36,247 nt of DNA from Dehalococcoidia bacterium (lineage in GTDB: Bacteria; Chloroflexota; Dehalococcoidia; WHTO01), in assembly GCA_009377665.1 (NCBI GenBank), contig WHTO01000009.1:1-36247 (forward strand). Reading direction: 5' to 3'. Below are positions 1-36,247 of the stretch, piece by piece (positions within the stretch are counted from its first letter, which is position 1; every line of letters begins with the position of its first letter). The notes beneath the pieces are model-generated. The model searched no databases. It was not told the origin of the DNA and was given only the letters and a program-made list of their open reading frames with translations. The position numbers were made by a program, and so were the translations under genes.

Positions 1-635
1 CAGGCGATGGTATCGGCCCCCTGCTCGACGCTGCGAGGCGCGTAGCTGCCGCCCATGTCGGTACGGACCCAGCCCGGCGACATCGTGTTCACGAGCACGC
101 CCGACCTGCCCAGCTCGTCGGCCAGCAGACGGGTAAGGAGGTTGAGCGCGGCCTTCGAAAGGCCGTAGGCTGAGTGGCTTCGGTCGAGGCTGCCCAGTTG
201 CCCCGACCCGCTCGAGACGTTGACGATGCGTCCATACCCGCGCTCGACCATCAGTGGGGCGAAGGCATTGGTGAGCTGCCACGGCCCGAACAGGTTGATG
301 TCGAAGGTCTCGCGCGCCGTCGCGATGTTGGCGCCCAGCGGGGGGCCAACCGGATAGATCGCCGCGTTGTTCACGAGGACATCCAGCCTGCCGAACTCCC
401 GCACCACGAACGAGGCGATGCGTTCCACGCTGGCGTCATCCGCAACATCCAGCTGGTGCGGGCGCACATCGAGCCCACCGGCGCGTAGCGGCCCAGCGGC
501 CCGCTCTCCCCTATCCGCATCACGCGAGCCCAGGACGACCGTCATCCCGACCTCGGCCAGCTCCTTGACCACCTGCAGCCCGATTCCGCGGTTGGCGCCG
601 CTGACCAGCGCCACGCGTTTGTCGGCAGGACTCAT
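1..635 (-). CDS. SDR family NAD(P)-dependent oxidoreductase, C-terminus cut by window edge
   Basis: Classical short-chain dehydrogenase/reductase. Read from an ATG at 635, the protein opens MSPADKRVALVSGANRGIG, a TGxxxGIG-type Rossmann dinucleotide loop with the first Thr replaced by Ser. Further on come NNAA (structural motif), VSSGSG (catalytic Ser region) and YGLSK (the YxxxK catalytic pair). The ending PGWVRTDMGG matches the usual PG motif after the active site, so only the last few dozen residues are missing past base 1. The gene starts 13 bases after the stop of the Uma2 gene at 649-1200 on the same strand, so the two are probably co-transcribed. No clear Shine-Dalgarno is visible. The substrate cannot be told from sequence. 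Confidence 0.93.
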   Translation of the reverse strand, partial: MSPADKRVALVSGANRGIGLQVVKELAEVGMTVVLGSRDADRGERAAGPLRAGGLDVRPHQLDVADDASVERIASFVVREFGRLDVLVNNAAIYPVGPPLGANIATARETFDINLFGPWQLTNAFAPLMVERGYGRIVNVSSGSGQLGSLDRSHSAYGLSKAALNLLTRLLADELGRSGVLVNTMSPGWVRTDMGGSYAPRSVEQGADTIA

Positions 636-648
636 GCGGCGTGAGGAA

Positions 649-1200
649 TCATTCGAAGAAGCGGCTGATCGGGCAGCTAAACCCCGCCAGCACATCGCCG
701 CCGTCGATCTCATCGGCATCGTGCAGAAGCCGCGCCGTACGGTCGGGCATCCACACGGTTACGCTGCGACCCTCCGGGTCGACGATCCACAGGAGGCGGC
801 AGCCTGCTGTCAGGTACTGCTCGACCTTCTCGGTCATTTCCCTGGCGCTATTGGATGGCGACAGCACCTCGACCACCAGGTCCGGCGCCCCACTGACGAA
901 ACCTGCCTTGCGCACGTCCGCCAGCCTGCCCGCGGACACGAACGCCACGTCGGGCGCCCGCACGGTATCGGGCTGCGATTCGAGTTTGTACCCGGTATCG
1001 GCGGACAGGATCAGGCCGAGACGCTTCTCTGCGACGAAAAGCAACAGGGCCTCGTGAATCCTACCTGCTACGTATCCGTGCTCCCCGAAGGCAGGGGCCA
1101 TCTTCCGCAGCTCTCCCTTCACCAGCTCATAGCGCGCGCCGTCATCGGGCATCGCCAGTAGCTCGTCCGCGGTCATTAGCTTCTTCTCGGTAGCAACCAT
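649..1200 (-). CDS. Uma2 family endonuclease, copy 1
   Basis: A 183-residue protein of the Uma2 (DUF820) family, a PD-(D/E)xK-fold nuclease family common in Cyanobacteria and Chloroflexota; its cellular role is poorly known. Typical family segments are MTADELLAMPDDGARYELV at the N-terminus, RAPDVAFV, then APDLVVEVLSPSN, which carries the predicted catalytic Asp and Glu, and a C-terminal LLWIVDPEGRSVTVW. It is the same length as the neighbouring paralogue at 1334-1885 and about three-quarters identical, with most differences between residues 49 and 105. The ATG follows a TAAGGT box by 7 nt, so the message may be leaderless. The function is inferred from the family only. Confidence 0.9.
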   Translation of the reverse strand: MVATEKKLMTADELLAMPDDGARYELVKGELRKMAPAFGEHGYVAGRIHEALLLFVAEKRLGLILSADTGYKLESQPDTVRAPDVAFVSAGRLADVRKAGFVSGAPDLVVEVLSPSNSAREMTEKVEQYLTAGCRLLWIVDPEGRSVTVWMPDRTARLLHDADEIDGGDVLAGFSCPISRFFE

Positions 1201-1213
1201 CGCTTCGACCTTA
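1201..1213 (-). promoter_or_regulatory. Putative -10 box of Uma2 copy 1
   Basis: On the minus strand TAAGGT (1213-1208) is followed by 7 nt and then the ATG at 1200. No Shine-Dalgarno is seen. The TAA of the box is the stop codon of the mutase 3'-end remnant. The call rests on the repeated TAnnnT pattern in this window and is inference. Confidence 0.4.
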
Positions 1214-1261
1214 GAAGATCACGAACTCGCGCTGCTCGCCCCAAGCCTCGCGCAGCGTGCG
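1211..1261 (-). pseudogene. Remnant of the methylmalonyl-CoA mutase 3' end
   Basis: Bases 1201-1261 repeat 1886-1946 with only three mismatches. The minus strand reads the last residues of the mutase ([12 protein letters not shown], stop). Similarity ends at about 1261, where the live gene continues inward, so this is a scar of the gene's tail and not a full copy. It directly precedes Uma2 copy 1, exactly as the live mutase end precedes Uma2 copy 2. Confidence 0.9.
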
Positions 1262-1333
1262 CAAGGCCAACCCGACGCTCAAATCGCCTACCAACGAACG
1301 TGCCAATCAATCGCGCTCCTGCTGGCCGGCGCA

Positions 1334-1885
1334 CTACACGAAGAAGCGGCTGATCGGGCAGCTGAACCCCGGCAGCACGTCGCCGCCGTCGATGTCATCA
1401 GCCCCGTGGAGCAGCCGCGCCGTCCGGTCTGCCGACCAGATCGTCACGCTGCGAGAGTCGGGGTCCACGACCCACAGGAGTTTGCAGCCGGCGTCGAGAT
1501 ACTGCTCGACTCTTTCCGTCATCTCGGCGGCCGTGTTGGACGGCGACAGAACCTCCACCACGAGATCGGGCGCGCCCCTCCCGAACCCCGGGCCGCGGAA
1601 GCCGGCGACACGGCCCTTGTGTACGAACGCAAAGTCTGGCGCGCGGACGGTATCCGGATTGCTGGCCAGGCGATAGCCAGTGTCAGCGACATAGATGTGC
1701 CCGACATCGTTCTGTTCTACGAATGCGGCGATCATCTGCGTAATCCTACCTGCGACGTATCCGTGCTCCCCGGAGGCAGGGGCCATCTTTCGCAGCTCTC
1801 CCTTCACCAGCTCGTAGCGCGTGCCGTCATCGGGCATCGCCAGCAGCTCGTCGGCGGTCATCGGCTTCTTCTCGGTAGCAACCAT
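1334..1885 (-). CDS. Uma2 family endonuclease, copy 2
   Basis: A 183-residue Uma2-family (DUF820) protein, paralogue of the gene at 649-1200. It has the same family segments: MTADELLAMPDDGTRYELV, RAPDFAFV, GAPDLVVEVLSPSN with the putative catalytic Asp/Glu, and LLWVVDPDSRSVTIW. The ATG at 1885 is chosen because it aligns with the start of copy 1; a GTG lies one codon further upstream. The gene begins only 10 bases after the mutase stop codon, and a TAAGGT box overlapping that stop may be its promoter. Nuclease activity is inferred from the family; the target and role are unknown. Confidence 0.9.
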   Translation of the reverse strand: MVATEKKPMTADELLAMPDDGTRYELVKGELRKMAPASGEHGYVAGRITQMIAAFVEQNDVGHIYVADTGYRLASNPDTVRAPDFAFVHKGRVAGFRGPGFGRGAPDLVVEVLSPSNTAAEMTERVEQYLDAGCKLLWVVDPDSRSVTIWSADRTARLLHGADDIDGGDVLPGFSCPISRFFV

Positions 1886-1895
1886 CACTTCGACC

Positions 1896-1898
<3 letters not shown>
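1886..1898 (-). promoter_or_regulatory. Putative -10 box of Uma2 copy 2, overlapping the mutase stop
   Basis: TAAGGT on the minus strand (1898-1893) lies 7 nt before the ATG at 1885, and its first three bases are the mutase stop codon. If this is the promoter, the Uma2 promoter region lies inside the mutase 3' end. That would explain why the duplicated unit carries the mutase tail. Confidence 0.4.
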
Positions 1899-3590
<1,692 letters not shown>

Positions 3591-3816
3591 CTACAACTCC
3601 AGGAACTCATCAACGGTAAGTCCTGCCTCTTTGACATTCGTGTTAACCAGGCCTTCGGGCAGTTCGCCAGGGTGTCGGGGTACAGTCGTCCGTGCTCGCG
3701 TCTCCGGGTTCCACCAGATTTCATGGCTCCCCTTTCCGGAGCGATCAAAGACGAAGGCTGCACGCCTGAGCTTCCGGATAACGTCCCCGTGCTCTGAAGC
3801 CGGCCAGCCGGCCCAT
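3591..3816 (-). pseudogene. hicA: HicA-type toxin gene with a single-base frameshift
   Basis: HicA is a small dsRNA-binding-fold mRNA interferase that HicB neutralises. The start ATG (3816-3814) overlaps the hicB stop by one base (TGATG) and reads MGRLAGFRAR. The frame then breaks at a run of four G (plus-strand C4, 3785-3788). With one G removed it continues DVIRKLRRAAFVFD, then GKGSHEIWW, which has the conserved GSH with the catalytic His, and ends LTVDEFLEL with TAG at 3593-3591. The restored length is about 74 residues, normal for HicA. As given, the toxin cannot be made without frameshifting. It may be a genuine inactivating insertion or a sequencing error in the G run. The stop abuts the mutase ATG. 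Confidence 0.82.
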
Positions 3817-4061
3817 CAGGAGATGGCGACGGGAATCCTGGTTTCGGTTGTCCCCGCTGCCTGCTCGCGCAAGGCGGGCGGCAGTTCGTCTCCATGCTCT
3901 TCGTAAGATTCAACCAGCTTACGGGCCACGTCCTGGGCTATCTCCAGCGTCTCAGCGAGCGTCCGCCCGTGGGCGATGAGCCCGGGAAGGTCCAGGCTGG
4001 TTGCGAGGAAGCCCCCTTCTGGTAGCTCCTCAACCTGCACGGCGATCAATATTTCCTTCAT
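3816..4061 (-). CDS. hicB: HicB-family antitoxin
   Basis: An 81-residue protein with the HicB partial-RNase-H fold pattern: MKEILIAVQVEELPEGGFLA, then SLDLPGLIAHGRTLAETLEIAQD, matching the family consensus xxGGYxAxxPxLPGxxxxGxTxxEAxxN. It lacks a clear C-terminal DNA-binding domain, as in many short HicB proteins. It comes first in the pair, the hicB-then-hicA order found in many genomes, and overlaps hicA by one base. AAGG about 11 nt upstream may be the ribosome-binding site. A 14-bp palindrome 22 nt upstream of the start is a likely autoregulatory operator. Its partner toxin is frameshifted, so the antitoxin may no longer be needed. Confidence 0.87.
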   Translation of the reverse strand: MKEILIAVQVEELPEGGFLATSLDLPGLIAHGRTLAETLEIAQDVARKLVESYEEHGDELPPALREQAAGTTETRIPVAIS

Positions 4062-4082
4062 TTCAGTCTCAGCCTTCTGCCC

Positions 4083-4096
4083 TCAGGTTAACCTGA
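4083..4096. promoter_or_regulatory. Perfect 14-bp palindrome upstream of hicB, putative operator
   Basis: TCAGGTTAACCTGA is its own reverse complement and lies 22 nt before the hicB start. Toxin-antitoxin operons are commonly autorepressed at such sites. The operator role is inference. Confidence 0.55.
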
Positions 4097-4136
4097 CCTG
4101 TCGCCAATCCCATTGTTCGACATCTCCCCCGCCATC

Positions 4137-4280
4137 CTACCCATCCCCGCCGAGGTCCGAAGGGTCGTAGACCGGCTGCACCGGCGTCCCGGAAGACGTG
4201 GCGAACAGCGCCTCCCGTTCGCCGGCCTTCTCAACCGCCGCCCCGTAGACCTTCTCGGCCCATTCCTCACGCGTCGTCAT
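4137..4280 (-). pseudogene. Truncated 5' end of a methylmalonyl-CoA mutase gene
   Basis: From the ATG at 4280 the minus strand reads 47 residues beginning [20 protein letters not shown] and ending DPSDLGGDG, followed by TAG. It matches the N-terminus of the live mutase except at three residues (D5E, P14A, R17E). Homology stops exactly at the TAG, where the live gene continues TVHGD. Its codons are more GC-rich than the matching part of the live gene. This may be the original start of the mutase gene, displaced when hicBA plus a second 5' end was inserted. Confidence 0.88.
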
Positions 4281-4360
4281 CGGCAACCTTCCTCACCCAC
4301 CGATTATCCTCGCAGCTCCAGCCTTTCGTCTCGGATCACCAATGCAGGGAGCACCAGGGA

Positions 4361-4678
4361 TTGAAGCGCGCGATCATCCACGTCCTCGAGCGGCTCTGCA
4401 CGCTGCTCGACCTCGCCAATGTCATGGAGGCGATCTATCTCCTGCAGCAGCGCCTGCGCCTGCCGTATCGGCTGTGCGTGTGCCCGCTGGCGACCCTGTC
4501 GTTCTATCTCGAGGATCGCTGGTTCGACATGGGCGCGGAGCGAATCGAATGGCGGTTGTCCCACTTTCTGCTGCGGCGAGAGCCTGTCAGTCCGCCCGCC
4601 ACCACGAATGCGGTGGGCGGACCGACCAGGATCTCAGCTGGCGACGTCGCGACGGTTGAACATCAAGGCCGCGGCTGA
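4361..4678 (+). CDS. Hypothetical protein, uncertain
   Basis: A 105-codon frame with a TTG start at 4361. It reads MKRAIIHVLERLCTLLDLAN followed by YRLCVCPLATLSFYLEDRWF, with a hydrophobic pattern more like a protein than the opposite strand, which is Arg/Gln/Glu-rich. The frame is open upstream past the displaced mutase start, so it may be a fragment of a gene lost in the rearrangement. The tail runs into the 3' end of the converging ABC permease gene, and a hairpin lies inside it at 4590-4622. I do not recognise the family. It may not be a gene. Confidence 0.25.
   Translation: MKRAIIHVLERLCTLLDLANVMEAIYLLQQRLRLPYRLCVCPLATLSFYLEDRWFDMGAERIEWRLSHFLLRREPVSPPATTNAVGGPTRISAGDVATVEHQGRG
4590..4622. 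terminator. Hairpin between converging frames, putative terminator
   Basis: GTCCGC pairs with GCGGAC, then CCACC with GGTGG around an 8-nt loop, with a small bulge on the left arm. It lies 12 bases beyond the stop of the ABC permease gene. There is no T-run, so it would be a weak or Rho-assisted terminator. Confidence 0.4.
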
Positions 4679-5425
4679 CACGGCGACGACGAGGTAGCCC
4701 GCGAGCAGTGCGAGCGCGCGTTCCCACGTCACGTCTGCTGTACCGCCCTCGGCGAGCGCCCTGAGGAGCAGGCCGGGGTACCAGCGGTAGGCGCCGTCCC
4801 ATGCGTCCGCCGTCAGGTTCTCGAAGGGGCCCGCCCAGGCGATGCCCAGCCCGAGCCCGAGGGGTACCGAGCGTAGGAGGACGGCGAGCATCATCCCAAA
4901 CCCGGCCCAGGCAGCGACCACAAAGAGCGCGCTTGCGTAGGTCGCACCCGCCTCGGCGACCGCGTCCAGCGAGAACCAGGCGTCCGTTGACACGTCCTGC
5001 CCCGGCGCCATCATCAGCGAGACCAGCCAGGTGACGATGAGCCCGACGAACATCGCCACGGCGGCGAACGTAAGCATGCCGGCCATCTTGCCTGCCAGCA
5101 GCGCCAGCCGGCGTGGCTCCTTCAACAGCAGCGTCCGGAACGTGCCTTGCGAGAACTCGGTCGCCCAGCTCGCGGTGAAGACGGCGAGGACGAATATGCC
5201 GGTGACCGCCATCACGGCCGCGAACGCCCTGCTGGCGCCGCCCGCCTCGCCCAGCTCTTCGAGCGTGAATCCCTCCTGCCGTCCGGGGCCCACCTCAGCG
5301 GGCTCGGCGGACAGGAATACAACCGCGGTCACCACAAAGGCCGCCACCAGGACGGCGGCCGTCGCGAGAATCAGCGGACGCCTCTGCGTCAGCTTCGATA
5401 TCTCGGCCCAAAATACGCGCGTCAT
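4634..5425 (-). CDS. ABC-2 type transporter permease
   Basis: A 263-residue membrane protein with six hydrophobic stretches, starting MTRVFWAEISKLTQRRP followed by the first membrane helix. The layout is typical of ABC-2 permeases: a large outside loop after helix 1 (LSAEPAEVGPGRQEG), then helices near residues 55-75, 95-115, 140-160, 170-190 and the C-terminus. Its ATG overlaps the stop of the ATPase gene (TAATG at 5427-5423), so the two are translationally coupled and form one exporter. The adjacent kinase/regulator gene, transcribed the other way, suggests control by a two-component system as in antibiotic or cell-envelope stress exporters. The substrate is unknown. Confidence 0.9.
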   Translation of the reverse strand: MTRVFWAEISKLTQRRPLILATAAVLVAAFVVTAVVFLSAEPAEVGPGRQEGFTLEELGEAGGASRAFAAVMAVTGIFVLAVFTASWATEFSQGTFRTLLLKEPRRLALLAGKMAGMLTFAAVAMFVGLIVTWLVSLMMAPGQDVSTDAWFSLDAVAEAGATYASALFVVAAWAGFGMMLAVLLRSVPLGLGLGIAWAGPFENLTADAWDGAYRWYPGLLLRALAEGGTADVTWERALALLAGYLVVAVSAAALMFNRRDVAS

Positions 5426-6348
5426 TAGTTTCCTCCCTTCAGTAACGCGAGGTACTGTTCTTCGAGACTCATCCGTTCGCAGCGCAGTTCGGTCAGTACG
5501 ATGCCCTGGGCCGTGGCTGCGCGGCTCACCTCCGCGGCGGCGATCTGCGGATCTGAACTGTTGATTCCGACGACGACCCTGCGTCCATCGATCGTTGCCG
5601 GCAGGCCGCTGGCGCCCAGCGTCTGGTGGAGCCTCTGAACGTCGGCCGTCTGCTCGGTGGCGCAGATGATGCTGGCGCTCCCTCGCTTGAGAAGCTCGTC
5701 CGCCGGGCCCTGGAAGAGCAGCGCCCCGCCGTCGATCATCACGAGCCAGTCGCAGACCTGTTCGAGCTCGGCCAGGACGTGGGACGAGACGAACACGGTC
5801 CGCCCGTCGCCGCTGATCTCGCGCACGAGCTCTCGCATCTCGCGGATCCCGACGGGATCGAGCCCGTTGCTCGGCTCGTCGAGGATCACGAGTTCCGGGT
5901 CCCCAAGCAGCGCCGCGGCCACTCCGAGGCGCTGCTTCATCCCTAGCGAGTAGCTGCCGAAGCGGTCGCCGCCCCGCGATCCAAGCCCTGCCTGGTCCAG
6001 CAGCACCGGTATCTGAGCCCGGTCGTAGCCGCCGATCGTCGCGAGGACCGACAGGTTGTCCTCGCCGGAAAGCCCGGGGTAGAACGCGGGGTACTCAATC
6101 AACGCTCCCAGCCGCCGCAGATACGTCGACGGTTGCGCGAGCGGCTTGCCGAGGACCGTGGCCGAGCCCGCCGTCGGCGCGACGAGCCCGAGCAACATCG
6201 CCATCGTCGTTGTCTTGCCGGAGCCGTTGGGTCCCACGAAGCCGGCCACCGCTCCGGTCGGGACTGCTATGTCGAGGTCCTCGACGGCCATGCGCCGGCC
6301 GAAGCGTTTGCTCAGTCCATGAGTTTCGATTGCCAGGTCAGTCGTCAT
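5425..6348 (-). CDS. ABC transporter ATP-binding protein
   Basis: A 307-residue ATPase of the drug/antibiotic-export ABC type. Walker A is GPNGSGKTT, the signature is YSLGMKQRLG, Walker B is LVILDEPSNGLDP, and the switch His lies in VSSH. The C-terminal 90 residues are the accessory domain common in this class. The ATG at 6348 is chosen over an upstream in-frame ATG at 6423 because GGGAG lies just before it and the protein then starts MTTDLAIETHGLSKRFG, as in homologues. It is the first gene of a two-gene operon with the permease, which it overlaps by one base. Confidence 0.93.
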   Translation of the reverse strand: MTTDLAIETHGLSKRFGRRMAVEDLDIAVPTGAVAGFVGPNGSGKTTTMAMLLGLVAPTAGSATVLGKPLAQPSTYLRRLGALIEYPAFYPGLSGEDNLSVLATIGGYDRAQIPVLLDQAGLGSRGGDRFGSYSLGMKQRLGVAAALLGDPELVILDEPSNGLDPVGIREMRELVREISGDGRTVFVSSHVLAELEQVCDWLVMIDGGALLFQGPADELLKRGSASIICATEQTADVQRLHQTLGASGLPATIDGRRVVVGINSSDPQIAAAEVSRAATAQGIVLTELRCERMSLEEQYLALLKGGN

Positions 6349-6623
6349 CTCTTCTCCCTTCTTATGAAGCAGCCGGGTTGCAATCCCGCCCGGCCGCCGG
6401 CGCTGTTCGCCGGTCATTTCCATGCTCGGCAGGCAAGACTGGGCCGGCGTCGCACAGCGGAAGGCTTTGCCGCTACGCCGGCGGGAAGCCTGCGTAGACG
6501 GTCAATGGCCCCGCGGCGCCTTCCCGAGGCAGGCCGGCCGCCGCCGGCTACTCCCCCGGGATGACAAGCGGCACCTCCGTCGGGTGATGACGGACGGCGT
6601 CGAGACGACGACGATCGAGGTTG

Positions 6624-6638
6624 ACCGGGACTCCCGGT
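6624..6638. promoter_or_regulatory. Inverted repeat, putative response-regulator operator
   Basis: ACCGGGA-C-TCCCGGT is a perfect 7-bp inverted repeat with a one-base centre, 45 bases before the kinase start and within the divergent promoter region. NarL/LuxR-type regulators bind short inverted repeats. The assignment is inference. Confidence 0.35.
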
Positions 6639-6671
6639 GTTCTCATTCAGAGGGGAAAGAGGCGACGGGCT

Positions 6672-6683
6672 TAAGGTGATCTC
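6672..6683 (+). promoter_or_regulatory. Putative leaderless promoter of the kinase-regulator gene
   Basis: TAAGGT (6672-6677) is followed by exactly 6 nt and then the ATG at 6684, with no Shine-Dalgarno. This is the TAnnnT-N6-start arrangement known for leaderless genes in actinobacteria and Deinococcus. No good -35 box is seen. Confidence 0.5.
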
Positions 6684-8498
6684 ATGAACGCGGCAGGCTT
6701 CACGACGCCGTCCCCCTTGGGGAGGCTCTGGCGCGTCGACTGGCGCGCCCTTGGGTTGCCTCTGGCGCTTGGCTTCGTCCAGGTCGTCGGGACGACCTTC
6801 GCGGCGCAGGACCAGGCCGACCGCACGTCAATGGACGGGCTGGCGTATCTACTCCTGCTCGCCGGACCCGCTGCCCTGGTCGTCCGCCAGCGCTGGCCCG
6901 TGGCGGTGGTGTGGGCCGTCATCACAGCCACGCTGCTCTACCTGTTGCTCGAGTACCCTTACGGGCCGTTCGTCTTCAGCCCGGTCGTTGCGCTCTTTAC
7001 CGCGGTGACGGCCGGTCACCGCCTGGCCGCGTGGCTCAGCGCGGCCGCGCTGTACGGCGTCCACTTCGGCTACCGCCTCGCCTCCGGGGACGAGCCGGCG
7101 CCCACCTGGGAGCAGGCGCTCGGCGTCGCCGCCTGGCTCGTCCTGGTGCTGGTCGTCTCCGAGGTCGCACGGATCCGGGGCGAGCAGGCCGCTGAGGCCG
7201 CGCGGATTCAGCGCGAGGAGGAGCGTCGCCGGGCGAGCGAGGAGCGGCTGCGCATCGCCCGCGACCTGCACGACGTACTCGCCCACCACATCTCGTTGAT
7301 GAACGTGCAGGCGGGTGTCGCGCTGCACCTGATGGACCAGCGGCCGGAGCAGGCGCGCACGGCGCTGACCGCCATCGAGGAGGCCAGCCGGGAGGCCATC
7401 GGCGAGCTCCGTTCCGTGCTCAACATCCTGCAGGGACCCGACGAGCACGCGCCGCGCTCCCCCGCTCCGAGCGTCGCCAGGCTGGAGGGACTGGTCTCGC
7501 GTGCCCGGGCGGCCGGCCTCGACGTTCGCACCATGGTCGAGGGAGCGACCAGGACGCTTCCGTCGGCGGTCGACGCCGCCGCCTTCCGCGTGATCCAGGA
7601 GGCCCTGACCAACGTCGTCCGGCACGCCGGCGCCAGGACGGCGACCGTGCTCGTCTCGTACGGCGACGATTCCCTCACCGTCCAGGTCGATGACGACGGC
7701 GAGGGTGCGCGACGCACCAGGTCCGAGGGCGGGGGCAGCGGCATCCCTGGCATGCGCGAGGGAGCTCGATGCCGGCAGCCTGCCGGGCCGTGGCTTTCGC
7801 GTCCGCGCCCGGCTCCCGTACGAGGGCGGCCAGTGATTAGAGTCCTGCTCGCCGACGACCAGACCCTCGTCCGCGCCGGCTTCCGCGCCCTGCTCGACGC
7901 GGAGGACGATATCGAGGTCGTCGGCGAGGCCGGCAACGGCGAAGAGGCGGTCGCGCTCGTCGGCCGCTTGCAGCCGGACGTGGTGCTGATGGATATCCGC
8001 ATGCCGGGGCTGGACGGGCTGGTGGCCACCGAGCGGATCACTGGCGACGAAAAGCTGCGGGAGGTGAAGGTCGTTATCCTCACGACCTTCGACCTGGACG
8101 AGTACGTGTTCGAGGCGCTCCGCCTCGGCGCCAGCGGGTTCCTCGTCAAGGACACGAGGCCCGCCGAGCTCGTGCAGGCAGTGCGCGTCGTCGCCGGCGG
8201 CGACGCCCTCCTCTCGCCCGGCGTCACGCGCCGTCTGATCGAGCGCTTCGCCCACGGCGCCAAGCGCCCCCGCCTCCCGGCGGACGTCGAGAGGCTTACC
8301 GAGCGAGAGCGCGAGGTCGTGGCCCTCGTAGGCGAGGGCCTCTCGAACGAAGAGATCGCCGAGCGCCTCGTCCTAAGCCCGTGGACGGCCAAGACCCACG
8401 TGAGCCGCGCGATGATAAAGCTCGACGCCCGCGACCGCGCCCAGCTAGTCGTAGTAGCCTACGAGTCCGGCCTAATCCAACCCGGCTGGACCTCGTAG
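6684..8498 (+). CDS. Sensor histidine kinase fused in frame to NarL/LuxR response regulator (frameshift fusion)
   Basis: The 604-residue frame joins two proteins that are normally separate. Residues 1-165 carry about five membrane helices. A coiled region follows, then the HisKA_3 dimerisation motif RIARDLHDVLAHHISLMNV with the phosphorylated His, the N box EALTNVVRHA, and the G boxes DDDGEGA and GSGIPGMRE. After GMRE (to about 7760) the frame is wrong. The natural kinase tail (ELDAGSLPGRGFRVRARLP) reads in the +1 frame from 7762 and ends at TGA 7834-7836. A deletion of roughly 19-20 nt, inferred from family spacing, removed the segment after GMRE. It puts the kinase in frame with the regulator, whose own GTG is at 7833. 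The kinase lacks its last ATPase strands and may be inactive. The exporter operon is divergent, so it is the likely target. Confidence 0.85.
   Translation: MNAAGFTTPSPLGRLWRVDWRALGLPLALGFVQVVGTTFAAQDQADRTSMDGLAYLLLLAGPAALVVRQRWPVAVVWAVITATLLYLLLEYPYGPFVFSPVVALFTAVTAGHRLAAWLSAAALYGVHFGYRLASGDEPAPTWEQALGVAAWLVLVLVVSEVARIRGEQAAEAARIQREEERRRASEERLRIARDLHDVLAHHISLMNVQAGVALHLMDQRPEQARTALTAIEEASREAIGELRSVLNILQGPDEHAPRSPAPSVARLEGLVSRARAAGLDVRTMVEGATRTLPSAVDAAAFRVIQEALTNVVRHAGARTATVLVSYGDDSLTVQVDDDGEGARRTRSEGGGSGIPGMREGARCRQPAGPWLSRPRPAPVRGRPVIRVLLADDQTLVRAGFRALLDAEDDIEVVGEAGNGEEAVALVGRLQPDVVLMDIRMPGLDGLVATERITGDEKLREVKVVILTTFDLDEYVFEALRLGASGFLVKDTRPAELVQAVRVVAGGDALLSPGVTRRLIERFAHGAKRPRLPADVERLTEREREVVALVGEGLSNEEIAERLVLSPWTAKTHVSRAMIKLDARDRAQLVVVAYESGLIQPGWTS
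7833..8498 (+). CDS. NarL/LuxR-family response regulator (probable own start within the fused frame)
   Basis: Read from GTG 7833, this is a normal 221-residue regulator. The receiver domain has VIRVLLADDQ (acidic pair), VVLMDIRMPG with the phospho-accepting Asp, ILTTFD (switch Thr) and VKD (Lys). The C-terminal LuxR helix-turn-helix reads LTEREREVVALVGEGLSNEEIAERL, then KTHVSRAMIKL. The GTG overlaps the ancestral kinase stop as GTGA, the usual coupling in such pairs, so regulator made from its own start may still occur despite the upstream fusion. It likely controls the divergent ABC-2 exporter. Confidence 0.85.
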   Translation: MIRVLLADDQTLVRAGFRALLDAEDDIEVVGEAGNGEEAVALVGRLQPDVVLMDIRMPGLDGLVATERITGDEKLREVKVVILTTFDLDEYVFEALRLGASGFLVKDTRPAELVQAVRVVAGGDALLSPGVTRRLIERFAHGAKRPRLPADVERLTEREREVVALVGEGLSNEEIAERLVLSPWTAKTHVSRAMIKLDARDRAQLVVVAYESGLIQPGWTS

Positions 8499-8597
8499 GG
8501 GGCCGCTCGTCCACTTCCACTATCGCCACCACGAGCCCTCCCACCCCCCGACCTTCACAGCCGTCCCCGACGACCATTATCGTGATCACTGGTTGCG

Positions 8598-9026
8598 TCA
8601 GGGCGCGAATGTGACCAACGCAAGATCCGGGACACTTTCGAAGTGTCGCCTGTTGTGAGTTGCCAAGGGTGCATCAAGAAGGCGGGCGGTAGCGGCGACC
8701 CAAGCGTCTCCCGCGCCCATTGTTTTCCCTGCCCGGCTCGTGCCGGCCATGATCTCTGCCCATTTACGGGCGAGAGCGATGGAGTACGGATAAACGATGA
8801 ACTGGCGCAGGTAATCCTCCAGGGGGTTGCGACGTTGGGAACTCCAGTTTCGCTGAGCCGCCCAGCGGAGTTGCTCCGCAACAGTCTGGAAGGAGGTAAC
8901 CAGCGTGCTTCCCGCCACGGCGCGACCATAATCGCTTCCTCTAGAATCCTTCTTCTGCCAGAAGGACAGCACGTCGGTGTCCACGACCACGACATTCGCA
9001 AGGCCGCCATGTGGTGGGGCTGTCAA
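8598..9026 (-). CDS. PIN-domain ribonuclease (VapC-like toxin)
   Basis: PIN-fold Mg-dependent RNase of the VapC type. The acidic active site is complete: Asp in VVVDTDVLSF, Glu in TVAEQL, Asp in GAGDAWVAATA, and an Asn in ATHNRRHF at the usual fourth position. At about 140 residues it has normal VapC length. The start is uncertain. A TTG at 9026 overlapping the upstream stop (TTGA) is used here; a GTG at 8990 would give the shortest typical PIN N-terminus, and a TTG lies at 9041. It is translationally coupled to the 298-residue gene before it, which sits where an antitoxin would be. Confidence 0.85.
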   Translation of the reverse strand: MTAPPHGGLANVVVVDTDVLSFWQKKDSRGSDYGRAVAGSTLVTSFQTVAEQLRWAAQRNWSSQRRNPLEDYLRQFIVYPYSIALARKWAEIMAGTSRAGKTMGAGDAWVAATARLLDAPLATHNRRHFESVPDLALVTFAP

Positions 9027-9919
9027 GTCTCCTGACGCCAAGCCTGCAGGGCGGCCAGAAATTCCTCCTCGTCATCCTCTTCCCAGAAGGCAGCCACGAG
9101 CGATGTCGGATCTTCCATCGTGCGGACAGGCTGTTCAGATGCCACCTCGGCCAGGGATTGCGAGTGCCAGAATTGATCGCTCACGGGAATGGGCAGCAAG
9201 GATTCCATCCTCACAGCCGCTGGTCGCCCGGATGGTGTGACATCTGCCGTCACCTCAACCGTGACGTGGTGTAGTCTCGCGGCATCAACTGCGTCTCGGT
9301 GATCGGCGTCAAATCGTATCCTGGTCATCCTTCCAAGCGGATCCCAGACCTCGGCTGTGCCGTCCCGGTAGTCGATTTCGAGTAACCGCCCACTTATGCG
9401 AACTCTCTTCGACAACCGCGCTACCTTAACCTCGGGGATCGCAGTAGCTTCTGCAGAAATGACTATCTGCCGTCGACTGGTACCGCCTTCCAGTATCAGA
9501 CGATCTTCTGTGCGGCTGATGCGACTTGCAACCGTGTCAATCTGACGCCTGGCCTCATCCGGGAGATCCGAGGAACGCCCCCCGATTTGCGCCTCCACTC
9601 CTGCTAACAGTCGGTCGATAGCCCGAGGCTGCACATCGAACATCTCTGACTGTGCCTTCGGGGGCCGCTCAAGTGTGAGAGTTGCTGTGAAGCTTCCGAC
9701 CTGGACGTCGCCGAGTCGAAGTGATGCCTGCTGCTGAATATCGCTTGGAACGGGCCCGCGCCTGTGGGCGCGGCCCCACAAGTCTTCCATTACAACCACC
9801 ATGGCGTTCTGGAGGCCGTCTAGGATCGCGACGAGGTCCGGAACGGGAACCCAACCACGTCCAATGTTGGGTCCTTCGAGCTTCACGCGAATACTGTGGG
9901 TGAGGTCGGGCGTACTCAC
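9023..9919 (-). CDS. Large partner of PIN toxin, candidate antitoxin, unknown family
   Basis: A 298-residue protein starting at GTG 9919, chosen because GAAGGAG lies 7 nt before it; an ATG-started extension to 10021 has no such site and reads like non-coding sequence. No catalytic motif is recognised. The N-terminal half is alpha/beta (PVPDLVAILDGLQNAMVVVM, then LRLGDVQVGSFTATLTLERP). The middle is strand-rich (RLSKRVRISGRLLEIDYRDG). The C-terminus is acidic (FWEEDDEEEFLAALQAWRQ), like the neutralising tails of some antitoxins. It overlaps or abuts the PIN gene. At nearly 300 residues it is three to four times the size of a normal VapB and has no visible DNA-binding motif, so the antitoxin role is a guess from context. 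Confidence 0.75.
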   Translation of the reverse strand: MSTPDLTHSIRVKLEGPNIGRGWVPVPDLVAILDGLQNAMVVVMEDLWGRAHRRGPVPSDIQQQASLRLGDVQVGSFTATLTLERPPKAQSEMFDVQPRAIDRLLAGVEAQIGGRSSDLPDEARRQIDTVASRISRTEDRLILEGGTSRRQIVISAEATAIPEVKVARLSKRVRISGRLLEIDYRDGTAEVWDPLGRMTRIRFDADHRDAVDAARLHHVTVEVTADVTPSGRPAAVRMESLLPIPVSDQFWHSQSLAEVASEQPVRTMEDPTSLVAAFWEEDDEEEFLAALQAWRQET

Positions 9920-10277
9920 GGCATCACTCCTTCTTCTGGTTTCGGCGGCGCTCACTCTCGTAGCAGCCCGACATTTCGGTCCCTGAGCCGAGAAACGACA
10001 GGGCCTGGCCAGCCAGTCCATATCCTACTTCCGCCACCGGCGCCGGGTATCCCGCGATACGACACCCATTGACGCACCGCGCCCCTAAGCTCACAAGCCG
10101 ACCGTCGACGAAAGGGCACGACGTGAGCACCAACAGGCCAATCCGCGCGTCACATAAGGGCAACTCAATCGCTGGCAGAACCGCCGATACTGCGTGACAT
10201 TCGGGAGCGAGCAAACAAACGAACAAAACGAACGAATGAATCGAACAGACGAACAAACGATGCACGAATCAGGCCCG
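9920..10277. other. Intergenic region, no gene seen
   Basis: This 358-bp stretch separates the PIN-partner gene from the MFS gene; both are on the minus strand. Frames through it are shadows with no start signals. It must hold the promoter of the PIN operon. Its only distinct feature is the AT-rich tract at 10207-10262. Confidence 0.6.
10207..10262. repeat. Low-complexity tract of GAACAAAC/GAACGAAT-like units
   Basis: About 56 bases made almost only of short imperfect units such as GCAAACAAAC, GAACAAAAC, GAACGAAT, GAACAGAC and GAACAAAC. The tract is much richer in A than its surroundings and has almost no T on this strand. It starts 15 bases after the MFS stop codon. Function unknown. Confidence 0.8.
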
Positions 10278-11696
10278 CTACCCCGCCCGCTGGGCGGCGT
10301 CCACACGCTCCCCGCCGGCGGCGATGACCGTCGGGCGGTCCGGGATGCCGCGCACCAGCAGCGTCGTCAAAGCCGTGATGATCGCCAGGCCCACGAACGA
10401 CAGCTCCAGGCCCTCCGCCGTCGACGGCGCCCGCGACGTCACCAGCACAACCACCGCGAAGCCCACAGCCCCGCCGATGAAGCGGAACATCCCGCGCATC
10501 CCCGTGATCGCCGCCGCCTTTTCCGGCGCCAGCTCGATCGCCGCGTTGTTCGCCGAGGGCCCCGCTATCGCCAGCCCCAGCCCGCACAAAGCGATCACCG
10601 CCGCCAGATAGACGAAGTTCGACACCCCGACGCCCGCAACCGCCACGCCCTCGAGGCCCAGCGACAGGATCGCCATCGCCGCCGCCATGATCAGCAGCCC
10701 CGCCGCGATCGGCCGGCGATAACCCGTGCGCGTGATCAGCAGGGCGGCCGCCGCCGACACGAAGATCATCAGCACCGCCCGCGGCGTCATCAGCAGCCCC
10801 GTCTCACTGGCCGACATGCCGTACGCCTCCTCGACGTACAGCGGAAGGAACGACAGGATGCCGAAGATCGACACGCCGTAGAAGAAATTGAGCGTGTTCA
10901 TCCACAGGAACTCGCCCTGCGCGACCAGCCGCGGCTCCAGGATTGGGTCGGCGACGCTCAGCTCCCGGCGGATGAAGAAGTACGTGCTCCCGGCCGACAC
11001 CGCGAAGCTCGTGACCACGATCAGGAGGTTCGGCGAAACCTCCTCCTGGCTCAGCTCCGTCAGCGCATAGATCAGCGAGGCGATAGCCATCGTCAGCAGC
11101 CCCGCGCCGACGAAGTCCGTGCTCCCCGTCCGCTCGCGCTGCCCGTCCCTGGGCATCATGATGATCGCCGCGATCAGCACCGGCACCGCGATCGGCAGGT
11201 TGATCGCGAACGTCCAGCGCCAGCTGAACGCGTCAACCAGCACGCCGCCGACGTTGGGCCCTACGATCGCGCCGATCGGGAAGATCGCAGACATCATCCC
11301 CAGCATCTGCGACCGCCGGTCGGGAAAGGCGTCACTGACGATCCCGTAGGCCGAGGGCAGAAGCGCCCCGCCGGCCAGCCCCTGGATCGTGCGCGACGCG
11401 ATCAGGAAATAGACGTTCGGCGACAGGGCGCAGGCCAGCGACGCCGCCGCGAACAGGCCCACCCCGCCGACGAACACCGTCTTGCGGCCCAGCTCGTCGC
11501 TCAGCTTGCCCGCGATGGGCATGGCGACCGCCTGCGCCAGCGTCGAGATGCTGACGATCCAGCCCACCCAGCGCAGCGGCGCGTTCAGGTCGTCGATGAT
11601 GTTGGGCAGCGATACCGCGACGCTCGCGAACTGGATAGAGGCCACCAGCTGCGACAGCGCCACGAGTCCGAACAGAAGGTATCGGTTGGCAGCCAC
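10278..11696 (-). CDS. MFS transporter, DHA2 (EmrB/QacA-like) drug exporter
   Basis: A proton-driven exporter of about 472 residues with the 14-helix pattern of the DHA2 family. Motif A appears as GKLSDELGRKTVFVGG between helices 2 and 3. Motif C is represented by GAIVGPNVGGVLVDAFSWRWTF in helix 5, the antiporter signature. The GTG at 11696 is preferred because GGAG lies 7 nt upstream and the protein then begins VAANRYLLFGLVALSQL, directly at helix 1. An ATG at 11765 would add 23 non-hydrophobic residues. It is divergent from the dNTPase gene and stands alone. The substrate is unknown. Confidence 0.9.
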   Translation of the reverse strand: MAANRYLLFGLVALSQLVASIQFASVAVSLPNIIDDLNAPLRWVGWIVSISTLAQAVAMPIAGKLSDELGRKTVFVGGVGLFAAASLACALSPNVYFLIASRTIQGLAGGALLPSAYGIVSDAFPDRRSQMLGMMSAIFPIGAIVGPNVGGVLVDAFSWRWTFAINLPIAVPVLIAAIIMMPRDGQRERTGSTDFVGAGLLTMAIASLIYALTELSQEEVSPNLLIVVTSFAVSAGSTYFFIRRELSVADPILEPRLVAQGEFLWMNTLNFFYGVSIFGILSFLPLYVEEAYGMSASETGLLMTPRAVLMIFVSAAAALLITRTGYRRPIAAGLLIMAAAMAILSLGLEGVAVAGVGVSNFVYLAAVIALCGLGLAIAGPSANNAAIELAPEKAAAITGMRGMFRFIGGAVGFAVVVLVTSRAPSTAEGLELSFVGLAIITALTTLLVRGIPDRPTVIAAGGERVDAAQRAG

Positions 11697-11843
11697 GTGG
11701 GTACTCCAGCCGTCGGCCCCCGCTTCGCACAGACGGCTTTGAGGATCGAGAGAGAACGCCGGCACGCCCGGCTCCTGCCGAGTCTAGCCCGCCCCCGCCC
11801 TAGCGGCCTTGACCACTCCCGGCTCGAAAGCGCGCCCGTTGGC

Positions 11844-11855
11844 TATCCTCAGCCC
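11844..11855 (+). promoter_or_regulatory. Putative leaderless promoter of the dNTPase gene
   Basis: TATCCT (11844-11849) plus exactly 6 nt precedes the GTG at 11856. There is no Shine-Dalgarno. It has the same spacing as the boxes at 6672 and 18911. Confidence 0.5.
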
Positions 11856-12971
11856 GTGGACGGATACCCGGCCGCATCGGGCCACGCCCGCGCCGCGGTA
11901 GACAGCCGTGCCGTGCGCGAACGCCTGCTCGCCCACGAGGAGGCGCTGTCGCCGCGCGCCGCGCGTTCCGCAGCCGCCACCCGGCGGAGTCCCGAGGGCC
12001 CGCCCGGCTTCCGCACCGAGTTCCAGCGCGACCGCGACCGGATTATCCATTCCAAGGCCTTCCGCCGCCTCAAGCACAAGACCCAGGTCTTCATCGCCCC
12101 GACCGGCGACCACTTCGTGACCCGCCTCACCCACACCCTCGAGGTCCAGCAGATCGCCCGCACCGTCGCCCGCGCCCTCGACCTCAACGAAGACCTCGCC
12201 GAGGCCATCGCCCTCGCCCACGACATCGGCCACACGCCCTTTGGCCACGCCGGCGAGCAGGCCCTGGCCGAGATCATGCCCGGCGGCTTCCGCCACAACG
12301 AGCAGAGCGTCCGCGTCGTCGAGCTGCTGGAGAACGAGGGCGCCGGCCTGAACCTCACCGACCAGGTGCGCGAGGGCGTGCTCAAGCACTCCAAGGTCCG
12401 CGAGGGCATCGAGCACGAAGCCTGGGGCATCGCCGGCACGCTCGAAGGCCAGATCGTCAAGATCGCCGACTCCGTGGCCTACCTGAACCACGACATCGCC
12501 GACGCCATCCGCGCCGGGCTGATCAGCGACGCCGGCCTCCCGCCACAGCCCGCCGACGTCATAGGACGCACCCACTCCGAGCGCATCAACACGATGGTCT
12601 CCGACATCGTCGAGGCCTCGTGGGAAGGCGTCACGGCGCCGCGAGAGCAGACGGCGGACGCCCTCGTCATCACGATGTCGCCCCCCGTGCTCGCCGCCGC
12701 CAACGAGCTGCGCGAGTTCATGTTCGAGCGCGTCTATCTGTGGGAGGGCCAGGCCTCCCAGGCCCGCCGCGCCGGCCAGGTCGTCGCCTTCCTCTACGAG
12801 CACTTCGCGGCCCACCCCGGCGAGATCGCGTCCGACTACCAGATCCGCGACGACCCGCCGTCCCGTCGCGCCGCCGACTTCGTGTCAGGCATGACCGATC
12901 ATTACGCGATGGAGCTGGCTACCGGCCTCGGCTTCCCCGAGTCCGCGCTGCCCGCCCAGTTCGCGAGATGA
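11856..12971 (+). CDS. dgt: Deoxyguanosinetriphosphate triphosphohydrolase-like protein
   Basis: A 371-residue HD-domain dNTP triphosphohydrolase, which cleaves dNTPs to nucleoside and triphosphate. The metal ligands are seen as RLTHTLEVQQ (His), ALAHDIGHTPFGHAGE (His-Asp) and IVKIADSVAYLNHD (Asp). FQRDRDRIIHSKAFRRLKHKTQVF is the usual N-terminal signature just before the HD domain. The frame stays open far upstream, but the segment before 11856 is antisense to the MFS gene. The GTG at 11856 follows a TATCCT box by 6 nt and gives a typical length. In bacteria such proteins tune dNTP pools and can restrict phage; nothing nearby points to one role. Confidence 0.93.
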   Translation: MDGYPAASGHARAAVDSRAVRERLLAHEEALSPRAARSAAATRRSPEGPPGFRTEFQRDRDRIIHSKAFRRLKHKTQVFIAPTGDHFVTRLTHTLEVQQIARTVARALDLNEDLAEAIALAHDIGHTPFGHAGEQALAEIMPGGFRHNEQSVRVVELLENEGAGLNLTDQVREGVLKHSKVREGIEHEAWGIAGTLEGQIVKIADSVAYLNHDIADAIRAGLISDAGLPPQPADVIGRTHSERINTMVSDIVEASWEGVTAPREQTADALVITMSPPVLAAANELREFMFERVYLWEGQASQARRAGQVVAFLYEHFAAHPGEIASDYQIRDDPPSRRAADFVSGMTDHYAMELATGLGFPESALPAQFAR

Positions 12972-13068
12972 CAGCACGATGGGCAGCCGCTGTGAGCGCC
13001 TTGAGACCAGGTTCGAGAAACCAACCGGCGTGTACGGTCGTTAGAAAGGTGGGGCATTCTGTACTCGG

Positions 13069-13083
13069 CCACCCTTCGGGTGG
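13069..13083 (+). terminator. Small perfect hairpin downstream of the dNTPase gene
   Basis: CCACCC-TTC-GGGTGG, a 6-bp stem with a 3-nt loop, about 100 bases after the dNTPase stop. It is followed by TAACCTTAAG and not by a T-run, so terminator activity is uncertain; it could be a regulator site for the next gene. Confidence 0.35.
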
Positions 13084-13138
13084 TAACCTTAAGCTGGCGT
13101 TTTGATAGACCCACTGATCCATATAGGAATCCTGGCCC

Positions 13139-14788
13139 ATGTCTGACTCGCAGGGCCGGCCGGACGATCCGTTCGCCGGCCTCGTCAAGGATGGCTCCAG
13201 CAAGGAGCGCAGCGCGGATCCCTTCTCCATTAACCGCCCCGTCACGGACGATACCCCCGACCTGGCGCCGCCCTCGGCGCCGCCGGAGAGCGAGCCGCCC
13301 GCGTCACCCAAACCCGAAGGCGGATCCGGCCTGCCCTTCGCGTTGAAGCCCCAGACCGAGCGCGTCAAGGTAAGGCCCCGGACGAACGGCAACGGGCAGT
13401 CCGCGCCGGGCCAGGCGGCCGCCTCGACTGGCGAGCTGTTCAGGCCAGAGCCCGCGGCTCCTGTTGCCCCGCCTCCCACGCCCACCCCGGCGGCCCCGGC
13501 AGGCCCTCCCTGGGTCGCCCCGGCTCCCGAGGAATATCGTCCGTCGGAGCGCGAGATGGAGACCCAGATCATCCACGCCCACCAGGACCGTGTCCGCGAC
13601 GGTTGGCACGACCCCCTTGACTACGACGACCGCCCGCGCCGTTCGTGGTTCGCGAGCCCTGCCGTGCTGGCCGCGCTGCTCGGCGCGATTGGGATTGGCG
13701 TTGTCGTCGCCGTGATAGTCGTTGTCGGCCTCGGCTCAGATGATGACGACCCGGCGCTTGTTGCCGACTCAACAGTTGGTGCGCAGGCCGCCGTCGCAGT
13801 TCAGCAGCCACAGCCCGACAGCGTAGTGACGGTCGGCGACGTTGTCCAGGTGCAGGCCCTTGCCTCGCACCCCGACGGTGTCCAGCGTGTCGAGCTGAGC
13901 GTCGACGGTCAGTTCATCAACAGCCAGCAGCCCGACCTTTCGGGCGGCGGCGAGCCTCCGACCGAGTTCAGCGCCACGATCGACTGGACGCCCGAGGAGC
14001 CGCGCCCATACCAGCTCGTGATCGGCGCCGTATCGCCCGATGGCGAGCGCGTCGACAACCGCCTGACCGTCACGGCAGTCGTCCCACCGGACAGCATCGA
14101 GCCGGCCGTCATCGCCGCCGAGCCCGTCCGTGTCCGGGAATACCCCTCGACCGACGAGAACATCCTCATCTATGGCGACCTCCAGCCCAACGAGCGGCGC
14201 CCGATCATCAGCCGCCTGGCCTCCAACGAGTGGCTCCTGGTCGAGTTCCCGGCCTCGCCCTCTGGCGAGGGCTGGGTCTTCGCCCAGTCGGTCGCCACCG
14301 AGGGCGACCTCGAAAGCGTGCCGGTCGTCGAGGCGCCGGTCGCCCCGACGCCAACCCCCACAGCCACCCCGACCGAAACGCCGACGGCCACCCCAACCGA
14401 GACGGCAACCCCCGCCGCGACCGAGTTCGACCTGCAGCCGACCGACTTCGATGCCAGCTTCGGCGTCGAGATCGTCAACAACGGCCCCGGCGACTTCACC
14501 GGCCCGATAACCCTGTTCTACCTGACAGCCGACACCGCCGCGGGCTGTCTGCTCGATACCCAGAGCGGCTTCTACACCATCGACAACGTCAACCTGCCTG
14601 CCGGCCACGTCCTGAGCGTGCGCTTCGATGTGGCGCCGCCCGCCGGGTTGTTCTGCGTCGGCATCGGCGTCGAAGGCGAGGCCGTGAACACCAACAACGC
14701 GATCGGGCCCTTCCAGGAATCCGCCCCGCAGCCCACGCCAACCCCGACCGAGCAGGCGGCTGTCGCGACGAAGCAGTCGGAAGTCTAG
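13139..14788 (+). CDS. Membrane-anchored surface protein with SH3-like and CARDB-like domains
   Basis: A 549-residue protein. Residues 1-165 form a proline-rich, disordered cytoplasmic part. One membrane helix follows at about 175-200 (LAALLGAIGIGVVVAVIVVV), with basic residues before it and DDDD after it, so the rest is outside. Next is an Ig-like domain (about 215-320; VVTVGDVVQVQALASHPDGV), then an SH3-type domain (about 325-395; VRVREYPSTDENI to GWVFAQSV). A Thr/Pro spacer repeats TPT/TET units, and the C-terminal domain (about 430-530) resembles CARDB adhesion modules (VEIVNNGPGDFTGPITLFYL). AGGA lies 9 nt before the ATG. This layout is common in Chloroflexota; the role may be cell-wall binding. 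It is followed directly by two tRNA genes. Confidence 0.85.
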   Translation: MSDSQGRPDDPFAGLVKDGSSKERSADPFSINRPVTDDTPDLAPPSAPPESEPPASPKPEGGSGLPFALKPQTERVKVRPRTNGNGQSAPGQAAASTGELFRPEPAAPVAPPPTPTPAAPAGPPWVAPAPEEYRPSEREMETQIIHAHQDRVRDGWHDPLDYDDRPRRSWFASPAVLAALLGAIGIGVVVAVIVVVGLGSDDDDPALVADSTVGAQAAVAVQQPQPDSVVTVGDVVQVQALASHPDGVQRVELSVDGQFINSQQPDLSGGGEPPTEFSATIDWTPEEPRPYQLVIGAVSPDGERVDNRLTVTAVVPPDSIEPAVIAAEPVRVREYPSTDENILIYGDLQPNERRPIISRLASNEWLLVEFPASPSGEGWVFAQSVATEGDLESVPVVEAPVAPTPTPTATPTETPTATPTETATPAATEFDLQPTDFDASFGVEIVNNGPGDFTGPITLFYLTADTAAGCLLDTQSGFYTIDNVNLPAGHVLSVRFDVAPPAGLFCVGIGVEGEAVNTNNAIGPFQESAPQPTPTPTEQAAVATKQSEV

Positions 14789-14806
14789 AATGGAGCGAGG
14801 CGCCGT

Positions 14807-14880
14807 TGCCGAGTGGTGCAGCGGTAGCACAGGGGACTTTGAATCCTCTGACCCAGGTTCGAATCCTGGCTCGGCAGCCA
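14807..14880 (+). tRNA. tRNA-Gln (anticodon TTG)
   Basis: A complete cloverleaf: acceptor TGCCGAG/CTCGGCA, D arm GTGC-AGCGGTA-GCAC, anticodon stem GGGGA/TCCTC with loop CTTTGAA (anticodon TTG), T arm CCAGG-TTCGAAT-CCTGG, discriminator G and an encoded CCA. Confidence 0.97.
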
Positions 14881-14900
14881 CTTTCACAGTGGCCCTTCGC

Positions 14901-14976
14901 TCCTCGGTAGCTCAGTTGGTAGAGCGGGCGGCTGTTAACCGCTAGGTCGTAGGTTCGAGTCCTACCCGGGGAGCCA
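14901..14976 (+). tRNA. tRNA-Asn (anticodon GTT)
   Basis: Acceptor TCCTCGG pairs with CCGGGGA (one T-G pair). The D loop is AGTTGGTAGA, the anticodon stem GGCGG/CCGCT has loop CTGTTAA (anticodon GTT), and the T arm is GTAGG-TTCGAGT-CCTAC. A discriminator G and CCA are encoded. It lies 20 bases after tRNA-Gln and is likely co-transcribed with it. Confidence 0.97.
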
Positions 14977-15028
14977 GCTCTCCCCCTCCCGAACGCCGCC
15001 TCCCCGAACCAGCAAGTGGCGTTCTCCG

Positions 15029-16118
15029 CTACCTCCTGAGCAGTGGGAGCCCGGGAGGATCCCCGATCCCTGGTCGGCCTATCGGGCCGCCGTAGACCGG
15101 CTTATTCTCCAGGATGCGCCTTTCGTTGTCCCGGAACCGGGGTTCGTAGTGCGTGAAGAAGACCTTGCCCACGAGGTCGCGCCGGCTCCGGACGCCGGTC
15201 TTGTCGAAGATGCTCTTGAGGCTGCACCGTGCGCGCCGACACAACGAGGGTGTCCGCGACCTCAGTGGTCGAGCTTCCCTGGAGGATCAGCCGCGTGACG
15301 TCGCGCTCCCGTTCCGTCAGGCCGTAGGCCGACATCAGCAGCGGGTAGATGCGCGCCGGATGAGCAGGCTCGACGATGACCGCGCTCCGTCGTGTCCGAC
15401 GGGAACCCAGGAAGGCGCCATGCAGAACCACCCGGTTGCCCGCCCGCGAGAGCACCCCGCGAGACCGCAATGTCCGTCCGCTCGCCGGTCCTCTCGGGCG
15501 CCCCCCGCAGGGCCTGGCGGCGACGGCTACGACCGCCGACGGCAGTCGTCCGGCCTTCCAGTCTCCGTCCGGGAGCTCGGCAACCAGCGGTCGACACCCG
15601 GCGTCGCGGATTCCATCTGCCAGCGGTCGTTCAGCATGACCAGTCCGGGGGAGTCGGGGCCCTCAGGCTCAGTGGCTTCGCCGAGCCATAGCGCCCGGCG
15701 GGCGCCCTGCGCCCAGGTACGGGGCCACCGCGCGGCGAAGTCCTCTCCTTCATGACAAAGAGCGGCCGGTCAGGTTCGCGGTAAAGGCCGAGCGCCCCCC
15801 AGACGTCGCCTGACCTGGTACGCAATCCAACGAGCAGCTCCTGGTCGCCCCCATCGTCATGTTCTGCCGCCAGCGAGGGCTGCCGGATGGATCCCCGCCC
15901 GTCGCCTCGTGCAGCGTGCTGATGCCTTCGGCTGAGCGCACGACGTCGGCGATCTTGTTGACGTCGTCACCGTAATACTCCTGCGCCAGCCACTCGGCAG
16001 GGAACTCGGCCAGGCCGTCGTGAAAATGGCTCGTGATCCTCAAGTGCTGGCGGTCATGGCCGCTCGTTACGGCTGCGAGCTCGACTTCGACGCCACTTTC
16101 CCGGTGATCAAACGTCAT
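15029..16118 (-). pseudogene. LuxR-family transcriptional regulator, broken by at least six frame changes
   Basis: A single protein can be followed across shifting frames of the minus strand. Its segments are LAEFPAEWLAQEYYGDDVNK and GISTLHEATGGDP, then (shift near 15856 in a G run) LVGLRTRSGDVWGALGLYRE, (shift near 15745) EGEDFAARWPRTWAQGARRA, (near 15585) VAELPDGDWKAGRLPSAVV, (near 15510) ERTGERTDIAVSR, (near 15455) VLSRAGNRVVLHGAFLG, and GLTERERDVTRLILQGSSTT. After a 5-nt loss near 15230 it ends LKSIFDKTGVRSRRDLVGK. The last two are the LuxR helix-turn-helix. The changes I could trace are indels, not nonsense codons, which fits a young pseudogene or uncorrected sequencing errors. The N-terminus before ATG 16118 is unclear. 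It lies just upstream of the ECF42 gene's 3' end. Confidence 0.75.
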
Positions 16119-16235
16119 CGGCTCCGCTTCTAGCTTCGACAAGCGAGCCTCGGAGGCCGGGCGCCGTATTGCAGGAAGGCTCTCCGCCGCCTTAGCGCTC
16201 TCGTGCCCGCTTGTGCGAGCCCGCAGACGCATCCG

Positions 16236-17517
16236 TCAAGGCCTGGACGACCCCGATGCGCACGCGCAGGTCGCGGCCCGCTCCAGTAGCAGGTCTCGTT
16301 CCCGGGCGTTGTGCGTGAGCGCTGCCGCGCGCTCGAACTCCCCACTCGCCTCATCGAAGCGGCCAAGCTTCATGAGCAGGTCGCCGCGCACGCTTGGCAG
16401 GAGGTGGTAGTTCTTGAGCGCAGGCTCCGCCGTCAGCGAATCGACCAAATCGAGCCCCGCTGCAGGGCCGAACGCCATGCAGAGCGCCACGGCGCGATTG
16501 AGCTCGACGATAGGGGACGGCGCTACTGCCGCCAGCGTTTCATAGAGCGAGGCGATGCGGGGCCAGTCCGTCTCCTCCGCTGTCCGCGCCCGGGCGTGGC
16601 AGGCGGCGATCGCGGCCTGGAGCGCGTAGGGTCCCATCGTGCCCTCGAGCGCCTCCGCCCGTCTCAGGGCGTCAAGGCCACGGCTGATCAGGAGGCGGTC
16701 CCAGCGTGCCCGGTGCTGCTCGAGTAGCAGAATGGGCTCCCCCTGCGGTCCCAGCCGCGCCCTCGAGCGCGACGCCTGGATTTCCATCAGCGCGACCAGG
16801 CCGTGCACCTCTGACTCCTGGGGAAGGAGGCCGGCGAGTATGCGCCCGAGGCGCAGCGCGTCCTCGCAGAGGGCCGGGCGCATCCAATCATCGCCGGCGG
16901 TCGCCGTATAACCCTCGTTAAACACTAGGTAGGTGACCTCGAGGACAGAGGCAAGGCGGGCGGGAAGTTCCGGGCCGGAGGGCTTCGAAGGGTACCCGGG
17001 CGCTGGCCAGCGTTCGCTTCGCCCGCACTATCCGCTGCGCGATCGTCGACTCCGGGACCAGGAAGGCACGCGCTATCTCCGCCGTCGTCAGACCGCCCAG
17101 CAGGCGGAGTGTCAATGCGATGCGCCCCTCGGTGGGAAGGATGGGATGGCAGGCCGTGAAGACCAGGCGCAGGAGGTCGTCCTCAATGCCTTCGTCCAGC
17201 GCCGCATCAAAGTCTTCGGCCATCGCCGCCCGCACGGCCTCCGTCTCGCGGCCCAGCTCTTCCGTCTTGCGTTTGAGGAGCGTTCTCCGGCGCAGCAGAT
17301 CCACCGCGCGGTGCTTGCCGGTGGCCATCAGCCAGGCGCCCGGGTTGTCCGGGACGCCCGACTCAGGCCATCGCTCGAGCGCCGCGACCAGGGCGTCCTG
17401 TGCCAGCTCCTCCGCGACGCCGATGTCGCCCACGATCCGGGCGAGGCCGGCGATGATCTTCGCCGACTCGATCCTCCAGACCGCCTCGATCGCTCGGTGT
17501 GTATCGGTAGCCGTGAT
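16236..17517 (-). pseudogene. ECF42-type RNA polymerase sigma factor, frameshifted
   Basis: The N-terminal part (17517 to about 17000) has the sigma-2 region AEELAQDALVAALERWP, then PDNPGAWLMATGKHRAVDLLRRR, and sigma-4 GGLTTAEIARAFLVPESTIAQRIVRAKRTL. The frame breaks at about 17000 after ARVPFE. The next frame continues PSGPELPARLASVLEVTYLV, then FNEGYTATAGDDWMRPALCEDA and the TPR-like C-terminal extension typical of ECF42, ending LLLERAATCACASG. The expected first codon is ATC at 17517 (ATC ACG GCT ACC GAT) where homologues have ATG. The only in-frame alternative is a GTG at 17433, inside the sigma-2 domain. With the frameshift this indicates a non-functional gene unless both are sequence errors. 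Its partner DGPF gene is just upstream. Confidence 0.82.
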
Positions 17518-17631
17518 GCATCGATCAGAGCATTTTCATGCCTCCCGTCAAGCGCCGTGGCTCAGTCCTCGGTCGCGAGGGCGCCCGGCGGGAGGAAACT
17601 GCCGCCGGGCCCTCACGACGGGCCTGCTGGC

Positions 17632-18057
17632 TTACTGGCTGCCTTCTATCTGAGCGCGCATTCGCTCTTCGGCTTCCCTGAGCTCGGGCGTGAACGTCTC
17701 GCCGAAATCATCAGCTTCGAAGACCTGCCGGATCTCGATGTCCGATTCGCCTTGCATCGGATTCGGGCAGCGCTTCACCCACTCGATTGCTTCTTCCTTC
17801 GATCTGACCTGGAACAGCCAGAAGCCCGCGACGAGCTCCTTCGTTTCCGCGAAGGGACCATCGATCACCGTTCGCTTGTCTCCCGAGAACCTGACCCGCG
17901 CGCCCTTCGAGCTTGGATGCAGTCCCTCACCCGCGAGCATCACGCCGGCCTTAACCAGCTCTTCGTTGTACTTGCCCATCGCGGCGAGAAGCTCCTCGCT
18001 GGGCATGACGCCTGCCTCGCTCTCCTTAGTGGCCTTGACCATGACCATGAATCGCAT
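17632..18057 (-). CDS. YCII/DGPF-domain protein, partner of ECF42 sigma
   Basis: A 141-residue YCII-related protein. MRFMVMVKATKESEAG opens a ferredoxin-like fold, and VIDGPFAETKELVAGFWLFQV carries the DGPF motif that names the family. The ATG at 18057 is preceded by GAAGGAG at 7 nt. It is immediately upstream of the ECF42 gene on the same strand, the standard gene pair for this sigma group, in which DGPF proteins are thought to be part of the regulon or its control. The gene itself is intact although the sigma gene is broken. Confidence 0.92.
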   Translation of the reverse strand: MRFMVMVKATKESEAGVMPSEELLAAMGKYNEELVKAGVMLAGEGLHPSSKGARVRFSGDKRTVIDGPFAETKELVAGFWLFQVRSKEEAIEWVKRCPNPMQGESDIEIRQVFEADDFGETFTPELREAEERMRAQIEGSQ

Positions 18058-18384
18058 CTTCCATCTCCTTCTGGTTTGTGGTTGGAGCCCGGCCGCCGGG
18101 ACCACCTGGCCGGGTGCCGAAACTGGCTCCTACTTATACGTCGAATGGGAGGCCTCGAAATCGACACGAAGAACGACGCTTTCTGCGCGAACCCCGATTC
18201 TCCCGGCCTTCCCCATAGCGCCGGGACGAACACGCTGTCGGCTCCGGGCCGAGACTTGCCCGAACATGGCCCTCCGCTGGATGACGCCCGCTCCCGTTAA
18301 CCAGAACGTTTTATCCGCGAAAGTCTCCGGTCCACAGGCCAGTAGAGGCGGCAAGGTTGACCGCTTCTACTGGTGTCGGGACGC

Positions 18385-18681
18385 TCAGTCGCGGTCAGCA
18401 GCCATGGCGATCGGGGCGAGGTCACCAGGGGCGGATCGGTCAATTGTGGCGGTCGCCTCCCCCTCGTGCCCGCCACCGATCCGAACGTTTCGCGGGAGGG
18501 CAACAACCAGGACTGCGGCGAGCAGCACCATTACGACACTCACCAAGGCAGTGAGCCTCCACAGACTGGGCGAATGCGCTGCGAGCGGCTTCGAGAGGTT
18601 GGTGCCGAGTGGTTCCGGCAGCAGCTCGGCTTCCGGACTGCGCCAACGCCGACGGAGGCAGTCAAGAGCGAGGCCGTCCAC
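18385..18681 (-). CDS. Possible small single-pass membrane protein
   Basis: A 98-codon frame from a GTG at 18681. Its one notable feature is a clear membrane helix at residues 42-62 (LTALVSVVMVLLAAVLVVAL) with a basic stretch after it and a polar tail. There is no good ribosome-binding site and no recognised family. The N-terminus (LDCLRRRWRSPEAELL) could be a fragment of an anti-sigma or regulator gene, but that is a guess. Confidence 0.35.
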   Translation of the reverse strand: MDGLALDCLRRRWRSPEAELLPEPLGTNLSKPLAAHSPSLWRLTALVSVVMVLLAAVLVVALPRNVRIGGGHEGEATATIDRSAPGDLAPIAMAADRD

Positions 18682-18910
18682 CTCACGGGCGACCCGCGTT
18701 TACTGGAGCGATTCGTTGAAATGTTCCAGATCCAGTGCAGGCCCGTTCAACCTCAGACCTGACTTCCCGTCGTGTGGCTGGTCGAATGGTGGCAGGCGTT
18801 TCCCGACGGCCGACTGGTTTATCCGCTCGCCAGCTGTCACATTCGCGGACATCGAGCCTGTTCGGTCGCCGAACGAACTGCTCGCGAAGGTCCGCGAGGA
18901 TGAAAGCACT

Positions 18911-18922
18911 TACGGTTAGACC
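18911..18922 (+). promoter_or_regulatory. Putative leaderless promoter of the winged-helix/MsrB gene
   Basis: TACGGT (18911-18916) and exactly 6 nt precede the GTG at 18923. No Shine-Dalgarno is present. Confidence 0.5.
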
Positions 18923-20473
18923 GTGAACGACGCCGACATTCGCCGTCTGCGGCTGCACAACCAGTTGATATCCGCCCCATCTGAAGCCGCCCCATCCGAC
19001 GTGGCTTCGTGGCTGGGGGCCATGCAGGCCCAGGACTACGAAGGGGCGCGCTGGTCGATCGGCCTGCGGCTGCGCAGCGCCACCGACGCGGCCGTCGAGC
19101 GCGCCGTTGCGGAAGGTACGATCGTCCGTACCTGGCTTCTGCGGGGGACCCTGCACATTGCCCACGCGGCAGACATCGGCTGGATGCTCGGACTCGTTTC
19201 CGCGGGCGTGCTGGCCGGAAGCGCGCTTCGCCGATCTCGCCTTGAACTCGATGACGCCACGCTCCGCCACTGCGCTGACGTGCTCGGCGATGCCCTCAAC
19301 GGTGGCGCCGTCCTGACGCGCGGTGAGGTGCTGGACGCGCTGGAGAACGCCGGGATCGCAACGCGGGCTCAGCGTGGCTACCACATCCTCTGGTGGGCCG
19401 GCTTGTCCGGCCTCATCTGCTTCGGCCCTGCGCGAGGGAAACAGCAAACATTTGTGTGGCTGGACCACTGGATTCCCGACAGGAGGTCCCTCGAACGCGA
19501 GGAGGCCCTGGCCGTGCTTGCCCGGCGGTATTTCAGCAGCCATGGGCCGGCAACCATGCAGGACTTTGGGTGGTGGTCGGGGTTGCCGGCCCGGGACCTG
19601 CGCGGAGGCGTAGAGGCCGCCGCCACTGACCTGGTGCGGGAGGACGTGGATGGCCGTGCCTACTGGATGGCACGAACCGCGGCCGCGCGAGCGCCGGCCG
19701 GCAAGAGGCAGGCCTTTCTCTTGCCGGGTTTCGACGAGTACCTTCTTGGGTATCGGGGTCGCGCCGCGTCGCTGGCCCCCGAACACGCGTCCAGGATCGT
19801 GCCCGGGGGCAATGGCGTGTTCCGCCCGACGATCGTGGCCGACGGAAGAGTCCTCGGCACCTGGAAGCGGACGCGTCGAGGCCGCTCTGTCGTAGTATCC
19901 GCGGCTCCGTTCTCGGTGAGCCCGGCGTACAGTCCATCTGCACTGGCGCGGGCCGCCCTGCGCTATGGCGAGTTCCTGGGCGTGAGCGCGAGTGTCCAAC
20001 CGGACGGTCACCCTCCGCTACGGCGGCGAGCTGGCCGAGCCTGGAGGGCCAGGCCTCATAATCAGAGAGAGTGTGAATCGGCCGCGCATGGCGGTCAGTC
20101 GGGAGCCGAGGTGAATCAGCTAACCCCAGAAGAGACCCGGGTTATGGTGAACAAGGGGACCGAGCGTCCCTTCAGCGGCGAGTACGACGATTTCTTCCAG
20201 CCCGGGACCTACCTTTGTCGGAGATGCGAGACGCCGTTATATGAGTCGAGCACCAAGTTCCACTCAGGCTGTGGCTGGCCGAGCTTCGATGACGAGATCC
20301 CGGGAGCGGTACGGCGCATCCCCGATCCGGATGGCATGAGGACGGAGATCGAGTGCGTGGCCTGCGGCGCCCACCTGGGTCACGTCTTCTTCGGCGAGGG
20401 ATTCACGCCGAAGGACACCAGGCACTGCGTCAACTCAATCTCGATGAAGTTCGTGCCCGCCAACGAGGAATAG
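18923..20473 (+). CDS. AlkZ-like winged-helix protein joined in frame to MsrB
   Basis: Residues 1-360 form a winged helix DNA-binding family protein (HTH_42, the AlkZ/YcaQ group of DNA glycosylase-like proteins): [52 protein letters not shown], and [15 protein letters not shown] near residue 270. Such proteins normally stop soon after the ALRYGEFLG segment. Here the frame runs on through about 35 Arg- and Pro-rich residues (to about 20110) that look non-coding, straight into a complete MsrB starting at codon 397. The stop codon of the first gene therefore seems to have been lost, by substitution or a small indel. One polypeptide of 516 residues is possible, but MsrB also has its own GTG and Shine-Dalgarno at 20111. 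Confidence 0.82.
20111..20473 (+). CDS. msrB: Peptide-methionine (R)-S-oxide reductase
   Basis: A 120-residue MsrB read from GTG 20111, with GGGAG upstream. It reduces the R form of methionine sulfoxide in proteins. Structural zinc is bound by two CxxC pairs, [11 protein letters not shown] and [21 protein letters not shown] is the family signature, and the catalytic Cys lies in [11 protein letters not shown]. The N-terminus ([20 protein letters not shown]) is complete, so the enzyme can be made on its own even though the reading frame is open from 18923. msrA follows 19 bases later; the two reductases together repair both sulfoxide isomers. Confidence 0.93.
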
Positions 20474-20492
20474 TGGACTTGAGGGATGACAC

Positions 20493-21050
20493 ATGAATGA
20501 CAACACCACGCCCTCCGGCCGCGAGCGCGCGGTGCTCGCCGGTGGCTGCTTCTGGTGCCTCGAAGCGGTATTCAAAGAACTCGAAGGCGTCGACACCGTC
20601 GAGTCGGGATACACCGGTGGGGCGGTGGCCGATCCCACGTATGAAGCCGTCTGCACCGGCCAGACGGGCCACGCCGAGGTCGTCCGCGTTACCTTTGACC
20701 CGGCGCGCATCCGCTACGAGGACCTGCTGGACGTGTTCTTTGCCACGCACGACCCGACGACGCTCAATCGCCAGGGCGCCGACGTAGGGACGCAGTATCG
20801 GTCGGCGATCTTTACGCTCTCACGGGCGCAGGAGGAAGCCGCCGAGCACGCGATAGAGCAGGTCAATGAAAGCGGGGAGTTCGCCGACCCCGCGGTAACC
20901 GAGGTGGTCGAAGCAGGCCCCTTCTACCGGGCCGAGGCTTACCACGATGACTACTTCGCAAAGAACCCCAACCAGGGCTACTGCCGCGTGATCATCAGTC
21001 CCAAGGTGGCGAAGTTCCGCAAGCAGTTCTCGGAGCGGCTGAGAACCTGA
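20493..21050 (+). CDS. msrA: Peptide-methionine (S)-S-oxide reductase
   Basis: A 185-residue MsrA. The catalytic motif [11 protein letters not shown] is at residues 17-27, followed by SGYTGG, the GHAEVV segment and YRSAIF, all typical of the family. There is no C-terminal MsrB fusion; the B enzyme is a separate gene immediately upstream. The ATG at 20493 lies 19 bases after the msrB stop, with GAGGGATG before it as a ribosome-binding site. A strong hairpin begins right after its stop codon. Confidence 0.96.
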
Positions 21051-21077
21051 GCGGGGCAGCCTTCCAGGCTGCCCCGC
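21051..21077. terminator. Strong hairpin between converging msrA and methyltransferase genes
   Basis: GCGGGGCAGCC-TTCCA-GGCTGCCCCGC, a perfect 11-bp GC-rich stem with a 5-nt loop directly after the msrA stop and 25 bases from the converging gene's stop. It can serve both strands. There is no T-run on either side. Confidence 0.7.
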
Positions 21078-21102
21078 TCTAACTCCTGACGCCTGTGAGA
21101 AC

Positions 21103-22173
21103 TCAGGTCCTGGCTTCGAAGACGCGGTTGGTCGGCGTCTCGGTCGCGCGCCGGAATGAATCGTAGCCCGCGTCGTTAAACACGGTCGCCAGCTCGGCGT
21201 CAGTAGCGATCGTGCCGAGCGCGCGGCCACCCTCGGCGATAGCGTGCGGCGAACAGATCAGGACGGACGCCGCGGAGAAGATACGGCCGACCGGGTTCAA
21301 GTTGGCTTCCACGGTATCCCCGGCCATCGGCTCGACAAGCATCACCGAACCGCCGGCCTTGAGCGCCTCGTGTGCATGCCGGGCAGCGCCCGTCGGGTCG
21401 CCCATGTCGTGCAGGCAATCGAAGAAGGTCACGAGGTCGTACTCTCTCCCCGTGAACTCCTGAGCCGTAGCCACGTCGAAAGTCACGCGATCTCCGACGC
21501 CTGCTGCGGCCGCTGCCTCACGGGCGGCCTCGATCGACGGCTGGTGGCTGTCGAAACCAAGGAAGCGTGAGCGCGGGTAAGCCTGCGCCATGATGACCGT
21601 CGACGCGCCGAACCCGCAACCCACATCTGCCACCGTGCCGCCGTCCTGGAGCGCCTCCCGTACACCCGACAACGAGGGGATCCAGCTCTGCGCGATATTG
21701 CCGATGTAGCCCGGCTTAAAGAAGCGCTCGGTGCCGCGGAATAGCCCTTCATCGTGCTCGCCCCAGGGCATGCCGCCGCCGCTGCGGACCGCTTCTGCTA
21801 TGCGTGGTTCGGCTTTGATCGCGGCGGTGACGAGTCCGAAGCCGCCAACCATCGAATAAGGCGACTCGTCATCGGCAAAGACCATGGCTTGCTCGGGCGT
21901 CAGCGAGTAGCGTCCCGTTCCTGGCGAATAGTCCACGTACCCCGCGCTGGCCTGGTTGAGCAACCAGTGCCGGAGGTAACGCGCGCTCGTCCCGGTGGCT
22001 GCGGCGAGGTCCTCCGGGGTCGCCGGTCCGAGATCGCCGAGCGCCCGGTACAGTCCCAATTTGTCGCCGATGACCACAAGAGCAGCGCTGCTGGTAGCGC
22101 CGAGGTCGTCCACGGCGCGGCCGATCAACGACTCCAGCTTTGCCTGGTCGATCTGTGTGGTTTGCGTTGTCAT
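21103..22173 (-). CDS. Class I SAM-dependent methyltransferase
   Basis: A 356-residue protein with an N-terminal winged-helix domain (about 25-95: DKLGLYRALGDLGPATPEDL, then YLRHWLLNQASAGYV) and a C-terminal Rossmann methyltransferase domain. VADVGCGFGAST is the SAM-binding motif I, FLGFDSH is motif II with its acidic residue, and FFDCLHDMGDP and GGSVMLVEP follow. The layout resembles O-methyltransferases and ubiquinone/menaquinone-type methyltransferases; the substrate is not evident. The ATG at 22173 is chosen for the GGAAGG about 9 nt upstream; an ATG at 22206 lacks one. Three 15-bp spaced repeats lie 70-110 bases upstream. It is next to a large LuxR-type regulator. Confidence 0.9.
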   Translation of the reverse strand: MTTQTTQIDQAKLESLIGRAVDDLGATSSAALVVIGDKLGLYRALGDLGPATPEDLAAATGTSARYLRHWLLNQASAGYVDYSPGTGRYSLTPEQAMVFADDESPYSMVGGFGLVTAAIKAEPRIAEAVRSGGGMPWGEHDEGLFRGTERFFKPGYIGNIAQSWIPSLSGVREALQDGGTVADVGCGFGASTVIMAQAYPRSRFLGFDSHQPSIEAAREAAAAAGVGDRVTFDVATAQEFTGREYDLVTFFDCLHDMGDPTGAARHAHEALKAGGSVMLVEPMAGDTVEANLNPVGRIFSAASVLICSPHAIAEGGRALGTIATDAELATVFNDAGYDSFRRATETPTNRVFEART

Positions 22174-22242
22174 AACTCGGTCCTTCCTGGGCTCTAAGCC
22201 CTGCAACCGCCCGGGGCCTTCATCGCCCCGGCGTCGCGGCCA

Positions 22243-22287
22243 CGACTCAGTTTCCCGCGAGTCAGTCGCCCGCGCATCAGTAGAACT
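22243..22287. repeat. Three 15-bp spaced units sharing CGnnTCAGT
   Basis: CGACTCAGT at 22243, CGAGTCAGT at 22258 and CGCATCAGT at 22273 are spaced by exactly 15 bp. They lie upstream of the methyltransferase start and could be regulator half-sites. The third unit also forms part of the adjacent hairpin. Confidence 0.55.
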
Positions 22288-22301
22288 ACTGAAACGCGCG
22301 G
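22270..22301 (-). terminator. Two-part hairpin after the LuxR-type regulator
   Basis: An outer stem CCGCGC/GCGCGG and an inner stem TCAGTAG/CTACTGA with a 2-nt loop, separated by a small asymmetric internal loop. It is 31 bases beyond the regulator's stop codon at 22333. It could end that transcript or act as a regulator site for the methyltransferase. Confidence 0.5.
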
Positions 22302-22332
22302 CTTCGTAAGTACGGAAAGATGAGAGTCCTGG

Positions 22333-24021
22333 CTACGGGACCGTCTCGATGACGGGCCGTTCGGCGAACCAGACCGCGAGCTGTGAGCGTGACGCGAAAC
22401 CGAGTTTCGACATTGCGTTGGCGACGTGCGTCTCGACGGTGCGGGTGCTGAGGACGAGCCGCTTGGCGATCGCACGGTTGCTGAGACCCTGCGCGACCTG
22501 TTGGGCGACCTCATATTCTCTGGCGGTCAGTCCGCCCGTCCGTGGGACCGCACTCGTCTTGCGCAGGCTTGCCGGGATGCGCGAATAGGCTTTCACGATG
22601 AAGTCCTCGCGAAGCGCTGGATCGGCAAGATCTTCCGCCATCGCGTCAATGATCGCGAGCGCCTCGTTCGCGGCCCGGCGGGCTTCCTCGCGTTCTCCGA
22701 ACTGGGAGAGCAGGGCCGCTCTGTCGGCCTGGATACGCCAAAGGGAAGTCCTTTGTCCGTTCTCGCGAGCCGAGGATGCCGCGCGGTCGAACGCCGCGCG
22801 GCCGTCATCGCGACGGTCCAGCCCAAGCAGGGCCCGTCCCTCGATGTGTTCGACGAGCGTGCCATCGCAGCCGGCTGCCTTCATCTGCCCGGCGCGGGCG
22901 AGCGCCACTTCGTGGTCGCCAAGGGCATCGGCGACCTCGAGGGCTGCGGACGCGACCCACATCTGCGCGATTGAGTCCAGGCCCACGGCGAGGCCGCCTG
23001 GCTCGAAGTCGGAGACAATCGCTGCCGCTTCGTCGAGTTCGTCGCACCCGACCAGAGCGTACGCGAGCAGAGCAGTAATCTGACTGACCCAGGCGTTGGA
23101 GTTCAACTCGGCCGCGAGCCCGCGTGCCTCTCGCAGGTGAAGGAGCGCCCGATCCGAGTCGAGGAGGTCAATGTGGATGGCACCCAGCGCGCAGCGTGCG
23201 GCTATCGCCCATTGCTCGTGTCCGACTCCCGTCGCTATCTCCAGCGCCTCGCGGGCGAGGTTGAGCGCGCGCTGGCACTGACCCTGGGTGCCCACGCAGA
23301 AACTGAGCTGCCACATCGTGTAGCTGAGCGCCGCGGGAACAGCGACCTCCTGCGCCAGCGAAAGAGCCCTGTCGCCGTAGACCTGTGCCTGTTGCAGCGG
23401 CAGCGCCGGCTTCATGAAGGCGGACTGGTAGGTACCGCTGAGCGCCGGAATGGTGGCGAGCGACGAGATGAGAGTCCACCGGTCGCCTGCTTCCTCGAGG
23501 AGCGCCACCGCCTCCACGAAAAATCGCAGCGAGTCGTCGAACCGCCCGCCCATCAGGCAGGTCATGCCCAGGAGGTCGAGCGTTTCGGCAACCCCCCGCC
23601 GGTCGTCCTGCGCCCTGAAGATGAGGAGCGCCTCGTCGCAGTGCTCGCGTGCCTCGCTGTAGCGGCCGGCGTTGGAGTACCAGTTTCCAATCCGGCTTAG
23701 GGCGCGGGCCAGCATGCTCGGGTCTGTGTGCTTGCGGGCAATCTCGATAGCCCGCTCGTAGTGAACTCGCGTCCGTGTGTAATCCCTGGATGCCCACAGG
23801 AGTCCCAGGCCGAGCAAAGCACCGACCATTGTCTCGTCATCGGCCTGGTCCGAGGAGATGACGTACTCGTAGTCAGAGCGGGCCTGCTCGAAACCTCCCA
23901 GAGCCTCATGCACCAGAGCTCGCAGCCGATACAGATCCACCACTGGCGGTGGCGCTTTCAGCCTCGCGGCGCAACCGATCGCGCGCGACAGGTGTTCGAT
24001 GGCTGCGGCGGGTGCATACAT
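22333..24021 (-). CDS. MalT-like LuxR regulator, C-terminal half (TPR and DNA-binding)
   Basis: The C-terminal 560 residues of a large ATP-dependent LuxR regulator. Repeated helical hairpins form a TPR-like sensor array (for example GLLWASRDYTRTRVHYERAI and SNAGRYSEAREHCDEALLIF). The last 65 residues are the LuxR helix-turn-helix (GLTAREYEVAQQVAQGLSNR, then STRTVETHVANAMSKLGF). It opens at an ATG (24021) that lies inside the natural continuation of the upstream ATPase frame, so it is the second part of a gene split near 24037. Without the ATPase half it would be an unregulated or inactive DNA binder. The two parts together would span 2962 bp, about 985 residues, normal for the family. Confidence 0.85.
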   Translation of the reverse strand: MYAPAAAIEHLSRAIGCAARLKAPPPVVDLYRLRALVHEALGGFEQARSDYEYVISSDQADDETMVGALLGLGLLWASRDYTRTRVHYERAIEIARKHTDPSMLARALSRIGNWYSNAGRYSEAREHCDEALLIFRAQDDRRGVAETLDLLGMTCLMGGRFDDSLRFFVEAVALLEEAGDRWTLISSLATIPALSGTYQSAFMKPALPLQQAQVYGDRALSLAQEVAVPAALSYTMWQLSFCVGTQGQCQRALNLAREALEIATGVGHEQWAIAARCALGAIHIDLLDSDRALLHLREARGLAAELNSNAWVSQITALLAYALVGCDELDEAAAIVSDFEPGGLAVGLDSIAQMWVASAALEVADALGDHEVALARAGQMKAAGCDGTLVEHIEGRALLGLDRRDDGRAAFDRAASSARENGQRTSLWRIQADRAALLSQFGEREEARRAANEALAIIDAMAEDLADPALREDFIVKAYSRIPASLRKTSAVPRTGGLTAREYEVAQQVAQGLSNRAIAKRLVLSTRTVETHVANAMSKLGFASRSQLAVWFAERPVIETVP

Positions 24022-25294
24022 CTCCAGGGCCCGGCGGCCCGCGCTCCGCGTAGTGAGCCGCCTTGTCCCAGGTCTGAGCCTCGTGGAAGTGGTAGGCCAG
24101 GTCCCCTGCGTGGTGGTCTACGTCGGCGCGATAGAGCTGCTCGCTGGCACGGGCCACCCGCTCGTGGAGAGCCCGGCGCTCCCGCGCCAGCAGCCCGGAT
24201 CTCAGGGCCGCCCTGGTCAGCGCATGCCGAAAGACGAATCTGTCGCCGGGCTCCTCCACGACCAACTGGTGAGCCACGAGCTCGCGCATCACGGCGAGCA
24301 GAGCCGACTCGTCCTTTTGCAGCATCTCCTGAAGCAGGGCGAAGTCAAATCTCGTCCCGGCCACGGCTGCCAGCGGCAGGATCTCCCGGGCGTCAACTGA
24401 GAGCCCATTGACACGACGGGCGAGGGCCTCCTGGACGCTGCGCGGAATAGCGATCTCGTCCAGTACGGACGCGTCGAGGTTCCCGCTGCCGCTGGCTGTT
24501 ACGACCGAGCGCAGGGCTTCCTCGACGAAGAAAGGATTTCCCCCAGTAAGGCTGAAGAACGGACCGATAAAGCCAATGGGAAGCGACTGCACCTGGCCAA
24601 GCGTGGCGCGCAGCATGAGGTCGACCTCGCTGGGGCTTAGCGGTGAAAGCGGAAGCTCGAGCGCCAGCCGTTCGCGGTCCAGTTCGGCGAGGAAGCGGCG
24701 CAGCGATGGCGTGATCTCGTCGTGCCGGTATGTGATCAAGAGCAGGCCGCGCGAGCGGTGAATACGTCGCGCCAGGACCAGCAGAAACTCGAGGCTGCTG
24801 TCGTCGCCCCAGTGCAGGTCTTCGACCGTCACGGCGTACGGGCGGTTGTCCGCAAACGCCACTATCACTTCGAGGAGCGCAGCGAAGATCCGTGACTTCT
24901 CGCTCTCCGGGCCGCCGTCGTCGGAGGGCGGAGTGCTGTCCTGGGCGAAAGGTACTTCGGGAAGTAGCCTGGCCAGGTGTCCTCTGTAGCCCTCTACCAA
25001 TGAATGTGCTGCCGGTCCTCCGTCGACCAAAAGGGTTTGTAACATGTCAATCGGGCCCGAGTACGCGTGGGCTCGGCTCTGCTCGAAAAAGCTGGCCCGG
25101 ATCGACCGCCAACCTCGTCCCACCGCGATGTCGGCACCAGCGCGGAGCATCCTGGTTTTCCCGATGCCGGCCTCGCCGGACACGACGACGACTGAACCGC
25201 GCCCGGACTCGGCCTGGGTGATGAGCTGCTCGATATCCCCGAGCAGGGCATCGCGCCCAACGAGCACTGGACATAAGAGCGGCTGAATGAGCAT
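23906..25294 (-). CDS. MalT-like LuxR regulator, N-terminal half (ATPase), frameshifted
   Basis: An N-terminal AAA/NB-ARC-type ATPase. VLVGRDALLGDIEQL starts the domain, Walker A is SGEAGIGKTRML, Walker B is AVTVEDLHWGDDSS, and SLTGGNPFFVEEAL is the later signature of this class. Authentic sequence runs to about 24040 (WDKAAHYAER). The frame then turns into junk (GPPGPGDVCTRRSH) and stops at 23906. Adding two bases after GAGCGC restores AGRRALEMYAPAAAIEHL and leads into the C-terminal ORF, so a 2-nt (CG) loss has split the gene. The ATG at 25294 gives a normal N-terminus. Loss may be real or a sequence error. Confidence 0.88.
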   Translation of the reverse strand: MLIQPLLCPVLVGRDALLGDIEQLITQAESGRGSVVVVSGEAGIGKTRMLRAGADIAVGRGWRSIRASFFEQSRAHAYSGPIDMLQTLLVDGGPAAHSLVEGYRGHLARLLPEVPFAQDSTPPSDDGGPESEKSRIFAALLEVIVAFADNRPYAVTVEDLHWGDDSSLEFLLVLARRIHRSRGLLLITYRHDEITPSLRRFLAELDRERLALELPLSPLSPSEVDLMLRATLGQVQSLPIGFIGPFFSLTGGNPFFVEEALRSVVTASGSGNLDASVLDEIAIPRSVQEALARRVNGLSVDAREILPLAAVAGTRFDFALLQEMLQKDESALLAVMRELVAHQLVVEEPGDRFVFRHALTRAALRSGLLARERRALHERVARASEQLYRADVDHHAGDLAYHFHEAQTWDKAAHYAERGPPGPGDVCTRRSHRTPVARDRLRREAESATASGGSVSAASSGA

Positions 25295-25500
25295 CTCGTT
25301 GCCGTTAACCGGCCGCGCCCAGTGCCTTCACGGAACACGAGGCGGAGGCGCGCAGTTCCTTATCGCCTCCACGCTACGTCAGCCAGTCCAGCAACGAGGC
25401 CCGCGGTTGCTCTGCCGAGCGCGAGCGGTCGGAAGCGCCCGCGCTTACGAGGACGGCGCCAGCTACTCTTTCGTCCGGACGTCCGACGGATCCCAGTAGA

Positions 25501-26502
25501 TCAGAGTGATCGCTTGAGCGTGATTATCCGCTCGTACGACTCATCAATGCGCGCCTCACTAACCCTGCCGCTGCCGACCAGGTCGAGGATGAAGGAAATC
25601 GCGCGTGCGATCGCATCCTCTTCGTAGACGGAGTTGTTAGCGAAAACGAGGATGTCGACACCGGCCAGGATCGCGGCCTCGACCGCTGTCTCGAAGCCGT
25701 AGTGCTCGGTGATGGCGCCCATTTGCATGTCGTCCGAGATAACGACGCCCTGGTAACCGAGCTCACCGCGTAGGAGGCCCGAGATCGTGGCGTTCGAAAG
25801 GGTAGCCGGCACGTGGGGGTCGAGCGCCTCGTTGAAGACGTGGGCTGTCATCACCATGTCAGCCTGCCCGGCGGCGATGATCCCCTGGTATGGCAGGAGC
25901 TCCTCACTGGTCCACGTGTCGGTGACGTCGACGAATCCCAGATGGGAGTCGGCCGTTGAGCTGCCGTGGCCGGGAAAGTGCTTGAGCGCCGTCAAGGCGC
26001 CCACCTCGCCGTGAGCGCCGATGACCTCCAGGGCATGCGCCTCCACGACCGCGGGATCGGCGGAGAAGCTGCGCTCAAGCCCACCGATGACAGGGTTCGC
26101 CGGGTTGGTGTTGAGGTCGACGACAGGTGCGAGGTTGAGGTTGATGCCCAGTCCTGCGAGCGTGGCGGCAGTCGCCGCAGCCTCGGAGAAGGTCAGGGAC
26201 AGGTCGTCGATCTCACCAAGGTACTGCGCCGAGACCGTCGGCGGAAAACCGAAGCTCTCCTTTAGGCGGCTGACGCGTCCGCCCTCCTGGTCGATCGCAA
26301 CCAGGAGGGGCGTCGGTGCGAGAGATTGCAGCGACGCGACGAGAGCGCCGACCTGTTCAGGTGATTCGATGTTCCTCACGGGAGAGTTCGCCGGCACGTG
26401 GTAGTCAAAGAGCACGACGCCGCCGAGGTGACGTTCGCTGATATCGACGGCAACGGTGTCTGTAGCCTCGACCGCCAGTCCGCGGAAGCCGGCCATCAGC
26501 AT
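25501..26502 (-). CDS. nagZ: Glycoside hydrolase family 3, beta-N-acetylhexosaminidase (NagZ-like)
   Basis: A GH3 barrel enzyme that removes N-acetylglucosamine from peptidoglycan fragments. DQEGGRVSRL, the NagZ signature KHFPGHGSSTADSH and VISDDMQMGAI, which contains the Asp nucleophile, are all present. Only the single catalytic barrel is encoded, as in NagZ. The first ATG in frame is at 26502, but similarity (PLEEKVGQ) and a lipoprotein signal continue upstream to about 26751 with no ATG, GTG or TTG. The given start therefore removes the first barrel residues and is a minimum. If the lipoprotein leader is used, the enzyme acts outside the membrane, where it could process cell-wall fragments or external chitin sugars. 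Confidence 0.9.
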   Translation of the reverse strand: MLMAGFRGLAVEATDTVAVDISERHLGGVVLFDYHVPANSPVRNIESPEQVGALVASLQSLAPTPLLVAIDQEGGRVSRLKESFGFPPTVSAQYLGEIDDLSLTFSEAAATAATLAGLGINLNLAPVVDLNTNPANPVIGGLERSFSADPAVVEAHALEVIGAHGEVGALTALKHFPGHGSSTADSHLGFVDVTDTWTSEELLPYQGIIAAGQADMVMTAHVFNEALDPHVPATLSNATISGLLRGELGYQGVVISDDMQMGAITEHYGFETAVEAAILAGVDILVFANNSVYEEDAIARAISFILDLVGSGRVSEARIDESYERIITLKRSL

Positions 26503-26751
26503 CTGCCCAACCTTCTCTTCGAGAGGGATGCCGGAGGTCGAGCCGGATGTCGGCGACGCTGGCGGCTCGGAAGGCGCCGCTGATGCGGCAGCCGGCGGCG
26601 TCGCGTCGGGACTTGATGGCGTTGTGTCTGGCGACCCCGGCGAGGTGGGATCGAGGTCGTCTGCGCCGTCGTCGTCGCCGCAGGCAGTCAGTGCGACGGC
26701 CAGCAGGGCCTGCCCGCTGACGGCCAGGAAGGCGCGACGCCCGAGGCGCCG
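26503..26751 (-). other. Upstream coding extension of the NagZ gene: lipoprotein signal without a start codon
   Basis: In frame with nagZ the minus strand reads RRLGRRAFLAVSG, then QALLAVALTAC, which is a twin-arginine-like hydrophobic signal ending in a lipobox LTAC. An acidic stretch GDDDGADDLD and a Pro/Ser/Thr linker follow, and the barrel start PLEEKVGQ. All Val and Leu codons in the segment are GTC, CTG, CTC or similar, so no ATG, GTG or TTG exists. The frame stays open further upstream, again without a normal start. Either a rare start codon is used or the start was lost. Confidence 0.7.
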
Positions 26752-26836
26752 GGTTGGCCCTGCTAGTCTCGCCTCGTTACCGACCGCTATCCCCCACCCA
26801 CATCCAGGATGTCGCGCGCCACGTTGTGATGACGCA

Positions 26837-26860
26837 CGGCTATCCTGATCAGGATAGCCG
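26837..26860. promoter_or_regulatory. Perfect 24-bp palindrome between nagZ and rplS
   Basis: CGGCTATCCTGA followed at once by its reverse complement, centred on GATC. It lies in the divergent promoter region, 143 bases before the rplS start. It has no T-run and so is more likely a protein-binding operator than a terminator; the binding protein is unknown. Confidence 0.6.
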
Positions 26861-26920
26861 CGATTGGCGCTGCGTCCTCTCGACGAGTCAGTACGGACAG
26901 CGACTAGGCGGGCGCTCTGC

Positions 26921-26926
26921 TATGTT
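26921..26926 (+). promoter_or_regulatory. Possible -10 box for rplS
   Basis: TATGTT lies 54 bases before the rplS ATG, just upstream of the leader hairpin. The -35 region is not recognisable. Confidence 0.35.
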
Positions 26927-26934
26927 TTTTCTAT

Positions 26935-26961
26935 CCGCGCGCTATCGCACGCGGCTTTTTT
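26935..26961 (+). terminator. Intrinsic terminator-like hairpin in the rplS leader (possible attenuator)
   Basis: CCGCG pairs with CGCGG (26935-26939 with 26950-26954), with an inner GC/GC pair around TATC. The hairpin is followed by C and six T. It ends 19 bases before the rplS ATG, immediately upstream of the GTGGAG ribosome-binding site. It may end transcription from upstream or act as an attenuator of the L19 message. Confidence 0.6.
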
Positions 26962-26979
26962 CTTGAGTGGAGCATCGTC

Positions 26980-27357
26980 ATGAACCTGGCTGAAGCGATC
27001 GGCCTGGAGCTTAACCCCAACGACAAGATCGCCGAGTTCAACGTCGGCGACACCGTGAAGGCGCACCTGCGGATCGTCGAGACAGATCCTGAGCGCAACC
27101 GCACGACCGAGCGAGTCCAGGCCTTCGAGGGTGTCTGCATCCGCAGGCGCAACGCCGGGCCCAGTTCGAACTTTACCTTGCGCCGCGTCTCGCATGGCGT
27201 GGGTGTGGAGCGCACGTTCCCCATCTACTCGCCTCGGCTCGAGAAGGTCGAGGTCATCCGCCGGGGGAAGGTGCGCCGGGCGAAGCTTTACTACCTGCGC
27301 CAGCGCAGCGGTAAGTCGGCTCGGATCAAAGAGCCGCCGCGCATCAAGAAGACCTAG
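26980..27357 (+). CDS. rplS: 50S ribosomal protein L19
   Basis: A 125-residue L19 of the large ribosomal subunit, located at the interface with the 30S subunit. Family signatures are [51 protein letters not shown] and a basic tail [20 protein letters not shown]. The ATG has GTGGAG 8 nt upstream. The leader carries a terminator-like hairpin with six T. priA follows on the same strand after 34 bases, not the usual trmD-rplS neighbourhood. Confidence 0.98.
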
Positions 27358-27391
27358 CCGGGATTCCGGATCGCACTCCTGGACCGTTGAC

Positions 27392-30019
27392 GTGCCCTTC
27401 GCCGAGGTCAGCGTCAACTCGCCGATTCCAGCTCGCCAGACTTACACCTACGAGATCCCGCCCGGCCTCGATCTAAGGCCCGGCCAGGGCGTCTACGTCC
27501 CGTTCGGGCCGCGCGTGCTCCAGGGTATCGTGGTCGAGGTCACGGAAGCGCCGCGCTACGAGGATTACAGGCCGATCGAGGGTGTGATCGACGCCACGCC
27601 CCTCGTCGCCCCTGGGCGGTTAGCGCTCGCGCGCTGGATGGCCGAACGCTACGTTTCGGCCCTCTACCCGGCGGTGTCGTTGATGCTTCCGCCTGGTTTC
27701 GAGCGCAAGCCCCTCACCGTGATCGAGCCCGGCCCCAACTGGGACAAGCGCGGGGGCGGACTCGACCAACAGGTGATCGTCGACGAGGTGAGAGCTCGTG
27801 GGCGCGTCGAGATTGAGGACCTCAAAAGGGCAGCGGGCTTGAAGCGCAACGCGCCCCTGCTGGCACTGATCAATCGAGGGATCTTATCGAGAAGCTATCA
27901 GTTGGACAGGCCGCGAGTAGCTCCAAAGACCACGACCATTGTGGAGCTGGTTCGGCCTCAAGGTGGGCCGCCTGAGCCCGGCCCGGTTAAGCGCTCGAAG
28001 CAGGCGGATCTCCTCGAGCGCCTTAGCAGCCAGCCCGCTCTCAGTTTTGTCGAGGCTCGTGCCATCGCCGGGCCGATCTCCAATCTGAACAAGCTGGTGA
28101 GCGCCGGTCAGATTCGGATCAGCGATTCGGATGTCGTCCTCCTCGTGACGCCGGAGGAAGCGTTGCGCCGCGCCGCCGAGATGCGTTCCTCGTCGAGGGT
28201 CATGCGAGAACGGGCGACCGTCGCCTACCTGTCCGGTACTGGAGGTGTGGCCACCTACGGCGAGCTCAGGGAAGCCACCGGCGTTTCGCGCGCCATGCTC
28301 GACGAGATGGCCACCGGTGGCGTCCTGCGCCTGGTCGAACGCCAGGTCGAGCGCGACCCGCTGTCGGACAGGGTATACGAGCGGCGAGGGCCCCCGGAGC
28401 TAACAGGCTTTCAGACGCGCTGTGCCTATGCCATCGAGTCAGCCATTAACTCCGCTAGCACCGCGCGGTTCCTTCTCCACGGCGTCACCGGCGCGGGGAA
28501 GACCGAGGTCTACCTGGACGCACTGGATGCCGCCGTCATCCGCGGCAAGCGAGGGATCGTCCTGGTCCCGGAGATCGCACTGACGCCGCAGACGATCGGG
28601 CGTTTCTCCGCGCGCTTCCCCGGGCGTGTTGCAGTCTTTCATAGCGGGCTTTCGGCCGGAGAGCTGCACGATCAGTGGCATGGCGTCCGCGATGGGCGCT
28701 ACGACGTGGTGATTGGCACGCGGAGCGCGCTCTTCGCGCCCCAGCCGGACCTCGGCCTTGTCGTCATCGATGAGGAGCACGAGTGGACCTACAAGGAGGC
28801 CGAGCGTCAGCCCGCTTACGACGCTCGCGATGCAGCGGTCCGTTTATGCGAGGAGATGGGCGCTGTGCTGGTTGCCGGGTCTGCCACGCCGCGCGTCGAG
28901 TCGTATCACGCGGCGCTGGAAGGGCAATGGCAGTTGCTCAAACTCGATCAGCGGATAGCGGGCAAAGGGGGAGGCGTCCCAACCGTGATCCCGCTGCCGC
29001 CAGTAACGGTCGTCGACCTCAGAGAGGAGCTGAGGGCGGGCAACAGGAGCATCTTCAGCCGCCTGCTCCAGGAATCGCTGCGTGCAGCGATTGGCGCGGG
29101 GCAGCAGGCCCTGCTCTTTCTTAACCGACGGGGCAGCGCCGGCTTTCTGCTCTGCCGCGCGTGCGGGTATGTGCCAACCTGCTCCGCCTGCGGGCTGGCT
29201 TTCAGCTTGCACCGCGATGAGGAGCGACTGGTGTGCCACGGCTGCAGTCGCCGCCGCAACGTATACGCGTCGTGTCCGGGTTGCCGTGGCCCTTACCTCA
29301 AACCAATGGGTGCCGGGACCCAGCGCGTCGAAGAAGAGGTCCAGCAGCTGATCCCCGGCGTCCGTGTGCTGCGCTGGGACCGTGATGCGACGGGTGCCAG
29401 GGGCGCGCACGAGCGCATCCTCGGCAGCTTCCTGGCCGGCGAGGCCGATGTGCTCGTAGGGACGCAGATGCTGGCCAAGGGTCTCGACATGCCGCGAGTC
29501 AGCCTCGCGGGCGTGGTTAATGCCGACATCGGCCTCAACCTGCCTGACTTCCGGTCTGCGGAGAAGACCTTCCAGCTCCTCGCCCAGGTCGCTGGCAGGG
29601 CAGGGCGTGCCGAGAACACGGGATCGGCGATCTTCCAGACGTACCTTCCGGAGAACTACGCCATCGTCGCCGCGGCGCAGCACGACTATGAAGGTTTCTA
29701 CAGCGCCGAAATCGACCGGCGACGGAGGCTGCGCTATCCGCCTTTCCGCCGGCTGGCCCGGTTGACGTTCGCACACACGAGCGCCGACGCAGGACTGCGC
29801 GAGGCCGAGCGGGTGGCGCGGGTGTTGCGCGAGGAGGTCCTGCGCCGCGGACTGCCCTCCACGGAGGTGGTCGGACCCGCACCCGCCCTCATGCAGAAGA
29901 CGCGTGGGCGTTTCCGTTGGGACGTCCTGGTCAAATCCGGCTCGCCAGAGTCACTGGTCGATGGGCTCGACCTCGGCCAGTCGTGGCGGGTTGAAGTCGA
30001 CCCCGCGTCGATGTCCTGA
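27392..30019 (+). CDS. priA: Primosomal protein N', replication restart helicase PriA
   Basis: An 875-residue 3'-5' helicase that recognises stalled forks and reloads the replisome. The N-terminal DNA-binding domain starts VPFAEVSVNSPIPARQTYTY. Walker A is GVTGAGKTEVYLDAL (about residue 365), and the DEAH-type motif is VVIDEEHEWTYKEAERQPAY. The zinc-binding Cys pairs are CRACGYVPTCSACG and CHGCSRRRNVYASCPGC, followed by GTQMLAKGLDMPRVSLAGVV and QVAGRAGR motifs V and VI. The GTG at 27392 is chosen because the frame upstream is antisense-like overlap with rplS. At 875 residues it is somewhat longer than the Escherichia coli protein. It is intact, in the cluster rplS-priA-def. Confidence 0.96.
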   Translation: MPFAEVSVNSPIPARQTYTYEIPPGLDLRPGQGVYVPFGPRVLQGIVVEVTEAPRYEDYRPIEGVIDATPLVAPGRLALARWMAERYVSALYPAVSLMLPPGFERKPLTVIEPGPNWDKRGGGLDQQVIVDEVRARGRVEIEDLKRAAGLKRNAPLLALINRGILSRSYQLDRPRVAPKTTTIVELVRPQGGPPEPGPVKRSKQADLLERLSSQPALSFVEARAIAGPISNLNKLVSAGQIRISDSDVVLLVTPEEALRRAAEMRSSSRVMRERATVAYLSGTGGVATYGELREATGVSRAMLDEMATGGVLRLVERQVERDPLSDRVYERRGPPELTGFQTRCAYAIESAINSASTARFLLHGVTGAGKTEVYLDALDAAVIRGKRGIVLVPEIALTPQTIGRFSARFPGRVAVFHSGLSAGELHDQWHGVRDGRYDVVIGTRSALFAPQPDLGLVVIDEEHEWTYKEAERQPAYDARDAAVRLCEEMGAVLVAGSATPRVESYHAALEGQWQLLKLDQRIAGKGGGVPTVIPLPPVTVVDLREELRAGNRSIFSRLLQESLRAAIGAGQQALLFLNRRGSAGFLLCRACGYVPTCSACGLAFSLHRDEERLVCHGCSRRRNVYASCPGCRGPYLKPMGAGTQRVEEEVQQLIPGVRVLRWDRDATGARGAHERILGSFLAGEADVLVGTQMLAKGLDMPRVSLAGVVNADIGLNLPDFRSAEKTFQLLAQVAGRAGRAENTGSAIFQTYLPENYAIVAAAQHDYEGFYSAEIDRRRRLRYPPFRRLARLTFAHTSADAGLREAERVARVLREEVLRRGLPSTEVVGPAPALMQKTRGRFRWDVLVKSGSPESLVDGLDLGQSWRVEVDPASMS

Positions 30020-30081
30020 GGGGCCTTAAAGCGGGTGGTTGCTAGAATCCCTACTTGCACCATCGGGGAGGTGAGAGAGGC

Positions 30082-30612
30082 TTGGCGGTCCATCCCATTC
30101 GCTACCTCGGGGACCCGGTCCTCAGGAACAGGGCGAAGAAAGTAACCCGGATCGATGGCTCAATCGAGCGCCTCTTCGACGACATGCTGGAGTCCATGCA
30201 CGCGGCCCGCGGCGTTGGGCTCGCTGCCCCTCAGATAGGAATCCCGCTGCGCCTGATAGTCATCCAAACCGACCCCGAGGACGAGCCCATATTCCTGGCC
30301 AATCCGGAGATCGTGAAGGTGCAGGGCGTCCGATACCTCGATGAGGGGTGTCTCTCGGTCCCCGGCTACCGCGGCAGTATCCCGCGGTCCACGAAGGTGG
30401 TGGCCAAGGGGATGGACCGCAGCGGCAAATCGGTGCGCATCCGCGCCGAGGACGATCTCTTGGCCGAGGCCCTCGAACACGAGATTGACCACGTCAACGG
30501 CGTGCTCTACATAGACCACCTTGAGAAGCGCGAGGATCTCGTCAAGATCGAGCCGGAAGACGAGGCCGAGTTGGACGGCGAGCCCGAAGGCGACGAAGAA
30601 GCGGCCGGCTAG
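30082..30612 (+). CDS. def: Peptide deformylase
   Basis: A 176-residue metalloenzyme that removes the formyl group from nascent proteins. All three motifs are present: GVGLAAPQIG, EGCLSVPG with the Cys metal ligand, and HEIDHVNG with the two His ligands and catalytic Glu (Val replaces the usual Leu). The TTG at 30082 is chosen because GGAGGTGA lies just upstream at good spacing; the frame is open to an ATG at 30055 that has no site. The C-terminus is an acidic tail (EPEDEAELDGEPEGDEEAAG). Its stop codon shares CTAG with the converging gene's stop. Confidence 0.96.
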   Translation: MAVHPIRYLGDPVLRNRAKKVTRIDGSIERLFDDMLESMHAARGVGLAAPQIGIPLRLIVIQTDPEDEPIFLANPEIVKVQGVRYLDEGCLSVPGYRGSIPRSTKVVAKGMDRSGKSVRIRAEDDLLAEALEHEIDHVNGVLYIDHLEKREDLVKIEPEDEAELDGEPEGDEEAAG

Positions 30613-31067
30613 GTTGCCGTCAGCCGGCTTCGTTCGGTAGGCGATCCTGAATCCTCGGTACAGTCGCCTTCCAGGCGGCGCCACAGGTAGTAGCCCGCGA
30701 TGACCTCGATCATCAGCGATGGCCAGTGAAGCTTGAACTTCCCATGGGCCATCTCATAGCGCTTGAAGGGCCAGAGGAAAGGTATCCTGCCACCGAGTGC
30801 CTGGTCGGCAAGCAGGTGAGAGAGGTGGCCCGCCAGGATCCCCCGGCCAGCGGCGGGACCGCCCAGCCGATAGGCCACCAGCGACGTGAGCGCTGTCGCC
30901 GGTATGTTATGGGCCAGGTAGCGGCTCGACGCCGTGGCCTTCAACACCCAGGCCAGCGGCTTGTCGACGAGGTCGGGGATCTGACTGCCCAGGGCAGCGG
31001 CCAGCGGGTCGCCCTTCAACCGATCGGACGTTATGAGAGCACTCGCCAGGTGGCCGAGGGGAAGCAC
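30609..31067 (-). CDS. Small membrane metal-dependent hydrolase-like protein (YdjM/DUF457 type)
   Basis: A 152-residue protein with several hydrophobic stretches and conserved His/Asp residues in the pattern of the YdjM-type membrane-bound metal-dependent hydrolases: LGHLASALITSD, GSQIPDLVDKPLAW, YLAHNIPATAL and GHLSHLLADQ. The GTG at 31067 overlaps the stop of the fumarate hydratase-type gene by one base (TAGTG), so the two are translationally coupled. It follows that gene and the CYTH-CHAD gene in one operon. The biochemical role is unproven for the family. Confidence 0.75.
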   Translation of the reverse strand: MLPLGHLASALITSDRLKGDPLAAALGSQIPDLVDKPLAWVLKATASSRYLAHNIPATALTSLVAYRLGGPAAGRGILAGHLSHLLADQALGGRIPFLWPFKRYEMAHGKFKLHWPSLMIEVIAGYYLWRRLEGDCTEDSGSPTERSRLTAT

Positions 31068-31690
31068 TAACCGCCTGAGATGACCATCTTTTCCGAGGGT
31101 GTGTAGCCATCGAGCTTGCTCATGTCGCGGTACTGGCGGCGGCCGTCCCAGAGCAGATCATTGCCATAGGCGTCGTCGCAGACGATGACGGGAAAGTCTT
31201 CGACCTGGAAGCGCTTCACAGACTCGGTGCCGAGGTCCTCGTAGGCGATCACCTCGACGCTCTTCACCTGCTGGGAGAGGAGGGCGCCGGCGCCGCCGAT
31301 GGCGATGAAGTAGACCGCCTTGTTCTTCTTCAGGGATTCCCGCACTTCTTCGCCGCGGTTGCTCTTGCCGATCGCGGCCTTGAGACCCTCCTCGAGGATG
31401 CGGGGCGTGAACGGATCCAGGCGGCCCGCTGTGGTGGGGCCAGCAGAACCGACGTTGCGTCCGGGCCGTGTTGGTGTCGGGCCGACGTAGTAGATGATCT
31501 GTCCTTTGACGTCGAAGGGCAGGGGTTCGCCGGCGTCGAGTGCCGCCACGAAACGCTTGTGTGCTGCGTCCCGGGCGCCGTAAACCGTGCCCGTTATACG
31601 CACGCGGTCTCCCACCTTCAACTGCATGACATCGTCGTCCGTCAGCGGCGGCTGCAGGCGGAACTCGTTGTCCCCGATCTTCTCAATCAT
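31067..31690 (-). CDS. Class I fumarate hydratase / tartrate dehydratase beta-subunit-type protein
   Basis: A 207-residue protein of the fumarate hydratase C-terminal (beta) domain family, which pairs with an iron-sulfur alpha subunit to hydrate fumarate to malate. Signatures are LKVGDRVRITGTVYGARDAAH, IIYYVGPTPTRPGRNVGSAGPTT with substrate-binding residues, and YFIAIGGAGALLSQQ. The alpha subunit gene is not in this window. It overlaps the CYTH-CHAD gene by 8 nt upstream and the membrane hydrolase gene by 1 nt downstream, so the three form one operon. Whether the substrate is fumarate or tartrate cannot be told. Confidence 0.92.
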   Translation of the reverse strand: MIEKIGDNEFRLQPPLTDDDVMQLKVGDRVRITGTVYGARDAAHKRFVAALDAGEPLPFDVKGQIIYYVGPTPTRPGRNVGSAGPTTAGRLDPFTPRILEEGLKAAIGKSNRGEEVRESLKKNKAVYFIAIGGAGALLSQQVKSVEVIAYEDLGTESVKRFQVEDFPVIVCDDAYGNDLLWDGRRQYRDMSKLDGYTPSEKMVISGG

Positions 31691-33392
31691 TGGTCAGCTC
31701 CATCTTCTCGGTTGCCACCTTATCTTCCCATGCCGCGCCGTTAGCGACCTCCACGCGAAGGGCAGCTGGCTGCGTTGCCGCTGCCCGTTTTGCTTCATGG
31801 GCCTTGAGTGACTGCCTCAGGCGCCGCACGGCAGGATCGCGGGCGAATCGGCGGTAGGCCTTGGCGTATCCGGATCGCAGGGTCTGCTGCTTCGCCTCCT
31901 CAGCCGTGATCAAACGGCCGATGTCGAGGACGGCCTGGCGTGAGTCCAGGGCCGGAGATTCCAGCGCAACGAGCGTGCCTCGTCCGCGGCCACGATTTGA
32001 GTCCTGCAATGCGCCCAGGTAGTCCTGGAGTGCGACGCAGGCGGCCACGGCCTTGCGTGTGCCTGTGGGAAGAGCGGGACCCAGGGCTTCCATCGCGTAC
32101 CGCGCACGCTTGACTCGGATTCGCAGGCGATGGAGTTCTTCATCCGCTGACTGCCCGCCGAGCCGCCGCCCCAGCTTGAGGACCCCCGCGGTCCGTGACA
32201 GGACCAGCGCTGGACCGTAGGTGGCGACGGGTCGACGCTCCGCCGTGCGGCGAGGAGGCCCGGACAGGGGGCGGACCAGCGTGCGAAACGAGGCGATCAG
32301 GCGGGCGTAGCGACGGCTGTCGAGCGCACGGAGGAGGCCATCCCGCTGGCGCTCCCGCTCGCCCTGCAGGTGCTCGAGGTAGGCTGATGCCCCGCTCACC
32401 TCGCCCCCCTGGACTACCGGAGCAAGCATAGACACCTGGACGTCAAGGTCGCGAACGGCGCCCAGGCAATCACCCAGCCATCCGAGTTCCTCGCGAAGCG
32501 GGCCGCCACGCGCCGGCAGGACTTCGGAGAACAGTCTCAAAAACGTGCGAGCTCGCCTGACCGCGACCCGCATGTCGTGCAGTGCTTCGTCGTCCTCACC
32601 CAGGCGAGTGCCCGCCTCTCGTTCCAGGATCCTGGCGAGCTGGCGGCGAAGGATGGCCGACACCGCCTCGCGGGAGCTGGTGTTGCCATCGAACACCAAC
32701 GGACCGACATCCATGAACAGCCGGGGTGCAAGCCCCGCCGCGGAAAGGCCGCGCTGGAACTTGCTCACTCTCACGGGTAGGAAGTCTCCGCCAGCGATCA
32801 ACGACTCCGCCAGCCGGTCAACGTCCTCGGGGCTGCCCCCGGGGAGCATCTCAATCTCGAGTTCGCGGAAGCGGATCGGATGACGCTTGCCGGGTGCGTG
32901 GATCACCGTGCGATCGATCGCGATCTCGGCGAGCGCCGATCCACCGTCGACGCGCGTCACGTTCCGGGTCATGCGCTCGGAACGAAGGCGAAAAAGGCTC
33001 CGAAGCGGGGCCGTGCCGGCAAGCAGGCGAATACGTGAGCCGGCTGGCCCGGCAGGAGGCAGGTCCTTCAGCGTGCCCGGCGCCGGGACGACCTGGCTGA
33101 TCTCCGTTCGGACGAGGCGCCCGTCATTCCCTTCGTCGAGCCCCTTGAGCACGAGAAGCGACTGCCGTCCTTCCCTCCTGAGCCGGAGGGCGAACCCGGC
33201 GCGATAGATCCGCCAGTCGGTGGTGTCGAAATACTCATCCCTGATCGTTCGACGGAGAGGCTCATCGAGCAGATAAGGCGCTGGAAGCGAAAGCCCCGCG
33301 TCTCCTTCCAGCGGCGAAGCGCCATCGACCGCGACGAGCTTGCGCTCTATCTCTTGAGCCATTCCGGTCCCGGGGGAGGCGTAACGCTTCAT
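31683..33392 (-). CDS. CYTH and CHAD domain protein
   Basis: A 569-residue protein. The N-terminal CYTH (triphosphate tunnel) domain begins with the EIERKLV motif (residues 13-19) and continues YFDTTDWRIYRAGFALRLRR, the usual Arg/Lys/Glu tunnel residues. The C-terminal CHAD domain (from about residue 240) has two His-rich helical repeats (ALHDMRVAVRRARTFLRLF and ELHRLRIRVKRARYAMEAL), which bind polyphosphate. The family cleaves inorganic triphosphate or attaches to polyphosphate granules. An ATG at 33362 (MAQEIERKLV) is an alternative start. A TAGAAT box 9 nt before 33392 supports the longer form. First gene of the operon with the fumarate hydratase-type gene. Confidence 0.9.
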   Translation of the reverse strand: MKRYASPGTGMAQEIERKLVAVDGASPLEGDAGLSLPAPYLLDEPLRRTIRDEYFDTTDWRIYRAGFALRLRREGRQSLLVLKGLDEGNDGRLVRTEISQVVPAPGTLKDLPPAGPAGSRIRLLAGTAPLRSLFRLRSERMTRNVTRVDGGSALAEIAIDRTVIHAPGKRHPIRFRELEIEMLPGGSPEDVDRLAESLIAGGDFLPVRVSKFQRGLSAAGLAPRLFMDVGPLVFDGNTSSREAVSAILRRQLARILEREAGTRLGEDDEALHDMRVAVRRARTFLRLFSEVLPARGGPLREELGWLGDCLGAVRDLDVQVSMLAPVVQGGEVSGASAYLEHLQGERERQRDGLLRALDSRRYARLIASFRTLVRPLSGPPRRTAERRPVATYGPALVLSRTAGVLKLGRRLGGQSADEELHRLRIRVKRARYAMEALGPALPTGTRKAVAACVALQDYLGALQDSNRGRGRGTLVALESPALDSRQAVLDIGRLITAEEAKQQTLRSGYAKAYRRFARDPAVRRLRQSLKAHEAKRAAATQPAALRVEVANGAAWEDKVATEKMELTND

Positions 33393-33438
33393 TCCATGCT
33401 GATTCTATGAAGCGCTCCTGCACTAAGGTGGTTCTTGA
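33393..33438. promoter_or_regulatory. 46-bp divergent promoter region with back-to-back -10 boxes
   Basis: TAGAAT on the minus strand (33407-33402) lies 9 nt before the CYTH-CHAD ATG. TAAGGT on the plus strand (33424-33429) lies 9 nt before the phosphatase ATG. The gap is too short for two ordinary leaders, so both messages should have at most a few untranslated bases. The -35 regions would overlap the other promoter. Confidence 0.45.
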
Positions 33439-34137
33439 ATGGCCGCTGAGCTCCGCGAGACCCAGATCTATCTCATCCGCCACGCCCAGTCGCGGCCCAA
33501 TGTCGAGCCGATTATCGGGGGGATGAAGGGTGACACCGGACTCACCGACGTTGGGCGTCTACAGGCTGCCCGGTTGGGTGAGCGACTTCAAGGCGGCGAT
33601 ATTGCGCCGGATTTTCTCTATTCGAGCACGCTACCGCGGGCCAAAGAGACCGTCGAATATGTCGGCTCAGCGCTCGGTCTGCCGGTCGAATTCGATGATG
33701 ACCTCCAGGAGTTGCGTCCTGGAGAGTGTGACGGGATGACCTGGGACGACTATGTCGCTCGCTATGGCCGCTACGACTTTCGTAACCCCTACCGGCCGAT
33801 GTCGCCGGGTGGAGAGGCCTGGGCGGACTTCCTGGTCAGGGTCGGCCGGACCCTGACCAGGATGCGCATCGAGCACGAGGGCAAGACGATAGTCGCCGTC
33901 ACGCACGGCGGATTCATCGACGGCGCGGTTTACCAGTTCATGGGCGTCGGCAACACCTACGGCATCGGTTTCCGAACGCTGAACGCGTCGATCACGCACT
34001 GGCAGTACGGCCCCGGCGACTATGGGCGGCCGCCGCGCTGGGTCCTGGCGTCGTATAACGACGCAGCACACATCGGCGATTTGCTGACTCCGCCCGAGCC
34101 GGCCGTGCCCCTGCCCACCGAGGACGATAAGGGTTAG
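33439..34137 (+). CDS. Histidine phosphatase family protein (phosphoglycerate mutase-like)
   Basis: A 232-residue protein of the histidine phosphatase superfamily. The catalytic RHA motif is in YLIRHAQSRPN, with the phospho-His at residue 15. The second core Arg is in SSTLPRAKET, the Glu in LQELRPGECDG, and the second His in VAVTHGGFIDG. The protein is somewhat longer than the shortest members, with a Pro-rich tail (PPEPAVPLPTEDDKG). No clear Shine-Dalgarno; a TAAGGT box is 9 nt upstream. The substrate cannot be named from the sequence. Confidence 0.9.
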   Translation: MAAELRETQIYLIRHAQSRPNVEPIIGGMKGDTGLTDVGRLQAARLGERLQGGDIAPDFLYSSTLPRAKETVEYVGSALGLPVEFDDDLQELRPGECDGMTWDDYVARYGRYDFRNPYRPMSPGGEAWADFLVRVGRTLTRMRIEHEGKTIVAVTHGGFIDGAVYQFMGVGNTYGIGFRTLNASITHWQYGPGDYGRPPRWVLASYNDAAHIGDLLTPPEPAVPLPTEDDKG

Positions 34138-34149
34138 CCCGCTTCCGTC

Positions 34150-34620
34150 CTAACGGAACTCGATGGTGGCCGTCGTGCCCACGGCGGCGATCAATGCCTG
34201 GCCTTCCGCGTGGGTCGCAAACCAGATATCAACGTGGTTGCCGCTCACTGCCCCACCCGTGTCCCGGCATGTGTAAGTCCGTCCGTTCGGGTCTCCATAG
34301 ATGACGAACGACCTGCCCATCCAACCGGGGTCGCAGGCTGCCGTGCCCGGACCAACCGTCGTGCCGCTGGCCGTTGTGCCGCAGAACCCGTCCTCGCACG
34401 TGTAGTAGGTAACAGCGACCTCGACTGAGTGGCCGCCAGCCTCGACAACCGGCGACTGATCATTCGCGTCGCTGCCGCTGTTATCGCTGTTGCAGCTGTC
34501 GATGGTTTGTCCGGCGAACTCGGTCGTGCATTGCGACGCGACGGCTCCCATGCCGCAGCCCGCGAGCAGTATGCCCGAGAAGAGAAGCACACCGAGTGCT
34601 ATCGACTTAGACCTATTCAT
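34150..34620 (-). CDS. Lipoprotein with a 3D (Asp-Asp-Asp) domain
   Basis: A 156-residue secreted protein. Residues 1-21 form a signal peptide with lipobox LLAGC, so it is lipid-anchored at the outer face. A disordered Asn/Ser/Asp-rich spacer follows. The C-terminal 90 residues match the 3D domain of double-psi beta-barrel lytic enzymes (related to the MltA and resuscitation-factor-type families): FVIYGDPNGRTYTCRDTGGA then GNHVDIWF holds three conserved Asp. Four Cys in the domain may form disulfides. AGGAGG lies upstream of the ATG. It converges with the phosphatase gene. A peptidoglycan-cleaving role is inferred from the domain. Confidence 0.82.
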   Translation of the reverse strand: MNRSKSIALGVLLFSGILLAGCGMGAVASQCTTEFAGQTIDSCNSDNSGSDANDQSPVVEAGGHSVEVAVTYYTCEDGFCGTTASGTTVGPGTAACDPGWMGRSFVIYGDPNGRTYTCRDTGGAVSGNHVDIWFATHAEGQALIAAVGTTATIEFR

Positions 34621-34708
34621 TCAACCTCCTACGAAACCGCCGGACACAGACACAGGCAGGCGCAAAGGCGCTGCTAAAAGATTTGCCGTGTCAGAAAGGG
34701 AGTGGCTG

Positions 34709-34779
34709 GTGGCGGCCACGTTCTCCAGGCCGCCACGCGGAGCGTTTGCTCCGGCGGAGGAGCGCGCTTAAGGCGCTCC
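34709..34779. terminator. Cluster of perfect hairpins between prmC and the lipoprotein gene
   Basis: GTGGCGGCC/GGCCGCCAC (34709-34717 and 34728-34736; 9-bp stem) and GGAGCGC/GCGCTCC (34759-34765 and 34773-34779; 7-bp stem), with a CTCCG-G-CGGAG repeat between them. They lie downstream of the prfA-prmC operon. No T-run is visible, so Rho-independent activity is uncertain. Confidence 0.5.
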
Positions 34780-34822
34780 GGTTATTCCAACGTGTCATAA
34801 CGCCCGAAGTTTCGGCGCCCGT

Positions 34823-35689
34823 TTAGAACATTAGCTCCAGGGCGCGGGCGATGCCGCGTCCATCGAGGTGAAGATCGAGTCGCGCCGCGGGCGCCAGTCG
34901 CCCGGACAGGTCGAGCAGCGCGTGCCCCTGGGCGTACCCACATTCGAGGTACGCCCGATCCCCCGGTCTCATGATCCGTGGGAGGTCTCGGAGGAGGCGC
35001 TTGTTCGCCGCCAGCCCGTCCTCGCCGGCATAAAGCGCGCCGGGCGGCTCGTGGTCCCTGACCTCGGGCTGGAGAGTCGGGGCATCGCTTTCAGCTATGT
35101 AGGGAAGATTGGCGACCAGGACACGCGGCAGGCGCGACGGCGCGAGGGCCGAGACCAGGTCGCATCGGAGCGTGTTGCAGCGAGCCCGGAGCTTGAGGGC
35201 GCGGGCGTTGACGTTGGTCACCGCCAGCGCCCGGCGTGACGTGTCCGTGGCTATCAGCATGGCTTGTGCCGGCGCCTCCGCCAGGATGGATAGCCCGAGT
35301 GCGCCCGAACCGCTGCCGATATCGATTAGTTCCAACTGGTCGCCGAACGAGCGCGCCGCGCCGAGGGCCAACTCCACGAGCAGCTCGCTTTCGGGCCGCG
35401 GGATGAGGACGTCCGGGTTAACCACGAAACGGCGTCCGAAGAACTCGCGGTAGCCAAGAATATAGGCGAGCGGCTCCCGCCGGCGGCGCCGACCCAGCAA
35501 GGACTCGAAGCGGACACCGAAGTCCTCGGACGCCTGTTCACCGAGGCTGGCAAGGACACGAGAGCGGGAGACGCCGGCGGCGTGGGCGAGCAACAGGTCC
35601 GCCTCTATAGCGGACTCATCGATGCCCGCAGCGTGCAGCGACGCCCTGGCCAGGCTGCGAAGTTCGGCGAACGTTGAGACCGCGGTCAA
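34823..35689 (-). CDS. prmC: Peptide chain release factor N5-glutamine methyltransferase
   Basis: A 288-residue enzyme that methylates the Gln of the GGQ motif in release factors 1 and 2. The N-terminal helical domain (LARASLHAAGIDESAIEADL) and REPLAYILGYREFFG are typical. The SAM motif I is LIDIGSGSGALGLSI. The substrate-binding NPPY is present as ANLPYIAE, a known variant with Leu for the first Pro. LYAGEDGL then RLLRDLPRIM follows. The TTG at 35689 starts 8 bases after the prfA stop; no good Shine-Dalgarno is seen, so it is probably coupled to prfA, its own substrate gene. Confidence 0.94.
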   Translation of the reverse strand: MTAVSTFAELRSLARASLHAAGIDESAIEADLLLAHAAGVSRSRVLASLGEQASEDFGVRFESLLGRRRRREPLAYILGYREFFGRRFVVNPDVLIPRPESELLVELALGAARSFGDQLELIDIGSGSGALGLSILAEAPAQAMLIATDTSRRALAVTNVNARALKLRARCNTLRCDLVSALAPSRLPRVLVANLPYIAESDAPTLQPEVRDHEPPGALYAGEDGLAANKRLLRDLPRIMRPGDRAYLECGYAQGHALLDLSGRLAPAARLDLHLDGRGIARALELMF

Positions 35690-35697
35690 TGGACCGC

Positions 35698-36247
35698 TCA
35701 GGCGGTTTGTTCCTGGAGGAGGCGAGCCTCTTCATTGGTGGCGACGGCGTCGATTACCTCGTCGAGTTCGCCATCCATGATCGCGGGCAGGTTGTGCAGC
35801 GTGAGTCCGACCCGGTGGTCAGTCAGGCGGTCCTGGGGAAAGTTGTAGGTCCGGATCTTATCGGAGCGGTCGGCGCGACCGACCTGTGCGCGCCTCGCCT
35901 CGCTGATCTCGCTCATTTGCTTCTCCTGCTCGAGGTCGTAAAGGCGCGCGCGCAGGATGGCGTAGGCCTTCGTGCGGTTCTTGAGCTGCGAACGCTCGTC
36001 CTGGCACGTGACCACGATCCCGCTCGGCAGGTGGGTCAGCCGGATGGCGGTCGCCACTTTGTTGACGTTCTGCCCGCCGGCGCCGCCGGAGTGGAAGACG
36101 TCCTCGCGGATCTCCTCCTTGTTGATCTCGATGTCGCCCTCGTCTACCTCGGGCAGGACGGCGACGCTGGCGGTGGAGGTGTGGATTCGCCCCTGCGCCT
36201 CGGTTTCCGGCACGCGCTGGACGCGATGGACGCCGCTCTCGTACTTC
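35698..36247 (-). CDS. prfA: Peptide chain release factor 1, N-terminus beyond the window
   Basis: The C-terminal half of RF1, which ends translation at UAA and UAG. The frame runs off the right edge and reads (from the edge) [20 protein letters not shown], then [12 protein letters not shown], the domain 3 signature. The GGQ motif is in [13 protein letters not shown], the peptidyl-tRNA hydrolysis loop. Residues [20 protein letters not shown] give the family C-terminal signature. The PxT codon-recognition motif lies outside the window, but HTSTASVAV is typical of RF1 rather than RF2. It is followed 8 bases later by prmC. Confidence 0.97.

Follow-up and report, generated by a model that had tools for sequence, protein, structure and literature searches.

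The window, that is, the whole stretch of 36,247 nucleotides that was analysed, contained two overlapping genes on its reverse strand, with the gene of a large partner protein first, in the antitoxin position, and the gene of a PIN protein second (Table 1). The same arrangement was kept in the homologues. Both open reading frames agreed with the first-pass annotation of this DNA, which had described an upstream partner with good start signals overlapping the PIN gene, and the length of the overlap depended on the start codon of the latter. The longest ORF of the PIN gene started at TTG 9041 and overlapped the partner gene by 19 nt, whereas the start at TTG 9026 gave a 4-nt overlap with the partner stop codon and an “MT” N-terminus. 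TTG 9026 is the likeliest start codon, since the homologues have ATGA overlaps and “MT” N-termini that correspond to its 4-nt TTGA overlap and “MT” start. No inverted repeat or palindrome was detected upstream of the pair at the settings used, and neither a promoter pair nor a terminator for the two genes was found at the locus. Elsewhere in the window, a histidine kinase and a NarL-type response regulator were joined in one ORF with an odd junction (6684-8498), which suggested a fusion, a deletion or a frameshift, and adjacent genes for tRNA-Gln and tRNA-Asn were located at 14807-14976.

Table 1. Features of the gene pair (window coordinates)
Feature	Position	Strand	Details and basis
Shine-Dalgarno sequence AAGGAG	9927..9932	-	7-nt spacing to the partner GTG; read from the sequence
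Large partner gene (proposed antitoxin)	9023..9919	-	298 aa, GTG start at 9919; ORF and translation
N-terminal alpha/beta domain of the partner, residues ~8-85	9665..9898	-	Family alignment, model of the relative L071, low-confidence model of the window protein
OB-like barrel of the partner, residues ~169-243	9191..9415	-	Predicted structures, Foldseek
Acidic tail of the partner, type A, proposed toxin-binding, residues 248-298	9026..9178	-	Profile of small-ORF tails
TTGA stop/start overlap of partner and PIN genes	9023..9026	-	Sequence; ATGA-type overlaps in homologues
PIN (VapC-like) toxin gene, putative	8598..9026	-	142 aa from TTG 9026; PF01850, VapC homologues, active-site alignment

The window PIN protein matched PF01850 above the cut-off (3.5e-10) as well as solved VapC proteins, with 6nkl_A as the top match (6.8e-7). 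Three acidic residues, D21, E56 and D112 (P0002 numbering), were invariant across 15 aligned PIN proteins, and the fourth active-site position was occupied by Asn, as it is in 6nkl_A. The earlier description of a VapC-like gene with a full active site thus stood for the three acidic residues and was slightly generous for the fourth position because of this Asn. Among the PADLOC models, none matched the window PIN protein at E<=1, and none matched the scanned PIN proteins of its relatives at E<=0.1.

Family and predicted fold of the partner

The partner had no match in NCBIfam and only a sub-cut-off match in Pfam (PF25507, OB_POT1A, 0.027), which lay on its tail and was rejected as noise. Whole-genome searches with the partner retrieved relatives at 36% identity and lower. 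Profile searches hit 25 of 400 sampled genomes from the same phylum and 39 of 393 (~10%) from the class of the window, both tallies taking in some loci with the tail alone or a partial body. In a contig collection, the profile further recovered relatives in Candidatus Dormiibacterota, another Chloroflexi bacterium and a Nitriliruptoraceae bacterium (Actinomycetota), in which L071, L073 and L074 were identical loci to three hits of the phylum sample, which suggests that the phylum of the window is Chloroflexota in the GTDB sense. In total, 43 distinct family loci were obtained by the profile searches. A scan of the contig collection with the single protein, tblastn searches in plasmids and phages, and scans of viral contigs yielded no relatives of the partner, so that mobility on plasmids or phages was unsupported. 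The family is unnamed in Pfam and NCBIfam, and no published description of it was found in the openly licensed papers searched. The annotation had called the partner a protein of unknown family, which held as far as these two libraries are concerned, and the profile searches that it proposed revealed an unnamed family.

Three parts make up the partner: at the N-terminus an alpha/beta domain, then an OB-like barrel, and at the end an acidic tail of ~50 residues. Because the model of the window partner itself was poor (mean pLDDT 48.8), the predicted structure of L071 (mean pLDDT 66) was used as a proxy for its fold; it contained the alpha/beta domain, connecting helices and strands, the barrel, and a C-terminal tail of low confidence. 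The elements of the N-terminal domain (a beta strand, a long helix and a beta-beta hairpin with a GS motif) and those of the barrel (predicted order beta-beta-beta-alpha-beta-beta) were ordered in the window model as in L071. An OB-like fold was predicted for the barrel, whose top Foldseek matches were OB domains, including proteasomal ATPase N-domains, IF1 and SilF, with a probability of up to 1.00 and a best E-value of 0.01. At one locus (L029, 1498-2322), a type B-like tail stretch came after each of the two OB-like barrels of the partner, and one PIN gene adjoined it.

Toxin genes beside the family and the tails of its members

The genes downstream of the long family members were read by hand from ORF lists, with no automatic rule, and each genome locus was counted once. 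This census covered 43 loci, of which 42 were readable (L047 runs off its contig) and from which weak class-sample matches with loci not fetched were left out. A PIN gene or its remains lay directly downstream in 37 of the 42 readable loci (41 from Chloroflexota and one actinobacterial), mostly with a 4-nt overlap or at a distance of up to ~15 nt. Where the PIN assignment was in doubt, the gene was compared with Pfam, and that of L054 fell below the cut-off because its ORF is short. Three loci with one or two barrels and without the N-terminal domain (L051, L064 and L029) were included in the 37, as were six broken or frameshifted PIN genes. By comparison, ten of these genomes gave 88 PIN matches in ~29.6 Mb, which corresponds to ~0.3% of genes if ~1 gene per kb is assumed. 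In G371, an assembly of one contig with 99% completeness, the sole PIN match was the neighbour of the partner. Family members were thus not widespread without a PIN neighbour, and the toxin-antitoxin reading of the annotation passed this check of co-occurrence.

At the six loci with broken or frameshifted PIN genes, L002 (G059), L045 (G506), L025 (G211), L031 (G252), L022 (G266) and L055 (G534), the partner was mostly intact. If the toxin is the first of the two to decay, this is the pattern to be expected, although the breaks may instead be assembly errors; some may be sequencing errors because several of the loci came from metagenome assemblies.

The five loci without PIN were L020, which had a RelE/ParE-type toxin, and L059, L006, L066 and L068; no toxin gene was recognisable at L059, L066 and L068, and none was present in the stretch read at L006. 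In L059 (1123-2259) and L006 (1033-2229), TPR-like repeats were fused to the partner body, and these fusions came second in another kind of two-gene unit, preceded by a small partner gene and lacking PIN. L066 (1474-2016), which was without a downstream PIN gene, is possibly a solitary antitoxin.

The C-terminal tail of the partner was also found in small ORFs that have no body. When the tails of seven such ORFs were made into a profile, it matched residues 248-297 of the window partner (E=1.9e-9), and the window tail scored 34.2 bits, compared with 8.9 bits for the best of 2000 shuffles. PIN was directly downstream in four of the seven small ORFs (L030, L035, L038 and L067), the one at L035 being divided between two frames; in L037 a PIN-like ORF of another subfamily was recognised by eye one ORF further on, and L032 and L034 showed no recognised PIN in the stretch examined. 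The acidic helical C-terminus, which had been described as being of the toxin-blocking kind, was confirmed, and it is homologous with the tails that these small antitoxin-like ORFs carry, several of which adjoin similar PIN genes. In the model of L071, the tail was the least confident part (pLDDT ~33-46, residues 241-290), which fits a tail that takes up its fold on its binding partner.

Three tail types were distinguished by eye in the long members linked to PIN. In addition to type A, the type of the window partner, type B read PFDV..FLN.PNPK.F... and type C read ...TGG...eYlr..R, the latter occurring with another PIN subfamily. A further tail was carried by L020, in which residues 269-299 resembled the RelN type (NF050107, 8e-6, below the cut-off) and the gene overlapped a RelE/ParE-type gene (PF06296, 7.5e-7, above the cut-off). 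The family very probably joins interchangeable tails, predicted to bind toxins, to a common two-domain body.

Our results also showed that tail similarity followed PIN similarity across 25 pairs (r=0.775), with a partial correlation of 0.574 given the scaffold (p=0.0002). The partial correlation of scaffold similarity with PIN similarity was 0.36, and by ranks the scaffold was the stronger of the two, with a partial r of 0.443 versus 0.306 for the tail. A link between tail and toxin was supported by these similarities, to which shared ancestry or contact between scaffold and toxin may have contributed as well.

A proposed toxin-antitoxin module and the role of the body

The pair is, in our judgement, a VapBC-like type II toxin-antitoxin module whose antitoxin neutralises through an exchangeable tail, and we hold this with good confidence. 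The toxin would be the PIN protein, which is probably a tRNA-cutting RNase like VapC, and the 298-aa protein would be the antitoxin, its last ~50 acidic helical residues binding and blocking the PIN protein like the tails of small antitoxins. The two-domain body would sit where ordinary antitoxins have a small DNA-binding domain, and its role would most likely be dimerising or regulatory, by binding operon DNA or RNA or by sensing a trigger. The order and overlap of the two genes, the repeated occurrence of PIN next to the family, the homology of the tail to small ORFs, tail exchange of the RelE/RelN kind and reuse of the body in the phage-defence candidate PDC-M32A were read from the sequences themselves, and we infer the toxicity of the PIN protein, its neutralisation by the partner and the role of the body. 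The toxin-antitoxin reading was favoured because PIN recurs as the neighbour and because small antitoxin-like ORFs have homologous tails; together with the correlation between tail and PIN, these results supported the unusual toxin-antitoxin arrangement that the annotation had put forward. Weighing against it were the absence of a classical DNA-binding domain from the window partner and of an inverted repeat upstream, the poor model of the window partner, the tracking of PIN similarity by the scaffold, and the five loci without PIN.

The proposed family comprises large multidomain antitoxins in which tails for PIN toxins and for toxins of the RelE type have been exchanged naturally. Since the family is homologous to a phage-defence candidate, it offers a single defined body on which one can test what toxin-antitoxin pairs sense. 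Programs that search for antitoxins on the assumption that they are small could overlook pairs of this sort. The VapBC-like kind is already known, and the body has no name in Pfam or NCBIfam.

The pair resembles VapBC in having the antitoxin first, a short overlap, a PIN protein that matches solved VapC proteins and an acidic C-terminal tail. It differs in its antitoxin, which at 298 aa is outside the small size usual for VapB, as the annotation had remarked, and which has an alpha/beta and OB-like body in place of a recognised DNA-binding domain. Likewise, the L020 tail and its RelE/ParE-type neighbour recall RelN-RelE, but NF050107 covers only 79 positions, the match was below the cut-off, and L020 adds a body of ~250 aa. 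Antitoxin-like genes beside PIN genes were also predicted by Makarova et al. 2009 (PMC2701414), and the families in the portion of that work drawn on here, COG2442 (~70-80 aa), COG2880, COG1753 and truncated MerR, have DNA-binding folds; no large OB-like family and none of this architecture was among those described in that portion.

Two refinements of the VapBC-like reading concern the body, and since both are compatible with it, the confidences given to the three overlap. According to the first, the body binds DNA as an autorepressor and stands in for the AbrB, RHH or Phd domains of an otherwise ordinary VapBC, to which we give somewhat less than an even chance. In L066, a MazE/AbrB DNA-binding domain (PF04014, above the cut-off) occupied the same position ahead of the barrel and a type B tail, and in L067 a zinc ribbon preceded the type A tail, both of which favour such a role. 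Against it stand the missing upstream palindrome and the absence of a recognised DNA-binding family match: in agreement with the annotation, which had recognised no DNA-binding motif, family scans detected none of the known classes of DNA-binding domain (AbrB, RHH, Phd or HTH) in the window partner or in the 14 members scanned.

According to the second refinement, the body is a Panacea-like hub that senses phage or damage, and the pair is a defence system of the abortive-infection kind, in which the trigger would bind the body and free the PIN toxin; we regard this as possible and rather unlikely. This idea was suggested in part by the body that the family has in common with PDC-M32A of PADLOC. 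The window partner matched PDC-M32A weakly (9.8e-5) and over residues 33-157 only, corresponding to positions 31-160 of the 375 in the model, and at E<=0.1 PDC-M32A models matched 7 of 14 family members, with a best value of 2.8e-7. L075 (G387:C76, 1474-2628) was a full-length PDC-M32A (433 bits), and its N-terminal body aligned to positions 4-246 of the family profile (54.7 bits), whereas its C-terminal module differed from the tail, predicted to bind PIN, of the window partner. The window pair itself is not PDC-M32 because no scanned PIN matched a PADLOC model, and PDC-M32 is only a candidate, which weakens the argument for sensing. The PDC-M32A match was suspected of being spurious, as the model also matched the unrelated-looking protein of G000:C6, and this suspicion was dropped since PDC-M32A combines two parts, the body at the N-terminus and the module of that protein at the C-terminus. 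PDLC04577, considered as PDC-M32B, proved to be another PDC-M32A model. The C-terminal module of PDC-M32A also stood alone beside TIGR04255-like genes in L079 and, in the genome of the window, in L010; these genes were so named from reading the sequence, with no library match.

Sensing was further suggested by three proteins among viral structures that matched nearly the full length (E=1e-8 to 1e-6), one of them annotated as DUF6575, a domain named in a validated anti-phage system of E. coli (PMC9519451). On the other side, the TM-scores of these matches were only 0.30-0.41, and no DUF6575 sequence match was found in family members; a further search was likewise blank, as were its controls. 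Panacea provides a precedent for multidomain antitoxins with a domain that does not neutralise and may act in sensing (PMC10440598), and PanA resembles the partner in its way of working, in which a common domain is combined with separate neutralising domains for different toxins (PMC10440598), but no Panacea family was present in the Pfam matches of the window partner or the family members. More broadly, the body with its several C-terminal modules (the three PIN-linked tails, the RelN-type tail and the PDC-M32A module) might be a general, Panacea-like sensor or hub of bacterial conflict systems that links the PIN pairs to uncharacterised anti-phage systems, a view that we consider less likely than not.

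The other alternative of the annotation, a PIN nuclease with a substrate adaptor, in which the barrel would deliver particular RNAs and the PIN protein would be a regulated RNase instead of a growth-stopping toxin, fits the OB-like fold, which often binds nucleic acids, and the PIN similarity that also tracks scaffold similarity, but it is very improbable in view of the homology of the tail to small antitoxin-like ORFs without a body, the RelE/ParE-type toxin that the body also adjoins and that would have no need of the same adaptor, and the loci L060 and L061, which lack the barrel and keep the tail and PIN.
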